DNA from: Bacteroidota bacterium
GTDB taxonomy: Bacteria; Bacteroidota; Bacteroidia; Chitinophagales; Chitinophagaceae
DNA length: 64,000 bases
Direction: 5' to 3'
Assembly (NCBI GenBank): GCA_030706605.1
Contig: JAUZOE010000006.1
Span: 62,001 to 126,000, forward strand
Position 1 is the first letter of the stretch. Each line of letters opens with the position of its first letter. Shown here in pieces: positions 1 through 64,000 of this stretch. Made by a program: the position numbers and the translations under genes. A model generated the notes under the pieces. That model was not told the DNA's origin and made no database searches. It saw only the letters and a program-made list of their open reading frames with translations.

Positions 1-2093
<2,093 letters not shown>

Positions 2094-2140
2094 TTTTATT
2101 GCGGTCATCGATTGTGAACAGACTTTCAATGATCTTTTAT

Positions 2141-2181
2141 AAATACCGGTTGGAATAAACCTTCGAATCCAACCGGTATTT
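2141..2181. terminator. Bidirectional hairpin between convergent GH2 genes
   Basis: A perfect 14-bp inverted repeat (AAATACCGGTTGGA at 2141-2154, its complement at 2168-2181) with a 13-nt loop lies between the two convergent GH2 genes. Short T runs follow on either strand, so it probably terminates both transcripts. Confidence 0.7.
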
Positions 2182-2256
2182 TCAGTTATTTTAATACAAA
2201 AAAATGTCATTATACACCTAAGCAAGTTGGTTGATAAATTTATGACGATATCTGGT

Positions 2257-5010
2257 TTACCTGAAATCAAAATACAAAGTTCCTTTCAATGGTATATTCC
2301 CCTGCCTCACATTCATTTGGCTCTGAGGCCCCATTACACTAGCTTTATGAAACTTCGTACCTATGGGAGAAATACCATGCATAAAACCAATATCCCCTTC
2401 AGGAAAAGGCGGACTGACATTATCGTTCTTTGCCGCTTTGGGTTTTTCCGGATGCAGCATTTCAAGATAGATATTGGGCTGATCGGTATAGATAATAAAG
2501 TCACTTTCTTTATTCTGCAATTTTACCCAATATAGCTCTGAATGCCATCCTTTAAATTCAGGATAATTCCAATCCTGGCCGGTTACAGTATTGTTATAAG
2601 CTTTTTGCCAAACACCCAATTGTTGACCTTTTAACCTGTTTTTCCAAACACGGTATGGTCCCCGGCCCAACCATTTCATTCCATTTATTTTTTCTTCCGG
2701 ATAATTGAAAGTGATGCCCATAAAATCTACTACATCTTTTGTGATATAACTATATTCCAGCTTCGGAAGCTGACCGGATTGAAATATCCATTTTACTTGC
2801 AAGCTATCTCCTTCATATAATGGTTCTACCACAAAAATATCTCCCTCCTGCAAATATTTAAATTGACTTAAAGTTTGTTTACTACTTGCTAAAGAAGGAC
2901 CGTCACTTAGAGAAATATTTTTTTTACCATTAAAAATTTTTTGAAGAAACCCGGTTTCTTTATCAAAATAATAAGTAATTCCGTCACAGGAAATCGAGAG
3001 AGATCTCCCATCATCTTTTGTGATAAATGATTGGCTTTTAGGAATAGAGGACATCTTTTTTACAATTTCAGAAGGCATATGCATAGCCCAGCTCCAGGTA
3101 CAAATCGTATCGCCTTTAGCATCCAACACAGAAATATAGAAAGCATCTGCATTGCTTTTTCCAGGCAAGGGAATATGCAAAATTGTTTTTTGACCGGGTG
3201 CAACTGAATATAATTTTGCAGTTCCTTTTCGAATAATTTTTGGGAAAGTATTTTTTTCATTGGCACCAGTAAAAGAAAGCAATTCCCATTTAAAAGAGCA
3301 CTGATTCAAATTGGTATAGATATATCTGTTCTGAACTTCGATAGTGCCATTAAAATTTTTAGAAGCTTTCCTGGAATCAATATATACAGGACTCCAAAGT
3401 TCTTTTATCGTATAATAACTACCTTCTTTTTGACGATATGGTCCAAGTATGCCGTCAGGAGCAAAATTCCCGGCAACATCAATGCTGTCATGCCTGTCGG
3501 CCCGCACAACACCTTCATCAATAAACGACCATAAGAAACCTCCCGCTGCGCGTGGATACTTCATCATCTCATCCCAAAAATCCTCAAGCCCTGCCCCTTG
3601 TCCGCCATCAAATAAACCGTGTATAAATTCAGTCGGGAAAAACACTTCCGTACCATTGGCTACTTCATTTTGTATATATTTATAATCAGGATAGTGCTTG
3701 GTGTTAGTGCCATTAAATTTTTCCCATGGATGAATAACAAGCCTGTTTTGTGGATCGTATAATGCATAATCTCCGTCTAAAGCCCAATTCCAACCTCCTT
3801 CATTTCCATTATCCCAGATTACAATAGATGGATGGTTTACGTCACGAATTACCAATTCCTTAACCAACTTACTTCCAACCGTTGTATCGTATGCGGCCTG
3901 CCAGCCGGTAAGTTCATCTAATACAAATAAGCCAAGCGAATCACACAAATCTAAAAATTCTTTGTCTGGCGGATAATGGCTCATGCGCACAGCATTCATA
4001 TTCATGGCTTTCATTAGCCTGATATCCAGGAGATGAACACTGCGACTTAAAGTGCGCCCGGTTTCGGGCCATTCGCTGTGACGACAAACCCCTTTAAAAA
4101 TCACTTTCTTTCCATTTACATAAAAACCATCACCCTTTCTCAGTTCTGCTGTACGAAAACCAAATCTTTGTTTAATCGAATGGATAATTGCAGTTCCTTG
4201 CTTAATAGAAACTACAGCGTTATAAAGATTGGGCTGCTCCAGATTCCACAATTTTATGTTTGTAAAATGGTGATGCAACACACTATCACCATTGGCCAAA
4301 TGAAAAGAATTACCTACAGGTTTTCCTTTCAAATCATAAACCTGCGCTTCGATGGTTTGTTTAGCGTTGGCATTATTGAATACCTGCATGTTAAAATCAC
4401 CATTTGCTTTTGCGTCAATGGCAACTCTTTCAATAAAATTTTGTGGAACTATTTCTAAATAAACCGGACGAAAAATGCCGCCGAACAACCAAAAGTCCGC
4501 TTTTCGCTCTGCCCTGTTAACAGAAGCGTTAGTTGATTCTTTACTGACAGTAACTTCCAGCAAATTGGTTTTGCCAAAATGAATCATATCAGTAATGTCA
4601 TATTTAAATTCATAAAAACCACCCTGATGTATTGGTCCTGCTGACTGACCGTTAATCTTTACTTTGGTGTCTGTCATTGAAGCCCCAAAGACGATAAAGA
4701 TTTTTTTTTCTTTATACTTTGAGGCCACATTAAAATTGAATTTATACAATCCTTTCTCATCAGGATTATTTTTATCCTCATAATAATTATAAGAACCAAA
4801 ACCCTGCATTTCCCAGCACGAAGGCACCGGTATTTTTGACCATTTGCCACTATTACGCCCTGTAGTACACATAAAATTCCAGGCTACGGTATGGTCCTTA
4901 TCAGTGCCGGATAAATATTGAATAATAGTCTGCTGTGCCAGCGTTTGGTCAGAAACCGCTGACAACAAAAAAATAAAAAAAACTATTTTTTTGAAATAGC
5001 TGCGGTTCAT
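2257..5010 (-). CDS. Secreted GH2 family glycoside hydrolase
   Basis: Family 2 glycoside hydrolase, 917 residues from the chosen start. The ATG at 5010 gives a clean signal peptide (MNRSYFKKIVFFIFLL, cleavage near LAQQ); an in-frame ATG at 5061 would add 17 residues before it. Domain order: sugar-binding jelly roll (about 30-190), Ig-like domain (200-285), TIM barrel starting at RFGFRTAELR, then a linker domain and a Bgal_small-like C-terminus (WLGRGPYRVW). From the chosen start the acid/base is Glu404 in NGNEGG and the nucleophile Glu461 in PTEFIHG. The nucleophile motif differs from LacZ (EYAHAMGN), so the substrate may not be a simple beta-galactoside. It is convergent with the other GH2 gene and divergent from the GH3 gene, which suggests a small glycan-utilisation block. 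Confidence 0.9.
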   Translation of the reverse strand: MNRSYFKKIVFFIFLLSAVSDQTLAQQTIIQYLSGTDKDHTVAWNFMCTTGRNSGKWSKIPVPSCWEMQGFGSYNYYEDKNNPDEKGLYKFNFNVASKYKEKKIFIVFGASMTDTKVKINGQSAGPIHQGGFYEFKYDITDMIHFGKTNLLEVTVSKESTNASVNRAERKADFWLFGGIFRPVYLEIVPQNFIERVAIDAKANGDFNMQVFNNANAKQTIEAQVYDLKGKPVGNSFHLANGDSVLHHHFTNIKLWNLEQPNLYNAVVSIKQGTAIIHSIKQRFGFRTAELRKGDGFYVNGKKVIFKGVCRHSEWPETGRTLSRSVHLLDIRLMKAMNMNAVRMSHYPPDKEFLDLCDSLGLFVLDELTGWQAAYDTTVGSKLVKELVIRDVNHPSIVIWDNGNEGGWNWALDGDYALYDPQNRLVIHPWEKFNGTNTKHYPDYKYIQNEVANGTEVFFPTEFIHGLFDGGQGAGLEDFWDEMMKYPRAAGGFLWSFIDEGVVRADRHDSIDVAGNFAPDGILGPYRQKEGSYYTIKELWSPVYIDSRKASKNFNGTIEVQNRYIYTNLNQCSFKWELLSFTGANEKNTFPKIIRKGTAKLYSVAPGQKTILHIPLPGKSNADAFYISVLDAKGDTICTWSWAMHMPSEIVKKMSSIPKSQSFITKDDGRSLSISCDGITYYFDKETGFLQKIFNGKKNISLSDGPSLASSKQTLSQFKYLQEGDIFVVEPLYEGDSLQVKWIFQSGQLPKLEYSYITKDVVDFMGITFNYPEEKINGMKWLGRGPYRVWKNRLKGQQLGVWQKAYNNTVTGQDWNYPEFKGWHSELYWVKLQNKESDFIIYTDQPNIYLEMLHPEKPKAAKNDNVSPPFPEGDIGFMHGISPIGTKFHKASVMGPQSQMNVRQGNIPLKGTLYFDFR

Positions 5011-5368
5011 GAATACAAAAGACATTAATCTCATAGGAAAAAATTTAAGCAATCCTTGCATATAAAGTAATTCAAAAAAATTAATAAGTAGGGAAAGGAA
5101 AAGGTAATAAAAACTATGTAATTATTACACTATTTTCACGAGGTATTAAATTTAATATAACTATAATAATACTTCTTATTTTTATTTTTTCGCCGAATAA
5201 CCTCTGTTCATATAAAGCTTAAAGAATGATATTTAACTGGTTGGGGGGAATAGCCACAAAATAAAAATAAAATATTCCAACTCAAAGCCGATAATTCATT
5301 TTTTTCATGCATACAAAAAAACTTAATTGTTTAACTTGTGATCGCTATCTCAAAAATTAATTTATTTA
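5011..5368. promoter_or_regulatory. Divergent intergenic region between GH2 and GH3 genes
   Basis: AT-rich 358-bp region holding the divergent promoters of the two glycosidase genes. The only structured element noticed is an odd palindrome, TGTAATTATTACA, at 5117-5129, a possible operator. No gene, RNA or clear -33/-7 pair could be identified. Confidence 0.3.
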
Positions 5369-8296
5369 ATGAAAAAAATCCTGATTACACTTTTCTTTCT
5401 CGTTTTTCTAAAATTTATCGCTTTATCACAAATCACAAACCCCGTTGCTATGCATTGGGTAGATAGTGTATTCAATAGTCTAAATAATGATCAGAGAATT
5501 GCCCAATTGATGGTTTTACGCGAAAGCAGTTATAATACTGATGGTCCTGTCTATTATGATTCAGCGATTACGGATGCAATTCAAAAATATAACATTGGTG
5601 GCATTGTGCTTTTTCAGGGCAATCCCGTAAAGCAAGCCAATTTTATCAATTATTTTCAAAGCATTGCGAAAACGCCACTGATGGTTTGTATCGACGCTGA
5701 GTGGGGCTTAGGGATGCGGCAGGATAGTGTAATTCCATTGAATCACCAAATGATGTTAGGAGCTGTAAATGATACGTCAATAGTTGCTGCTTACGGAAAG
5801 GTAGTAGCAGAACAATGTAAGAGGGAAGGTATACATGTAAATTTCGCGCCAGTAGTTGATATCAATAATAATCCTGATAATCCTGTTATTAATGATCGCT
5901 CTTTTGGCGAAAATAAGTATAAGGTAGCCCGGTATGGCGTTATTTATATGAAAGCAATGCAAAATGAGGGCGTGTTGGCATGTGCCAAACATTTCCCGGG
6001 ACACGGTGATGTTTCTGTTGATTCACACCTTGACCTTCCGGTTATTAACAAAAGCATGAAACAATTGGATTCACTTGAACTATATCCTTTTGAGCAAATG
6101 TTTAATGCCGGTGTAGGTAGTTTGATGATTGCGCATTTATACATTCCTGCAATTGATGCCAGGGCAAATACTGCCACTTCTTTATCGAAAAATAATGTAA
6201 CAGGTTTATTAAGAAAGAAACTCAATTTTAATGGGTTGACTTTCACCGATGCATTAGGAATGAAAGGTGTTTCAAAGTTTTTCCCTGGAGGGCAAATTGC
6301 TGCTCAATCACTAATTGCAGGCAATGATATGCTTTGCCTACCCGAAGATGTCGCCGCTTCAATTGCTAAAATAAGGGAAGCCATTGACAACAATAAATTA
6401 AACTGGAATGATGTGTATTCAAAATGTAAAAAGGTATTGAAGTATAAATATTTATACGGAATTGCTAATGTAAAACCTGTTGATACTACAAACCTGGTAC
6501 ACGATCTGAATACAGGCGTAAATGATGTGAGAAAATTGGTAGCAGATAATGCCATCACTTTATTAAAAAATAATGATAAAGATTTATTGCCGTTGTCTGC
6601 TTTTCGTGCAGAAAAAGATATTGCTTATGTAGGAATAGGAATTGATAGTGCTAATACATTTGCTCAAAGAATGAAAAATGATTATGGTGCAGACATTTTT
6701 TATTTTGGTTATAATGAAGATAGTGCCAGGGTATTTTCAACAGCTGAACTGATAAAGAAACGATATAAGTCGGCGGTAATTGGCATTCATAATTACAAAA
6801 GATACCCAGCAGATAATTTTGGAATAAGTATATATGCGTTAGATCTTATCCATCAAATTCAGCAAAACAATAAAACCATCATTTTTGATTTTGGTAATCC
6901 CTATGCACTTAAAAACTTTTGTGGGTCAGATAACCTGGTTGCCTGTTATGAAGATGATTCCATAACGCAAGGATCTGCAGCCGATCTTTTAGAAGGAAAA
7001 ATATTTGCAAAGGGAACCTTGCCGGTAACTGTATGCGAAGATTTTAAGTATGGGATGGGTATTATTAATGGCAATCTTCATCTTCCATTCGCGGAACCTG
7101 AAGCAGTGAAACTAAATGCAGCCAAGCTTGCTATAATCGACAGTATCGCCAATAATGGAATTACTGACGGCGCCTACCCCGGTTGCGTTGTATTGGTTGC
7201 AAAAGATGGGAAAGTTGTTTTTGATAAAGCATTTGGGAAATTTAACTATGATACACCGCAGCCCGTAACCATGAATTCAATTTTTGATATGGCTTCGGTA
7301 ACGAAAGTCTGCGCAACTACACTTTCTGTTATGAAATTGTATGATGAAGGAAAAATAAAACTTAATGCCACTTTAGGCACCTATCTTCCCTGGGTTCGAA
7401 AGAGCAATAAGTCAAAATTAATAATCCGAAATATCTTACTCCACCAGGCCGGTCTTATTGCTTACATACCATTTTACAAAGAAGTTATTGATCCCCTCAC
7501 AGGTGAACCATTGCCGAGAATTTTTTCACACTATAAAAATAAAAAATTCAGCATTAGAGTTGCACAAAATTTATACTTAAGAAATGATTATCGCGATTCT
7601 ATGTACAGGGAAATACTTGACAGCAAACTCGGCCGCCCCAATAGGTATGTATATAGCGATAACGATTTTATCTTATTAGGAAAAATTGTTGAAACGATTT
7701 CCGGAATGACACTGGACAAGTACGTGAATAAATATTTTTATAAACCTATGGGGCTTTCATCTACAGGTTTTTTACCGAGAGAAAAATTTGACACAAATCG
7801 AATTGCCCCAACAGAATATGAAAAGCAATTCCGCATGCAACATCTTCATGCCGATGTTCACGATCCCGGATCTGCTATGTTTGGTGAAGTGGCGGGTCAC
7901 GCAGGTTTGTTCAGTGATGCAAATGACCTTTCAGCCATTATGCAAATGCTGCTGAATGGAGGTACATTTAACGGTAAACGCTATATTAGGTCTTCCACTA
8001 TAAAGTTATTTTCGGCATATAATAGCTCAGTCAGCAGACGAGGACTTGGTTTTGATAAACCAGAAAAAGATAATGCAACACGTAAGGATGCTTACCCGGC
8101 AAAATCGGTTTCCCCACTTGCTATCGGGCATACAGGTTATACCGGAACTTGTGTGTGGGCAGATCCGAAATATAATATTGTGTTTATATTTTTAAGCAAC
8201 CGGGTAGATCCTGATGGAGGCGAAAATTTAAAATTGCTTCATATGAATGTTCGTGGAAAAATCCAGGAAGCGATTTACAATGCGATGAATAAGTAA
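5369..8296 (+). CDS. Secreted GH3 beta-N-acetylhexosaminidase fused to beta-lactamase-like serine hydrolase
   Basis: 975-residue two-enzyme fusion. A signal peptide (MKKILITLFFLVFLKFIALS) is followed by a GH3 TIM barrel (about 25-370) with the NagZ-type signature KHFPGHGD at 207-214, Asp218/His220 of the catalytic loop, and nucleophile Asp294 in TFTDALGMKG. A GH3 C-terminal alpha/beta domain spans roughly 385-575. Residues 585-975 form a class C beta-lactamase/serine hydrolase domain with SVTK (Ser643, Lys646), a YSD motif at 762-764 and an HTG motif near the end. GH3-serine hydrolase fusions are known in Bacteroidota. A role in cell-wall or amino-sugar glycan turnover in the periplasm is inferred from the family. 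Confidence 0.9.
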   Translation: MKKILITLFFLVFLKFIALSQITNPVAMHWVDSVFNSLNNDQRIAQLMVLRESSYNTDGPVYYDSAITDAIQKYNIGGIVLFQGNPVKQANFINYFQSIAKTPLMVCIDAEWGLGMRQDSVIPLNHQMMLGAVNDTSIVAAYGKVVAEQCKREGIHVNFAPVVDINNNPDNPVINDRSFGENKYKVARYGVIYMKAMQNEGVLACAKHFPGHGDVSVDSHLDLPVINKSMKQLDSLELYPFEQMFNAGVGSLMIAHLYIPAIDARANTATSLSKNNVTGLLRKKLNFNGLTFTDALGMKGVSKFFPGGQIAAQSLIAGNDMLCLPEDVAASIAKIREAIDNNKLNWNDVYSKCKKVLKYKYLYGIANVKPVDTTNLVHDLNTGVNDVRKLVADNAITLLKNNDKDLLPLSAFRAEKDIAYVGIGIDSANTFAQRMKNDYGADIFYFGYNEDSARVFSTAELIKKRYKSAVIGIHNYKRYPADNFGISIYALDLIHQIQQNNKTIIFDFGNPYALKNFCGSDNLVACYEDDSITQGSAADLLEGKIFAKGTLPVTVCEDFKYGMGIINGNLHLPFAEPEAVKLNAAKLAIIDSIANNGITDGAYPGCVVLVAKDGKVVFDKAFGKFNYDTPQPVTMNSIFDMASVTKVCATTLSVMKLYDEGKIKLNATLGTYLPWVRKSNKSKLIIRNILLHQAGLIAYIPFYKEVIDPLTGEPLPRIFSHYKNKKFSIRVAQNLYLRNDYRDSMYREILDSKLGRPNRYVYSDNDFILLGKIVETISGMTLDKYVNKYFYKPMGLSSTGFLPREKFDTNRIAPTEYEKQFRMQHLHADVHDPGSAMFGEVAGHAGLFSDANDLSAIMQMLLNGGTFNGKRYIRSSTIKLFSAYNSSVSRRGLGFDKPEKDNATRKDAYPAKSVSPLAIGHTGYTGTCVWADPKYNIVFIFLSNRVDPDGGENLKLLHMNVRGKIQEAIYNAMNK

Positions 8297-8384
8297 ATTT
8301 TCACAAAGAGACACGAAATACTCAAAGTTTTTTCTTAGTAATCTTAGATACTAAGTGGGAGGTGAAATTATAGACTTTTATTTT

Positions 8385-8417
8385 TTTGCAAACAAAAATC
8401 AAATCTGTTTATTTTTG
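8385..8417 (+). promoter_or_regulatory. Bacteroidota-type promoter upstream of acs
   Basis: TTTG at 8385-8388 and TATTTTTG at 8410-8417 match the -33 and TAnnTTTG -7 elements with a 21-nt spacer, 54 nt before the acs ATG. Confidence 0.55.
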
Positions 8418-8471
8418 TCATATATTTTTTAAGAAGAAAAACGATTGCACAATTAAATAAATCTTTCTACA

Positions 8472-10409
8472 ATGGAATATCCTTTTCAAATTACTTCTCT
8501 GGAACAATATAAAGAACAGTATCAAAAAAGCGTTGATGAACCTGAATCCTTCTGGGGCGATATTGCAGAAAATTTTTATTGGCGTAAAAAATGGGATAAA
8601 GTTCTTGAATGGAATTTTAAAGAACCCAAAGTGGAATGGTTCAAAGGTGGCAAGCTAAACATTACTGAAAATTGTATTGACCGTCATCTGGAAACGATGG
8701 GGGAAAAGCCCGCCATCATCTGGGAACCAAATAATCCCGATGAAAGGACAAGGGTTGTTACTTATACAAGATTGCATAAAAGAGTTTGCCAGTTTGCACA
8801 AGTGTTGCTGAATAATGGAGTAAAAAAAGGAGATCGTGTTTGTATCTACATGGGAATGGTTCCTGAACTGGCCTATGCCGTGTTAGGATGTGCAAGAATT
8901 GGTGCTATTCACAGTGTAATTTTCGGAGGCTTTTCTGCACAAAGTATTGCAGACCGGCTGGAGGATGCTAAAGCAGAATTCATTGTAACCTGCGATGGCG
9001 CGTACCGCGGTGGGAAAGATATTCCTTTAAAAAGCATTATTGATGATGCATTGATTGGTAATAAAACTGTAAAAAAAGTAATCGTTTATACCAGGACAAG
9101 AACGCCCGTTTCAATGATCAAAGGTCGTGATGTTTGGTGGGAAGATGAAATGGATTATGCGTTATCACAAATAGAAAAGAATAATGTGGTAACCATGCCC
9201 GCAACGGAAATGGATGCTGAAGACCCACTGTTTATTTTATATACTTCAGGTTCAACAGGTAAACCCAAAGGCGTTGTGCATACATGCGGCGGTTATATGG
9301 TTTGGACAACCTATACTTTTGTAAATGTGTTTCAATACAAACCGGGCGATGTACACTTTTGCACAGCAGATATAGGTTGGATAACGGGACACAGCTATAT
9401 AGTTTATGGTCCTTTAGCTGCAGGAGGAACAAGTGTAATGTTTGAAGGCGTTCCTACCTGGCCTGATGCCGGCCGTTTTTGGGATATAGTTGATAAATAC
9501 AAAGTAAATGTTCTTTATACTGCTACAACCGCCATTAGAAGCCTGATGAGTTATGGATTGGATCCTTTGCAGGGAAAAGATATGTCATCATTAAAAGTGC
9601 TGGGTACCGTTGGTGAACCAATCAATGAAGAAGCATGGCATTGGTACGATCAACACATAGGAAAAAAGAAATGCCCTATAGTGGATACCTGGTGGCAAAC
9701 AGAAACCGGTGGAATTTTAATTTCCAATCTTGCCGGGATTACTCCAGCAAAACCAAGCTGGGCTACATTACCGATGCCGGGAGTGCAGCCTGTGTTAGTC
9801 GATGAACGAGGAAAGGAAGTAACAGAACCTGACGAGCACGGATTGTTGAAAGGCAATCTTTGTATTAAAGCGCCATGGCCCGGAATTATAAGAACCACAT
9901 ATGGCGACCATGAAAGGTGCCGCACTAATTATTTTGCCACTTATGAGAATCTTTATTTTACAGGAGACGGTGCTTTAAAAGATAAGGACGGAAACTTTAG
10001 GATTACGGGCAGGGTTGATGATGTATTGAATGTAAGCGGCCACCGCATTGGTACCGCTGAAATTGAAAATGCCATTAATATGCATGCAAGTGTTGTGGAA
10101 AGCGCAGTTGTTGGTTTCCCGCATAGTATTAAAGGGCAGGGCGTTTATGCTTTTGTAATCACTGAAAAGAAACATCCGGAAGATGACCTTGCTAAAAAGG
10201 ATATCCTGGAAACAGTGTCCAGGATTATCGGCCCTATTGCCAAACCAGATAAAATTCAGTTTGTAAATGGCCTTCCCAAAACAAGGAGTGGTAAAATTAT
10301 GCGAAGGATTCTTCGAAAAATTGCCGAAGGAGAAACAGAAAATTTGGGTGATACCAGTACTTTGCTTGATCCCTCAATTGTGGATGAAATAAAACAGAAT
10401 AAAGTATAA
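8472..10409 (+). CDS. acs: Acetyl-CoA synthetase (acetate-CoA ligase, AMP-forming)
   Basis: Cytoplasmic enzyme that activates acetate to acetyl-CoA through acetyl-AMP. The 645 residues match the usual length. Visible signatures are the adenylate-forming P-loop YTSGSTGKPKGVVH, the acetate-pocket motif DTWWQTETGG, and the C-terminal PKTRSGKIMRR with Lys608, the lysine that is acetylated to regulate the enzyme in other bacteria. A Bacteroidota-type promoter sits just upstream, and an alpha/beta hydrolase gene follows after 18 bp on the same strand, so these and queA may be co-transcribed. No truncation or missing residue was seen. Confidence 0.97.
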   Translation: MEYPFQITSLEQYKEQYQKSVDEPESFWGDIAENFYWRKKWDKVLEWNFKEPKVEWFKGGKLNITENCIDRHLETMGEKPAIIWEPNNPDERTRVVTYTRLHKRVCQFAQVLLNNGVKKGDRVCIYMGMVPELAYAVLGCARIGAIHSVIFGGFSAQSIADRLEDAKAEFIVTCDGAYRGGKDIPLKSIIDDALIGNKTVKKVIVYTRTRTPVSMIKGRDVWWEDEMDYALSQIEKNNVVTMPATEMDAEDPLFILYTSGSTGKPKGVVHTCGGYMVWTTYTFVNVFQYKPGDVHFCTADIGWITGHSYIVYGPLAAGGTSVMFEGVPTWPDAGRFWDIVDKYKVNVLYTATTAIRSLMSYGLDPLQGKDMSSLKVLGTVGEPINEEAWHWYDQHIGKKKCPIVDTWWQTETGGILISNLAGITPAKPSWATLPMPGVQPVLVDERGKEVTEPDEHGLLKGNLCIKAPWPGIIRTTYGDHERCRTNYFATYENLYFTGDGALKDKDGNFRITGRVDDVLNVSGHRIGTAEIENAINMHASVVESAVVGFPHSIKGQGVYAFVITEKKHPEDDLAKKDILETVSRIIGPIAKPDKIQFVNGLPKTRSGKIMRRILRKIAEGETENLGDTSTLLDPSIVDEIKQNKV

Positions 10410-10427
10410 TTTTCCGGAAATAATTTT

Positions 10428-11366
10428 ATGAAAAGATTTTTCAAAATACTTATATGGACATTTTTAATTTTTTTCATACTGATCAATTTTATAAGTGCAA
10501 CGAACGCATATAAGTTTACCCATTTTTATAATCCGGGAGAAGTAGTAATAAAACCAGAAAGCAAAAAAACTACATGGGACCATGTTACTGATATAATTTT
10601 CGGAAAAGATTATATCAAGAAAAAAAATATTCCCATCCCCGATTCTTTTTCAAAAGTTATTATCACAACAAAAGATCAGATAAAACTAGAAGGTTGGTAT
10701 AACAAAGCTAATAATCCTATAGGTTCAGTTGCACTATTTCATGGTTATGGTGATAATAAAACTGATATACTTGAAGAAGGAAAATCCTTTTTAAATATGG
10801 GATTCAATGTTTTGTTACTTGATTTTCGAGGACAGGGAAGTAGTGGTGGTAACACCTGTACGATTGGTTACAGCGAAGCAGAAGATGTAAAGTTGGGTTA
10901 TAATTTTCTAAAAGCGAAAGGCGAAAAAAATATAGTTCTTTGGGGAATTTCAATGGGTGCGGCCTCCATTACCCACGCAATAGATGAATACCATCTTCAA
11001 CCATCTAAAGTAATCCTGGAAATGCCTTTTGCAACAATGGAAAACGCTGTAGAAGGTCAATTGAGAACAATGCATCTGCCTGGCGAGCCTTTAGGAGTAT
11101 TGCTTGCTTTCTGGGGTGGAATTGAACATGGCTTTTGGGCTTTTAATGTAAACCCTGACGAATATGTAAAAAATATTCATTGCCCTGTATTAATGCAGGT
11201 AGGGTTGCATGATGAAAGAGTGACTCCAAAAGAAAGAGAAGAAATATTTGAAAACCTTCGCCAACCCAAGCGACTGGTAATTTATAATAACAGCGGCCAT
11301 GAATCTCTTTGTAAAAAAGAACATTTAAAATGGTTGGCTAGTGTATCTGCATTTCTAAATAGTTAA
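10428..11366 (+). CDS. Membrane-anchored alpha/beta hydrolase
   Basis: 312-residue serine hydrolase of the alpha/beta fold. Residues 5-25 form one hydrophobic segment that is an uncleaved anchor or signal peptide. The oxyanion-loop motif FHGYGDN lies at 104-110, the nucleophile elbow GISMG at 173-177 has Ser175, and the likely triad partners are Asp262 (LHDERV) and His291 (SGHES). The order matches the YqkD/FrsA-like 'lysophospholipase' group, but the substrate cannot be told from sequence. It lies 18 bp after acs and only 3 bp before the queA start, so co-transcription is likely. Confidence 0.85.
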   Translation: MKRFFKILIWTFLIFFILINFISATNAYKFTHFYNPGEVVIKPESKKTTWDHVTDIIFGKDYIKKKNIPIPDSFSKVIITTKDQIKLEGWYNKANNPIGSVALFHGYGDNKTDILEEGKSFLNMGFNVLLLDFRGQGSSGGNTCTIGYSEAEDVKLGYNFLKAKGEKNIVLWGISMGAASITHAIDEYHLQPSKVILEMPFATMENAVEGQLRTMHLPGEPLGVLLAFWGGIEHGFWAFNVNPDEYVKNIHCPVLMQVGLHDERVTPKEREEIFENLRQPKRLVIYNNSGHESLCKKEHLKWLASVSAFLNS

Positions 11367-11369
11367 TGA

Positions 11370-12626
11370 ATGCATCCCAAAGATTTATCGATCAACAAAT
11401 TTGACTATTCCCTGCCCGAAGAAAAAATTGCCATATACCCTTTGGAAAAAAGGGATGAGTCTAAACTGCTGATCTTTAAAAATGAAAAAATTACAGAAGA
11501 TATTTATAAAAACATTGCAGCCCATTTACCCAAAAAATCTTTCCTGGTTTTTAATGATACCAGGGTAATTAAAGCAAGGATTTTATTTCAAAAAATAACG
11601 GGATCCGTAATTGAAATATTCTGCCTGGAACCGCATGAAAAAATAAATGATTATGCTGTTATTCTTCAGAAAAAAAATTCTGTGAGGTGGAAATGCATGA
11701 TTGGGGGAGCCGGGAAGTGGAAACAGAAATATCTTGAAAAAAAATTTACTATTAATAATGATGAAGTTACCTTAAAAGCCGAACTAGTAGAAAAACTAAG
11801 TGATGCTTATGTTGCTGAATTAAGCTGGAACCCAGGCGAATACTCATTTGCCGAAATAATAGAACATGCAGGAAAGATGCCATTGCCTCCATATATCAAA
11901 AGAGAAGCGGGTGAAAGCGATGCTGAAAGATACCAGACTATTTATTCCAAATATGAAGGATCAGTTGCAGCACCCACTGCAGGATTACATTTTACAGAAA
12001 AAATATTTTCTTCCCTAAAAGAAAAAAATATTGATACAGGTTTTGTTACTCTTCATGTAGGCGCAGGAACTTTTAAGCCAGTAAAAAGTGAAAGAATGGA
12101 AGGCCACGAGATGCATGCAGAATGGATTGATGTTTCAACAGATTTTATTGAACAACTTATTCAAAATATTTCAAATGGGATTTTTTGTGTGGGAACTACT
12201 TCTGTAAGAACTATTGAAAGCCTTTACTGGATGGGTGTTAAGACAATGCTTAACTCCAATAAAACAATTGAAGAATTGGAAATAAAACAATGGGAAGTAT
12301 ATGAAGAGGCTTACGCGAATAATGCTTTTAGTGCTGAAGAGGCTTTACAAGCATTATTAAATTTCCTTTCGCAGAAAAAAACAAAAAGGCTTTTTATTCA
12401 AACACAAATTATCATTGCTCCCGGCTATCAATTCAAAATTGCAAAAGGAATGATAACCAATTTCCATCAACCTAAATCTACTTTATTGCTATTGATAGCG
12501 GCTATGGCCGGCAAAAGGTGGAAAGAAATTTATGATTATGCTCTTAACCATGAATTCAGATTTTTGAGTTATGGAGATGGCTGCTTAATTATGAATGATC
12601 AGAATTTTGGTAGTGTCTCAGTTTGA
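11370..12626 (+). CDS. queA: S-adenosylmethionine:tRNA ribosyltransferase-isomerase, C-terminus altered by IS insertion
   Basis: QueA transfers and isomerises the ribosyl group of AdoMet onto preQ1 in tRNA, giving epoxyqueuosine. Family signatures are FDYSLPEEKIAIYPLEKRD at the N-terminus, EGSVAAPTAGLHFT in the middle, LHVGAGTFKPV and ITNFHQPKSTL. The length is 418 residues. The ATG follows the previous stop by 3 bp. The last five residues, GSVSV, and the stop codon are encoded by the left inverted repeat of the IS element (12609-12626). The sequence just past the right end of the element reads AGAATTTTGCTTAA, so before insertion the protein ended in NDQNFA at 414 residues. The catalytic part is untouched, so function is probably kept. 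Confidence 0.95.
   Translation: MHPKDLSINKFDYSLPEEKIAIYPLEKRDESKLLIFKNEKITEDIYKNIAAHLPKKSFLVFNDTRVIKARILFQKITGSVIEIFCLEPHEKINDYAVILQKKNSVRWKCMIGGAGKWKQKYLEKKFTINNDEVTLKAELVEKLSDAYVAELSWNPGEYSFAEIIEHAGKMPLPPYIKREAGESDAERYQTIYSKYEGSVAAPTAGLHFTEKIFSSLKEKNIDTGFVTLHVGAGTFKPVKSERMEGHEMHAEWIDVSTDFIEQLIQNISNGIFCVGTTSVRTIESLYWMGVKTMLNSNKTIEELEIKQWEVYEEAYANNAFSAEEALQALLNFLSQKKTKRLFIQTQIIIAPGYQFKIAKGMITNFHQPKSTLLLLIAAMAGKRWKEIYDYALNHEFRFLSYGDGCLIMNDQNFGSVSV
12601..12608. repeat. Left 8-bp target-site duplication (AGAATTTT)
   Basis: AGAATTTT directly abuts the left inverted repeat and is repeated at 16074-16081 just outside the right inverted repeat. An 8-bp duplication fits IS1-type transposition (8-9 bp). 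Confidence 0.9.
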
Positions 12627-12627
12627 A
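12609..12627 (+). repeat. Left terminal inverted repeat
   Basis: GGTAGTGTCTCAGTTTGAA, a perfect inverted match to 16055-16073. The match stops at base 20 (A on the left, T on the right). It supplies the last five codons and the stop of queA. Confidence 0.92.
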
Positions 12628-12768
12628 AAAACTTCTTTTTTTATTCTCATTCAGAAATTTATTCCATTTTATCTACTTCAATATAATACATACCAAAACA
12701 CGAGAATTGCATTCATTTAAAAATATGTAAAATACTAAACATAAATAAGCGTTTAAAAAAAAGATATT

Positions 12769-13179
12769 ATGATCGGAGTTCTAACAAAATATAACATTAA
12801 TGGTGTAGATTATGGTTCTTATATTTTAGGTAATGATATTTCAACTGTAAAAGAAATTGCAAGAAGCAGGGGATTAAATGAGGAGATAGAAAGTCAAATA
12901 ATGGAAGTTCATCCTATTCCTGATTATATGCAATTATCCGATAGTGATTTTATAAACAGATTACCAGAGATATTACATACTGTAACATTTCTTTCATTTA
13001 TAGCTGTAAAAGCTAATACAATAAGTGCTGAAGAACTATTGAATGATGAAGGGTTGATACATGAATTGGCACATTTATTGGCAAATATTGATGGATGTCA
13101 TAAAAAATCCCTTATTTGCATAAGGGATTTACTCAAACACCTGCAAGAAAAGGCTATCGGGTGTTACGAACCTGTATAG
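12769..13179 (+). CDS. Hypothetical protein, IS cargo
   Basis: 136-residue acidic, probably cytoplasmic protein; no family recognised. There is no signal peptide or membrane segment. A stretch near residues 75-110 is predicted helical by eye (SAEELLNDEGLIHELAHLLANI). The final 25 or so codons run through the terminator hairpin and the 3' end of the DUF1508 gene on the opposite strand, so its C-terminus overlaps a convergent gene by 16 bp. The natural end may have been lost when the DUF1508 module joined the element, and the present tail could be accidental. It starts 141 bp inside the left end of the element. Confidence 0.55.
   Translation: MIGVLTKYNINGVDYGSYILGNDISTVKEIARSRGLNEEIESQIMEVHPIPDYMQLSDSDFINRLPEILHTVTFLSFIAVKANTISAEELLNDEGLIHELAHLLANIDGCHKKSLICIRDLLKHLQEKAIGCYEPV
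13105..13130 (-). terminator. Intrinsic terminator of the DUF1508 gene
   Basis: A perfect 11-bp stem (AAATCCCTTAT and its complement) with a 4-nt loop is followed on the minus strand by a T6 run. It lies 33 bp beyond the DUF1508 stop codon and inside the 3' coding part of the opposing 136-residue gene. Confidence 0.75.
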
Positions 13180-13319
13180 CCATTTCTTCTTGCATTTGTC
13201 ACGCAATCTACTCGATTACGATAGCCTTCAGTAGATGCACCAACAATTCTTCCATTGGGAGCTGTGCGCCGCCACCTCCATTGATTTTGTGCATCCTGAT
13301 AAAAATACCAAGTATCCAT
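13164..13319 (-). CDS. DUF1508 (YegP-like) small protein, IS cargo
   Basis: 51-residue protein, MDTWYFYQDAQNQWRWR followed by APNGRIVGASTEGYRNR. This is one DUF1508 repeat: an aromatic strand WYFYxD, WRWR, NGRIVxxSxEGY, then a helix ending in C. Single-repeat forms of this family are common in bacteria and have no assigned biochemical role. The ATG at 13319 and TAA at 13164 delimit a complete gene with its own terminator just downstream. It lies downstream of the transposase on the same strand (69-bp gap), so it could be read from the transposase promoter. Found by reading the minus strand directly. Confidence 0.75.
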   Translation of the reverse strand: MDTWYFYQDAQNQWRWRRTAPNGRIVGASTEGYRNRVDCVTNARRNGYTGS

Positions 13320-13388
13320 GATATTAGTATTTAAGGTGATAAAATATAAACCAACATTTTGAGTGCGTGGTTTTTCACACTTTAATTT

Positions 13389-14216
13389 TTAATCTGCCAA
13401 TTTCACAATATCTTCAATAGTCATAATCCTTTTAATTAATCCTGCTTCCATTGCAGGTGGGACACGTAATGTTTTGTGAATCTTTACGAAGTTGTAATAA
13501 ACGAAGTGTAAAGCAATTGCATAACAATGATTTTCAATTTTCTTACTGAAACCATTTGTAAGCCTTGTAAATCTTCTCATATGCATACGCATAGTTAAGT
13601 TCTGCCTTTCTACATAAGATGTTGAAATATGTTTTGGGTCAGGATTGCCGGAAATGGCATGTTTCTTTGCTCCTGTACATTCAGCAGGGCTATATTTCTT
13701 TTCATTACCTGCACCTTCGCTACCGCCATATAATTTAATCAATTGTGCAAAGTCAATCTGGCTACCAAAGTTTTCAGTAACCGCTTCTAAATAGGCTTTT
13801 AATCCGTCTGTCGTTAATTGAACCCTATTCTTTAATCTTGTTGCAACATCATTCATAAAAATATTTGCTGAATCAGCATCCCTATTGCCAACAAACCATG
13901 AAACAACCAGTTTTGTATCTGCATCTATGCCTACCCATGTCCATGCATCGCCAGCACCACCTTCTTTTTGTTCTTGTGTAGCGTTCTTATCCTTAGCATA
14001 AACAAAACTCCAAATTTCGTCACACTGAATACGTTTGGTTGAAACATTTACCACTTTCTCATTGTGGAATTTTTGGCAAGCCCTGCCTACGTCAACCAGA
14101 AGTTTTGTTACTGTATTGATTGATACATCAGCTATTCTTGATGCAGCACGCAAAGATGAACCTTCAACCAGAAGATTAATGATTTGCACTTTTTTAGATA
14201 TAGGTAACTTATTCAT
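13389..14216 (-). CDS. IS1-family transposase
   Basis: 275-residue DDE transposase. A helix-turn-helix at about 18-40 (VEGSSLRAASRIADVSINTV) is followed by the IS1 catalytic core: Asp66 in CDEIWSFV, Asp137 in TTDGLK, and Glu203 in SYVERQNLTMR, with the downstream Arg-rich RMHMRRFTRLTNGFSKK typical of the family. The ATG at 14216 is chosen over longer in-frame options because a TTG-N20-TATCTTTG promoter ends only 4 nt before it, leaving no room for further upstream coding. Unlike classical IS1, it is a single frame and needs no -1 frameshift. The catalytic residues are intact. Confidence 0.92.
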   Translation of the reverse strand: MNKLPISKKVQIINLLVEGSSLRAASRIADVSINTVTKLLVDVGRACQKFHNEKVVNVSTKRIQCDEIWSFVYAKDKNATQEQKEGGAGDAWTWVGIDADTKLVVSWFVGNRDADSANIFMNDVATRLKNRVQLTTDGLKAYLEAVTENFGSQIDFAQLIKLYGGSEGAGNEKKYSPAECTGAKKHAISGNPDPKHISTSYVERQNLTMRMHMRRFTRLTNGFSKKIENHCYAIALHFVYYNFVKIHKTLRVPPAMEAGLIKRIMTIEDIVKLAD

Positions 14217-14220
14217 AAAA

Positions 14221-14251
14221 CAAAGATAATACATTATGCTTAAACGGTCAA
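14221..14251 (-). promoter_or_regulatory. Transposase promoter
   Basis: On the minus strand TTG (14251-14249), a 20-nt spacer and TATCTTTG (14228-14221) form a textbook Bacteroidota -33/-7 promoter, 4 nt from the ATG, so the mRNA is probably leaderless. The -33 element lies inside a palindrome. Confidence 0.7.
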
Positions 14252-14259
14252 GCATAATG
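14232..14259. promoter_or_regulatory. Palindrome overlapping the transposase promoter
   Basis: CATTATGCTT, 8-nt spacer AAACGGTC, AAGCATAATG: a perfect 10-bp inverted repeat over the -33 element. The core TGCTT-N8-AAGCA recurs at 16019-16036 in front of the KGG-type gene. Candidate operator. Confidence 0.55.
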
Positions 14260-14277
14260 TTCATTTTATTTATCCAC

Positions 14278-14296
14278 ATTTAAAAGAGACACTATA
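14278..14296. repeat. Degenerate internal copy of the IS end
   Basis: The stretch shares the block GAGACACTA (14286-14294) and 12 of 19 positions with the right inverted repeat. Its distance from the upstream palindrome (32 bp) is close to that at the true right end (27 bp). It looks like an older right end of a smaller IS. Confidence 0.4.
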
Positions 14297-14372
14297 AACA
14301 AATATATGAAATAAATAAAAGAGATTTAAAATAAATTGAAAATAAAGTACTAAATTAGCAAAAATAAAAAAT

Positions 14373-14759
14373 ATGAAACTAAAATTTTTAAACCCTGATA
14401 AAGTTGAAAAAAATATTAAAGGGACAATTCACAAAAGTGGAAAACTGGGATTTACAATTCAGGCAGCAAATAAATTGCAATTGAATAAAGGGAAAAGTGT
14501 TGGAATAGCTATTAATGAAGATGACGAAAGTGATAAAAATTTATACATAGAAATTTATTCAGAAAAGAAAGAGCATTCATTGCCTATATTAAAAGCAGGT
14601 GATTACTTTTATGTGAATACAAAAGATTTATTTGATTCACTAAAATTTGATTATATAAACAATTACATAACTTTTGATATTTCTGAATTAGAAATTAGTG
14701 GTAATGTATATTTCAAATTTAAGTTTAAAGAAAGAAAAAGAAAAGAATCAATACAATAA
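14373..14759 (+). CDS. Hypothetical protein upstream of RhuM, IS cargo
   Basis: 128-residue Lys/Glu-rich protein, not assigned to a family. By eye it is mostly alternating strands with a C-terminal basic tail (KFKFKERKRKE). There is no signal peptide or transmembrane segment. The N-terminal GTIHKSGKLGFTIQAANKL followed by KSVGIAINEDD resembles a small beta-barrel or nucleic-acid-binding fold only loosely. It is divergent from the transposase and precedes the RhuM gene by 16 bp, so the two form an operon. A partner or antitoxin-like role is possible from layout alone; nothing in the sequence proves it. Confidence 0.65.
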   Translation: MKLKFLNPDKVEKNIKGTIHKSGKLGFTIQAANKLQLNKGKSVGIAINEDDESDKNLYIEIYSEKKEHSLPILKAGDYFYVNTKDLFDSLKFDYINNYITFDISELEISGNVYFKFKFKERKRKESIQ

Positions 14760-14775
14760 CAATAAATGATATTAT

Positions 14776-15750
14776 ATGGAAAGTGAAATAGTTATTTACA
14801 AGACAAAAAACGGTGATACTAAAATAGATGTAAGACTTGAAAATAAAAATGTATGGCTTAGTCAAAGCCAAATGGCTATACTATATCAAACATCTGTTTC
14901 CAATATATCAAAACATCTAACTAAAATATTCAAAGAAAAAGAATTGGAGGAAAATACAGTTATTGACTTTTTTTCAACAACTGCATCAGACGGCAAATTT
15001 TATTCAACACAATATTATAATCTGGATGCCATTATTTCTATTGGATACCGAGTAAAATCAACTATTGCAACTCAATTTAGAATATGGGCAACTAAACACC
15101 TTGCCGAATATTTGAAAAAGGGATTTATTATAAATGATGAAAAATTGAAGCATGGAGAAGAAGCTGACCATTTTTCTGAGTTAGTTGAAAGAATACGTGA
15201 TATACGATCTTCTGAAAGGGTTTTTTATCAAAAAGTAAAAGATATTTATTGCACAAGTGTTGACTATGACCCAAAATCTGAAACTACACAGAAGTTTTTT
15301 GCTGTTGTGCAAAATAAACTTCATTGGGCAATTCATAAGCACACTGCTCCTGAATTAATCTGTGAAAGAGCAAAGGCTGAAAATGCGAATATGGGCTTAA
15401 CAAACTGGAAACGAGACAAAATAAGAATAGATGACATTGTCATTGCGAAAAATTATTTAGCACCAAATGAACTTGCTCAATTAAATCTTTTGGTAGAACA
15501 ATATCTCGCTTTTGCTGAACTCCAGGCATTTATGAGAAAGCCAATGCATATGAAAGATTGGGAAAAAAAGTTAAATGATTTTCTAACAATTAATGAACGA
15601 GAAATTTTAGAAGATGCAGGAAAAATTAGTAGAAAATTAGCGGAGGAGTTAGCAAGAAAAGAATATGATAAATATATATATCACCTTAAAGAGATAGATA
15701 TTATTGAGAGCTATAAAGAATTAGAAAATGAACTAAAAAGTCTAAAATAA
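14776..15750 (+). CDS. RhuM family protein, IS cargo
   Basis: 324-residue member of the RhuM family, named after a Salmonella pathogenicity-island gene of unknown biochemical function. The N-terminus (about 5-100) has the family block DVRLENKNVWLSQSQMA, which looks like a winged helix-turn-helix, with FFSTTASDGKFYSTQYYNLDAIISIGYRV. The C-terminal half carries the conserved FYQKVKDIYCTSVDYD, HWAIHKHTAPE and NYLAPNELAQLNLLVEQYL. Length is normal and no part is missing. It is the second gene of a two-gene operon inside the IS element. RhuM homologues are frequent in mobile DNA and next to Fic-type toxins; a stabilisation or defence role here is inference. Confidence 0.85.
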   Translation: MESEIVIYKTKNGDTKIDVRLENKNVWLSQSQMAILYQTSVSNISKHLTKIFKEKELEENTVIDFFSTTASDGKFYSTQYYNLDAIISIGYRVKSTIATQFRIWATKHLAEYLKKGFIINDEKLKHGEEADHFSELVERIRDIRSSERVFYQKVKDIYCTSVDYDPKSETTQKFFAVVQNKLHWAIHKHTAPELICERAKAENANMGLTNWKRDKIRIDDIVIAKNYLAPNELAQLNLLVEQYLAFAELQAFMRKPMHMKDWEKKLNDFLTINEREILEDAGKISRKLAEELARKEYDKYIYHLKEIDIIESYKELENELKSLK

Positions 15751-15759
15751 AATAGAACT

Positions 15760-15999
15760 TCACCCCTTCTTATGCCACCTTGTAGCAGCAGCCTTTTTAG
15801 CTATTTCAGACCGTCTTTTTGCTGTTAAGGAATCAGCCCTTGCTTTACCACCTTTTAAGCCACCTTTGCGACCCAATGCAGATGCAGCAGCTTTAATAGC
15901 ATCTATTTCTTCAGGAGTTTCAGTAACTTCGCCAGTAGCAATATCAACTATGCTTTTAGCTCTTTGGTTTGTATCGGTGGGACGTTTTATTTTTGCCAT
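15760..15999 (-). CDS. Small basic KGG-type protein, IS cargo
   Basis: 79-residue basic protein. After an N-terminal segment (KRPTDTNQRAKSIVDIATGE) it has GRKGGLKGGKARADSL at 43-58 and KRRSEIAKKAAATRW at 61-75, a glycine/lysine pattern like KGG-repeat stress proteins and other small nucleic-acid-associated proteins. The ATG at 15999 is chosen: a longer frame would start at TTG (16005) inside the promoter. The gene converges on rhuM with only 9 bp between. Its promoter and palindrome match those of the transposase, so it may regulate itself and the transposase; this is inference. Confidence 0.7.
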   Translation of the reverse strand: MAKIKRPTDTNQRAKSIVDIATGEVTETPEEIDAIKAAASALGRKGGLKGGKARADSLTAKRRSEIAKKAAATRWHKKG

Positions 16000-16002
16000 A
16001 AG

Positions 16003-16033
16003 CAAATTTACAAACTATTGCTTACACGGTCAA
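16003..16033 (-). promoter_or_regulatory. Promoter of the KGG-type gene
   Basis: TTG (16033-16031), a 20-nt spacer and TAAATTTG (16010-16003) on the minus strand, 3 nt before the ATG. The spacer begins ACCGTGTAAGCA against ACCGTTTAAGCA in the transposase promoter. Confidence 0.65.
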
Positions 16034-16036
16034 GCA
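16019..16036. promoter_or_regulatory. Palindrome overlapping the KGG-type gene promoter
   Basis: TGCTT, 8-nt spacer ACACGGTC, AAGCA: a shorter copy of the palindrome at 14232-14259, at the same place relative to the -33 and -7 elements. Confidence 0.5.
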
Positions 16037-16054
16037 TCTGAAAAATAAAATAAA

Positions 16055-16073
16055 TTCAAACTGAGACACTACC
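16055..16073 (-). repeat. Right terminal inverted repeat
   Basis: TTCAAACTGAGACACTACC, the exact reverse complement of 12609-12627. Read on the minus strand it supplies the codons GSVSV and a stop to the adjoining membrane-protein gene. Confidence 0.92.
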
Positions 16074-16330
16074 AGAATTTTGCTTAATAGCCCTGAATTT
16101 ATAGAAGAAATAAACCAATCCCCCACCGACAAAAGCACCCATAACAATATTTTGCACCTTACTAAAATCGGACTTTAGAAGGAAAAAAACGCAGTAATAC
16201 ATACTAAAAACCAGCAGAATTGTAAAATTAATAAAGCTTTTGTATTTCTATATTTCATTCTGAACCTGTTACCCGATATTACAACAGGAATGGTTGCCAA
16301 TAGACAAATGATTAAAATAATTACATCCAT
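16056..16330 (-). pseudogene. Small three-helix membrane protein, frameshifted at a homopolymer and with an IS-derived tail
   Basis: The ATG at 16330 opens MDVIILIICLLATIPVVIS, then NRFRMKYRNTKALLILQFCW, a second hydrophobic helix, but this frame stops soon after the 7-A run at 16183-16189 (T7 on the coding strand). One extra base there restores a long frame: LLKSDFSKVQNIVMGAFVGG, then GLVYFFYKFRAIKQNS and the IS-derived GSVSV stop. The length, 275 bp, is one short of 92 codons, consistent with one missing base. Before the IS inserted, the gene would have ended KQNSDHS inside the queA 3' end. It could be a real frameshift, a sequencing error in a homopolymer, or a slippage site. The family is not recognised. 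Confidence 0.6.
16074..16081. repeat. Right 8-bp target-site duplication (AGAATTTT)
   Basis: Direct repeat of 12601-12608. The following GCTTAA is the original end of queA. Confidence 0.9.
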
Positions 16331-16395
16331 AAAATAATTTTCAAATAGCTTCTAATGCATGTCTAACTTACTAAAACTTCTAAATACGCTAAACC

Positions 16396-16869
16396 TTAAT
16401 TTACCATCTTATTAGCACAACTGCTGCTGGCAAAGGCTTCGGGCTTGGCCTTGAAGGCAAAACCCATTCCAAGAATATAGCCCATTGCTTCGCGCAAGGC
16501 TTCATTACTTTTAAAATGAGGATTGGTGTTGATGTCAGCATGCACTTCCATATCTACATCATATAAGGTAAACAGATCACAAAGTTCGTAAGCAATCTCA
16601 ATGCTTTTGGCCACCTCTACTAACATACGTTCTTTGATAGTGTATTTATAAGTAGTTTTTTCATTGTGAATGAACATAAATCCACCACGGCCTTCGCGAA
16701 GAAAAACAATGACGGTAGCAAATTCAGTTTCCTGGCTTTTTACCTGGCTATCGGTGCCAATACATACTTTCAATTTGTAACCTGCGGCAGTTTCCTTTTG
16801 TATTGCACGTTCTACTTCATCAATAATTGGCAATTCGATTTTATCGCCATTAAATTTTCTCCATAACAT
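16396..16869 (-). CDS. YkuK-family RNase H-like protein (DUF458)
   Basis: 157-residue protein of the YkuK/DUF458 family, an RNase H-like fold. Visible family features are the IGTDSQV start of the fold, ATVIVFLREGRGG, the TIKERMLVEVAKSIE helix, VHADINTNP, and the highly conserved tail GMGFAFKAKPEAFASSSCANK. No nuclease substrate is established for the family. It is monocistronic, 65 bp beyond the start of the small membrane-protein gene on the same strand. Length and motifs are complete. Confidence 0.9.
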   Translation of the reverse strand: MLWRKFNGDKIELPIIDEVERAIQKETAAGYKLKVCIGTDSQVKSQETEFATVIVFLREGRGGFMFIHNEKTTYKYTIKERMLVEVAKSIEIAYELCDLFTLYDVDMEVHADINTNPHFKSNEALREAMGYILGMGFAFKAKPEAFASSSCANKMVN

Positions 16870-17033
16870 AAAAATTACTTTTTAAATTTTAAATGAAAAT
16901 TGAAGAGTATGTCAGAGGTTTAGCAAAAAATAAGAACTGGTAAGTTTAAAATCTCAACACAAATTATAACTTATTCAACAAATCAGGTACTATTAATTCT
17001 AAGTTTTATATTGTTTTACTGTAAAGTAGGCAC

Positions 17034-17066
17034 AAAAAAAAGGGCCAGCCCCTAACGCTGACCCTT
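17034..17066 (-). terminator. Intrinsic terminator of the metalloprotease gene
   Basis: On the minus strand AAGGGTCAGC, a 7-nt loop and GCTGGCCCTT (one G-T pair) are followed by a T run, 20 bp after the protease stop codon. Confidence 0.75.
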
Positions 17067-17086
17067 AACTTACACATGAATCTACC

Positions 17087-18679
17087 TTACAGTTTTACAA
17101 TTCTTTGAGTTGTTCTTTGGGAGTTACTTATTAATTGAAGGAAATAAATTCCATTAGGACAATTATTGATATTGATGTTATTGAATCCACTATTAGCATT
17201 TCCGGTTTTCATTACTCTTCCACTCATATCGGCTAATTGAAACTTATAATTCTCTGATGCATTTACTGTAATATCAGAATGAACTAATGTAGATATAGTA
17301 AATATTTTTCCGGTGTTTTGTGTAGCTTTCAATGAAATTATATTTGAATAAACTACCTGTCCTTTTACAGAGGTTACTTTTAATCTATAGAAAACAGTTT
17401 GATTCAAAAAAGGTGTATAGTCAAATACTTTAGCTCCGGATGATAACGAAGTAAGTGTAGAAAAAATTGTTCCATCAGATGAACTTTCTAAAGATAAATT
17501 AGCAATTGGCTCATCAGAGATTATATCCCAGCTAAGATCATGCTTTTCTTTATCTATTTTACCTGAAAGCAACACCTTGGTTACAGGCGTAACACTTAAT
17601 GGCGCATAGGTTCCTGAAATTTTATAAGAGCCCAGGCTTCCATAATTTGTTGTGTTTACATTCCCAGTGCCTTGTAATACAACATAATAAATACCTGAAC
17701 TTAAAACCGTATCAATAGAAACATTTAAAAGATCGGAAGGGTCATAAACCTGTATTGCCTGCATTGATGAATCAAGCAGAGTGACTTTTACATCAAGGTC
17801 TGCCCCATCATTATTAGGACCTACAGAGAAGGGATTTGCATTAAGGCGAAAAACTCCATCTTTAGGAAGGTTTAATTCAAATGCATCTTTATCAGTACTT
17901 GTGGTAATAATTCCGTCTACCGAAAATTGCGTATTAGTGACGGTGAGTAATGTCGGGTTCGAAGCAGGATCATCCGAATAATCATCAGGGCGATAAGTAA
18001 ACCCATTCCTTGAAGTGATGATAGAAAGGTTGTCCTGGTCAGCAGCACAGCCACTCGGTGTAGGACCATTATTCCAACCGGAAAGGTTTCTGTAATAACT
18101 ATTGCCCATAACCGGGGCCCAACCAATTTGCCCTGTGCCAACGCCATCATTATAAGCAGTTATTAAAGCACAGGTACCACTATATTTGGCCTGGTGCGAA
18201 AGTCCTACTGTATGACCACTTTCGTGTGAGCAACATTCAGCTACATTTTTTGTGCTATAAGATAACCTGTCAGGAAATACAAATCCGGGAGTATCATCGC
18301 CCCAGATAAATGAGCCAGTATACGCGACTCCGCCAACACCCGCATACCAACTACTGGTAAGTGTAATAATTATTCTCATTCTTTGAGTTAACGGAGCTTT
18401 CAAAAATACTGTTGAATCAGTTGTAATATTTATATTAAAGGGTCTGTAATCTTCTGCTACACGATTAAATATTTCAGTTATTTGTGCATCATTGAACCCT
18501 GATGGAGTACAGTAAAAAGGAGTACCGCCATTCCAGGATGATGCATTGACAAATTGCCCATCAAAGTCAAGAAATATTGTAGCTTTTGCTGAAGGGAAAC
18601 TGCTTAAAGCAGGGAGGCTGATTGCTTTGAAAGAAAGCAAAACTAACATTACAAAAAATAGGGGTTTAAAGGTTTTCAT
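17087..18679 (-). CDS. Secreted metzincin-type zinc metalloprotease with T9SS tail
   Basis: 530-residue extracellular protease. A signal peptide (about 1-21) leads straight into the catalytic domain (FLDFDGQ at 36-42) with no recognisable propeptide. The zinc site is HESGHTVGLSH at 152-162, the HExxHxxGxxH metzincin signature. A pre-peptidase C-terminal (PPC) domain covers about 245-355 (DAFELNLPKDGVFRL). An Fn3-like segment follows, and the last 75 or so residues (FQLADMSGRVMKTG, NGIYFLQL, QRIVKL) are a T9SS type A sorting domain that directs export across the outer membrane. A small secreted protein gene lies 52 bp upstream on the same strand. Confidence 0.88.
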   Translation of the reverse strand: MKTFKPLFFVMLVLLSFKAISLPALSSFPSAKATIFLDFDGQFVNASSWNGGTPFYCTPSGFNDAQITEIFNRVAEDYRPFNINITTDSTVFLKAPLTQRMRIIITLTSSWYAGVGGVAYTGSFIWGDDTPGFVFPDRLSYSTKNVAECCSHESGHTVGLSHQAKYSGTCALITAYNDGVGTGQIGWAPVMGNSYYRNLSGWNNGPTPSGCAADQDNLSIITSRNGFTYRPDDYSDDPASNPTLLTVTNTQFSVDGIITTSTDKDAFELNLPKDGVFRLNANPFSVGPNNDGADLDVKVTLLDSSMQAIQVYDPSDLLNVSIDTVLSSGIYYVVLQGTGNVNTTNYGSLGSYKISGTYAPLSVTPVTKVLLSGKIDKEKHDLSWDIISDEPIANLSLESSSDGTIFSTLTSLSSGAKVFDYTPFLNQTVFYRLKVTSVKGQVVYSNIISLKATQNTGKIFTISTLVHSDITVNASENYKFQLADMSGRVMKTGNANSGFNNININNCPNGIYFLQLISNSQRTTQRIVKL

Positions 18680-18731
18680 GGCTTAGGATTTAGGGTATCG
18701 CCGGTCAATTTTTATAAAGGATCCATATCGA

Positions 18732-19178
18732 CTATTGATCCTGTAAGAGATCATTAGTTTGAATTTTGTTTAGTGCATAATTTCCCTCATTGTCTTTCAC
18801 TAATTCATAACCATCCGCATAATCCTGGTTAATTAAGCGTCCTACATAGGTGATGGTTTTATCATCATTTATTCTTTTTGAAATAGAAAGTAACGCATTG
18901 TCTAAAGAGGTAGATTTTATAACAACACTGTATAAATTATCATATCGCTTTACTGAAGAAGTTATGATTCCTGTAAAATCAAGATTTGAAAATGCGATTT
19001 CTATCCTGGAGCCAACTTTTGCTTCGAAGGCTTTCCCAAGTTCTGTTACCGGGGTAGGCAATTTATTAGAAAAACGACTGAATAATTGCGGTTTTGAGGG
19101 TGTTGCTACCTGTGCTTTTGTTGTATACGAAGACACTACTAAAGTGAATATCGCTAACAATTTGCAGACGATTTTCAT
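18732..19178 (-). CDS. Small secreted protein paired with the metalloprotease
   Basis: 148 residues from the ATG at 19178, which gives a signal peptide (MKIVCKLLAIFTLVVSSYTTKAQ); an upstream in-frame start at 19211 would place 11 polar residues before it. The mature part has a strand-rich middle (GSRIEIAFSNLDFTGIITSS, YDNLYSVVIKS) and ends ITYVGRLINQDYADGYELVK. No domain is assigned with confidence, but this pattern recalls the pro-region of Bacteroidota metalloproteases. It precedes the protease gene by 52 bp, probably in one operon, so it may be a separately encoded pro-domain or inhibitor. That role is inference. Confidence 0.7.
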   Translation of the reverse strand: MKIVCKLLAIFTLVVSSYTTKAQVATPSKPQLFSRFSNKLPTPVTELGKAFEAKVGSRIEIAFSNLDFTGIITSSVKRYDNLYSVVIKSTSLDNALLSISKRINDDKTITYVGRLINQDYADGYELVKDNEGNYALNKIQTNDLLQDQ

Positions 19179-19305
19179 AGATCTGGATTTAGGTTTCAAA
19201 TTATCGGACAAATAAGAAACGTCAATCCAGATAGAATATTACACAATTTCTATAAAATGACTAAAATTTGGTAAAATGAAGAAAAAACACTCAAAAAAAA
19301 TAGTA

Positions 19306-19671
19306 TTAATACTGCCCCGTGCTTAATAGTACTAATGTGCAGGCTTCCATAGTAAGAATTCCCTTTTCCCTGGCCAGGACAGCAAATTCTTCATTTTCAG
19401 CGCCGGGATTAAATATGACTCGCTTTGGGTTTTGCAGGAAAATATAATTATAATATTGTTTCTGATTATGGGCATTCAGGTATAGTGTAACGGTATCTAA
19501 GTCATCTATTGGCTTTTTTTCGGTCTCAATTTCTACATCATTTACTTTTCCCAGGTGTTTACCTATTGCAATTACATCGTGACCTTTACTACGAAGCTGG
19601 TCGATAGCGAGATAACTATACCTCGCGGGGTTGGGCGATGCACCTAATACTAATGTCTTTTTGTTGCTCAT
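19306..19671 (-). CDS. CoA-binding domain protein (YccU-like)
   Basis: 121-residue single-domain Rossmann-fold protein of the CoA_binding_2 type. The nucleotide loop is TLVLGASPNPARYSY at 6-20, followed by AIDQLRSKGHDVIAIG, and the conserved NPGAENEE near residue 92 with a C-terminal EACTLVLL. Small proteins of this family bind CoA; a defined reaction is not known. Its start overlaps the stop of the DCC-family gene by 4 bp, so the two are translationally coupled. Confidence 0.88.
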   Translation of the reverse strand: MSNKKTLVLGASPNPARYSYLAIDQLRSKGHDVIAIGKHLGKVNDVEIETEKKPIDDLDTVTLYLNAHNQKQYYNYIFLQNPKRVIFNPGAENEEFAVLAREKGILTMEACTLVLLSTGQY

Positions 19672-20078
19672 GTCGTTTTATTTAAAAACCGGGCTTCTAT
19701 ATCAGGTGAAGGTATCATACATTCTTCTTTTTTTCCAAACCACTCATACCTGTTCTTTGAAATCCAATTATAAATAATATCTCTTAAAAATTTTGGAACT
19801 ATCATAAAGCCATACATCAATGGCCATAAACCATTTAAGTATCTGCAAACTTTTAATGCCGCAGTAGAGCGTGTATCAACACTATTATTCTCAATAAATA
19901 CAAAAGATTCTAAATCGGTAGACCGTAAATGGTGGGTAGACAATAACTGATGTGCTGTTTCACTTTGCAAAGTGGCAAATTTTAAAACAGATTTTTTGTC
20001 TCTTCTAATCACAAAATTAACAGCACCATTACATAAATTACAAACTCCGTCAAATAATATAATTGGCTGATCCTGCAT
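19668..20078 (-). CDS. DCC-family thiol-disulfide oxidoreductase (DUF393)
   Basis: 136-residue protein of the DUF393/DCC family, named for the N-terminal DxxCxxC motif seen here as DGVCNLCNGAVNF at residues 10-22 with two Cys three apart. The family also shows IRRDKK and FATLQSE, both present. A thioredoxin-like fold is proposed for it. No signal peptide is present. It is the first gene of a two-gene operon with the CoA-binding protein. Confidence 0.88.
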   Translation of the reverse strand: MQDQPIILFDGVCNLCNGAVNFVIRRDKKSVLKFATLQSETAHQLLSTHHLRSTDLESFVFIENNSVDTRSTAALKVCRYLNGLWPLMYGFMIVPKFLRDIIYNWISKNRYEWFGKKEECMIPSPDIEARFLNKTT

Positions 20079-20200
20079 AGAGCAAAATTACTAAAACTCT
20101 TTACCAATAACCATATTGACCATTTTGCAAAAAGTAGGTTATTCCGAAAGTAAAAATGAGAAATCAAGAAATGGAAAACATTGTGTAATGAAATAGTTTC

Positions 20201-21850
20201 TTACACCAACATCGTTACCGGATTTTCCAAAAAGCCCTTCACCGTTTGAAGAAATGCAGAGCCCACAGCGCCATCTATGCTCCTGTGATCGCAGCTAAGT
20301 GTAACCTTCATTACATTGGATACGCCAAATCCATCACCACGTTTTACCACAATTTCTTTAATACGGCCTACCGCAAGTATCGCACTATCCGGAGGATTGA
20401 TAATGGCCGTAAAATCTTCTATATCCATCATACCAAGGTTAGAAATAGTAAAAGTATTACCAGAAAACTCTTCGGGCTGCAACTTTTTATTTCTTGCCTT
20501 TTCATACAATCCTTTTGCATCTGCAGCTATTTGTGAAAGAGATTTTTGATCAGCAAAACGGATTACCGGAACTATTAGGCCTTCAGGCATTGCTACTGCG
20601 GAGCCAATATGAATATGTTTATTCCGGCGGATAAATTCCCCCATCCAACTACTGTTGACGGCAGGATGTTGACGCAGCGCCATGGCACAGGCTTTTATCA
20701 CCATATCATTGAAAGATATTTTTACAGGGCTTATTTCGTTTATGGATTTCCGTGAGCTAATGGAATTATCCATATTAATTTCCATTGTTAGGTAAAAATG
20801 CGGTGCCTGAAATTTGCTCTCACTCAACCTTCGGGCAATCGTTTTACGCATTTGTGTATTAGGAATATCTTCATACCCCTCCTGTCCTATCTGGGTAAAT
20901 GCCTGAACAGGTTTGGCTTCTTCGGCTTTCTTTCCTTCCGTTTTTGGAGCAGCAGACGGCACATAAGCATCTATATCTTTTTTGATAATCCTTCCGCCAT
21001 CTCCGCTACCAGGTACTTTGGCTATATCTATTCCTTTTTCAGCAGCTAATTTTTTTGCAAGAGGAGAAGCTTTTACTCTTCCGCCTTCTATGGATGATTC
21101 GTTAGATTCTGAATCTGCCGCAATAGTAGAAGCAGTAGTTTGTTGTATAGCCGCAGGCCCATCTTTTTTATTAACAGGCTCACTTCCTTTATTTTTTTCA
21201 GCGGCCACAAAAGCACTCACATCCGTCCCCGCTTTACCAACGATAGCAATAATATCATTCACTTTCGCAGCTTTTCCTGCTTCGACACCGATGTATAATA
21301 GAGTTCCTTCTTCATATCCTACTACATCCATCGTGGCTTTATCGGTTTCCACCTCAGCAAGCGAATCATCACTCTTTACTTTATCCCCTACTTTTTTATT
21401 CCATTGAATGATTTTCCCTTCAGTCATGGTATCGCTCATCAATGGCATCCTGATGACTTTAGCATCTTTAGGCAACTCTACACTAACAGCTTTATCTGGT
21501 GCTCCCTGAACGGATGCTTTCTCTTCATTTTTTTTATCAGCTACATCATCAGAACTACTTTCTTTTGATCCTGTACTATTTTCTTCATCTAAAATCGATT
21601 GAAAATTTTCTCCTACTTTACCAACGATAGCAATAATATCATTCACTTTCGCAGCCTTTCCTGCTTCAACACCAATATATAAAAGAGTTCCTTCTTCATA
21701 TCCCACCACATCCATCGTGGCTTTATCGGTTTCCACCTCAGCCAATGAATCATCGCTTTTTACTTTATCGCCTACTTTTTTATTCCATTGAATGATTTTC
21801 CCTTCAGTCATCGTATCGCTCATTAACGGCATTCTGATCGCTTGCGCCAT
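20201..21850 (-). CDS. pdhC: Pyruvate dehydrogenase E2, dihydrolipoyllysine acetyltransferase with two lipoyl domains
   Basis: 549-residue E2 core of the pyruvate dehydrogenase complex, which passes acetyl groups from lipoate to CoA. Order: lipoyl domain 1 (about 1-80, lipoyl-Lys43 in ETDKATM), linker, lipoyl domain 2 (about 129-208, Lys171), charged linker, peripheral-subunit-binding domain (about 257-297, ASPLAKKLAAEKGIDIAKVP) and catalytic domain (about 325-549) with DHRSIDG at 521-527. Residues 5-78 and 133-206 are identical (74 of 74). E1 and E3 genes are not adjacent. Assignment to pyruvate rather than another 2-oxo acid rests on overall similarity by eye. Confidence 0.93.
   Translation of the reverse strand: MAQAIRMPLMSDTMTEGKIIQWNKKVGDKVKSDDSLAEVETDKATMDVVGYEEGTLLYIGVEAGKAAKVNDIIAIVGKVGENFQSILDEENSTGSKESSSDDVADKKNEEKASVQGAPDKAVSVELPKDAKVIRMPLMSDTMTEGKIIQWNKKVGDKVKSDDSLAEVETDKATMDVVGYEEGTLLYIGVEAGKAAKVNDIIAIVGKAGTDVSAFVAAEKNKGSEPVNKKDGPAAIQQTTASTIAADSESNESSIEGGRVKASPLAKKLAAEKGIDIAKVPGSGDGGRIIKKDIDAYVPSAAPKTEGKKAEEAKPVQAFTQIGQEGYEDIPNTQMRKTIARRLSESKFQAPHFYLTMEINMDNSISSRKSINEISPVKISFNDMVIKACAMALRQHPAVNSSWMGEFIRRNKHIHIGSAVAMPEGLIVPVIRFADQKSLSQIAADAKGLYEKARNKKLQPEEFSGNTFTISNLGMMDIEDFTAIINPPDSAILAVGRIKEIVVKRGDGFGVSNVMKVTLSCDHRSIDGAVGSAFLQTVKGFLENPVTMLV
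21233..21838 (-). repeat. Duplicated lipoyl-domain coding repeats
   Basis: Two 222-bp direct repeats inside the E2 gene (21617-21838 and 21233-21454) encode the same 74 residues. They differ at scattered, apparently all synonymous, positions, for example gcagcc/gcagct and gcttcaaca/gcttcgaca. Confidence 0.85.
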
Positions 21851-22063
21851 AGTATAAATTCAGTTTTTTATATGAAAATTAAGCCGTGAAATTAATGCAA
21901 AATCACCAAAAGTTTTAAAAGCTGTTTTTTATTCTGTCCATATTAAAAAAAAACTATGATTTTAAGGTCATAATTTGTAATAAAATAATTTATTTCAATT
22001 CAGTCATATAGCAAAACCAGAATCAAAAAATATTTGTAAAAAAGGAATGGATAGTCTTAAGTT

Positions 22064-23386
22064 TTATTTTCCTTCAACTATGATAATCACCAGGTCCATT
22101 ACATTTGTCATGGTTGGGCCTGAAATAATATGCCCACCAGCTTTTTCAAAAAAATGAAAAGAATCAAAATTTTCCAAATATTTCTGAGCATCTAAACCTG
22201 ATAATAATGCCTGCAGCGACAGTTTTGTGTCTACTACAGCTCCTGCAGCGGGAGTAGGTCCATCATTTCCATCTGTTCCTGCAGAAAGCAGGGTAATCCC
22301 ATTTTGGCCTTTTAGCAGTAATGCAGTGCACAATGCCAGGTGCTGATTTCTTCCGCCCAGACCTTTACCTTTTACTTTAAGTGTGGTTTCTCCACCAAAT
22401 AACAGGCAACAGGGCTTTTTAATATTACTATCTTTTTGAAATTCAATAGCTGTGTTCACCATCTCTATAGCCATTTTGGAGGTATCCCCTTCAAATTCGC
22501 CGGTTATTATAACTGGATTTAGATCCAATTCCTGTGCCTTTACCCGGGATGCCGCCAATGCAATCTTATTGCTCCCTATTATCATATTATGGATATGACT
22601 GAAAAGAGGATCTCCTGACTTGGGAGTTTCAGGATATGCCCCATCAATTCCATTTTTCAAATATTGTATTAAGGATTGCGGAATGTTTTTTAGCAAATCA
22701 TATTTTTCGAGCACATGAAATGCATCATCAAAAGTTGTAGCATCAGGTGCTGTTGGACCAGAAGCGATTACATCAAGTGAATCCCCAATAACATCTGACA
22801 AAATCAGGCTTACCAAAGTTGCTGGTTGCGCAGCTTTGGCTAATTGACCTCCTTTTACTTTCGAGAAATGTTTTCTCACTGCATTCATCTCATTGATATC
22901 GGCCCCGCTTTTCAACAAAAGATCATTGATGAGAATAATATCTTTCAGGGTGGAACCTTCCGGAAAATCTGCTAATAATGCAGAGCCTCCTCCGGATACC
23001 AGGCAAATGATTAAGTCATTCTCATTCGCCTGCTTAGCAATGGCAAGAATTCTTTGTGTAGCCCAATATCCATTTTCGTCAGGCACAGGATGGGCAGCCT
23101 CTGTCACATTGATATATTGCAATTCGCAGGCATGTCCATATTTTACAACTATCTGTCCTTCGGTAATACGGTTTCCTAAAATATTTTCTATTTCTTTAGC
23201 CATCAAGGCACTGGCTTTTCCTGCACCTATTACATAAATCCTATTGAACCTCGTTAATTGTAGTTGGAGAGAAGATATAAAAAGTATAGAATCCTTTATA
23301 TACACCTTATTGCGTATCATCTTACCGGGTAGCACACTTTCTACTCCAGCCATAAAAATTTGTTCAGCAATCTTTTTAGCATCCAT
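22064..23386 (-). CDS. Glycerate 2-kinase (MOFRL/GckA-type)
   Basis: 440-residue glycerate kinase of the DUF4147/MOFRL type, which phosphorylates D-glycerate, usually to 2-phosphoglycerate. The ATG at 23386 (MDAKKIAEQIFMAGVESVLP) is chosen because the longer frame to 23542 would overlap the permease gene by 98 bp. Motifs: IVVKYGHA, the conserved EAAHPVPDENG, LICLVSGGGSALLADF, and the C-terminal MOFRL block with FGGETTLKVKGKGLGGRNQH and SAGTDGNDGPTPAAGAVVD. It follows a GntP-family permease on the same strand by 58 bp, which points to uptake and phosphorylation of glycerate or a related sugar acid. Confidence 0.92.
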   Translation of the reverse strand: MDAKKIAEQIFMAGVESVLPGKMIRNKVYIKDSILFISSLQLQLTRFNRIYVIGAGKASALMAKEIENILGNRITEGQIVVKYGHACELQYINVTEAAHPVPDENGYWATQRILAIAKQANENDLIICLVSGGGSALLADFPEGSTLKDIILINDLLLKSGADINEMNAVRKHFSKVKGGQLAKAAQPATLVSLILSDVIGDSLDVIASGPTAPDATTFDDAFHVLEKYDLLKNIPQSLIQYLKNGIDGAYPETPKSGDPLFSHIHNMIIGSNKIALAASRVKAQELDLNPVIITGEFEGDTSKMAIEMVNTAIEFQKDSNIKKPCCLLFGGETTLKVKGKGLGGRNQHLALCTALLLKGQNGITLLSAGTDGNDGPTPAAGAVVDTKLSLQALLSGLDAQKYLENFDSFHFFEKAGGHIISGPTMTNVMDLVIIIVEGK

Positions 23387-23444
23387 TTTACCTGTTTGAA
23401 AATAAAAAACCACCAACTCTATATCTCTCCATAAGCAGTTTTTA

Positions 23445-24776
23445 TCAAAGAAAAAAAAGTGAAGTAACCCATACAGCAATAAAAACTGTAATCCCCATAA
23501 CAGCAGTAGCTGTTGAGAAAACCCGAAGGGTAATATCAGCATGAATATCCGAGAACTTCGTTATTACCCAAAAATAAGAATCATTGGCATGGGATATCAT
23601 CATTGACCCGGCCCCCATAGCCAACATAGTAAACAATTTTCCAGCCTCAGTTCCTAATCCCAACAAAGGGAGCATGGGCGCTACAATAGAAGCTGCTGTA
23701 ATAATAGCAACAGTTGAAGACCCCTGGGCTGTTTTAAGAACAAAAGCAATCAGAAAGGGAATCACCAGCCCGAGACCGGTTTTACTTAATGCTATACCAG
23801 CCGTGGCACCAATACCCGTTTCTTTAATGATCATCCCGAACATTCCACCTGCGGCAGTAACAATGAGTATAGGCCCTGCTTTTTCAATAGCAGTGCCAAA
23901 AACTGCATTGAGAGTTTCCATATTTTTATTTCTGAGTAGTAGTAAAGCAAAGGCAACCCCAATTAACAAGGCAATTGCAGGCTGACCCGCAAAAGCAAAT
24001 ATTTTACCCAAAATATTTGCTGAATCCAATCCCAAAATATGTAAAGTAGAACCAATAGCAATTAAAAATAGCGGAATGATAATCGGCAAAAAAGATAAAA
24101 AAACCGGAGGATAGAGGCGTTCTTCTTCCTCCGAATTAATTTCACTTAGCGTAACAGGTAGATAGCCCTTCCCTTTTGTCATCCATTTAATCCAGAAATA
24201 AGCTACAAAAAAACCCGGGATGGCAAATAATATTCCCAAAATAACTAGATTCCCGATATTCACATCCAGGATACCCGCAGCCGCCAGCGATCCTGGATGG
24301 GTAGGTATTAAGCAGTGTACAGAATATAACGAACATCCCATTACACAAGCAATAAACGGCATAGCAACCTTCGTTTTGGCACTAAATGATTTAGCCAGTC
24401 CGCTGAGGATAATAAACCCAGAATCACAAAAGATAGACATCCCGGCAACAAAGCCGGTAATTCCCAAAGCTGCGGCGGCTTTTCGCTCACCGGTTTTTGA
24501 CAGAATAAATCTCGCCAATGTTATTGCTGCCCCCGTCTTGTCAAGAATAATGGCAATAATTGCCCCCAAAATAATAAGGAAGCCTGTGGATGCCATCGTA
24601 CTACCAAAAGCATCCTTCATTATTTTAATAACATCTTTATCCCGCATTACGGTGATGGCCAAAAAAAGAGAGACCAGGAAAAGAGAGACAAAGGCATTAA
24701 GCTTCCATTTGGATGTAAGCAAAATAATAAAGATGATACTTATAACAACCAGTATTGAGACAGTTAATGTGCTCAT
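23445..24776 (-). CDS. GntP-family sugar-acid:H+ symporter
   Basis: 443-residue inner-membrane permease with about 12 hydrophobic helices. Family signs are the N-terminal ISIIFIILLTSKWKLNAF, FCDSGFIILSGLAK, CLIPTHPGSLAAAGIL (the conserved PTHPGP-like motif) and AQGSSTVAIITAASI near the C-terminus. Members carry gluconate, glycerate or related acids. The adjacent glycerate kinase makes D-glycerate the most likely substrate; this is inferred from context. The start follows the NagX-like gene after 47 bp on the same strand. Confidence 0.9.
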   Translation of the reverse strand: MSTLTVSILVVISIIFIILLTSKWKLNAFVSLFLVSLFLAITVMRDKDVIKIMKDAFGSTMASTGFLIILGAIIAIILDKTGAAITLARFILSKTGERKAAAALGITGFVAGMSIFCDSGFIILSGLAKSFSAKTKVAMPFIACVMGCSLYSVHCLIPTHPGSLAAAGILDVNIGNLVILGILFAIPGFFVAYFWIKWMTKGKGYLPVTLSEINSEEEERLYPPVFLSFLPIIIPLFLIAIGSTLHILGLDSANILGKIFAFAGQPAIALLIGVAFALLLLRNKNMETLNAVFGTAIEKAGPILIVTAAGGMFGMIIKETGIGATAGIALSKTGLGLVIPFLIAFVLKTAQGSSTVAIITAASIVAPMLPLLGLGTEAGKLFTMLAMGAGSMMISHANDSYFWVITKFSDIHADITLRVFSTATAVMGITVFIAVWVTSLFFL

Positions 24777-24823
24777 TATTCAAACAATCACTATTTATGA
24801 AGATTATAAATATCAAAAATTAT

Positions 24824-25933
24824 TTACACACGGAGGAATACTTTCTTTTTATATAGGAAATACAGAAAAAGCCATTTAACAAACACATAACAAGCAGCCA
24901 TAACCACTATATTAAAAGGATTGCCCACCAACTGCCCCAACCATTGAAAAAAGCTATTATTGGTATAATGCCAGTTGATAAAACTTCCTGACATATAAAT
25001 AAGAATTGAGTTCATTCCAATTACTTTAAAGAAAAAAGCCCATTTTTTATAACCCAGTACGTCAATCACATAATAAAATAAAGCCAATAAAAGTAAGCTG
25101 ATACCACCTACATTCAAAACGAAAGAACTTGTCCAAAGATTTTTATTTACTGGGAAATCAAGATTCCATATCCAAGCCAAAATGATAAAAATAACCCCAA
25201 CCATTGCTAAACGAAGTGCTTTTGTTTGTTGTTTTAAAGGACTATTTTTCAATAAATTGCCCGCAAGTATCCCGAGTAACCCTGTACCTATAGCCGGAAT
25301 AGTTGAAGTTAATCCTTCCGGATCATGGATGCCCAAGTAAAGTCTCCCTGGGAGCACCAATCTGTCAATATAAGAAGCAAAGTTTCCTTCCATCGTAAGA
25401 TCTCCATTAGCAAACCCTGGTGCGGCATTAAATTTCAACAATAACCAATAGCCAATAAGCAGACTACAAAACCAGATAATTTGTCCCCGCTGCTTGGTAT
25501 ATATATATATAATGTTAGCAAACATATAAGCCAACCCGATTCGCCCTAATACACTTGAAAACCGCATTCCAGAAATTGGTTGAATCTCCAGTCCATTATT
25601 GTAAATGATACCTAACAGCACAAGGATCAACCCCCTTTTTATTACACGAAATAATACCTGTTGCCTGCTTTTTCCTTTTTCCAGTTCACGACCCACAGAA
25701 TAGGGGGTTGCTACACCAGCAATGAAAAGGAAAAGAGGGAATATAAGATCATAAAAATGAAAACCATTCCATGCCGGATGCGTAAATTGGGTAGCCAAGG
25801 TTTCCCAAAAAGGAGCACCCGTTGATTTTGCAAGGCTATGGAATATTTCTTCTGCGCCCATAATCCAGAACATATCAAAACCCCTGAGGGCATCAAGAGA
25901 ATAAAGGCGTTGTGATGGTAAAGTCTCTGTCAT
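24824..25933 (-). CDS. NagX-like acyltransferase-family membrane protein (DUF5009)
   Basis: 369-residue polytopic membrane protein of about ten helices. The N-terminal SLDALRGFDMFWIMGAEEI is the signature of the DUF5009 / heparan-alpha-glucosaminide N-acetyltransferase group, followed by FHFYDLIFPLFLFIAGV. The bacterial relatives (NagX) often occur in N-acetylglucosamine loci, and the human homologue acetylates terminal glucosamine across the lysosomal membrane. It is the first gene of a three-gene minus-strand run with the GntP permease and glycerate kinase. A role in acetyl transfer to a sugar is plausible but unproven here. Confidence 0.85.
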   Translation of the reverse strand: MTETLPSQRLYSLDALRGFDMFWIMGAEEIFHSLAKSTGAPFWETLATQFTHPAWNGFHFYDLIFPLFLFIAGVATPYSVGRELEKGKSRQQVLFRVIKRGLILVLLGIIYNNGLEIQPISGMRFSSVLGRIGLAYMFANIIYIYTKQRGQIIWFCSLLIGYWLLLKFNAAPGFANGDLTMEGNFASYIDRLVLPGRLYLGIHDPEGLTSTIPAIGTGLLGILAGNLLKNSPLKQQTKALRLAMVGVIFIILAWIWNLDFPVNKNLWTSSFVLNVGGISLLLLALFYYVIDVLGYKKWAFFFKVIGMNSILIYMSGSFINWHYTNNSFFQWLGQLVGNPFNIVVMAACYVFVKWLFLYFLYKKKVFLRV

Positions 25934-26259
25934 AATAATTAAGTGTGTTTTATATTTGAATTAATCAGGAATGCTCTTTTAATAGATACAGATAAAGTTT
26001 ATTCAGGAAATCATTTAATGATATAATATTTAAAGATAAGAGATTAGAGATATAAGATTAAATTTTTTATTGGAGAAAATCCTCTGTTTTACTGCAGTAT
26101 TTCTATTGCCTGCATTTCAATATTATCAAATAATATTTATCAGTCTTTCTTTTTATATCGCTAATAACACTGGTATAAAAAATACTTCCACCAGAATAAT
26201 TCGCTTCCAGTAAATACTTCATTACCCATCATGATGTATTAGGTACCCCACATCCGGGA
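25934..26259. other. AT-rich spacer, no gene seen
   Basis: 326 bp upstream of the NagX-like gene and downstream of the epimerase gene. Both strands were read; only short frames without family resemblance are present. It should hold the promoter of the three-gene glycerate run; no convincing -33/-7 pair was found. Confidence 0.4.
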
Positions 26260-26661
26260 TTATTTTTTCTCCATCACCAATTCAATTAAAACACCATTGG
26301 TATCTTTTGGATGCAGAAAACAAACCATTTTATTATCAGCGCCTTCTTTGGGATTTTCATTAATCAAAGTAAATCCTTCCTCTACCAAACGTTTTATTTC
26401 AGCATCAATATCTTCAACCTCAAAAGCAATGTGGTGCAATCCTTCTCCCTTTTTTTCAATAAATTTATTGATCACACTTCCAGGCGCATAGGCTTCTATC
26501 AATTCAATTTTACTTTCTCCTTTTTCAAAAAAAGCCGTATTTACCTGCTCACTTTCTACCGCTTCCGTTTTATAGCATGGTGTATCCAATAATTTTTCGA
26601 AAAGAGGAATTGAAACAGACAATTTTTTTACGGCAATACCAATGTGCTCAATCTTTTTCAT
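26260..26661 (-). CDS. mce: Methylmalonyl-CoA epimerase
   Basis: 133-residue glyoxalase/VOC-fold enzyme that interconverts (R)- and (S)-methylmalonyl-CoA in propionate metabolism. Signatures: HIGIAVKKL at 6-14 with a metal-ligand His, KIELIEAYAPGS in the middle, GLHHIAFEVEDI with the second His, and FLHPKDTNGVLIELV near the end with the third His and Glu. Length is typical. A TATTTTTG box lies 15 nt upstream of the ATG. The mutase genes are not in the window. Confidence 0.93.
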   Translation of the reverse strand: MKKIEHIGIAVKKLSVSIPLFEKLLDTPCYKTEAVESEQVNTAFFEKGESKIELIEAYAPGSVINKFIEKKGEGLHHIAFEVEDIDAEIKRLVEEGFTLINENPKEGADNKMVCFLHPKDTNGVLIELVMEKK

Positions 26662-26756
26662 TACAATTTATTTTTTCAAAAATACGCTTTTCGATTCTCC
26701 CTGGATACTAAAAGCCGATCCATAAATTCTAACTTTATTTTGCCCGCTTTTAGTTT

Positions 26757-26764
26757 TAAATTTG
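26757..26764 (+). promoter_or_regulatory. Putative -7 box of the cysteine desulfurase gene
   Basis: TAAATTTG, matching TAnnTTTG, 21 nt before the chosen ATG at 26786. No good -33 element at the right distance. Confidence 0.4.
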
Positions 26765-26785
26765 TATAGAACGGAATATAAAAAC

Positions 26786-27952
26786 ATGTTGAAATTACCT
26801 GTATATCTTGATAATAATGCCACAACACCAATGGATCCAAGAGTCCTTGAAGAAATGACTCCTTATTTTCTGGAACATTTCGGTAATGCGGCAAGTCACA
26901 GCCATTCTTTTGGGTGGGCTGCGGAAGAAGCTGTGGATTATGCCCGTGAGCAAGTAGCGCAACTGGTAGGCGCAGAGCCTAAAGAAATTATTTTTACTTC
27001 CGGCTCCACAGAATCAGATAACCTGGCTTTGAAAGGCGTTTTTGAAATGTATGCAACAAAAGGGAATCATATTATAACTGTTACAACTGAACATAAAGCT
27101 ATTCTGGATTCTTGTAACCATATCGAAAAACTTGGCGGCAAAGTTACCTATCTCGATGTAAAGAAAAATGGGTTAATTGACCTTAAAGAACTTGAAAATG
27201 CCATAAGCCCCTCTACTATATTATTCTCAATTATGCATGCCAATAATGAAACAGGTGTTATACAACCCATCAAAAAAATAAGTGCTATCGCAAAAAAGCA
27301 TGGCATCTTATTTTTTACAGATGCTACCCAGGCAGTGGGAAAAATTCCTGTTAATGTCGGTAACGACGGAATAGACCTTATGTCTTTTTCTGCCCATAAA
27401 ATATATGGCCCCAAAGGTGTAGGAGCATTATATGTAAGAAGAAAAAATCCGCGGGTAAAACTTACCGCCCAAATAGATGGCGGCGGACACGAAAGAAATA
27501 TGCGCAGCGGGACCTTAAATGTACCGGGCATTGTTGGTTTCGGGAAAGCCTGTGAATTATGCCTCATAGAAATGAAAAAAGATATTGACAGAATAAAGCA
27601 CCTTCGTGATAAGTTGGAAGCAGAATTATTAAAACTTGATGAAACATCTGTGAATGGAGATACCCATCATCGTTTGCCCAATGTCACCAATATTAGTTTT
27701 AAATATACTGATAGCCAGGGCTTAATGCTTGGGTTTAATAAAAATATCGCTGTGAGTTCTGGTTCAGCCTGCACATCGGCAACTACAGAACCTTCTCATG
27801 TTTTACAAGCATTAGGATTGGATGATAACATGGCCCATGCCTCACTGCGTTTTAGCCTGGGCCGTTTTACCACCGAAGAAGAAATTGATTACGCGATTGA
27901 TCAGGTACGCGCTTCTGTGTTAAAAATGCGAAAAACGAGTGTAATAAGCTAG
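26786..27952 (+). CDS. Cysteine desulfurase (IscS/NifS)
   Basis: 388-residue PLP enzyme that takes sulfur from cysteine for Fe-S clusters and thiolated cofactors. The ATG at 26786 gives MLKLPVYLDNNATTPMDP, the normal family start; a longer TTG frame starts inside the -7 box. PLP-Lys205 lies in FSAHKIYGPKG and the persulfide Cys329 in SSGSACTSATTEPSH. FTSGSTESDNLAL binds the PLP phosphate. A HesB/IscA gene follows 117 bp downstream on the same strand, so the pair is a small Fe-S assembly module. Whether it is IscS or a NifS-type enzyme cannot be decided from the window. Confidence 0.95.
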   Translation: MLKLPVYLDNNATTPMDPRVLEEMTPYFLEHFGNAASHSHSFGWAAEEAVDYAREQVAQLVGAEPKEIIFTSGSTESDNLALKGVFEMYATKGNHIITVTTEHKAILDSCNHIEKLGGKVTYLDVKKNGLIDLKELENAISPSTILFSIMHANNETGVIQPIKKISAIAKKHGILFFTDATQAVGKIPVNVGNDGIDLMSFSAHKIYGPKGVGALYVRRKNPRVKLTAQIDGGGHERNMRSGTLNVPGIVGFGKACELCLIEMKKDIDRIKHLRDKLEAELLKLDETSVNGDTHHRLPNVTNISFKYTDSQGLMLGFNKNIAVSSGSACTSATTEPSHVLQALGLDDNMAHASLRFSLGRFTTEEEIDYAIDQVRASVLKMRKTSVIS

Positions 27953-28055
27953 TCAGATCACGCTATCATTTTTTAAAGTAGTAAATTTGTGTTGAAAAAT
28001 TGGACTACCAGTGTAGAATGATTTTTAATAAATAATTTTAAATTCCTCAACAGAG

Positions 28056-28065
28056 GAAAGGAGGT
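28056..28065 (+). promoter_or_regulatory. Strong Shine-Dalgarno site
   Basis: GAAAGGAGGT, 4 nt before the ATG of the IscA-like gene. Such a full match is rare in this window, where most starts have none. Confidence 0.75.
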
Positions 28066-28069
28066 TAAT

Positions 28070-28399
28070 ATGATTTATGTAAGTGACCAGGCAAAAACAA
28101 GAGTAAAAAGCCTGATGGAAGAAAAAAAATTTTCAACTGAAGATTATTTTTTACGAGTGAGTGTAGAAAGCGGGGGCTGTTCGGGTCTCACCTATAAAAT
28201 GGATTTTGACAATGAGAAAAAACCTATGGACCAGGAGTTTGAGGATAATGGGGTAAAAGTAGTTACCGACCTGAAAAGTTTTTTATATCTCGTAAATACT
28301 ACGCTCGAATTTAGTGAAGGATTAAATGGCAAAGGATTTTATTTCAACAATCCTAATGCCAGTCGCAGTTGCGCCTGCGGGGAAAGTTTTAGTTTATAA
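28070..28399 (+). CDS. HesB/IscA-type iron-sulfur cluster assembly protein
   Basis: 109-residue A-type Fe-S carrier. The three conserved cysteines are present: one in SGGCSGLTY and two in the C-terminal CACG of SRSCACGESF. The preceding FYFNNPNAS is also diagnostic. It takes clusters or iron from the IscS-dependent machinery and passes them to apoproteins. A strong Shine-Dalgarno sequence precedes the ATG, and a clear intrinsic terminator follows the stop. It is probably transcribed with the desulfurase gene upstream. Confidence 0.95.
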   Translation: MIYVSDQAKTRVKSLMEEKKFSTEDYFLRVSVESGGCSGLTYKMDFDNEKKPMDQEFEDNGVKVVTDLKSFLYLVNTTLEFSEGLNGKGFYFNNPNASRSCACGESFSL

Positions 28400-28420
28400 T
28401 TTTTTGTTATTTGATTTAGA

Positions 28421-28454
28421 AAAAGGCTGCCTCAATCATGGCAGCCTTTTTGCT
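28421..28454 (+). terminator. Intrinsic terminator after the IscA-like gene
   Basis: AAAAGGCTGCC, 8-nt loop, GGCAGCCTTTTT: a perfect 11-bp stem ending in a T run, 22 bp after the stop codon. It could also work on the minus strand. Confidence 0.85.
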
Positions 28455-28885
28455 TTACACGAAAGGCTGTTTTTTTCAAAAAAATAAATGCTGCAGATCC
28501 AACAAATACACTCATAAAAAAACCCCCTTGATAAGGGGATTTAGCAGTTTGTTTAGGTAAACTTTCCATAAAGTGTACTCAGAAAGATTGCTTTTCAATT
28601 TCCAAGATCCATATTAAGTAATAATAAAGGGTCGTATTTATGTAGTTAACAGTATCAAGACAACCTTAATATTAAAAACGCTGCGTAAATATTTTTTTTT
28701 CAAAAAATTTTCTTAAAAAAAATTGAACCAGCTTGAATTTGAAAACGGTAATTTATAAAATCACTTCACAAATACATCCTGAACATTTTGTAATCAACAT
28801 AATATTTATGTAAAAAATGACTCAATTTCTGCAAATCAAAAATTTTTAATTATTTTTCATCGCTTAAATTGCACTTTTACCACGC
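28455..28885. other. Intergenic region before gldF with a second hairpin
   Basis: A 430-bp AT-rich gap. A CCCCTT-GAT-AAGGGG stem at 28524-28538 is preceded by an A7 run, so it reads as an intrinsic terminator on the minus strand, yet no convincing minus-strand gene lies upstream of it. The rest should hold the gldF promoter. No tRNA or known RNA was recognised. Confidence 0.4.
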
Positions 28886-29608
28886 ATGATATCTATTGCC
28901 AAAAAAGAATTACACCAGTTTTTCAGCAGCCTTACCGGTTATATTACAATTATATTATTCCTGGTAGTAAATGCACTGTATCTTTTTATTTTAAAAGACA
29001 GTAATATTTTTGATTTTGGATATGCCACGCTTATCAATTTTTTTGATCTGTCTCCGTGGGTATTTATTTTTTTAGTCCCGGCGCTGGCTATGCGAAGTTT
29101 TGCAGATGAATTTAAAACCGGCACTTTTGAAACCCTGAAAACAAGACCTCTTACCAAATGGCAAATCGTGTGGGGGAAATATTTGGCAATAGTGATCGTT
29201 ATTCTAATTTCATTAATACCAACTCTTTTATACGTTTTTACTATTCACTCTTTATCTGCAGACGGTGGAATCGACAGTGGTGGAATTACCGGCTCCTACA
29301 TAGGATTATTTCTTCTAGCTTCTGTATTTGCTGCAATCAGCACCTGGTGTTCGAGCCTAACTTCCAATGCAGTCATTGCATTTTTGGTGAGCGCTTTTGC
29401 CTGCCTTATTCTGTATTTTGGATTTAGCGCTATCAGTAAACTTCCTGTATTTACCGGCAATGCTGACTATTATATCGAAATGCTTGGAATAGATTTTCAT
29501 TACCAAAGCATAAGCCGTGGCGTGGTGGATACCCGGGATATTATTTATTTCTTCAGTCTTATTTTTCTTTTTCTTTTTGCTACGCAAAAAAATCTAAACA
29601 AAAAATAG
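28886..29608 (+). CDS. gldF: Gliding-motility ABC transporter permease GldF
   Basis: 240-residue ABC-2 type permease with six hydrophobic helices. The start MISIAKKELHQFFSSLTGYI is characteristic of GldF, as are FEDLSPW-like FDLSPWVFIFLVPALAMRSF and FKTGTFETLKTRPLT. In Flavobacterium johnsoniae GldA (ATPase), GldF and GldG form a transporter needed for gliding, although some gliding species lack it. gldG follows after 12 bp. GldA is not adjacent here. This module is also widespread in non-gliding Bacteroidota. Confidence 0.93.
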   Translation: MISIAKKELHQFFSSLTGYITIILFLVVNALYLFILKDSNIFDFGYATLINFFDLSPWVFIFLVPALAMRSFADEFKTGTFETLKTRPLTKWQIVWGKYLAIVIVILISLIPTLLYVFTIHSLSADGGIDSGGITGSYIGLFLLASVFAAISTWCSSLTSNAVIAFLVSAFACLILYFGFSAISKLPVFTGNADYYIEMLGIDFHYQSISRGVVDTRDIIYFFSLIFLFLFATQKNLNKK

Positions 29609-29620
29609 TAACCATCAAAA

Positions 29621-31315
29621 ATGAAATCTTTTTTACATAAGAACTGGTGGTGGCTTATTATTATTGTTGTAATAATTGGAATCAATTTTTTAGGTTCGCT
29701 GTTCCATGAACGCATCGACCTTACTAATGAAAAAAGATTTACCATTTCTTCCCCGGTAAAAAAAATATTAAAAAATCTTGATGAAACTGTAGAAGTAGAT
29801 ATTTTTTTAACGGGCGAACTGCCTGCCGGATTCAAAAAATTATCAACATCTGCACAGGAACTTTTGCAAGAGTTTAAAGAGTATTCGCATGGCAATGTGC
29901 ATTATAAAATAGTTTCAGCCGATGATAAAATGCCCGGAACATCAAGAACTTATTCTGACACCCTTTCTTCGCTCGGCATTGTTCCTATCAATTTAAAAGT
30001 GCAGCTAAAAGCCGGTGAACAATCGCAATATATTTATCCCGCTGCCTTAGTTTATTATAAAAATAAAATGCAGGCGGTCAATTTATATTCCGGGACCAAA
30101 ACAGTAATTACACCGCCGGAACTCAACAGTGCTGAAGCCTTACTTGAGTTTAAGTTTGCCGATGCCATTCATAAAATAATTGAGAATGAAAAACCATTTG
30201 TTGCTTATGCGACCGGGAACGGCGAACCAATGGGAGCGAATACTTATGACCTCGTCGAAAATGTTTTGAAAAAAAACTACAATTTATTTACCCTCGACCT
30301 GTCCCTGGAGCCATTAATTCCGGATACTTTTAAATTACTGATCATTGTAAAGCCAACTAAAGGTTTTACAGATAATGAAAAATTAAAAATTGACCAGTAT
30401 GTGATGCATGGTGGCAAAATACTTTGTTTCATAGACAGGCTTGAAGCAGAAACTGATAGTCTCCAAATTAAAAATGAGGTGGTGGCTTATGATCGTAATT
30501 TACAACTTGAAGATTTGTTTTTTAAATATGGTGTAAGGATCAATCCTGATTTATTGATGGATCTGCAATGCGATTTTTTACCATTCAGTGTAAACGGGAA
30601 AGACCAGTTTGAATTTTTGCATTGGAACTATTTTCCCTTATTTGAATCCAAACAAAACAGTGTTATTAATAAAAATGTAGGGCTGGTGGCAGGCAGGTTC
30701 GTAAATTCTATAGACACTGTAAGCGCTCCCGGAATAAAAAAAACCATTTTACTCAGTTCTTCCAATAATGCCAGAACCATTGAAACACCGGCATTAGTAA
30801 GTGGTAAAGAAAACAGGAACAGCCCGGTTGATGCCGCATTTAATAAAAAAGATATTATTGCAGGAGTCTTGTTGGAAGGAAAGTTTAGTTCTTTATATAA
30901 AAACCGTATCGGCCAGGCTACAATGGATTCCCTAGCAAAATATGGTTCGCCTTTTGTAAGTGAGAATATTAATAATAATATGATCATTATTTCTGATGGC
31001 GATATTCCTTTGAACGGAATGTATAAAGAAGCACCATTACCCATGGGAGTCAATTCTTACACAGTGGGCACACAGTATGAATACCAGTTTGCCAACAAAC
31101 AGTTTGTTGAAAATTGTATCGAATATTTAATTAATGACGCAGACCTGAGTGAAGCTAAGTCCAAGGATTATAAGTTGCGGCTTCTGGATCCTAAAAAAAT
31201 AGATGAACAAAGAACTTTCTGGCAAATATTAAATCTTGCTTTGCCTGTCATACTCATTATATTCTTTGGAATCATTTATCAATGGTGGAGGAAAAGAAGA
31301 TATTTTGAAAGATAA
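29621..31315 (+). CDS. gldG: Gliding-motility ABC transporter component GldG
   Basis: 564-residue membrane protein. An N-terminal helix (LIIIVVIIGINFLGSLF) is followed by DLTNEKRFTIS, the opening of the GldG extracytoplasmic domain (about 35-530), and a C-terminal helix (LALPVILIIFFGIIYQWW) ends at the membrane. The periplasmic part is the auxiliary/substrate-binding element of the GldAFG transporter. It is translationally close to gldF (12 bp). No defect was seen. Confidence 0.93.
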   Translation: MKSFLHKNWWWLIIIVVIIGINFLGSLFHERIDLTNEKRFTISSPVKKILKNLDETVEVDIFLTGELPAGFKKLSTSAQELLQEFKEYSHGNVHYKIVSADDKMPGTSRTYSDTLSSLGIVPINLKVQLKAGEQSQYIYPAALVYYKNKMQAVNLYSGTKTVITPPELNSAEALLEFKFADAIHKIIENEKPFVAYATGNGEPMGANTYDLVENVLKKNYNLFTLDLSLEPLIPDTFKLLIIVKPTKGFTDNEKLKIDQYVMHGGKILCFIDRLEAETDSLQIKNEVVAYDRNLQLEDLFFKYGVRINPDLLMDLQCDFLPFSVNGKDQFEFLHWNYFPLFESKQNSVINKNVGLVAGRFVNSIDTVSAPGIKKTILLSSSNNARTIETPALVSGKENRNSPVDAAFNKKDIIAGVLLEGKFSSLYKNRIGQATMDSLAKYGSPFVSENINNNMIIISDGDIPLNGMYKEAPLPMGVNSYTVGTQYEYQFANKQFVENCIEYLINDADLSEAKSKDYKLRLLDPKKIDEQRTFWQILNLALPVILIIFFGIIYQWWRKRRYFER

Positions 31316-31370
31316 AATTTTTAACCACGGTGGGTCCAATTGAATTCTTAACCTTAAATACTCAATTTTA

Positions 31371-32312
31371 ATGACATCTACCGAATGGAGTTACGTGGTT
31401 TTTGGAATTGTATTAGTAACGGCAATCGTCTTCGACCTGGGATTACTGAGTAAAAAATCACATATCATTACTATCAGGCAGGCGTTTTTTCAAACCATTT
31501 TTTGGGTAAGCCTTGGCATAGGTTTTTTTATTTTTGTATGGCTTGAAGATGGTCGAACATTTGCCCTGGAATATATCAGCGCTTACCTGATGGAATGGGG
31601 ATTAAGTATTGATAATATTTTTGTTTTTATTCTCATTTTTTCTTATTTCAATATTCCCGAAAGGCATGCCAATCGTATATTGCTGCTCGGTATTTTATTA
31701 GCTATTATTTTACGGGTTATCTTTATAACTGTCGGCATTACACTAATAGATCGATTTTACTGGATCTTATATATTTTCGGAGCATTTCTTGTATACACCG
31801 GAATTAAAATGTTTATTGTTAATACTGAAGAAGAATTTGACGCGCAGGACAATTCAGTTTACAAATTATTAAAAAAGTTTCTTCCTTTAACATATGAAGG
31901 CAGCAGCGGGAAATTCACAATTATGATTGATGGCAAAAAGCATTATACCATGCTATTCGTAGTCATGATCATGCTGGCCGCAACCGATCTTATTTTTGCG
32001 CTGGATTCTATACCCGCAGTGTTTGCAATAACTCAAAATAAAATGGTAATCTATACTTCTAATATATTTGCAGTGTTGGGTTTGCGTTCTTTATTTTTTT
32101 TATTACGAAGTGTAGTACAAAAATTCAAATACCTAAAAGAAGGAATCGCCATTGTGCTAATATTTATTGGTGTAAAAATGCTGATCTCTTATTTTGGAAT
32201 TCATTTAGATATCGCTATTTCATTGCTGGTGATTGTCTGTTGCCTGGGAGGTTCTATATTATTTTCTATTTACAAGAGCAACTTAAATTCAAAAAATATT
32301 AAAAACGAATAA
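31371..32312 (+). CDS. TerC/Alx-family membrane protein
   Basis: 313-residue inner-membrane protein with about eight to nine helices. Family motifs: WVSLGIGFFIFVWLEDGR, the SIDNIFVFILIFSYFNIP block with acidic residues in a helix, and AATDLIFALDSIPAVFAIT. TerC/Alx proteins are linked to manganese export and tellurite resistance. Its stop codon directly abuts the TTG start of murF-alr, so they are co-transcribed. The metal handled here is not known. Confidence 0.9.
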   Translation: MTSTEWSYVVFGIVLVTAIVFDLGLLSKKSHIITIRQAFFQTIFWVSLGIGFFIFVWLEDGRTFALEYISAYLMEWGLSIDNIFVFILIFSYFNIPERHANRILLLGILLAIILRVIFITVGITLIDRFYWILYIFGAFLVYTGIKMFIVNTEEEFDAQDNSVYKLLKKFLPLTYEGSSGKFTIMIDGKKHYTMLFVVMIMLAATDLIFALDSIPAVFAITQNKMVIYTSNIFAVLGLRSLFFLLRSVVQKFKYLKEGIAIVLIFIGVKMLISYFGIHLDIAISLLVIVCCLGGSILFSIYKSNLNSKNIKNE

Positions 32313-34826
32313 TTGAATGTAACCATCCACTATACTATTGAGGAAATTAAAAAAATTACCAAGGGTAACTGGTTCAATAAAAATGAGAAAAACCGTCAAC
32401 CTGCCTACCTCTCATTAGACAGCAGGAAAATTATGTTCCCGGAACTTACTATATTTTTTGCAATCAAAACCTCTCATCGGAATGCCAATTTATTTATAGA
32501 AAGCTTATATAAAAATGGAGTTAGAAATTTTGTAACCGATGACAAAAGTATTGATCCAACTACCATTCCTTTAGCTAATATAATCCTGGTATCAGATACC
32601 ATTGAGGCTTTACAAAAACTGGCCATACATTACCGCAATCAATTCAAAAAAAGAAAACACCGTTTTTTAGTAATTGGAATCACAGGAAGCAATGGCAAAA
32701 CGATCGTAAAAGAATGGCTGAATCAACTATTAGAAAAAGAATATTCAATTGTAAGAAGCCCCAAGAGCTTTAACTCGCAAATCGGCGTACCCATCAGCAT
32801 TTTAAATATTAATAACACTAATGAACTCGCAATTTTTGAAGCAGGTATTTCAATACCCGGGGAAATGGCAAAACTGGAAAAAATAATAAAGCCGGATATA
32901 GGCATATTAACTAACATAGGTAATGCACATGATGAAGGCTTTGCAACCAGGCAGCAAAAAATAAGAGAAAAATTAATGCTGTTCAGAAATGCGCATCACC
33001 TGGTTTTTTGCGCAGATAATAAAGAAGTTTATGAAGAAATAAAAAATTTCAAAAAGAAAAACAGTACCCTTCAATTATTTTCATGGGGGAAAAATAACAG
33101 GAGTGTTTTACAGGTTAAGTCAATAAAAAAAAATAATTCCTTTACCATTATCGAAGGCATTTACAAAAGAAAAAAAGTATCCATTACCATCCCGTTTACA
33201 GATGATGCTTCGATAGAAAATGCGGTGAATTGCTGGTGTGTTTTATTTATTTTAAATAAAACAGGGAAGGAAACAATTCAACGGTTTAATACACTTTACC
33301 CAATCGAAATGAGGCTGGAGCTTAAGCAGGGAATTAATCATTGCACTATAATTAATGATAGTTATAGTAATGATTTGAACTCTCTGCATATAGCACTTGA
33401 TTTTTTAAATCAGCAAAAGCAACATCCGGTTCGTACAATTATTCTGTCAGACATATTACAATCGGGGCGGAAGCCAAAAGAATTATATGAGGAAGTTGCT
33501 GCGCTCATTCAGCAAAATAAAATCGACAGGTTCTTTGGCATTGGCCCTGACCTGTTTTCGCAACAAAAGGAATTTTCTTTCTTGGAAACCAAATTGTTTT
33601 TTAAAACAACCGATCATTTTTTAAAATCCATTTCACAACAAAACTTCAAAGACGAAACGATTTTAATAAAAGGTGCCCGGCAGTTTGAATTTGAAAAAAT
33701 AAGTCATGCCCTTGAACAAAAAGTGCATCAAACAGTACTATCTATTAATTTGAGCGCTTTAGTTTATAATCTTAAAAAATATAAAGAAAAAGTGCTGCCT
33801 GCCACAAAAATTATGGCAATGGTAAAAGCTTTTAGCTATGGAAGTGGCAGTTATGAAATAGCGTCCATGCTTGAATATAATAAAGTAGATTATTTAGCAG
33901 TAGCCTATGCTGATGAAGGTGTGGAATTGCGAAAAGCCGGAATCAGTTTACCCATCATGGTAATGAATATCGATAACAGCTCCTTTGATTCAATTGTTAA
34001 TTATCACCTGGAACCGGAAATATTTTCTTTTGCACTTCTCAACGATTTTATACAGTATTTAAATACCTCTGAAATCATCGATTATCCGATTCACTTAAAA
34101 ATTGATACAGGTATGCACCGGCTTGGTTTTATGGAAAAAGAGATCAACAGATTATGCCAGTTAATTTCAGGGAATAATTCCATCAAAATAAAAAGTGTGT
34201 TTTCGCATCTTGCAGCAAGTGATGAAGAAAAAGAAGATGATTTCACCCTGAAACAATTTATTCTTTTTAAAAGTTGCTGCCGTAAAATTAAAAAAGCTTT
34301 GAGTTATCATTTTGATACTCACATTGCCAACACTTCAGCAATCAGCCGCCTTCCGCAATTACAAATGGATATGGTACGCCTGGGAATCGGGCTGTACGGA
34401 ATTGACAGTAATAAAAAAATGCAAAAGCATTTAAGAAATGTTTCCTCATTAACAACTACTATCTCGCAAATTAAAAAATTAAAGGCCGGAGAGTCAGTAG
34501 GGTATGGCAGAAATACCGTACTTCAGAAAGAAAGTATAATTGCCGTTGTCCGTATTGGTTATGCAGATGGATATTCAAGACAATTGAGCAATGGCAAGGG
34601 AAAAATGCTGGTAAAAAACAAATGGGCACCAGTAATAGGAAATATTTGTATGGACATGACCATGTTGGATATTTCAGATATTAAGGATGTAAAAGAAGGT
34701 GATGAAGTAATTGTATTCGGAGAATCTGTTCCCATACAGAAGCTGGCTGAATGGAGCCATACGATACCTTACGAAATAATGACAGGTATCTCACAAAGAG
34801 TAAAAAGAATTTATTTTGAAGAATAA
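32313..34826 (+). CDS. Bifunctional MurF / alanine racemase
   Basis: 837-residue fusion typical of Bacteroidota. Residues 1-465 or so are MurF, which adds D-Ala-D-Ala to UDP-MurNAc-tripeptide: GITGSNGKTIVKEWL (P-loop 123-130) and the LTNIGNAHDEGF Mur-ligase block. Residues 470-837 are a PLP alanine racemase that makes D-Ala: PLP-Lys505 in AMVKAFSYG, HLKIDTGMHRLGF, IGYADGYSRQL and GNICMDMTMLD. The racemase thus sits beside a user of its product. The start is TTG immediately after the terC stop; the nearby ATG is out of frame. The P-loop reads GKTIVKE rather than the common GKTTTKE. Confidence 0.95.
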   Translation: MNVTIHYTIEEIKKITKGNWFNKNEKNRQPAYLSLDSRKIMFPELTIFFAIKTSHRNANLFIESLYKNGVRNFVTDDKSIDPTTIPLANIILVSDTIEALQKLAIHYRNQFKKRKHRFLVIGITGSNGKTIVKEWLNQLLEKEYSIVRSPKSFNSQIGVPISILNINNTNELAIFEAGISIPGEMAKLEKIIKPDIGILTNIGNAHDEGFATRQQKIREKLMLFRNAHHLVFCADNKEVYEEIKNFKKKNSTLQLFSWGKNNRSVLQVKSIKKNNSFTIIEGIYKRKKVSITIPFTDDASIENAVNCWCVLFILNKTGKETIQRFNTLYPIEMRLELKQGINHCTIINDSYSNDLNSLHIALDFLNQQKQHPVRTIILSDILQSGRKPKELYEEVAALIQQNKIDRFFGIGPDLFSQQKEFSFLETKLFFKTTDHFLKSISQQNFKDETILIKGARQFEFEKISHALEQKVHQTVLSINLSALVYNLKKYKEKVLPATKIMAMVKAFSYGSGSYEIASMLEYNKVDYLAVAYADEGVELRKAGISLPIMVMNIDNSSFDSIVNYHLEPEIFSFALLNDFIQYLNTSEIIDYPIHLKIDTGMHRLGFMEKEINRLCQLISGNNSIKIKSVFSHLAASDEEKEDDFTLKQFILFKSCCRKIKKALSYHFDTHIANTSAISRLPQLQMDMVRLGIGLYGIDSNKKMQKHLRNVSSLTTTISQIKKLKAGESVGYGRNTVLQKESIIAVVRIGYADGYSRQLSNGKGKMLVKNKWAPVIGNICMDMTMLDISDIKDVKEGDEVIVFGESVPIQKLAEWSHTIPYEIMTGISQRVKRIYFEE

Positions 34827-34928
34827 AATTTTAAAAAATAGGTATCTATAATTTTTATTCATTATTTAAATTATTTTTTCTGTTAATAACAATTAACGAA
34901 TCAGCCAAAAGTCGTAAACCAAATTTAT

Positions 34929-34936
34929 TATCTTTG
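34929..34936 (+). promoter_or_regulatory. Putative -7 box of lspA
   Basis: TATCTTTG, 17 nt before the GTG start at 34954. No strong -33 element was seen. Confidence 0.4.
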
Positions 34937-34953
34937 TAATCTAAACTCATTAA

Positions 34954-35631
34954 GTGAAAGGGAAAATAGTTGCTTTAATTATATGTCTTATTGTTGTTGC
35001 AGACCAGGCTCTTAAAATCTATATAAAAACCCATTACCATGTGGGTGAATCGCACGCTGTATTAGGCAATTGGTTTCAATTATATTTTATTGAAAATGAG
35101 GGAATGGCCTATGGATGGAAATTTGGTGGTGAATGGGGAAAAATGCTGCTTACTTTATTTCGGTTGGCTGCAGTAATATTTGGCGTATTTTATATCAGGC
35201 AAATCATTCAAAAAAAATACAATACCGGTTTTATCATTTGTGTGGCATTAATTTTTGCCGGTGCTTTGGGCAACCTAATTGACAGTATGTTTTATGGCCT
35301 TATTTTTGAATATAGCAGTATGGATACTTACAATATAGCAAAGATGTTTCCGGCTCATGGCTACGCAGGTTTTTTACATGGCAATGTTGTTGACATGCTT
35401 TATTTCCCGATAATAAGGAATGCAACTTTCCCTTCATGGATACCAGTTTGGGGAGGACAGGATTTTGAATTTTTCAGGCCAATATTTAATCTTGCTGATG
35501 CATCAATATCAACAGGGATTATTACGATTCTAATTTTCCAAAAACGATTTTTTAAAAATATCCCTCAAAAACTGAAAGAACATCACACAGAAAAAAAAAC
35601 AATAATTAACGACGAAATACAAGTTTCTTAG
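34954..35631 (+). CDS. lspA: Lipoprotein signal peptidase (LspA)
   Basis: 225-residue inner-membrane aspartyl peptidase that cleaves prolipoproteins before the lipidated Cys. The catalytic Asp pair is Asp110 in GNLIDSM and Asp182 in FNLADASIS; VADQALK near the N-terminus and ENEGMAYG in the first loop are also diagnostic. It is longer than the E. coli enzyme, mainly between the two Asp motifs and at the polar C-terminus, as is common in this phylum. The start is GTG. A lipoprotein gene follows 35 bp downstream. Confidence 0.95.
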   Translation: MKGKIVALIICLIVVADQALKIYIKTHYHVGESHAVLGNWFQLYFIENEGMAYGWKFGGEWGKMLLTLFRLAAVIFGVFYIRQIIQKKYNTGFIICVALIFAGALGNLIDSMFYGLIFEYSSMDTYNIAKMFPAHGYAGFLHGNVVDMLYFPIIRNATFPSWIPVWGGQDFEFFRPIFNLADASISTGIITILIFQKRFFKNIPQKLKEHHTEKKTIINDEIQVS

Positions 35632-35666
35632 GTACCGAAAAATTAAATCAACCAAAATTTTGTTCA

Positions 35667-37073
35667 ATGAAATTTTTCAAAATTATTCTAGCTCTTTTTG
35701 TAGCAGCTATATTTTTCAATGCGTGCCAAAAGGATTACAGCATAGAAAATAATGGATTAAAACTTCATTCAGGCACCTGGCAATTTACAGAAAACACTCA
35801 TTCCTTTGCCGGCAATATGGATTCGGCTTTTTTGGTTACTAATGGTGCTACAAATGAACTTCATCTAAATGGAACATCCAGCGATGGAAGTCAGAATTTT
35901 AATATGGTTTTATATGCAGATACTTTTAAGATGGGAAGCTATAAAGCTTCGTTATTCCAATCTTCATTCAATTATACTACTACAGCAAAAACAATTTACC
36001 AGGCCAACCAACTCGTTGGCGAATTTATAGTAAACATTACTTCTCTGGCCAGTAATCTCGTCTCTGGCACTTTTAGCGGAACAGCATTAGACTCTTCAGG
36101 CAACCTGGTAAATATTACCTTGGGTAAATTCCAATCTACCATAGGAGGTCAGACTACAATACCAGTCTCAGAAGGAGTTTTAGGCGACAGTTTAGGCAAT
36201 TGCAAACCGGTTGTTTTAAATGGAACTTATACAGGAGGGATTACAACAACCTCAGCCAATACAGTCCAGATACAGGTTACCATTACCACACCAGGTACTT
36301 ATTCAATATCCACCAACTCTGTAAACGGAATTTCATTTTCTGGTACAGGAATATTCACTAATGCCGGTGTGCAAAATGTCACACTTGCCGCAAGTGGCAC
36401 TCCTACAGATGCTGGTAACCAGGTTTTTACTTTGAGTTATGGTAATAGCCAATGCGCTTTTCAGATTAATTTTACAGCTGGCGCGTCCCCTTCAAATGAT
36501 TATTTTCCACTTACGCTAAATTCGAACTGGACTTATGCAAACTCTTCTTCAGATTCTGTTTTTCGAAAAGTAATAAATTACTCGCCTACAATTAACGGAA
36601 AAAGCTATAACACCATAACTCAGTCAAATTTGCTTTCTCCGGCTACAGTTACTGATTCTTTCTATTATCGCAAACCCGGAGGAGATTATTATCAATATAT
36701 AACTTATTCAAGCCAATTTGGATTTGACAATCCTGTTTCAGGAGAATTTATTTTCTTAAAAGATAATGTGCCTGCGGGAACTACCTGGCAATCTGATCCG
36801 ATAAGCGGAACATCTGGGGGAATAGCTATATCAATGTATGCAAAAATGACAATACTTGCTAAAGCCGTTCCTGCAACCGTAGGAGGATTTAATTTCCCTG
36901 ACATCATTAAAGTAAAGTATGAATATTATGTATCTGTACAGGGTAATCCTCCAGCGATTGCCTACACAATGGAAAGATGGTTTGCAAAAAATTCAGGAGA
37001 AATATACTATCGGCTTTCTGATAGCTCAACCGATATCTATCTTTACCAGATAGGTAAATTCATTGTATTCTGA
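35667..37073 (+). CDS. Putative lipoprotein, unknown function
   Basis: 468-residue predicted lipoprotein. Signal peptide MKFFKIILALFVAAIFFNAC ends in the lipobox Cys20, followed by QKDYS. The body is Ser/Thr/Asn/Gly-rich and strand-like, without a recognised catalytic domain: an N-terminal beta region (to about 180), a middle repeat-like part (GTYTGGITTTSANTVQIQV, about 190-275), and a C-terminal domain (about 280-468) starting DYFPLTLNSNWTYANSSSD, a pattern seen in cell-surface proteins of this phylum. It follows lspA by 35 bp. Confidence 0.8.
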   Translation: MKFFKIILALFVAAIFFNACQKDYSIENNGLKLHSGTWQFTENTHSFAGNMDSAFLVTNGATNELHLNGTSSDGSQNFNMVLYADTFKMGSYKASLFQSSFNYTTTAKTIYQANQLVGEFIVNITSLASNLVSGTFSGTALDSSGNLVNITLGKFQSTIGGQTTIPVSEGVLGDSLGNCKPVVLNGTYTGGITTTSANTVQIQVTITTPGTYSISTNSVNGISFSGTGIFTNAGVQNVTLAASGTPTDAGNQVFTLSYGNSQCAFQINFTAGASPSNDYFPLTLNSNWTYANSSSDSVFRKVINYSPTINGKSYNTITQSNLLSPATVTDSFYYRKPGGDYYQYITYSSQFGFDNPVSGEFIFLKDNVPAGTTWQSDPISGTSGGIAISMYAKMTILAKAVPATVGGFNFPDIIKVKYEYYVSVQGNPPAIAYTMERWFAKNSGEIYYRLSDSSTDIYLYQIGKFIVF

Positions 37074-37136
37074 TAAAAAACATAATCATACCATCGAACT
37101 GTATGAATTCCCCAATTCCTTAGTATTATTATGTTT

Positions 37137-37164
37137 AATAAAAACTGACTAATCAGTTTTTATT
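37137..37164. terminator. Hairpin with stop codon in the loop
   Basis: A perfect 12-bp stem (AATAAAAACTGA and its complement) with a 4-nt loop CTAA that holds the stop codon of the minus-strand gene. A/T runs flank both sides, so it may terminate both convergent transcripts. Confidence 0.6.
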
Positions 37165-39419
37165 AACTTATTTTGAACGATTACTCCATTATTGATTGCT
37201 CTTAAAATATAGAGTCCGGAAGGCAAACCGCTTACATTATCAAGTTCGACGTTGGAATCACCTTTTGCTAGTTGCAAGCTTTTTTTACTGACTATCTTTC
37301 CATATATATCGCAGAGATTAATTTCTGTAAATCCACCTTCCGGAGTAAATATGTCAATATTTAAATTATTTCTGAAGGGATTAACAGTAGTAATTTTGAA
37401 AGGTGCATCTCTATTGTATAAAACAATGATTTTTGAATATTTATAGCTATTAAATTTCTGGCTAATCAATTTTAGCCTGTAATAAGCAACATTCGAAATA
37501 TTTCCGGGATCATTAAACAGGTAGTTGTTATCATTAATGTTATTTAGCGCATCTACCGTACCGACTTTTGAGAAGCTAACCCCATCGGTACTTTTTTCAA
37601 CCTGATATTCTTTAAGATTCTCTTCATTCTGAGCCACCCACTTCAATGAAGATTTGTTGTTCATTATTTTCCCGTAAAAATTTAAAAAGTCTGCACTAAC
37701 TGGTTTACAACCTGCAGTATATACTTTTAAAAATACACTCTGGCTGCCATTTACAGAGCATAGTGAATTAGTTAAATTAGAAGCTGTAGTGCCCACTTTT
37801 AAACGAAAGTAGGCTCCACTATCTAACGATGTAGGCGTAAATGCAGTATCAACTACATATTCATATAACCCATTATTCAAAACCGGCACTTTTGTACCGC
37901 ATACGCCAGTAGAAGTCCAGTTTATTCCATCCGCACTTTTTTCCCAACAAAAATTAGTATAATTATTGAAATAACTTCTCACTGTGTCACTAAGACTTAA
38001 ATTACTTCCAGCACACGACACTGAAGTATCTTTTGGATTCATAGTAAGGTTTGGATAACAGGTAGCCAATTTAATATCATCAATTACCCAATCATTACCT
38101 CCCCCGCCGGCAGCATTATTTTTTATGGTAATAGCAAATTGTGTTTCTGTCGGACCGGTTTTATAAATAAATCCTCTTTTTTGCCAGTTATTATCATGTT
38201 GAATATTCCCGGTTGTATAATAATCTACATCATTTATGGTATAAGAGAGATTAGGCAATACTCCGGGCGTATATGTTGCATTGCTATTTACATCACTTCC
38301 GCATACTCCACAAATATTTCTTACCCAGGCAGAAAATTCATAGTAGGTATTAGGGCATACATTTTTAATAGTATCCCGGTATGCTTCACCCGTAGTATAG
38401 GCAGCATTCACTACCAACATATAACCACCTACAGTTCCTGGCGCTACAGCAGCATTACCTAATGCAGGATTGGAAGCTCCGGTATGATCGCCGATAATAT
38501 CCCAAAAGCCACCGAATACACGACTGTTGTTTGTTGTAGGCTTATAAGGTCCTGCATTATTAGTAGTCCCATCGGCACTGGTATTATTGGCAATAGAATA
38601 ATAATTGTCTTGTGGCGAATTGAGACCTAAAGTAGTATGTATATACCCTGGTGCTATAGCAGTGGCTGGACTGTTTTGAGTATTACCTGAGCCAAAAGAA
38701 CTATCGGCTGTAAAACTTGCACTGGAGAAATTATTACATAACCCCTGGTTTTGAATAACCTTGATTCCGGCATAATTGAAACGAAAAGTTGTATTAACCC
38801 CCGAAGTATCAAAATAATAATTTCCGGTGGGATGTATGGTATCTCCATTATTAGCTGTTATCAAAAGTTTGTAGGCAACCATAAATAACGTTTTTCCGTA
38901 GAATTTTGGAAGGGTAGTACCGGAAACAACTTTCCCCCCTCCTGTGGTAATACCAAAATTGCCCCCATTTCGAGCATTTGAATATCCGGTACCTGATCCA
39001 TATATATTAACCCTTACTCTTGCTGGAGCAGATGAAATATAAACTCCTGCATCATCATTAGAAGCATCAGTATAAGGCCCACTACCACTAAATAAAATAT
39101 CTTCATTAGTAACCAATTTGATCGAGTTATTGATATATTGAGTACCTGCAGGTATAGTATCGATATAATAAAAGTTATTAGTTGTACTATTTACTTTCAC
39201 TAAGGCATGTACTTCAATCGTATCACCTTGTTCAAGAGTGCCACCACCATTATTGCGGGTAAGATTAAAATAGCTATAACTAAATTCTAGCTTTTGTGCA
39301 TTCAAGAATGAGGGAATTAATACAGCAAAAAATGACAAAAAAACAACGACAATAGCAATATACTTGGTCGGGGTAAACACTTTTTCCTCTGGCGTTATAA
39401 TATGTAAAAAAGGTTTCAT
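37149..39419 (-). CDS. Large secreted T9SS-sorted surface protein
   Basis: 756-residue secreted protein. The first 20 residues are polar, followed by a hydrophobic core (YIAIVVVFLSFFAVLIPSFL) ending NAQ, so the signal peptide is long. The N-terminal part contains a DUF11-like beta domain (GDTIEVHALVKVN, IPAGTQYINNS). The middle holds a carbohydrate-binding-like jelly roll (about 285-450: GGYMLVVNAAY, YEFSAWVRNICG, NNWQKRGFIY, DWVIDDIKL). An Ig-like region follows, and the C-terminal 85 residues form a T9SS type A sorting domain (INLCDIYGKIVSKKSL, LPSGLYILRA, QNKLIKTD). No enzymatic motif was seen; adhesion or matrix binding is inferred. Confidence 0.8.
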   Translation of the reverse strand: MKPFLHIITPEEKVFTPTKYIAIVVVFLSFFAVLIPSFLNAQKLEFSYSYFNLTRNNGGGTLEQGDTIEVHALVKVNSTTNNFYYIDTIPAGTQYINNSIKLVTNEDILFSGSGPYTDASNDDAGVYISSAPARVRVNIYGSGTGYSNARNGGNFGITTGGGKVVSGTTLPKFYGKTLFMVAYKLLITANNGDTIHPTGNYYFDTSGVNTTFRFNYAGIKVIQNQGLCNNFSSASFTADSSFGSGNTQNSPATAIAPGYIHTTLGLNSPQDNYYSIANNTSADGTTNNAGPYKPTTNNSRVFGGFWDIIGDHTGASNPALGNAAVAPGTVGGYMLVVNAAYTTGEAYRDTIKNVCPNTYYEFSAWVRNICGVCGSDVNSNATYTPGVLPNLSYTINDVDYYTTGNIQHDNNWQKRGFIYKTGPTETQFAITIKNNAAGGGGNDWVIDDIKLATCYPNLTMNPKDTSVSCAGSNLSLSDTVRSYFNNYTNFCWEKSADGINWTSTGVCGTKVPVLNNGLYEYVVDTAFTPTSLDSGAYFRLKVGTTASNLTNSLCSVNGSQSVFLKVYTAGCKPVSADFLNFYGKIMNNKSSLKWVAQNEENLKEYQVEKSTDGVSFSKVGTVDALNNINDNNYLFNDPGNISNVAYYRLKLISQKFNSYKYSKIIVLYNRDAPFKITTVNPFRNNLNIDIFTPEGGFTEINLCDIYGKIVSKKSLQLAKGDSNVELDNVSGLPSGLYILRAINNGVIVQNKLIKTD

Positions 39420-39635
39420 AAGATTTTTGTAGAAATAGTATTCATATCATTCTAGTGCATTGAAAAAAATAAATTTTATTCCCTAACCAAAATATTAAAC
39501 GTTTATTAAAGGAATTTATTTTATTCCTATAAATTAAAATCACATTATATTTATTAGGTGAAAAATAAAATAAATCATCCGGTGTCATCGTTTGATGGTC
39601 TGGATGTCCTTTAAAAATTCAAAAACTCCATTATT

Positions 39636-41315
39636 GTGAAGAATAAACTATATATATCTCTTATCATATTCCTGCTCAGTTTCAATTATGTTTTTTCGCA
39701 AAACGAGCCTTTTTCCATGAGGGTAATCAATCCGGGATATCAATTAAATTCTGCCTGGGAAATCACCTGGGGACCTGATGATTCATTATGGGTTACCGAA
39801 AATTTTGCCTATTTGGTCAGCCGGATAGACCCTATAACAGGTGGGAAAACAGTATTGATCGACCTAAGTAGCAAAAAAGATTTTACTTCGCCTCCAAGAT
39901 GGCCACAGGGTGGGTTAATGGGAATGGCACTTCATCCTACATTATATAGCGAATGGCCCAATGCTAGTAAACCTTGGGTTTACCTGGCCTATGTTTATCA
40001 TTATAACACTTCTACAGGATGCTCCAGCAATGGCTCCAGCACCAGCCCATGTAGATTTAATACCAAAATTGTCCGCTATGATTATGACCGTGCTACTCAT
40101 ACACTTTCAAATGAACAGGTAATTATTTCATCATTAAATGGCAGTAATGATCATAATTCAGGTAGGTTAACTATCGGAAAAGTGGATGATGTTCCCTATC
40201 TTTTTTATACTATTGGCGATATGGGAGCAGGTCAGTTCAATAATATAAACCGCACCAATAATGCGCAAACAAGAGACACGTTGGAAGGAAAAGTTTTACG
40301 ATTTAACATGGAACCTGATGGAGATGCAGGTGCATTAGACAAATGGATACCCAATGATAATCCTTTTACCGATGCTAATAGCAAACCAACTGCAGTATGG
40401 AGTTGGGGCCACAGGAATGCCCAGGGAATTGTATTTGGCTCTAACGGAAAATTATACCAAAGCGAACAACAGGATAAAAGCGATGATGAGGTGAATATTA
40501 TTGACTCAGCCCGGAACTATGGATGGCCGAGAGTGTCAGGGTATTGCGATGGTAATTATAATGGTTTGACATTAGCGAATAAGACAGTTCACAGCGAACA
40601 AGACAGTTGTACAGCATTAAATGTGAAGGAGCCTATTTATACCTTATTTTCTGATCCAAATCCAGGCGCCTTAGGTTCAAACTATCTTACCTGGCCAACA
40701 GTAGCCTGTTCCAGTATTGATGTTTATGAAAAAAGTGCCATCCCATATTGGAATCGTTCATTGTTAGTTACATCATTAAAAGCAGGCCAGATTTTCAGAT
40801 TAAAACTTGACCCAACCGGTACCAGCGTAATCGACTCTTCCACTATCCCAGCTATGCGAAACCAGGGACGTTATCGCGATATTTGTATCTCTCCTGATGG
40901 TTTAAAAATTTATGCAGCTTGTGATATTTCAGGCCAAACAAGTGGACCCACCGGCAGCTATAATGGAGGAGGAACCCAACCTACACATGCAGGCAGAATC
41001 TTAGAATTTACCTATACCGGCCCCATCGGTCCTTTAGCTATTAATGACTCGGTGAATACCTATACAAGAAATACTGTTATCCAGGTTTTCCCCAATCCTG
41101 CCAGCAAAATATTGTATATAAAAAGTATCAAAAACGTTAGCAAACCCCTACATTATTTAATTTACAATACCACAGGAAAATTAGTATTAAAAGGGAATAG
41201 CAATAATGATTATTTTTCTGTAGATGTAGAAACACTTACTCCCGGAATTTATATATTTAAATTATTCAATGCTTATAATATTAATTTAAAGACTGAAAAG
41301 ATCATGATTAAATAA
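39636..41315 (+). CDS. PQQ-type glucose/sorbosone dehydrogenase with T9SS tail
   Basis: 559-residue secreted protein starting at GTG, with a signal peptide (KLYISLIIFLLSFNYVFSQ). Residues 25-470 or so form a six-bladed propeller of the glucose/sorbosone dehydrogenase family, with the conserved SWGHRNAQG, the acidic DDEVNIID and NYGWPRVSG. Members oxidise aldoses with PQQ and calcium, but many bacterial homologues have no known substrate. The C-terminal 80 residues (VIQVFPNPASKILYI, LIYNTTGKLVLKG, PGIYIFKL) are a T9SS type A sorting domain. PQQ biosynthesis genes are not in the window. Confidence 0.87.
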   Translation: MKNKLYISLIIFLLSFNYVFSQNEPFSMRVINPGYQLNSAWEITWGPDDSLWVTENFAYLVSRIDPITGGKTVLIDLSSKKDFTSPPRWPQGGLMGMALHPTLYSEWPNASKPWVYLAYVYHYNTSTGCSSNGSSTSPCRFNTKIVRYDYDRATHTLSNEQVIISSLNGSNDHNSGRLTIGKVDDVPYLFYTIGDMGAGQFNNINRTNNAQTRDTLEGKVLRFNMEPDGDAGALDKWIPNDNPFTDANSKPTAVWSWGHRNAQGIVFGSNGKLYQSEQQDKSDDEVNIIDSARNYGWPRVSGYCDGNYNGLTLANKTVHSEQDSCTALNVKEPIYTLFSDPNPGALGSNYLTWPTVACSSIDVYEKSAIPYWNRSLLVTSLKAGQIFRLKLDPTGTSVIDSSTIPAMRNQGRYRDICISPDGLKIYAACDISGQTSGPTGSYNGGGTQPTHAGRILEFTYTGPIGPLAINDSVNTYTRNTVIQVFPNPASKILYIKSIKNVSKPLHYLIYNTTGKLVLKGNSNNDYFSVDVETLTPGIYIFKLFNAYNINLKTEKIMIK

Positions 41316-41383
41316 CGAATATTAGGTTGAATAAACACTCATCAAATTCAGCTATCGAAATATGAATGTCAAAAAATATTAGT

Positions 41384-42784
41384 TTAGTCTAATTTACCCA
41401 CCATGTTTTTGGGATCTACCCATTCATCAAATTGGGCGGGAGTTACATAACCTAATCTTACTGCCATTTCTTTCAAAGTAGTATTTTCTTTATGCGCTTT
41501 TTGTGCTATTTCAGCAGCTTTATAATAACCAATTTTTGTATTGAGCGCTGTAACTAACATCAAAGAATTATCAACATGCTTTTTGATATTTGCTTCTACA
41601 GGTTCAATTCCCATAACACATTTTTCATTAAAACTATTACATCCATCACCCAATAATCTTGCAGAGTGTAAAAAGTTATAGATCATCATTGGTTTAAAAA
41701 CATTTAACTCAAAATGTCCGGTGGCACCTCCAATACTAATGGCAACATCATTTCCGATTACCTGTGCTGCGATCATAGTTAATGCTTCGCATTGAGTTGG
41801 ATTTACTTTGCCGGGCATGATAGAGGATCCGGGTTCATTATCCGGAATATGGATTTCACCAATCCCACTTCTTGGCCCTGAAGATAACATCCTGATATCA
41901 TTCGCAATCTTCATAAGACTTACAGCTACAGTTTTCAGAGCCCCGTGGCTTTCTACAATTGCATCATGAGCTGCAAGAGATTCAAATTTATTTTTTGCAG
42001 TGATAAAAGGAAGACCTGTAAGTTCAGCAATAGTTTCAGCCACATTTACCGCATAGCCGTCCGGGGTATTAATTCCTGTCCCAACAGCAGTACCACCAAG
42101 AGCCAATTCGCTCAAATGTAATAATGTATTCTTAATGGCTTTAATACCGTGATCTAACTGTGATACATAACCGCTAAATTCCTGGCCAAGTGTTAAAGGA
42201 GTAGCATCCATAAAATGGGTGCGACCGATTTTAACGATGTGCATGAAATCAGCAGATTTTTTAGCGAAAGTATTTTTAAGATTTTCTAACGCCGGCAGAG
42301 TAAGGTCATGCAGAATTTTATATGCTGCAATATGCATGGCGGTAGGAAATGTATCATTGCTTGACTGAGATTTATTCACGTCATCATTAGGATGTAATAC
42401 TTTTTCCTTATCAGTAAGTTGACCTCCATTTAAAACGTGACCGCGATAAGCAATTACTTCGTTTACATTCATATTACTTTGTGTGCCACTACCAGTTTGC
42501 CAAACCACTAAAGGAAATTCATTAACCAATTGACCCGCAAGAATTTCATCACACACTTTGCTGATGATCTCAAATTTCTCTTTGGATAACACGCCTGCAT
42601 CTAAATTAGTAATAGCAGCAGCCTTTTTCAGGTAAGCAAATGCCTCAATGATTTCTTTGGGCATTTTATTAATATCCTGTGCAATCTTAAAATTTTCAAT
42701 ACTCCTTTGCGTTTGTGCCCCATAATATGCATTGGCAGGCACTTTCACTTCTCCCATGGTATCCTTCTCAATTCGATAGTTCAT
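41384..42784 (-). CDS. fumC: Class II fumarate hydratase
   Basis: 466-residue fumarase that interconverts fumarate and malate in the TCA cycle. The class II signature [11 protein letters not shown] is at 319-329, the [14 protein letters not shown] fumarate site at 97-110, and the general-acid His190 lies in [10 protein letters not shown]. Length is normal. The gene is monocistronic with a 237-bp gap to the divergent SYLF gene. The related aspartase family has similar motifs; [10 protein letters not shown] and the NEV triplet favour fumarase. Confidence 0.95.
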
Positions 42785-43021
42785 AATTATTATCTTATTT
42801 GTTTCAAAAATTATAATGGCAAATTTAATTCAATGTAGGGTAGGTATAAAAAAAAGAAATTTTTGACTCTCTAAGTTTAACTTTCCAAAAGATATTTTTA
42901 GTCAATCAAATTGATTACTGTAATTAAATTTGTAAAAATGTGAAATCATTAATTCATAATGGCATTAATGTTGCATAAAATATAAATTAAATTTTTTCAA
43001 AATAAAAACCTCTCTATAATT

Positions 43022-43705
43022 ATGAAAATTTCAAGGATTATCACTTTAATTTTATCATCTCTTTTCTTGTGTGCCATTGCCAATCCCGTTAAAAGTCAAA
43101 ATAAACAAGAAGATAAAATAGTTGCCGCTACCCAGGTTTTACAGGATTTCAGCAAAATGAAGGAAAGTATCCCTGAAGATTTATTGAAAATCACCCAAGG
43201 AATAATTGTAGTACCCAAATTAATAAATGCGGGCTTTGTACTTGCAGGTAAAAGAGGAAAAGGAATTGCCATGGTAAAACTGGCTGATGGTAGCTGGAGC
43301 AACCCTGTATTTGTAACACTTACTGGTGGCAGCGTTGGCTTTCAGGTGGGCGTAGAATCAATAGATCTTGTTTTAATTTTTAAAGACAGTGAAACACTCA
43401 ATGACATTGGAAAAGGAAGTTTTACTTTAGGAGGCGATATTTCTGTAACAGCCGGACCTGTTGGCCGTAATTCCTCAGCGAGTACAGATTATAAAATGGA
43501 AGCAGAGGTGTATTCTTATTCAAGAAGCAAGGGCCTGTTTGCGGGCATTAGCTTATCTGGCTCAGCCATTGCAATAGATGCAAAAGCCAATGAGTCTTTT
43601 TATGGAAATGACGATGATGCAAAAACATTATTTTCTGATGACTCGCAGAATAATTCTGCCTCTGTAGAAAAAATGAAAAGCACTTTACAGGATATGTACC
43701 AGTAA
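43022..43705 (+). CDS. SYLF (Ysc84-like) lipid-binding domain protein
   Basis: 227-residue exported protein with a signal peptide (MKISRIITLILSSLFLCAIANPVKSQ). Residues 30-200 form a SYLF domain: IPEDLLKITQGIIVVPKLI, GFVLAGKRGKG, SWSNPVFVTLTGGSVGFQVG, IDLVLIFKDSETL, and YSYSRSKGLFAGISLSGS. SYLF domains bind phosphoinositides in eukaryotes; the bacterial role is unknown. It converges on the DPP IV gene after 29 bp. Confidence 0.9.
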   Translation: MKISRIITLILSSLFLCAIANPVKSQNKQEDKIVAATQVLQDFSKMKESIPEDLLKITQGIIVVPKLINAGFVLAGKRGKGIAMVKLADGSWSNPVFVTLTGGSVGFQVGVESIDLVLIFKDSETLNDIGKGSFTLGGDISVTAGPVGRNSSASTDYKMEAEVYSYSRSKGLFAGISLSGSAIAIDAKANESFYGNDDDAKTLFSDDSQNNSASVEKMKSTLQDMYQ

Positions 43706-43734
43706 GTAAAATAGATGGGCATATTAAAAACCGT

Positions 43735-45936
43735 CTATCTTGGTCTTGCTCCCGGAGGACAATTTTTTCTTAGATAATCTGTATATAAAGTTGATAAAAA
43801 TTTTCTCGTTCCTTCTCCTTCCGAAAGGGAATGCGTACGGTTTGGGAAGGGCATGAACTGAAATTGTTTATTGTTTTGTATTAAAACATTAAGCAACTCT
43901 TCTGCATTATCATATTGTACATTATCATCGCCGGTGCCATGGATGAATAATAGATTTCCCTGTAGATGTTTTGCGTAATGTATCGGTGAGCCTAAAATAT
44001 AATTCTCTTTATTTCCAGGAATCAACCCCATATATCTCTCTTCATAAATATTATCATAAAACAAAAGATTGGTTACTGCTGCAATAGAAATACCTGTCTT
44101 ATAAATTTCAGGGTATTGGAACATGAGGTTTAAAGTAGATGAACCACCCCCGCTCCAACCCCAGACAGCTACGCGATCTTTATCGAAATAAGGCTTTTCT
44201 AATATTTTCTTTGCAGCCATTGCCTGGTCATGAATATTTAATCTCCCTATCTGGCCATAAATAGATTTGCGCCATTTTGATCCCCGCAAAGAAGGTGTTC
44301 CCCTGTTATCTACAGAAATTTGAAAATAACCTTCATTACTCATATCTCCATTAAATAATCTATACGGGTTATCCTGTGCTCCATACCGGTCAGCAATTGT
44401 TGATGATGCTGGCTCACCATACACATAAAACACCACCGGATACTTTTTGGTTGAATCGAAATTTGCCGGCTTCACCATCCAGCCATCCAAAGTAATATTG
44501 TCTTCAGTAGTCACTTTAAAATATTCAATATTAGAGTTTTCATTCACTCTCATATTCTTTGCAATACTGTTTTCTTCATCTAATGGTTTACCATCCGGTA
44601 AAGAAATCCATTCTGACACAGGAAAAGTTTTATAATTAGAAAAAGAATGTCTTGCAAACCTGGCCCCGGGAGAAATATTATAATTATGGGTTCCTTTCAA
44701 TTCAGCTGGCGAAAGTAATTCCAATGCCCCCTTTCCATCCAGCTTTGTCCTGTACAAATAAAGTTGCGTTGCATTGTTGGGTGAAGCCATAAAATATACA
44801 TACCCATTTTTATCGTCTATACATTTAATATCATCAATATCATAATTACCATTGGTAACCAAAGTTTCTTTACCATCACGGCTAATCAGGTAAATATGGC
44901 GCCAGCCATCTTTTTCGCTCACCCATAAAAATTCTTTCCCATGATCAATCCAGTCCCATCCTGTAGGATCATCATCATTCCATCTTGACTTTATATCTAT
45001 AAATGCCTTATCTGTTTCTGTATAAAAATTTTTTGCAACACCTGTATTTATATCACAGTAAAACAATTTACTTTCATTTTGTTTCCTGTTTAATTGTTGC
45101 AAAACTAACTGTGATGAATTATCAGCCCATTCCATTCTTGGAATATAATGTTCCTGTGGATCACCCGGAACATCCATCCATTTTACAGCATTATCACTTA
45201 CGGTAATTATACCTATACGCACAGGGGAAGGCGATTGTCCCACTTTAGGATATTCAACCGGAATAATCCGTGAGTAAGGCGAATCAGTAGTGTTTAGCAT
45301 ATAATAATCACGCACTTTAGTAGCATCTACCTGCCAAAAAGCAATTTTTTTACTATCAGGGCTCCAACGAAATCCATCACGGCATCCAAATTCTTCTTCG
45401 TATACCCAATCAAAAGTGCCGTTAATAAATTTTCGCGTACCATCTTTTGTAAGGGCTCTTATCTCGTGCGTAGAGATATCTTCCTCATACAAATTATGTT
45501 CACTTACATAGGCCGCCATTTTCCCATCCGGCGAAATTTTTGCAAACATTAATGATTGCGGAGGAAGACTTTTGCCAAGTTGGGTTAATTGATTAGAAAC
45601 TAAATTCAAAACCCAATAATCTCCACGTGTATGGTATCTCCAGACTTTAGCAGTATTAGTAAAAATCAGCAAACTCTTATTATCGGCAGAAAAACTATAA
45701 ATATCAAAAGATAAAGGCTGGCTGGCCCCTTCAGGAATCAATTGATTTCTGTTAACAATAATCGTTTGATTATTAGTTTCCAGGTTTATTTTTACAATAT
45801 TGCCTTCCCTTATAAACAGAAATGAATTTCCTTCAGGAGTCCAGTTTATTGGTTCAGGCCTGAACTGGGAAAAAGAAGTAAGAGTACAAATTGAAAAAAA
45901 CAGGAGGAGTAAAATTCTTATTGGGTTCATTTTCAT
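43735..45936 (-). CDS. Dipeptidyl peptidase IV (S9 family)
   Basis: 733-residue exported serine peptidase that removes N-terminal X-Pro (or X-Ala) dipeptides. Signal peptide about 1-23; beta-propeller to about residue 470 with DWVYEEEF at 176-183, the double-Glu motif that holds the substrate N-terminus; then the alpha/beta hydrolase domain. The triad is Ser595 in GWSGGGSS, Asp670 in HGTGDDNV and His702 in NRTHSLSEG. The serine motif reads GWSGGG where DPP IV usually has GWSYGG, so the residue after Ser is Gly and not Tyr. Confidence 0.92.
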   Translation of the reverse strand: MKMNPIRILLLLFFSICTLTSFSQFRPEPINWTPEGNSFLFIREGNIVKINLETNNQTIIVNRNQLIPEGASQPLSFDIYSFSADNKSLLIFTNTAKVWRYHTRGDYWVLNLVSNQLTQLGKSLPPQSLMFAKISPDGKMAAYVSEHNLYEEDISTHEIRALTKDGTRKFINGTFDWVYEEEFGCRDGFRWSPDSKKIAFWQVDATKVRDYYMLNTTDSPYSRIIPVEYPKVGQSPSPVRIGIITVSDNAVKWMDVPGDPQEHYIPRMEWADNSSQLVLQQLNRKQNESKLFYCDINTGVAKNFYTETDKAFIDIKSRWNDDDPTGWDWIDHGKEFLWVSEKDGWRHIYLISRDGKETLVTNGNYDIDDIKCIDDKNGYVYFMASPNNATQLYLYRTKLDGKGALELLSPAELKGTHNYNISPGARFARHSFSNYKTFPVSEWISLPDGKPLDEENSIAKNMRVNENSNIEYFKVTTEDNITLDGWMVKPANFDSTKKYPVVFYVYGEPASSTIADRYGAQDNPYRLFNGDMSNEGYFQISVDNRGTPSLRGSKWRKSIYGQIGRLNIHDQAMAAKKILEKPYFDKDRVAVWGWSGGGSSTLNLMFQYPEIYKTGISIAAVTNLLFYDNIYEERYMGLIPGNKENYILGSPIHYAKHLQGNLLFIHGTGDDNVQYDNAEELLNVLIQNNKQFQFMPFPNRTHSLSEGEGTRKFLSTLYTDYLRKNCPPGARPR

Positions 45937-46004
45937 GCTGCTATTTTAAAAAAGTAAAATTACGAAAACAGCCATTGCTTACCTTTCCATTTATAAATTT
46001 GGGA

Positions 46005-46012
46005 TAAATTTG
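46005..46012 (+). promoter_or_regulatory. Putative -7 box of hslR
   Basis: TAAATTTG, 3 nt before the ATG at 46016, which would give a leaderless mRNA. Confidence 0.45.
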
Positions 46013-46015
46013 TAT

Positions 46016-46399
46016 ATGCCAGAGAAAGAAAAATTAAGAATTGATAAATATTTATGGGCAATCAGAATATTCAAAACAAGAAGCCTTGCCGCAGATGCCT
46101 GTAATACAGGAAAAGTAAAATGCAAAGGTACCAATGTAAAACCGGCAAAAACTGTTTCGCCCGGTGAACAGTTTGAGATAAAAACTGAAAATAAAAAATG
46201 GGTAATTGAGGTAACCACATTATTGCATACCCGAATGAATTATGAAGAAGCAACTAAGCATTATATGGATCTTACTCCCGAAGAAAATATTGACACAACG
46301 CAAACAAGTGCCTTTGTATTTAATACCGGCAAAAGAAAAAGCAAGCAAGGACGACCTACAAAAAAAGAAAAAAGAAAACTGGATGATTTTTTTAATTAA
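46016..46399 (+). CDS. hslR: S4-domain RNA-binding protein, Hsp15-like
   Basis: 127-residue ribosome-associated heat-shock protein homologue. An N-terminal S4 domain (LRIDKYLWAIRIFKTRSLA, then CNTGKVKCKGTNVKPAKTV) is followed by a basic tail (RKSKQGRPTKKEKRKLDDFF). In E. coli Hsp15 rescues free 50S subunits with stalled peptidyl-tRNA. The ATG at 46016 is chosen over a TTG two codons upstream because that TTG lies in the -7 box. The gene is convergent with an M16 peptidase gene. Confidence 0.9.
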   Translation: MPEKEKLRIDKYLWAIRIFKTRSLAADACNTGKVKCKGTNVKPAKTVSPGEQFEIKTENKKWVIEVTTLLHTRMNYEEATKHYMDLTPEENIDTTQTSAFVFNTGKRKSKQGRPTKKEKRKLDDFFN

Positions 46400-46409
46400 A
46401 AATAATCCC

Positions 46410-47723
46410 CTATTCCACTTTCATATTAAAAGCATCTTTTGCTTCATCTGCTTCTTTTTCATTTCCCAGGTAATTCCAGTTAATTCCTTTTATGTATTTT
46501 TTAAAAACATTGGTCATATCCAAAGGGGTAGTTTTTTGAATCCTGGGAATAAATTCTTCATCCATTTTCCAGTCACCTAATATTTCAGATCGGCCCAAAG
46601 AAGAGGCCATCATGTCGGTACTTTCTTCTTTCATATAGTTTGAAGTAATGTAAAGGTTTTTAATATCATTAAATTCTTTTTGAGAAAATCCTTTTGTTAT
46701 CAACCGGTTTATTTCATTAACCATAACTTCTACTGAAGCCTTCGGATTGGTAGTGCTTACATACATGTAATTAAATGGCATCTGCTGACGCATTGGAACA
46801 GCATAAGGAGCATAAGACAAATTCCTTTTTGTCCTTATTTCAGTAAAAAGATTGGTGCTGAAAGCACTAACAGCAAGTCGATTAGCCACAAAATCTTTTG
46901 ATGTAAACAGTGGTGCATTTACCACACCGATGATATAATTGGTAGCCAATTTTCTCGGCTCTACGTTTAGGGTATTGGAAGAAATTTCCGGAGTATGATA
47001 AGAAAATGGAGTATATGGTTTATCAGTCAGGGCACTAAAAGCCTTTTTTATTTTAGAGATGATTTCATTTTTAGAAATCTTGCCTACTACCACTACAAAC
47101 ATCCGGTTTTTGTTTAGTAAGGTATTGTAATAATAATCTTTTACTTGATCGGCAGAAAAACTACTTACTGTATTAATTTCTCCATCCGGATCAATTGCAT
47201 AAGGTGTTCCCTTAAATGTGTTGGCAATAGCCATTTTATTTATTTTGCTATCAGGGTTTGCGTCAGCATTTTTTAATCCGGAAATTCTTCTTTGTTTAAG
47301 AAGTTCAAATTCTTTTTCACCATAGATAGGATCTTTGATTGCTTCTGCAAGTAAATTCCAACCCTCATTAAAATACTTGGCAATACAGTTAAGGCTAATA
47401 ACCCCATAATCGTAAGTGCTGTTACCCAAAATATTAATACCATATTTATCGGCTATATTTTTAAACTCATCTTTTGAATATAATTTGGTGCCGCACTCCG
47501 TTGCTCCGGCAAGTGCAAGATCTTCAATTCCTGCTTTATCAGCAGGATAGTTTGTAACACCTCCCTTATAATACACACTAACATTAATAATGTCTTTTAC
47601 CGTTGGTTTCATAATAACTGTAATACCATTGACACTAAATTTTTGTGCACTACTCTGTGCAAAAGCAGGTAATGCAAAAAATATAAGGAAAGCAGCTGTC
47701 AATGAAAAAATAAAACGTTTCAT
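46410..47723 (-). CDS. M16-family peptidase-like protein lacking the zinc motif
   Basis: 437-residue exported protein (signal peptide about 1-22) with the two-domain M16B fold. The position where active members have HxxEH reads GIEDLALAGATEC, so it has no zinc site and cannot be catalytic. The second half keeps YRxxxxNFP-like structure (NYIIGVVNAPLF, LFTEIRTKRNLSYAPYA), which is the conserved C-terminal RxxLxY motif. It lies 21 bp after an intact M16 gene, as expected for an active/inactive heterodimer. Confidence 0.88.
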   Translation of the reverse strand: MKRFIFSLTAAFLIFFALPAFAQSSAQKFSVNGITVIMKPTVKDIINVSVYYKGGVTNYPADKAGIEDLALAGATECGTKLYSKDEFKNIADKYGINILGNSTYDYGVISLNCIAKYFNEGWNLLAEAIKDPIYGEKEFELLKQRRISGLKNADANPDSKINKMAIANTFKGTPYAIDPDGEINTVSSFSADQVKDYYYNTLLNKNRMFVVVVGKISKNEIISKIKKAFSALTDKPYTPFSYHTPEISSNTLNVEPRKLATNYIIGVVNAPLFTSKDFVANRLAVSAFSTNLFTEIRTKRNLSYAPYAVPMRQQMPFNYMYVSTTNPKASVEVMVNEINRLITKGFSQKEFNDIKNLYITSNYMKEESTDMMASSLGRSEILGDWKMDEEFIPRIQKTTPLDMTNVFKKYIKGINWNYLGNEKEADEAKDAFNMKVE

Positions 47724-47744
47724 AACTATTTTTTTAAAAGTAGA

Positions 47745-49109
47745 TTAATTGGATTTAAAGAACATTTCAGGTTGTAATTGTTGATCCATATCATGGCTTA
47801 CCAATAAACCGGCACAATAAGGTTTTCCCTTGATATATTTCCGAACATACTGCTGAATATCAGCACGGGTAACTTTTTGCACATGATTGATATAATTAAA
47901 ATAATAATCCAGAGAAGCAGAGCACCACCAAAAAGAAACTATATGCACATAATCAGAAGTTATCTCTCTACCTCTGACATCTTCAATTTCCAATTTTCGT
48001 TTAGCGGTGGCTAATTGTTCATCTGTAAAATAATCATCAGCCTCCATTAAGTTTATTTGTTTTTTAACTTCTTCAAAACACTCCTTTACTTTTGAGGGAT
48101 TGGGTACTACAAGCAAAGTAATAGGTCCTACATATTTTTGAGTAGTGTAATTAAACCTCACCTGCAATGCCAGACCTGACTCTAATAAAGACTTGCTTAA
48201 CCTTGAAGAATTTTGGCTAAGAATATAGGAAAACACATCGGCAGCATAAGTATTTGGCAAATCGTTGCGGGTATCAGGCCCCATCCAATCGATCATAATT
48301 ACCGGCACTCTTGCATTGTCCGATTGCACTATAAAATAGCTTGATTTTTGCAAAGGCTGAAATTCAGGGATAGGATATTTTTTGAAAGGATCAAATCCTG
48401 AAGGCTTCCAACTGCCCATAATGTTAGCAACCTGCTTGAAAACATCTTCATGTTTTACATCGCCTGCGACGGTTAGAAGAGAATTATTGGGCCAATAGTA
48501 TTTGTTTTTAATCGTTTCCATTTTAGCGGGTGTGGCGCTAAGTATAATTTGATGATTACCGATCGCATTTTTCCTGCTGTATAAATCTCCCCACATATGA
48601 TGATTCATTGCATCACTTAAGGCAAAAAAAGGATTAGACTCGTTCCTCTGAAATTCGCCATCTACCACTACATTTTCCTTCCGCATTTCTGTGGTATCAA
48701 ACTTAGGATACCGAATGGCCGAATTCATAAATTCTATTCCCTTTGTCAGATTAAATTTAGGTAATGTAGAAAAATAATTAACCTTTTCTGTACTGGTAGT
48801 GCCATTAAAGGAGATGCCTAATTCTTTTATTCTATCCATAAAAGCCTCCTGGCTTGGGTAGTCCTTATTCGCCTTAAAAAACATGTGCTCATATAAATGA
48901 CTGAGTCCGTTAAATTCGGGTGACTCTGAAAATGAACCGTTTTTGACAGCAATTTCGATAGTAGCTAATGGCACACTATGGTCTTCAATAACCAATACCT
49001 GTAGCCCATTGGACAATGTTTTTAAAAAAAAATTGGAAGGCAGTGAAGATTGAGAATAGCCAGATAAAACTATTAGGAATAAAACCAGCAGTAAAAGATA
49101 TTTTTTCAT
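47745..49109 (-). CDS. M16-family zinc metallopeptidase, catalytic subunit
   Basis: 454-residue exported insulinase-family peptidase. Signal peptide MKKYLLLLVLFLIVLSGYSQ; zinc motif HLYEH at 71-75 with catalytic Glu74, third ligand probably Glu152 in VVVDGEF. The C-terminal half lacks the RxxLxY block that the neighbouring non-catalytic gene retains (ENR-like SRLSKSLLESGLALQV). It precedes that gene by 21 bp on the same strand. Substrates are probably short peptides in the periplasm; that is family-based inference. Confidence 0.92.
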   Translation of the reverse strand: MKKYLLLLVLFLIVLSGYSQSSLPSNFFLKTLSNGLQVLVIEDHSVPLATIEIAVKNGSFSESPEFNGLSHLYEHMFFKANKDYPSQEAFMDRIKELGISFNGTTSTEKVNYFSTLPKFNLTKGIEFMNSAIRYPKFDTTEMRKENVVVDGEFQRNESNPFFALSDAMNHHMWGDLYSRKNAIGNHQIILSATPAKMETIKNKYYWPNNSLLTVAGDVKHEDVFKQVANIMGSWKPSGFDPFKKYPIPEFQPLQKSSYFIVQSDNARVPVIMIDWMGPDTRNDLPNTYAADVFSYILSQNSSRLSKSLLESGLALQVRFNYTTQKYVGPITLLVVPNPSKVKECFEEVKKQINLMEADDYFTDEQLATAKRKLEIEDVRGREITSDYVHIVSFWWCSASLDYYFNYINHVQKVTRADIQQYVRKYIKGKPYCAGLLVSHDMDQQLQPEMFFKSN

Positions 49110-49377
49110 TATGTAAAAATTTAAATGGAAGAAGATATGAATATAAGTTATATCCCTTGTTGGGATCCTTTTTTAGAATATTTATTTTATCCGGCAATGT
49201 CGTTTTCTCAATAATTTATCATAAAAAAAACAACGTATATTTCAAATAATACTTCTTTTAAAGGTAGACATTCCTCCATTAATATAAAAAGTGTCTGCCC
49301 AATTTTGGACGGAGTAAAAGTCTCCGAAATATTTTCCATGGTAGTATGACTGTGATTATTAGATTTTATAACGTACG

Positions 49378-49385
49378 TACCTTTG
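49378..49385 (+). promoter_or_regulatory. Putative -7 box of trmD
   Basis: TACCTTTG, 4 nt before the ATG at 49390; probably leaderless. Confidence 0.45.
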
Positions 49386-49389
49386 CAAA

Positions 49390-50067
49390 ATGAAAATTGA
49401 TATCATTTCAGTTGTGCCACAACTCATGGAAAGTTTTTTTGCGCATTCTATTTTAAAAAGGGCCAAAGAAAAAGAATTGCTGGAAGTGAATATTTTCAAT
49501 TTAAGGGATTACACTAATTATAAACATGGACAGGTAGATGATTACCAGTTTGGCGGAGGCGCAGGTTTGGTAATGATGGCAGAGCCACTCGTAAATGCAA
49601 TAGAATCTTTGCAAAAAAAAACCAAATATGATGAAGTAATTTTCTTAACTCCTGACGGAGAAATTTTTGACCAAAAAACTGCCAATACATTATCCCTAAA
49701 AAATAATTTATTATTGATTTGCGGACATTATAAAGGGATAGATCAAAGAGTTCGCGATCATTTTATAACCAAAGAAATTTCTATTGGCGATTACGTTTTA
49801 AGTGGAGGCGAGTTAGGTGCTGCGGTACTGGCAGATGCAATAGGAAGATTATTACCGGGAGTTTTAAATGATGAAACTTCTGCACTCACCGATTCATTCC
49901 AGGACAATTTGCTGGCTCCGCCTGTTTATACTCGTCCTGAAGAATTCCGTGGATGGAAAGTGCCTGAAATTTTAATGAATGGCAACCATGCCAAAATTGA
50001 AGAATGGCGTTACGAAAAATCAGTAGAAATTACAAAAGAAAAAAGGCCTGACTTGTTTGAAGAATAG
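49390..50067 (+). CDS. trmD: tRNA (guanine-N1)-methyltransferase TrmD
   Basis: 225-residue SPOUT methyltransferase that makes m1G37 next to the anticodon and so prevents +1 frameshifting. The start MKIDIISVVPQLMESFF is standard, with FGGGAGLVMMAEPL, LICGHYKGIDQRV and the AdoMet trefoil-knot motif SIGDYVLSGGELGAAVLADA. It is solitary here, not in the rpsP-rimM-trmD-rplS order of many bacteria. A TACCTTTG box lies only 4 nt before the ATG. Confidence 0.96.
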   Translation: MKIDIISVVPQLMESFFAHSILKRAKEKELLEVNIFNLRDYTNYKHGQVDDYQFGGGAGLVMMAEPLVNAIESLQKKTKYDEVIFLTPDGEIFDQKTANTLSLKNNLLLICGHYKGIDQRVRDHFITKEISIGDYVLSGGELGAAVLADAIGRLLPGVLNDETSALTDSFQDNLLAPPVYTRPEEFRGWKVPEILMNGNHAKIEEWRYEKSVEITKEKRPDLFEE

Positions 50068-50250
50068 ATATCAATTCTTAGTATTACCTTATCCAAGGCC
50101 TTTAAGATCGCTAAAAATATTTGAGGCATCTTCAAAAAAGAATACGAAAATTTTGAGTTGACTGCTTTATGCCAGGTTCATAACACTTTAACTAAGGAAT
50201 CAAATAGCCAACGGAACTTCCCAAATTATTATTAAAACAATTAATCCATT

Positions 50251-50258
50251 TACTTTTG
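50251..50258 (+). promoter_or_regulatory. Putative -7 box of the CCA transferase gene
   Basis: TACTTTTG, 4 nt before the ATG at 50263; probably leaderless. Confidence 0.4.
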
Positions 50259-50262
50259 CTTC

Positions 50263-51696
50263 ATGGAAATTAATTGTACAGATGAAGAGCTTTTTATTTT
50301 TAAACAAATAGCTGCTGCAGGTGCCGAATTAAATGTGCCTGTATTTGTAATCGGCGGTTTTGTGAGAGATAAGATATTGAACCGCCTTGATAAAGATTTG
50401 GATATAGTGTGTGTAGGCGATGGAATTGAACTTGCCCAAAAAACATCACAAAAATTTAAACCTCAGCCACAGGTTAATTACTTTAAAAATTTTGGAACTG
50501 CACAAATTAAAATCTTTTCAAAAGAAAGCGATCTTCCTTTTGAAATCGAATTTGTAGGCGCTCGAAAAGAAAGTTACAATCCAGAAAGCCGCAAGCCGGA
50601 TGTACTTCCCGGCAGTATCGAAGAGGACCGTTTGCGCAGAGATTTTACGATCAATACCATGGCCATCAGCCTTAATAAGAATGATTTTGGAAAATTGGTT
50701 GATCCGCTTAATGGCCTGGCCGACCTAGAAAATAAACTGATCAGAACGCCTTTACCTCCTGATCAAACTTTTAGTGACGATCCTTTGCGTATGATGAGAG
50801 CTATCCGGTTTGCCACCCAATTGAAATTTTCTATTTTGCCTGAAACTTTTGAGGCTATTCAGCGTAATTCAGAAAGAATAAAAATAGTAAGCGGAGAACG
50901 GATCATTGATGAGATCAATAAAATTATTATGACCGATAAACCTTCTATAGGTTTTGATCTTTTATACCAATCGGGTTTATTAAAAATTATTTTTCCTCAA
51001 ATGGTTGCTCTCGCCGGTGCAGAATATATAGATGGCAAAGGCCATAAAGATAATTTTTACCATACCCTGCAGGTATTAGACAATATAGCTCCCAATACTG
51101 ATGACCTATGGCTGAGATGGGCAGCCATTTTGCATGATATAGCCAAACCCGCTACCAAGAAATTTGAAGATGGCCATGGATGGACTTTTCATGGACATGA
51201 AGTAGTAGGAGGCAGAATGGTGCCTAAAATTTTTACCCGGTTGAAATTGCCACAGAATGAAAAAATGAAATTTGTAAAAAAAATGGTAGAGTTGCATTTA
51301 CGGCCTATCAGCCTTACCAAAGAGAATATAACTGACTCAGCTATACGCAGATTATTATACGATGCAGGAGATGATATAGAAGATCTGATGACGCTCTGCA
51401 AGGCAGACATTACTTCCAAAAATAAACAAAAAGTAAAACGGTTTTTATCCAATTTTGAAATGGTGGAACAGAGGCTTAAGGAAGTCGAAGAATCTGATAA
51501 CCTGCGAAACTGGCAACCACCTGTTACCGGTGAAATTATTATGAAGGAATTTAATCTGCCTCCTTCCAGGATGGTAGGTGACATTAAAAATGCGGTACGT
51601 GAAGCTATATTAGATGGTGTAATCCCTAATCAATATGACGTGGCCTTTGAATATATGTGTAAAATAGCAACCGAGTTAGGTATTGAGAAAAAATGA
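50263..51696 (+). CDS. CCA tRNA nucleotidyltransferase with HD domain
   Basis: 477-residue class II nucleotidyltransferase that builds or repairs the 3' CCA end of tRNA. The polymerase head has GGFVRDKIL at 31-39 and the metal-binding DLD at 45-47, then RRDFTINTMAI, and DPLRMMRAIRFA of the RNA-binding neck. An HD domain follows with HD at 291-292 (AILHDIAKP). Because the enzyme could add CCA, CC only, or A only, the exact activity cannot be told. The gene stands alone between trmD and a pRiA4b-type gene. Confidence 0.93.
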   Translation: MEINCTDEELFIFKQIAAAGAELNVPVFVIGGFVRDKILNRLDKDLDIVCVGDGIELAQKTSQKFKPQPQVNYFKNFGTAQIKIFSKESDLPFEIEFVGARKESYNPESRKPDVLPGSIEEDRLRRDFTINTMAISLNKNDFGKLVDPLNGLADLENKLIRTPLPPDQTFSDDPLRMMRAIRFATQLKFSILPETFEAIQRNSERIKIVSGERIIDEINKIIMTDKPSIGFDLLYQSGLLKIIFPQMVALAGAEYIDGKGHKDNFYHTLQVLDNIAPNTDDLWLRWAAILHDIAKPATKKFEDGHGWTFHGHEVVGGRMVPKIFTRLKLPQNEKMKFVKKMVELHLRPISLTKENITDSAIRRLLYDAGDDIEDLMTLCKADITSKNKQKVKRFLSNFEMVEQRLKEVEESDNLRNWQPPVTGEIIMKEFNLPPSRMVGDIKNAVREAILDGVIPNQYDVAFEYMCKIATELGIEKK

Positions 51697-51820
51697 TAAA
51701 TCATTGAAATTGAGAAAGGGTTATCCGATAATCCTTAATTAAAAAAAAATGTATACCTCAATCTTAGATAAATGAAATTGCAAATGTTTTTTTCAAATAT
51801 TTTAATTGATAACTAAGCCT

Positions 51821-51828
51821 TAAATTTG
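51821..51828 (+). promoter_or_regulatory. Putative -7 box of the pRiA4b-type gene
   Basis: TAAATTTG, 4 nt before the ATG at 51833; probably leaderless. Confidence 0.4.
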
Positions 51829-51832
51829 TGAT

Positions 51833-52393
51833 ATGGCAATTTTAAAATTCAGAATTTATTGGGAAGAGGATGAAAGCGTTTACCGTGACGTAGTCATTAA
51901 GCATACACAAAGTTTCCAGGAGCTTCATGATATCATTTTGAAATGTTTTGAATTTGATAATAAGCATCACGCTACTTTTTACCGGAGCAATGATAACTGG
52001 CAACACGGAAGAGAAATTACGTTAGAAAAATATGATAAGGTATATAAAGCAGAACCTTTAATTATGAGTGAAGCGCTAATCGGTTCTGAGGTACGGGAAC
52101 CCAATCAAAAATTTATTTATTTATATGATTTTCATAAAAACTGGACTTTCAAAGTAGAGTTAATTAATGTCAATAAAGAAGAAAATCATAAACTTAACTA
52201 CCCTCAGTGTATCCGTAGTGAAGGATTTGGGCCAAGCCAGTATGGAACCAAAGGACTGATAAATGAAAAACTTGCTGAAATAGAAGAAAAATATGACCTG
52301 AATACTGCAGTTATGGCTGACGGGTATGGTGAAGAGGGAGATGCAGAGGAAGGTGATGAAGATGTAGAAGAAAACAGCACTGAGGAAATTTAA
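51833..52393 (+). CDS. pRiA4b ORF-3-like (IS1096 TnpR-like) protein
   Basis: 186-residue protein of the plasmid pRiA4b ORF-3 family, common on chromosomes and without known activity. Family traits: KFRIYWEEDESVYRDVVI at the start, a FQELHDIILKCFEFDNKHHATFY helix-turn, LYDFHKNWTFKVELI and the YPQCIRSEGFGPSQYG segment. The last 25 residues are a highly acidic, disordered tail. Despite its name it is not evidence of a mobile element here. miaA follows 40 bp downstream, possibly in the same transcript. Confidence 0.85.
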   Translation: MAILKFRIYWEEDESVYRDVVIKHTQSFQELHDIILKCFEFDNKHHATFYRSNDNWQHGREITLEKYDKVYKAEPLIMSEALIGSEVREPNQKFIYLYDFHKNWTFKVELINVNKEENHKLNYPQCIRSEGFGPSQYGTKGLINEKLAEIEEKYDLNTAVMADGYGEEGDAEEGDEDVEENSTEEI

Positions 52394-52433
52394 GTATTAA
52401 TTTGTTGGGTTTTGTACAAACTCTATCAAATCA

Positions 52434-53297
52434 ATGACCGAAAAAACATGCATTATTATATCCGGCCCTACCGCCGTTGGCAAAACCACTTACGGAATTG
52501 AACTTGCCCAAAAATACCATACACAAATTATTTCTGCAGACAGCCGACAGTGTTTTAAAGAACTGAATATAGGCGTAGCCAAGCCCTCGGAGAAACAACT
52601 AGAAATTGTAAAACATTATTTCATAAACTCCCATTCAATTCACGAGGAAGTAAATTCAAAAATATTTGAAGAATACGCCTTAAAGCAGGTAAATAAAATA
52701 TTTGAAGATAATGATATTGCCATCATGGTAGGAGGTACAGGCCTTTATATAAAAGCTTTCTGTGAAGGACTTGATGAAATACCTGCTGTAGATGCAAAAA
52801 TCAGAAAAGAAATTAATGAACAATTTAGCAAAAATGGATTGTCCTGGCTCAGGCACGAAATAGAAATGCACGATGCTCTTTTTTTTCTCAAGGGAGAAAT
52901 GCAAAATCCACAGCGGATGTTGCGGGCACTTGAAGTAAAACTTTCTACCGGAAAATCAATTCTTGATTTTCATTCGCGCAAAAAAGTAAATCGCAACTTT
53001 ACTATAAAAAATATAGTATTAGAACTTCCAAGAGAACAGCTTTATAGTAATATTAGTTACAGGGTAGATGAAATGATGAAAGAAGGATTATTACAGGAGG
53101 CAGAAAATTTATTTCAATACAGGCATCTGAATGCGCTGCAAACAGTAGGTTACAAAGAATTGTTCAATTATATGGAAGGTAAAATATCTTTGACAGGAGC
53201 TATTGAAGAAATTAAAAAAAACACAAGGCATTTTGCAAAAAGACAGATAACCTGGTTTAAGAAAGCAATTTCCACATCTACAACAGGAGACCCCTGA
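52434..53297 (+). CDS. miaA: tRNA dimethylallyltransferase MiaA
   Basis: 287-residue enzyme that puts a dimethylallyl group on A37 of tRNAs reading UNN codons. P-loop GPTAVGKTT at 11-19; SADSRQCFKELNIG (the DSRQ catalytic block, with Asp for phosphate transfer), VGGTGLYIKAF, QNPQRMLRALEV and ALQTVGYKELFNYM are all family signatures. Length is somewhat shorter than in E. coli, mainly at the C-terminus, as usual for the phylum. It converges on an outer-membrane protein gene. Confidence 0.95.
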   Translation: MTEKTCIIISGPTAVGKTTYGIELAQKYHTQIISADSRQCFKELNIGVAKPSEKQLEIVKHYFINSHSIHEEVNSKIFEEYALKQVNKIFEDNDIAIMVGGTGLYIKAFCEGLDEIPAVDAKIRKEINEQFSKNGLSWLRHEIEMHDALFFLKGEMQNPQRMLRALEVKLSTGKSILDFHSRKKVNRNFTIKNIVLELPREQLYSNISYRVDEMMKEGLLQEAENLFQYRHLNALQTVGYKELFNYMEGKISLTGAIEEIKKNTRHFAKRQITWFKKAISTSTTGDP

Positions 53298-53423
53298 CAG
53301 TAATGAGTTCGCAAGAAATACTTTTAAACTAATTTGCTGCGAAATAAATGGAATCTATTGAAAGAATTCAATCTCAAAACAGTTTTCTCTTTTAGAAAGG
53401 AAGTTCAGATCTGTCGAATTTGT

Positions 53424-54956
53424 CTAAAGTTTAAATCCAATGGTAGCTACAATATTGCCTGCATTATTCTTCAAGTAAGCAGGTACATTAGCTTTATCCT
53501 GTAACAAATAAGGGTAATTGATATCTTTATGCGATGAATACACATAAGTGAGATCAAGAAAAATTCCTTTATTCCTGTATCCTAAACCTCCACTCACTTT
53601 CACAAGATTGGAACTTTGATTTTGATAAGGATTACCATAATAGGCGCCGCCTAACCTGAACATAATGGTATTGAATTTCATTTCCCCACCCAGACGTACA
53701 TTGATGGCACCCTTATACAAATTATCCATTGTTTTATTGAGTGATGAATAATAATTTTTTGCATCAGTACTATTATCAGCAGCATGAAATGAAGCATTTT
53801 TGTAGTTAACATATTCTACATCAGCAGTTATAAATCCTCGTTGCTGTTGCACATTTTCTACTGCACGAAAAACATAAGAACCACTTAATATCACTCGCAA
53901 CGGAGTAGATAAATTATATTTTGATTGAAGTGATTGTCCATTAGTCAGATCCAGTGAACTTTGCTTTTTTATTCCGGGACCGCCATATCCTTCAAGATCA
54001 GTAATTATTTCCGTTGAATAATTATCGGTAAGCTGATAAAAAGTAGGAGTATGTATTGCCAATCCAAGCCTTATGTAATCTACTGGTTTAAAAATAACTC
54101 CAAACTTACCATTGATCCCAACACCCTTTGTTTGCAAAGATTCATTAACTTGAAAATAATTAAAATTATTGTTTGAGATTCCTGATGCATCACTTTCTTT
54201 ATAAGTCGCATTACGATGGTAATTTAAAAAAGGTAAAGTAAGTGTTCCTCCAAAATACCATTTGTTTTGCAGGTTGAATCCCGCTCCGAAAGCAAGGTCC
54301 GTGATGCCCCCTTTAGTATCAATCGTGTTTTCCTGGATAAGTCCGGAAGCAGGATTAGCAAGCGTTTTATATCCTGCCAGGGAGCCGTCTGTATTTTGTA
54401 GGGTATCTATCAGGTAAGTATTAAACGCAAGACTGCTGCCATAAGGGTAATCAGTGGCTGCAGCATTGGGATCAGTAACATTATTATTAATCAATTCTTC
54501 AAGGTACTTTTCTGAGTATGAGGAGGTGGTATTAGTTCCTTTATAATAAATATGGTTATTAAAATCTGCTGTTTTATTAATTCCAATGGCGAAAGAGAAA
54601 CTTTTTATGCTTTTGCTATTGGAAGGAGAAGAAAACACGATTCCTGTGGCGCCAAGATTGAAATTATTATGAGTTGCATTCTCATTCGAATTTAAATAAT
54701 TCGATTTGTCAGTTTTGAGAGCATATCCCGGCGTTAACACGAAATCGCCTGTATTGTAAAAGCCCAATCCCGCAGGATTAATAAAGAGAGAAGAAAATTC
54801 TCCACCCAAAGAAGCACCGGCCCCACCAATAGCCTGGTTCCTGGCCGTTCCTCCACTACCGGTTAAATAAGAATAGCGAAGCGCATCTGCAGGTTCCTGT
54901 GCATAAGAATGACTAACTATAAACAAAAAGAATACAATTAAATATTTAGCTTTCAT
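53424..54956 (-). CDS. Outer-membrane beta-barrel protein (FadL/OmpP1-like)
   Basis: 510-residue outer-membrane protein with a signal peptide (MKAKYLIVFFLFIVSHSYAQ). The N-terminus has ALRYSYLTGSGGTARNQAI and GGEFSSLFINPAGLGFY, the NPAG motif shared by FadL-type transporters and PorV-type barrels. The rest is a strand-rich barrel ending NIVATIGFKL, with aromatic-hydrophobic C-terminal alternation. FadL-type barrels take up hydrophobic compounds; the substrate is unknown. It follows a lipoprotein gene by 56 bp and the two are probably co-transcribed. Confidence 0.85.
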   Translation of the reverse strand: MKAKYLIVFFLFIVSHSYAQEPADALRYSYLTGSGGTARNQAIGGAGASLGGEFSSLFINPAGLGFYNTGDFVLTPGYALKTDKSNYLNSNENATHNNFNLGATGIVFSSPSNSKSIKSFSFAIGINKTADFNNHIYYKGTNTTSSYSEKYLEELINNNVTDPNAAATDYPYGSSLAFNTYLIDTLQNTDGSLAGYKTLANPASGLIQENTIDTKGGITDLAFGAGFNLQNKWYFGGTLTLPFLNYHRNATYKESDASGISNNNFNYFQVNESLQTKGVGINGKFGVIFKPVDYIRLGLAIHTPTFYQLTDNYSTEIITDLEGYGGPGIKKQSSLDLTNGQSLQSKYNLSTPLRVILSGSYVFRAVENVQQQRGFITADVEYVNYKNASFHAADNSTDAKNYYSSLNKTMDNLYKGAINVRLGGEMKFNTIMFRLGGAYYGNPYQNQSSNLVKVSGGLGYRNKGIFLDLTYVYSSHKDINYPYLLQDKANVPAYLKNNAGNIVATIGFKL

Positions 54957-55012
54957 AGATCCAAGATTTTAAATACGATAAGAAACAACGGAGTGGAAGA
55001 TTTTTTGAAATT

Positions 55013-55846
55013 TTACCTTCTGAAAGTTCTTACCGGTGCGCTTCCACCACTACTGCCTGAGGAAGGACTACTACTTGGCGATATAGTAGGTGTAGTGAAT
55101 GTTCTTGTAGGTGGTGTATAATTATTGCGATTGTTATTATCATAATTATCATTACTATAAGTCCTCCTATTATACGTTCTGGAATTGCTGGAAGATGGAG
55201 TGTACGTTCTGTTATTGGAAGGCGTAAAAATTCTTCTTATTATATTACCTGTCCCAGTCCGGCCTGAATTATTTGAACTTATTGTTCTAACCGGAACAGA
55301 GTTGGCATTCGCTATTCTGTTGTTCCCCGTATTACTGTAAGCCCCGAGATTCACTTCTCTTGGCCCCCTATTGGTATTGATATTAATGTTCCCAATCCCC
55401 GGATACATATACACAGGAGGATAATAAGGGTTATAAAAGATGGGAGAATACCCATAATTACTATATCCATATGAATTATAGTAGTTGTAGCCATAAGGAT
55501 CATTATAACCATACGGATCATAAAAGCTTTTATTAAAGGAATTATATGTGTATGGACTGTAAAGATTACCGTAAGGATTATAGGTATAAGGATTATATCC
55601 ATAACCAAGGTCAAAAGCAATACTGTTACGATATATCGGGTTTTGAATCCCCATTCTTATTTCCTGCTCTTCATTCCGGTAGCCATAGGAGTTTCTGTCT
55701 TGCTGATTGTCACTACTTACATAAGTTTCCTGGTCTGGCACTGGCGAAAAATAAACATCATCAGGAGTTTGCCCGCTACGGTAAGCAACACTACAACTGC
55801 TGAAAGCGGCTACCAAAGTGAATAGAAGTATGTATTTTGATTTCAT
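55013..55846 (-). CDS. Low-complexity Tyr/Asn/Pro-rich lipoprotein
   Basis: 277 residues from the ATG at 55846, chosen because it yields the lipoprotein signal MKSKYILLFTLVAAFSSCS with Cys18 in the lipobox FSSC; a longer frame adds eight residues before it. The mature part has an N-terminal SGQTPDDVYFSP segment, then about 80 residues of YNPYGN/DPYGYN-type repeats, an Arg/Asn/Thr-rich stretch, and a Ser/Gly-rich C-terminus ending PVRTFRR. No enzyme domain was seen. It is encoded upstream of the outer-membrane barrel gene and may be a surface partner; that link is inferred from position only. Confidence 0.8.
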   Translation of the reverse strand: MKSKYILLFTLVAAFSSCSVAYRSGQTPDDVYFSPVPDQETYVSSDNQQDRNSYGYRNEEQEIRMGIQNPIYRNSIAFDLGYGYNPYTYNPYGNLYSPYTYNSFNKSFYDPYGYNDPYGYNYYNSYGYSNYGYSPIFYNPYYPPVYMYPGIGNININTNRGPREVNLGAYSNTGNNRIANANSVPVRTISSNNSGRTGTGNIIRRIFTPSNNRTYTPSSSNSRTYNRRTYSNDNYDNNNRNNYTPPTRTFTTPTISPSSSPSSGSSGGSAPVRTFRR

Positions 55847-56062
55847 GGCCTTTTGTTTTAAGGAATTCATTAATGAAGTTTTACTTTTGCTTCCGGTTCT
55901 CCGTAAATTTAATCAAAAATCACTATATAAAATATGATTACTTTAATGAACTGGTGTTAAAAAATAGCAAAGACCGAATATCGGGGATATTTAAAAACTT
56001 AAACAGGAAAATGTAATTTTTTATTTTAAAAAAATTAACAAAAAGACTATCAAAAAGAAATA

Positions 56063-57538
56063 ATGAGCAAAGAAATTACAAGCAGGGAAAAGGATTATTC
56101 TCAATGGTATAATGATCTTATCATAAAAGCGGGTTTGGCAGATTATAGTGCAGTTCGGGGTTGCATGGTGATAAAGCCTTATGGATTTGCCCTTTGGGAA
56201 AATATGCGTGATCAACTGGATAAACGATTTAAAGAAACAGGCCACCAGAATGCTTATTTTCCTCTTTTTATTCCAAAAAGTTTTTTGAGCAAAGAAGCAG
56301 CTCATGTAGAAGGTTTTGCTAAAGAATGTGCAGTAGTAACACATTATAGGTTAATGAACGACCCTGAAGGTAATGGTATCATTGTAGACCCTGACGCGAA
56401 GTTGGAAGAAGAATTAATAGTACGCCCTACTTCAGAAACCATTATCTGGAATACTTATAAAACATGGATACAGTCTTACCGGGATCTTCCGTTGCTGATA
56501 AACCAATGGGCTAATGTAGTAAGATGGGAAATGCGTACCCGGCTTTTTTTGCGAACTACCGAATTTTTATGGCAGGAAGGCCATACTGCCCATGCCACCA
56601 GGCAGGAAGCTATAGATGAGACAATTCAAATGCTGAACGTTTATGCTGAATTTGCAGAAGAATGGATGGCAATGCCGGTAATAAAAGGTGTAAAAAGCAT
56701 TAATGAACGTTTTGCAGGCGCTGAAGACACTTACTGTATAGAAGCTATGATGCAGGATGGAAAAGCTCTCCAAGCAGGCACTTCTCATTTCCTGGGACAA
56801 AATTTTGCCAAAGCTTTTGACGTGAAATTTAGTGATAAAGAAAATAAACTGGATTATGTATGGGCCACAAGTTGGGGAGTAAGCACCCGGTTGATAGGTG
56901 CATTAGTGATGGCACATAGCGATGATGACGGATTGGTGCTTCCCCCTAAACTCGCCCCAATACAGGTAGTGATTGTTCCTATCTACAAAGGAGATGATCA
57001 AAAGAAACTGGTTGATGAAAAAGTAAAATTATTGATAGAGGATTTTAAAGCCCTGGGGGTCTCTGTAAAATATGATGATGATGACAGCCGTCGTCCCGGA
57101 TGGAAATTTGCAGAATATGAAATGAAAGGTGTACCTGTAAGAATTGCTATTGGAGCAAGAGATATAGCCAACAATGTAGCTGAAGTAGCCAGGAGAGATA
57201 CCAAAACCAAGGAACCTGTATCACTGGACGGACTTGCCAATACAGTTTACACTTTGCTTAATGATATTCAGGAAAATATTTACAACAAAGCAAAAACATT
57301 CCGTGATGCACATATCACCATTGCCAATACGTGGGATAAATTTGTAAAATTACTGGATGAAAAAACAGGATTTATTTCGGCACATTGGGATGGAACAGCT
57401 GAAACAGAAGAAAAAATAAAAGAACTTACCAAAGCAACTATACGTTGCATTCCTTTAAATAATATAAAAGAAGAAGGAAAATGTATTTTAACCGGCCGGC
57501 CTAGCGGGGAGAGAGTTTTATTTGCAAGGGCGTATTGA
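56063..57538 (+). CDS. proS: Prolyl-tRNA synthetase (archaeal/eukaryote-like type)
   Basis: 491-residue class II aminoacyl-tRNA synthetase that charges tRNA-Pro. The start [48 protein letters not shown] (motif 2 region), [12 protein letters not shown] and the anticodon-binding domain near 300-400 ([31 protein letters not shown]) mark the short ProS type without the bacterial editing insertion. It ends in [11 protein letters not shown], the zinc-like C-terminal domain. It lies divergent from the lipoprotein gene. Confidence 0.95.
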
Positions 57539-57624
57539 TGAAAGGTTTACCAGGTTAATTATTGAAATAATTTGTATTTTAATCTGAAATGAGCAAACTT
57601 TATTGAAAAATTAAAAACTACGCC

Positions 57625-58080
57625 ATGGAAAGTTTTGACCTTCTCAACAACGATTTGCAGGTAACCTCGTCAGCCCAAAATTTCTTAAGTGATGCTGCCA
57701 GGTGGGGGAAATTTTTATCTATAATCGGATTTATATTTTGTGGCTTTATGACCATACTGGCATTTTTTATTCCTACTTTAATCATGAGCCTTCCACCCTA
57801 TAACTCAATGGCTTCAGGATTTTCGTCAGGTATTGCCGCCGGCATGACGATATTGTACCTGCTTCTGGCACTACTTTTCTTTTTCCCGTGTTGGTATCTT
57901 TTTAAGTTTTCTGTAAAAATGCAGATTTCGCTCAATTCTATGAGCCAGGAAAATTTTGAAGAATCATTAAAAAACTTAAAATCCATGTTTAAGTTTTATG
58001 GTGTTTGTACCATCATCATGCTTTCTATATATGCATTGGTATTTTTAATTGCTATGATAGGCACAGCTATGAAAGGGTGA
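57625..58080 (+). CDS. DUF5362 family membrane protein
   Basis: 151-residue membrane protein with four hydrophobic helices (about 30-52, 68-92, 118-150 with a break). FLSDAARWGKFLSIIGFIFCG and the cytoplasmic segment SLNSMSQENFEESLKNLKSMFKFYGV are typical of DUF5362, common in Bacteroidota. No function is known. It converges on the RDD gene with only 5 bp between. Confidence 0.85.
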   Translation: MESFDLLNNDLQVTSSAQNFLSDAARWGKFLSIIGFIFCGFMTILAFFIPTLIMSLPPYNSMASGFSSGIAAGMTILYLLLALLFFFPCWYLFKFSVKMQISLNSMSQENFEESLKNLKSMFKFYGVCTIIMLSIYALVFLIAMIGTAMKG

Positions 58081-58085
58081 TATTT

Positions 58086-58880
58086 TTATTGGACAGCGAG
58101 GTAATTATAATCTGCCAATAATTTTTCTAAAAAATCATTGGAGTACATATCTGTATTTACCTCCAATACTTCCTGTACTTTTATTGCAAGCCGGTCACAG
58201 ATTTCTGCATTATGTTCTTTGTAAAATAAATCAATCACATTCTTAATGGTATTAATATCCCGGTCAGAAAGCCTGAGCACTTCAGGAAATTTTACTACAT
58301 AATTTTCCTCTTTTATTTCCATGAAAACGGTATCATCAACAGAAAATGTAGATTGGGTATTTACAACAACTGTGTTGGCTGCTATATCTCCCAATCTCTG
58401 ATTTTTCTTTGAAATGGTGATAATGATTGCTACAAATATTCCAAGAAACCCTGTAATGATGATATAGACAAAAAGATTACCTTCTGTAAGAATGGTATAT
58501 CCAAAAAAGAAAGGCCATTCAAATACCTTGAACATCCAGCGAAGGATATATTGACTTAAAGAAGGTTCGCTGCCATCGAGGCTGATTACCCGTATGTTCA
58601 TTAATTTTTTACCAATCGTTTGCCCATGCATCATTACTTCAGATACTAAAGAATACAACAACATAGGGATGGAAATGGTAAGTATATCGAATCCCATATT
58701 TCTTTGAAGAACCTCTGGATCTACTTTTTCAAATCCACCATAATAAAAATATTTCATACTGATAAAAAACAAGACCAGCAGGATAAAATCAACCAGGTAA
58801 GCAATCAGCCTTTTATGAAATTGGGAAATTTCAAATTCAAGATCAATATTAAAAGGAGTAGCTATTTGAATCAATGGCAT
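58086..58880 (-). CDS. RDD family membrane protein
   Basis: 264-residue protein of the RDD family. The first transmembrane block (FHKRLIAYLVDFILLVLFF, with the R and D that name the family) is followed by GQTIGKKLMNIRVIS and a third helix, with IRKKNQRLGDIAANTVVV-like KKNQRLGDIAANTVVVN. About 85 cytoplasmic residues follow, ending in a helical acidic tail. Function is unknown; transport has been suggested. It is divergent from the SpoIIM-type gene and belongs to the same conserved neighbourhood. Confidence 0.92.
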   Translation of the reverse strand: MPLIQIATPFNIDLEFEISQFHKRLIAYLVDFILLVLFFISMKYFYYGGFEKVDPEVLQRNMGFDILTISIPMLLYSLVSEVMMHGQTIGKKLMNIRVISLDGSEPSLSQYILRWMFKVFEWPFFFGYTILTEGNLFVYIIITGFLGIFVAIIITISKKNQRLGDIAANTVVVNTQSTFSVDDTVFMEIKEENYVVKFPEVLRLSDRDINTIKNVIDLFYKEHNAEICDRLAIKVQEVLEVNTDMYSNDFLEKLLADYNYLAVQ

Positions 58881-58994
58881 AAAGCAATTTAAAAATTTAA
58901 AATAAAAATGTTCTTTTTATTTTTTTAGTGATTAAATTGTTTCACTTTACTGTTAGTATTTTCATCAGAGAAATAAACCTCACAAATATTTTTT

Positions 58995-60032
58995 ATGCGC
59001 GAAGCCAGGTTTATTAAAAAAAATGTTGATAAATGGAATCAATATCAACATGAAGCAACTAAGGATCCGGATGAAATGGCCGATAGGTTTATTACTTTAT
59101 TGGATGATCTTTCTTATGCCAAAACATTTTATCCTAAAAGCAAAGTAACCCGGTGGATCAATGGTATTGCAGCTTCTATTTATCAAAGCATTTACCAAAA
59201 TAAGAAACAAAATTTCTCCCGCATCATTCTTTTTTGGAAATATGAACTCCCCTTGTTATTCAGAAAATACCACAAAGTATTTCTCTTCACTTTCCTGCTT
59301 TTTGTATCGTTTGTGGCAATAGGTGTCATTTCTTCCAATACAGACCCGAGCTATGCGCCTGATTTTTTTAATCACAATGTACAGCGCGGTTATTACGATG
59401 AAACTATTTCGCGAATTGAGAAAGGAGACCCCTTTGGTGTATATAAAGATGATAACCCCTTCTCCATGTTTGTGCGCATTGCTTACAATAATATTAGTAT
59501 TGCTTTTAAAACTGTAGTATTCGGAGTCTTATTTGGGATAGGAACTTTGTTATTTATGTGGACAAATGGGGTAATGCTTGGCTGCTTTCAATACATTTTT
59601 TTTTCACAGGGCCTGGGATGGCAATCGGTAATGGTGATCTGGATTCATGGCACACTGGAAATTTCATCTGTTGTAATTGCAGGTTGTGCCGGGTTTATTT
59701 TAGGCGCCGGCTGGCTTATCCCGGGAACTTATTCACGTAAACAATCCTTTTTAAGAGCCGCCAAGGATGCTATGAAAATATGTGTCAGCCTGATTCCCTT
59801 TTTTATTGTGGCTGCATTTTTTGAAAGTTACGTTACTCACTTAATGAGCAACACTTTTCAAAAAAATTCAACTGATATTGGCCTGCCCGTTCCTGTAAGC
59901 CTTATGATCTTGGCCGGTTCCTTTTTTTTAGTATTATGGTATTTCGTTTTGTACCCGATACGTTTACATAAAAATGGGTTTAACCTGGCAGATGGTAAAA
60001 TTCTAAAGAATGGGGTAGCGTATGAAAAATAA
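58995..60032 (+). CDS. Stage II sporulation protein M-like membrane protein
   Basis: 345-residue membrane protein of the SpoIIM family in a non-spore-forming phylum. N-terminal cytoplasmic REARFIKKNVDKWNQYQ and about six hydrophobic segments; GVLFGIGTLLFMWTNGVMLG and IWIHGTLEISSVVIAGCAGF are the family core. It starts a five-gene plus-strand run (SpoIIM, DUF4129, DUF4350, MoxR, DUF58). It overlaps the next gene by 11 bp, so translation is coupled. Its role in vegetative cells is unknown. Confidence 0.9.
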   Translation: MREARFIKKNVDKWNQYQHEATKDPDEMADRFITLLDDLSYAKTFYPKSKVTRWINGIAASIYQSIYQNKKQNFSRIILFWKYELPLLFRKYHKVFLFTFLLFVSFVAIGVISSNTDPSYAPDFFNHNVQRGYYDETISRIEKGDPFGVYKDDNPFSMFVRIAYNNISIAFKTVVFGVLFGIGTLLFMWTNGVMLGCFQYIFFSQGLGWQSVMVIWIHGTLEISSVVIAGCAGFILGAGWLIPGTYSRKQSFLRAAKDAMKICVSLIPFFIVAAFFESYVTHLMSNTFQKNSTDIGLPVPVSLMILAGSFFLVLWYFVLYPIRLHKNGFNLADGKILKNGVAYEK

Positions 60033-60804
60033 GATGGCTTTTTTTTCTTTGGTAACCTTAATGATGTTTTTGGGACACTCCTCCTCTGCCCAAAATAATC
60101 AAAATGGGCAAGCAGGAAATAAGAGATTTGATACCACTTCTTTGGTAAACGCGGACTCTCTGAAAGATACAAATGATTCTTTACGCATATGGAAGCATTC
60201 ACGGGAATTTGCTTATATGAATTACCTGGATAGTCTTTTGAGAAAAAAGACTGATTTGAAATCAGACACGGTAAACATTGACCAGGCTACCGGTAAAGTA
60301 AACCGACAACAGAAAAAAAAAGGTAATTATTCAAGACTTAACCAATTTTTAAACAGTTTCCCATTAAAGATATTTTTCTGGGTACTGGCCATCATCTTTA
60401 TCATTTTTATTTTTTATAAAATTTTTTTTAAAAGCGGAATTTTTAAAATAAAAAAATACCCGCCAGATGAAGAAGATAATGAGGATTATTTATCAGAGTT
60501 AGATAATATTTCTAAATATGATTTATTAATTAATGAAGCTGAGGCTAACAATGATTTTAATCTTTCAACAAGATATTTATTCTTAAGAACACTTAAAACT
60601 CTTTCAGATAAAGGGTTTATTCATTTTGCTCCCGAAAAAACCAATAGTGAATATTTGCAGGATATGGTTTCGTCTGGTTATCAATTGCAATTTGCATCGC
60701 TTATCCGCAATTATGAATATGTATGGTATGGAAAGTTTTTAATTGATAAAAACAAATATGAACAACTAAAAAAAGAATTTATACAGTTTAATAAAAATAG
60801 CTAA
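60022..60804 (+). CDS. DUF4129-type membrane protein
   Basis: 260-residue protein with a signal-like N-terminus (MAFFSLVTLMMFLGHSSSAQ), a periplasmic segment of about 90 residues, one transmembrane helix (IFFWVLAIIFIIFIFYKIFF) and a cytoplasmic domain. The last 110 residues (STRYLFLRTLKTLSDKGFI, FAPEKTNSEYLQDM, IRNYEYVWYGKF) match the DUF4129 pattern. Such proteins are found beside MoxR and DUF58 genes; the function is unknown. It overlaps the SpoIIM-type gene by 11 bp and lies 6 bp before the next gene. Confidence 0.85.
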   Translation: MKNKMAFFSLVTLMMFLGHSSSAQNNQNGQAGNKRFDTTSLVNADSLKDTNDSLRIWKHSREFAYMNYLDSLLRKKTDLKSDTVNIDQATGKVNRQQKKKGNYSRLNQFLNSFPLKIFFWVLAIIFIIFIFYKIFFKSGIFKIKKYPPDEEDNEDYLSELDNISKYDLLINEAEANNDFNLSTRYLFLRTLKTLSDKGFIHFAPEKTNSEYLQDMVSSGYQLQFASLIRNYEYVWYGKFLIDKNKYEQLKKEFIQFNKNS

Positions 60805-60810
60805 ACAGTA

Positions 60811-62067
60811 TTGAAAAATTATTTGCCATATTGCTTTTTTTATGTCCTGTTGCTAACAGGCTTGAATAGTTGTCGTTTACAAACCGGCAAACAGCTTCCT
60901 TCGCTTACAGAAAGTTATCGTAAAACTGATAAAATGCCGTTTGGTTCTTTTATCGCCTATAAAGAATTTCAATCAGAATTTCCTGATTACTGGATCAATA
61001 TTGCTGATAAACCTTTTGAGAATACATGGGATAATATCAAAAGAGATACGGGAACAAAATATTCACTTTATTTTTTGATCACAAAAAACCTGATCCTCAC
61101 TTCCGGGGAAACCAATGCTATGCTGGAATATGTAAAGGCAGGAAATGATTTATTTATCTCAGCAGATTATGTCGACAAAAAATTACTAGATAGTATTTAT
61201 TGCAAAATCAGCAGAAAAGGGGAAATCATTAATGAAATTAACGGGGAAATGCACGATACGCATGTGGGCATGTATTTCGGAGATGATTTTAAACAAGTGA
61301 GCTTCAGTTATTATTATTTCCCTTTTTTAAATTATTTCACCAGTTATGATACCACTTTTGCCAGAGTATTGGGAGTTAATGAAAATAATCAGCCTGACTA
61401 TATTCTTCTTTTTAGTGGAAAGGGCAGGCTTTATTTGCACCTGGCACCGCGCATTTTCAGCAATTATTTTTTATTGACTAATGATAATTACCACTATTTT
61501 GAATATGTTACTGCCTATCTGAGATTTGATCCCCGGTATATTTATTGGGATGAATATTATAAAAATATTTCTTCTCTCCGGAAAAATAATCCAGACAGTA
61601 ATAGTAATAATGACAATAAAGGGTTTTCAACCCTAAGTGTAATTAAACGAAATCCGTCACTACTCTGGGCTTTTTATATTGCATTAGCAGGTATCCTGCT
61701 TTACGTGATTTTTAATATAAAAAGAAAACAAAGAGAAATTGATATTGTAAAACCCAACAGTAATACTACTTTAGCTTTCACTGAAACCATTGGCAAACTT
61801 TATTATCAGAATCTCAATAACCGACATATTGCAGATAAAATGATTACCTATTTTTATGAGCATATCCGCAATAAATATTTTATAAATACGGCTTTAGTAA
61901 ATAATGAGTTTATCAATTCACTTGCTGGTAAAAGTGGCGTTTCGCAAAAAGAAACAGAAGAATTATTTACATTGGTAACAAATATCCGGGAAAAAGACAA
62001 TGTAACTGACCAGGAACTATTGCAATTAAATTTAAAAATTGAAAACTTTACAAAAACCAAAACCTGA
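60811..62067 (+). CDS. DUF4350 domain protein, probable lipoprotein
   Basis: 418-residue protein that starts at TTG. MKNYLPYCFFYVLLLTGLNSC has a lipobox-like NSC at residues 19-21. The N-terminal periplasmic domain includes the DUF4350 motif YSLYFLITKNLILTSGET and AGNDLFISADYV (about 85-130); a transmembrane helix lies near 285-305 (LLWAFYIALAGILLYVIF); the cytoplasmic tail begins KRKQREIDIVKPN. It ends by overlapping the MoxR start by 1 bp. Function is unknown, but its order between DUF4129 and MoxR is conserved in related genomes as far as known. Confidence 0.85.
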   Translation: MKNYLPYCFFYVLLLTGLNSCRLQTGKQLPSLTESYRKTDKMPFGSFIAYKEFQSEFPDYWINIADKPFENTWDNIKRDTGTKYSLYFLITKNLILTSGETNAMLEYVKAGNDLFISADYVDKKLLDSIYCKISRKGEIINEINGEMHDTHVGMYFGDDFKQVSFSYYYFPFLNYFTSYDTTFARVLGVNENNQPDYILLFSGKGRLYLHLAPRIFSNYFLLTNDNYHYFEYVTAYLRFDPRYIYWDEYYKNISSLRKNNPDSNSNNDNKGFSTLSVIKRNPSLLWAFYIALAGILLYVIFNIKRKQREIDIVKPNSNTTLAFTETIGKLYYQNLNNRHIADKMITYFYEHIRNKYFINTALVNNEFINSLAGKSGVSQKETEELFTLVTNIREKDNVTDQELLQLNLKIENFTKTKT

Positions 62068-63059
62068 TGGAAGAAAATCTGATAGAAGAAAACTTATTTG
62101 AACAACGCATCGAAATTGGCACATTAAATAATGCTGTTACCAACATAAGAAATGAAATCGGGAAAGTAATTGTCGGTCAGCATAAGATGGTTGATCTTTT
62201 GTTGATTGGGTTATTATGCGATGGCCATATACTTATAGAAGGAGTACCGGGAGTAGCCAAAACCTTAACAGCAAAGCTATTGGCGAAAATTATCAATGCC
62301 GGTTTTTCAAGAATACAGTTTACTCCCGATTTAATGCCAAGTGATGTTTTAGGCACCTCTGTTTTTAACCCTAAAAATGCAGAATTTGAATTTAAAAGAG
62401 GACCCATTTTCAGCAACATAGTTTTGATTGATGAGATAAACCGTGCACCGGCAAAAACTCAGTCAGCTTTATTTGAAGTGATGGAAGAAAGACAGGTAAC
62501 CATTGATGGAACTACTCATTTTATGAATTTCCCGTTCCTTGTCCTCGCTACCCAAAATCCCATTGAACAAGAAGGCACTTACCGCCTTCCGGAAGCACAA
62601 CTTGACAGGTTTTTATTTAAGATAGTAGTCAATTATCCAACTCTTGAGGAGGAAATAAATATTTTAACAACTCAGCAATCAGTTCCGCAAAATACATTGC
62701 TCAGTCAGGTGGAAAAATTAATTACGCCTGTACAAATAGCCGAATACAGGGGTATTAGTAATAGTGTATTGATTGAACCCCGGCTGATAGAATTTATTGC
62801 TAAAATGGTCAACGCTACCAGGAATAATGCCTCCTTATTTTTAGGCGCCTCGCCGCGTGCCTCACTTGCGATCTTAAAAGCCTCAAAAGCCAATGCTGCG
62901 ATTAAGGGAAGAGATTTTGTAAACCCGGATGATATTATAGAAATGGCAATACCCATAATGAGGCATCGTATTATTTTAACACCTGAAAAAGAGATGGAAG
63001 GAATTTCAGCTGATGAGTTAATCCATAATATTATTAGTACTATTGAAGTGCCGCGGTAA
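62067..63059 (+). CDS. MoxR-family AAA+ ATPase
   Basis: 330-residue AAA+ ATPase of the MoxR group, chaperones that act with DUF58 and von Willebrand-type proteins. Walker A EGVPGVAKT at 58-66, Walker B NIVLIDEINRAPAKTQSAL, sensor 1 LVLATQNPIEQEGTYRLPEAQLDRF, and a C-terminal lid (ASPRASLAILKAS). It overlaps the previous stop by 1 bp, and the DUF58 gene follows after 27 bp. Likely role: remodelling of a partner protein for envelope functions; inferred from family and context. Confidence 0.95.
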   Translation: MEENLIEENLFEQRIEIGTLNNAVTNIRNEIGKVIVGQHKMVDLLLIGLLCDGHILIEGVPGVAKTLTAKLLAKIINAGFSRIQFTPDLMPSDVLGTSVFNPKNAEFEFKRGPIFSNIVLIDEINRAPAKTQSALFEVMEERQVTIDGTTHFMNFPFLVLATQNPIEQEGTYRLPEAQLDRFLFKIVVNYPTLEEEINILTTQQSVPQNTLLSQVEKLITPVQIAEYRGISNSVLIEPRLIEFIAKMVNATRNNASLFLGASPRASLAILKASKANAAIKGRDFVNPDDIIEMAIPIMRHRIILTPEKEMEGISADELIHNIISTIEVPR

Positions 63060-63086
63060 TTGATCATCTGAAAAATCAGTATTCTT

Positions 63087-64000
63087 TTGAAATTTTTAAA
63101 AAAATATATTGGAGATCTTTTTTTAGCCCGGCGGTTTTACATCGTCCTTGCTAGTTTTATTATTTTATTTATAATCGCTTTTTATATTCCCGTTTTATTA
63201 CTTCCGGCTAAAACTCTTTTTTTTACTTTTATTCTTTTTTGCCTGGTTGACTATGGCCTGTTATTTTTTGTCAAAAAAACATCTTCAGCTCAACGAATAA
63301 CCAATAACAGGTTCAGCAATGGAGATGATAATAGAATTGAAATTTTTATCAAAAATGAATTCTCATTTCCGGTACATGTAGTTGTAATAGATGAATTACC
63401 TATACAATTACAAATCAGGAATTGGAAAAGGCAATTGAAACTAAAAGCCCGTGAACAAAAGAAAATTGATTGGTATTTAAAACCCTTACAAAGGGGAGAA
63501 TATCATTTTGGCGATATTCATTTATTCCTTTCTACTCCATTGTTTTTGCTCAAAAGAAGATTCACTACCCCTGCAGAGGAAACGATTCCGGTATATCCCG
63601 CTTTTATGCATTTGCACAATTATGAATTGTTATCCAATGCAACACTGCAAAACGAGGCAGGAAATAAAAGAATACGGAAAATCGGCCAGAGCATGGAGTT
63701 TGAGCAGATTAAAGAATATGTTTCAGGAGATGATATTCGTACATTGAACTGGAAAGCCTCGGCAAGAAAAGGAGGCCTAATGGTCAATAATTATATGGAA
63801 GAAAGATCGCAACAGGTATATTGTATTATTGATAAAGGCCGGTTGATGAAGATGCCTTTTGATGGAATGACACTATTAGATCATGCGATAAACAGTTGCC
63901 TGATTTTGAGCAATGTGTGTTTAAAGAAACAGGACAAAGTAGGACTTATTACTTTTTCAAATTTGCCGGGAAGTATTTTGCCTGCCGACCGCAAACCAAT
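63087..64000 (+). CDS. DUF58 domain protein, cut by the right window edge
   Basis: At least 304 residues are visible. The TTG at 63087 begins MKFLKKYIGDLFLARRFYIV, followed by two transmembrane helices (to about residue 65), an immunoglobulin-like segment (RIEIFIKNEFSFPVHVVV) and the DUF58 core with EFEQIKEYVSGDDIRTLNWK and MEERSQQVYCIIDKGR. DUF58 proteins act with MoxR ATPases. It is the last visible gene of the cluster, and the rest lies outside the window. Read directly, since the frame has no stop before the edge. Confidence 0.93.
   Translation, partial: MKFLKKYIGDLFLARRFYIVLASFIILFIIAFYIPVLLLPAKTLFFTFILFCLVDYGLLFFVKKTSSAQRITNNRFSNGDDNRIEIFIKNEFSFPVHVVVIDELPIQLQIRNWKRQLKLKAREQKKIDWYLKPLQRGEYHFGDIHLFLSTPLFLLKRRFTTPAEETIPVYPAFMHLHNYELLSNATLQNEAGNKRIRKIGQSMEFEQIKEYVSGDDIRTLNWKASARKGGLMVNNYMEERSQQVYCIIDKGRLMKMPFDGMTLLDHAINSCLILSNVCLKKQDKVGLITFSNLPGSILPADRKP

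Follow-up and report, generated by a model that had tools for sequence, protein, structure and literature searches.

Within the window, the whole stretch of 64,000 nucleotides analyzed here, a secreted metzincin protease without a pro-region is preceded by a separate gene for a small exported protein. Considering this pairing, the profile homology of the small protein to a domain fused to other proteases of the same family, and its modeled fold, we think it likely that the small protein serves as the protease's pro-domain, encoded by its own gene, which keeps the enzyme latent, and probably aids its folding, until export. The preliminary description had proposed a split zymogen or a dedicated inhibitor; as anatomy this is well supported by pairing, homology, and fold, from which we infer binding and inhibition.

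Both genes lie on the minus strand, as do all of their features given here. The small-protein gene (18732 to 19178) encodes 148 amino acids counted from an ATG, the mechanical open reading frame (ORF) opening at an upstream TTG. The N-terminus resembles a cleaved signal peptide (residues 1 to 22, 19113 to 19178, read from the sequence), and a TKA-Q motif suggests cleavage before Gln23, with no Cys lipobox; in A1, the small-protein group, Q23 never varies and A22 hardly does. Seven of 92 small proteins fit a loose lipobox pattern, but in each of them the Cys precedes the apparent cleavage site. Mature residues 16 to 117 (18759 to 19064) form a helix and seven strands according to the model and to profile and structure matches; this part is the stretch that matches fused pro-domains and solved pro-domain or chaperone structures, and the structure matches suggest a barrel-shaped core. 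The C-terminal tail (residues 141 to 148, 18735 to 18758), ending Gln-Asp-Gln, is the proposed active-site plug. After an intergenic gap of 52 bp (18680 to 18731) follows the protease gene (17087 to 18679), whose product of 530 amino acids contains the catalytic domain (residues 22 to 235, 17975 to 18616, delimited by sequence alignment with relatives), the zinc-binding motif HESGHTVGLSH (residues 152 to 162, 18194 to 18226), which is kept in relatives, a Met-turn-like WAPVMG (residues 187 to 192, 18104 to 18121), and a type A sorting domain of the type IX secretion system (T9SS; residues 470 to 529, 17093 to 17272). A terminator-like hairpin with a T-run (17040 to 17066) lies directly 3' of the protease gene, and a hairpin search of the region found no such site in the gap between the genes; the region held three terminator-like hairpins versus 1.9 expected, and the terminator evidence is only suggestive. 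An IS1-type transposase gene (13392 to 14279, minus strand) and a RhuM-family gene (14776 to 15747, plus strand) lie near the pair.

The alignment of the catalytic domain starts at about residue 22, which bears out the earlier observation that this domain directly follows the signal peptide with no pro-region between them. M12/reprolysin Pfam models matched the window protease below their cutoffs only, and solved adamalysins were reached by sequence at an E value of 0.6 at best, so that coverage of the catalytic family is poor. The metzincin motif HExxHxxGxxH was present in the window protease and in 86 of the 89 partnered proteases, the other three having the Gly (L124 and L125) or the Glu (L121) replaced. 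Similarly, the pattern W-[AGS]-P-[IVL]-M-G, which probably acts as the Met-turn, was found in the window protease and 84 of the 89; two of the remaining five are cut before the site, and three differ only around the Met. The metzincin fold was seen in the model of a fused relative (L212, residues 142 to 328; adamalysins at Z ∼11). As for export, the sorting domain of the window protease matched TIGR04183 with an E value of 1.7e-12 and 47.1 bits (cutoff 23), and 30 of the 32 partnered proteases scanned carry the domain; among 44 small proteins, the NCBIfam scan listed it for not one. The genome itself encodes SprA (SprA_N, 523.6 bits) and matches the T9SS sorting domain in 29 places, indicating that a T9SS export route exists. 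Two irregular loci were seen among the split proteases: one pair (L121 of G242, 2387 to 3756) retains its small protein beside a protease of 316 amino acids with HQIGH for HExxH, and an in-frame TAG interrupts the protease of another (L069 of G155).

Lack of a conserved gene pair in relatives, together with lack of similarity to any pro-domain, had been set beforehand as what would refute the proposal. Neither was borne out: the pair proved to be conserved, and the small protein resembles a pro-domain, as described below. Among 294 genomes of the window's taxonomic family, searched at an E value of ≤0.01 for the small protein and ≤0.001 for the catalytic domain, the former was detected in 90 and the latter in 89; both occurred in 81, the small protein only in 9, the protease only in 8, and neither in 196 (Fisher P = 5e-52, relatedness ignored). 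The protease was next downstream on the same strand for 82 of 92 small-protein matches, with a median of 146 bp between the matched stretches. The ten unpaired matches comprised one genuine copy without a protease (G286) and nine weak single-sequence matches inside ORFs of 330 to 1033 amino acids. The latter were considered as fusions and rejected: eight of them, all except G125, were fetched and gave no profile match below an E value of 0.05, for which reason they were taken as chance. With more loci and pairs from viral contigs added, 89 of 92 distinct small proteins had a protease downstream, at a median gap of 52 bp; this count leaves out ORFs shorter than 90 amino acids and small ORFs cut by the locus end, those of G120 and G201 among them, so that the proteases there count as unpaired. 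Three copies had no partner in sight, namely, two at contig ends (L123 and L016, the protease fragment of the latter appearing in L128) and the G286 orphan. This orphan (L122, 3379 to 3810) has no protease neighbor and a nonacidic tail.

Four of the 89 pairs came from IMG/VR contigs, and one scan of viral contigs found nothing. On two IMG/VR contigs, a lipoprotein protease, a small protein, and a split protease stand as three genes in a row (L145, 1437 to 4335; L148, 1478 to 4335). At the order level, 17 of 198 genomes matched, 15 of them inside the family; outside it, the copies in G377 are real, and two of these are paired. One further order-level match (G386, L127) covers the N-terminal part alone and was not counted, and a class-level match (G708) was rejected because it falls on the signal-peptide end of a protein that is unrelated. 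Sensitivity outside the family was limited, because the order and class searches scored 15 to 19 first-look candidates per genome.

The genes beyond the pair vary: a CoA-binding gene lies upstream, as in the window, in 58 of the 89 pairs, is absent from 25, and falls beyond too short a flank in 6. The pair thus stays together as its surroundings change. Pairing by itself is no proof of interaction, and one copy is an orphan, so the small protein might be a coexpressed accessory with another role, such as substrate binding or surface anchoring, kept adjacent for regulatory reasons. We regard this as very improbable, since the varying flanks argue against it, as do the homology of the small protein to the fused domain and the either-or distribution of the two, both of which are described below.

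Family databases said little about the small protein. It had no match in Pfam or NCBIfam up to an E value of 10. Thirty members gave nothing usable in Pfam (best E value, 0.0017, for a single member), and 44 members gave only scattered single matches in NCBIfam, the strongest of which (1.6e-6) was to a phage capsid model. The family profile reached no PDB sequence at an E value of ≤0.5 (best, 0.55), with no 6o38 chain among those at ≤10, and six fused N-terminal domains likewise yielded nothing usable in Pfam. Sequence conservation is far lower in the small protein, with identities of 30 to 36% versus 66 to 72% for the enzyme (G034, G126, G193, G281, and one copy of G241).

The preliminary description had noted that the small protein recalls the pro-region of metalloproteases and had suggested a profile search against pro-domains, and such a comparison did match its profile to the N-terminal domains that are fused to other proteases of this family. 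In hhalign, an alignment of 92 small proteins against one of 78 fused domains scored 33.0 (E value, 4.2e-5; probability, 69.5%) over 105 columns that run from the first helix to the end, versus at most 18.7 in 200 shuffles and 9.8 to 16.3 for five other segments of partnered proteases. With 44 versus 11 rows and the mature part only, the score was 31.2 versus at most 19.9 in 200 column shuffles, and with 30 versus 6 rows the match was weak (probability, 14%; E value, 0.002). The probability rose with the number of rows, from 14% through 55% to 69.5%; we count the modest size of this match, and the lower values of the thinner alignments, against the pro-domain reading. Judging from these profiles, the small protein and the fused domain are homologues, and position and fold suggest that the latter is a pro-domain.

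This homology also bears on a further alternative, that the small protein is an independently evolved inhibitor comparable to the potempins or AprI/BamI, one that does not derive from a pro-domain and only shields the periplasm of its producer. Its gene layout resembles that of the potempins of Tannerella forsythia, small lipoproteins encoded directly upstream of the KLIKK proteases, whose specific inhibitors they are according to an excerpt of PMC7296668; here, too, a small exported protein is encoded directly upstream of a secreted protease. It also resembles that of BamI-Mep72 and AprI-AprA of Pseudomonas aeruginosa, in which an inhibitor gene stands beside that of a secreted metzincin; excerpts of PMC4334185 state that BamI relieves Mep72 toxicity in Escherichia coli and cite a title by which AprI acts via a zinc-NH2 bond. 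Unlike the potempins and their partners, however, the window pair has no lipobox and a protease ending in RIVKL rather than KLIKK, and unlike the window protease, Mep72 exits by the type II secretion system (T2SS), the likeness being one of gene layout. None of the structure matches listed for the small protein was named as a potempin, an absence that is no evidence either way. Given the missing lipobox and the homology, by profile, to the domain fused to relatives of this protease, which argues for descent from a pro-domain, we consider an independent inhibitor quite improbable.

Models of the two forms were built from separate alignments. The mature small protein of the window (5 small-protein rows, no fused row) was modeled with a pLDDT of 86.2 and a pTM of 0.78 and showed a short strand, a helix (21 to 29), seven strands (35 to 117), and a tail whose last residues are of low confidence. 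The fused relative L212 (47 rows, all relatives from the scan with the fused query) gave a pLDDT of 83.9 and a pTM of 0.65, with a helix (4 to 14), seven strands (26 to 103), Cys109, and a disordered linker (110 to 130, pLDDT <50) ahead of the adamalysin-like catalytic domain. The order of a helix and seven strands is the same in both independent models, so the predicted fold as well as the profiles agrees with the resemblance to a pro-region.

In Foldseek searches of the PDB, the small protein had no match at an E value of ≤0.001; its first six rows were chains of 6o38 (E values, 0.0099 to 0.029; TM ∼0.5). In VIA-align, 6o38 led with a Z score of 9.7 (96 residues, rmsd 2.8 Å), followed by ADAM17 entries (Z, 6.3 and 6.2; 93 to 103 residues), with pro-fragilysin at 4.6. 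For the fused model, the first Foldseek rows were ADAM17 and fragilysin (E values, 3.5e-5 to 9e-4, in alignments of ∼400 columns with gaps and TM ∼0.3), and 6o38 appeared at 5.6e-4. Several points count against these matches: Foldseek gave the small protein nothing at or below 0.001, its model was built on 5 rows, and the Z scores of ADAM17 and pro-fragilysin are little above, or within, those of unrelated lipid-transfer folds (5.0 to 5.6) and barrels, which together span 4 to 5.6. In these model comparisons, the 6o38 match stands clear, and those to ADAM17 and fragilysin lend support without being decisive alone. Entry 6O38 is the structure of the CpaA-CpaB complex, as an excerpt of PMC7542363 indicates, and the size of the matched small chains and the entry title suggest that they are CpaB.

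CpaA and CpaB of Acinetobacter resemble the window pair in that a separate protein, with the same fold by model, is encoded beside an adamalysin-like secreted metzincin. According to partial texts of the sources, the C-terminal tail of CpaB blocks the CpaA active site (PMC7542363), and CpaB is required for CpaA secretion (PMC4713064). With a chaperone chain as the best fold match, the small protein could be a dedicated folding or secretion chaperone, like CpaB or the lipase foldases, for which inhibition is a side effect. CpaB differs, however, in being membrane-anchored, encoded downstream of its protease, and tied to the T2SS (same excerpt of PMC4713064), whereas here the small gene is upstream, its product looks cleaved and exported, and the partner carries a T9SS tag. 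A chaperone of this kind appears unlikely as the whole explanation, and it overlaps with the pro-domain reading because pro-domains can do both jobs.

The protease family shows either a partner gene or a fused domain. For the proteases with a partner, 89 in all, the match to the catalytic profile would start at residues 19 to 43 (in one, whose start codon is uncertain, at 77), and none of them matches the fused-domain profile. In the fused relatives, the catalytic domain begins at about residue 160, with ∼140 residues ahead of it, and in six such loci of the family no small-protein neighbor was found. A genome scan with a fused query yielded 78 fused loci, from the best 80 of 579 relatives, belonging to Flavobacterium, Chitinophaga, Niastella, Hymenobacter, Chryseobacterium, and others; the N-terminal domain was carried by all 78, a result that is partly built in because the query contained the fused domain. 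The unbiased check of the pattern was a search of 247 genomes of the phylum with the catalytic domain only, combined with the fused-domain profile: the former reached 5 genomes outside the family, and the latter matched the same ORFs in exactly these 5. Among 83 fused loci, none showed a small gene of its own beside the protease, and in 5 of them the small-protein profile weakly matched the fused N-terminal domain itself (E values, 0.005 to 0.05, mostly colinear).

Two further groups lie outside this pattern. Lipoprotein proteases with a short pro-segment, and with no partner gene ahead of them, form a third class. The pro-segment of L092 to L097, L101, L106, L145 (1437 to 2447), and L148 (1478 to 2446) contains a Cys, perhaps a short cysteine switch; a [TSAR]C[DSK]F pattern occurs in 8 of 12 listed lipoprotein relatives, and L143 and L152 are without it. 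Neither a partner nor a fused domain was seen in L108 of G111 or in five loci on phage-like IMG/VR contigs (L144, L147, and L149 to L151). In these five, the catalytic domain lies near the protein start with no apparent signal peptide, and several adjoin ORFs resembling phage structural genes.

A quick tree was built from 95 catalytic domains (sequences kept below ∼78% identity within each group, root not inferred); on it, split versus fused required one change and all four classes required seven. The lipoprotein class fell among the split proteases and L108, on a long branch, among the fused ones; deep branches were weak, with a support of 43. One gene may have been split into two or, in reverse, two may have been fused once.

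The two forms differ in how they end. A Cys lies directly past the last strand in all 78 fused domains (from the best 80 of 579 relatives), at the position expected for a cysteine switch. The mature small protein of the window has no Cys and ends Gln-Asp-Gln, with the Asp next to last; that it lacks the Cys invariant in the fused form, and that its last residue is Gln, counts against the pro-domain reading. Not every pro-domain uses a Cys. Of the 89 partnered small proteins, 74 end in Glu or Asp, 83 have one of these within the last four residues, and 11 have a Cys within the last six; neither an acidic end nor a Cys was seen in the partnered L273 and L110, in the orphan L020, or in L123, the copy at a contig end. 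For rough comparison, Asp or Glu was the final residue in 7 of 40 window ORFs of at least 200 amino acids and in 2 of 72 neighboring ORFs (mostly of one family). These sequences suggest that an acidic C-terminus may take the place of the Cys in the zinc cleft. No Cys or His covering the zinc, of the sort that the preliminary description had in mind, is evident, and the acidic tail is the candidate in its stead.

As described in excerpts of PMC11248996 and PMC5159831, the pro-domain of ADAM17 sits as a barrel on the protease, with Cys184 on the zinc and a C-terminal loop filling the substrate groove, and it still binds and inhibits as a separate chain. ADAM17 and pro-fragilysin of Bacteroides share with the window pair a pro-domain ahead of a metzincin domain, but they hold both in one chain, and ADAM17 uses a zinc-binding Cys that the small protein of the window lacks. 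The nearest comparison is with the fused proteases of Flavobacterium, Chitinophaga, Niastella, and Hymenobacter, which have the homologous domain and the same catalytic family and differ in the single chain and in the Cys at the domain end. A full-text search of CC-licensed PMC articles, with most subscription journals outside its scope, found no description of the pair. The best reading is that the pair is a split zymogen of a T9SS metzincin, a variant on the known regulation by pro-domains and CpaB-type proteins.

By analogy with ADAM17, CpaB, and BamI, the small protein should provide latency, and perhaps help with folding, in the periplasm. We infer binding, inhibition, a tail in the cleft, and release at export, which may proceed as follows. 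Both products would be exported to the periplasm, where the folded core of the small protein would dock on the catalytic domain, probably aiding its folding, and the short acidic tail would enter the active-site cleft, leaving the enzyme latent. The T9SS-tagged protease would then cross the outer membrane, and the small protein, having no T9SS domain, would most likely be left behind or shed. Since only the protease carries the tag, this separation during export is the likely activation step, after which the protease would be active outside the cell. The genuine orphan (G286) and the pair whose protease lacks the catalytic Glu (L121) count against such a scheme. In its complete form, as a two-gene zymogen retained across much of a bacterial family, with a pro-domain acting in trans, an acidic C-terminus replacing the Cys that is the presumed zinc ligand of the one-chain form, and latency ended without proteolysis by T9SS export of the tagged partner, the proposal is tentative and falls just short of being probable.

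If true, the proposal would establish a widespread but so far undescribed family of metzincin pro-domains that stand alone and would link the fold-sharing regulators represented by the ADAM17 pro-domain, pro-fragilysin, and CpaB. The zymogen would be one activated through sorting and not through cleavage. Moreover, the enzyme occurs naturally both as one chain and as two, which offers a ready comparison, and such small proteins are candidate specific inhibitors of metalloproteases.
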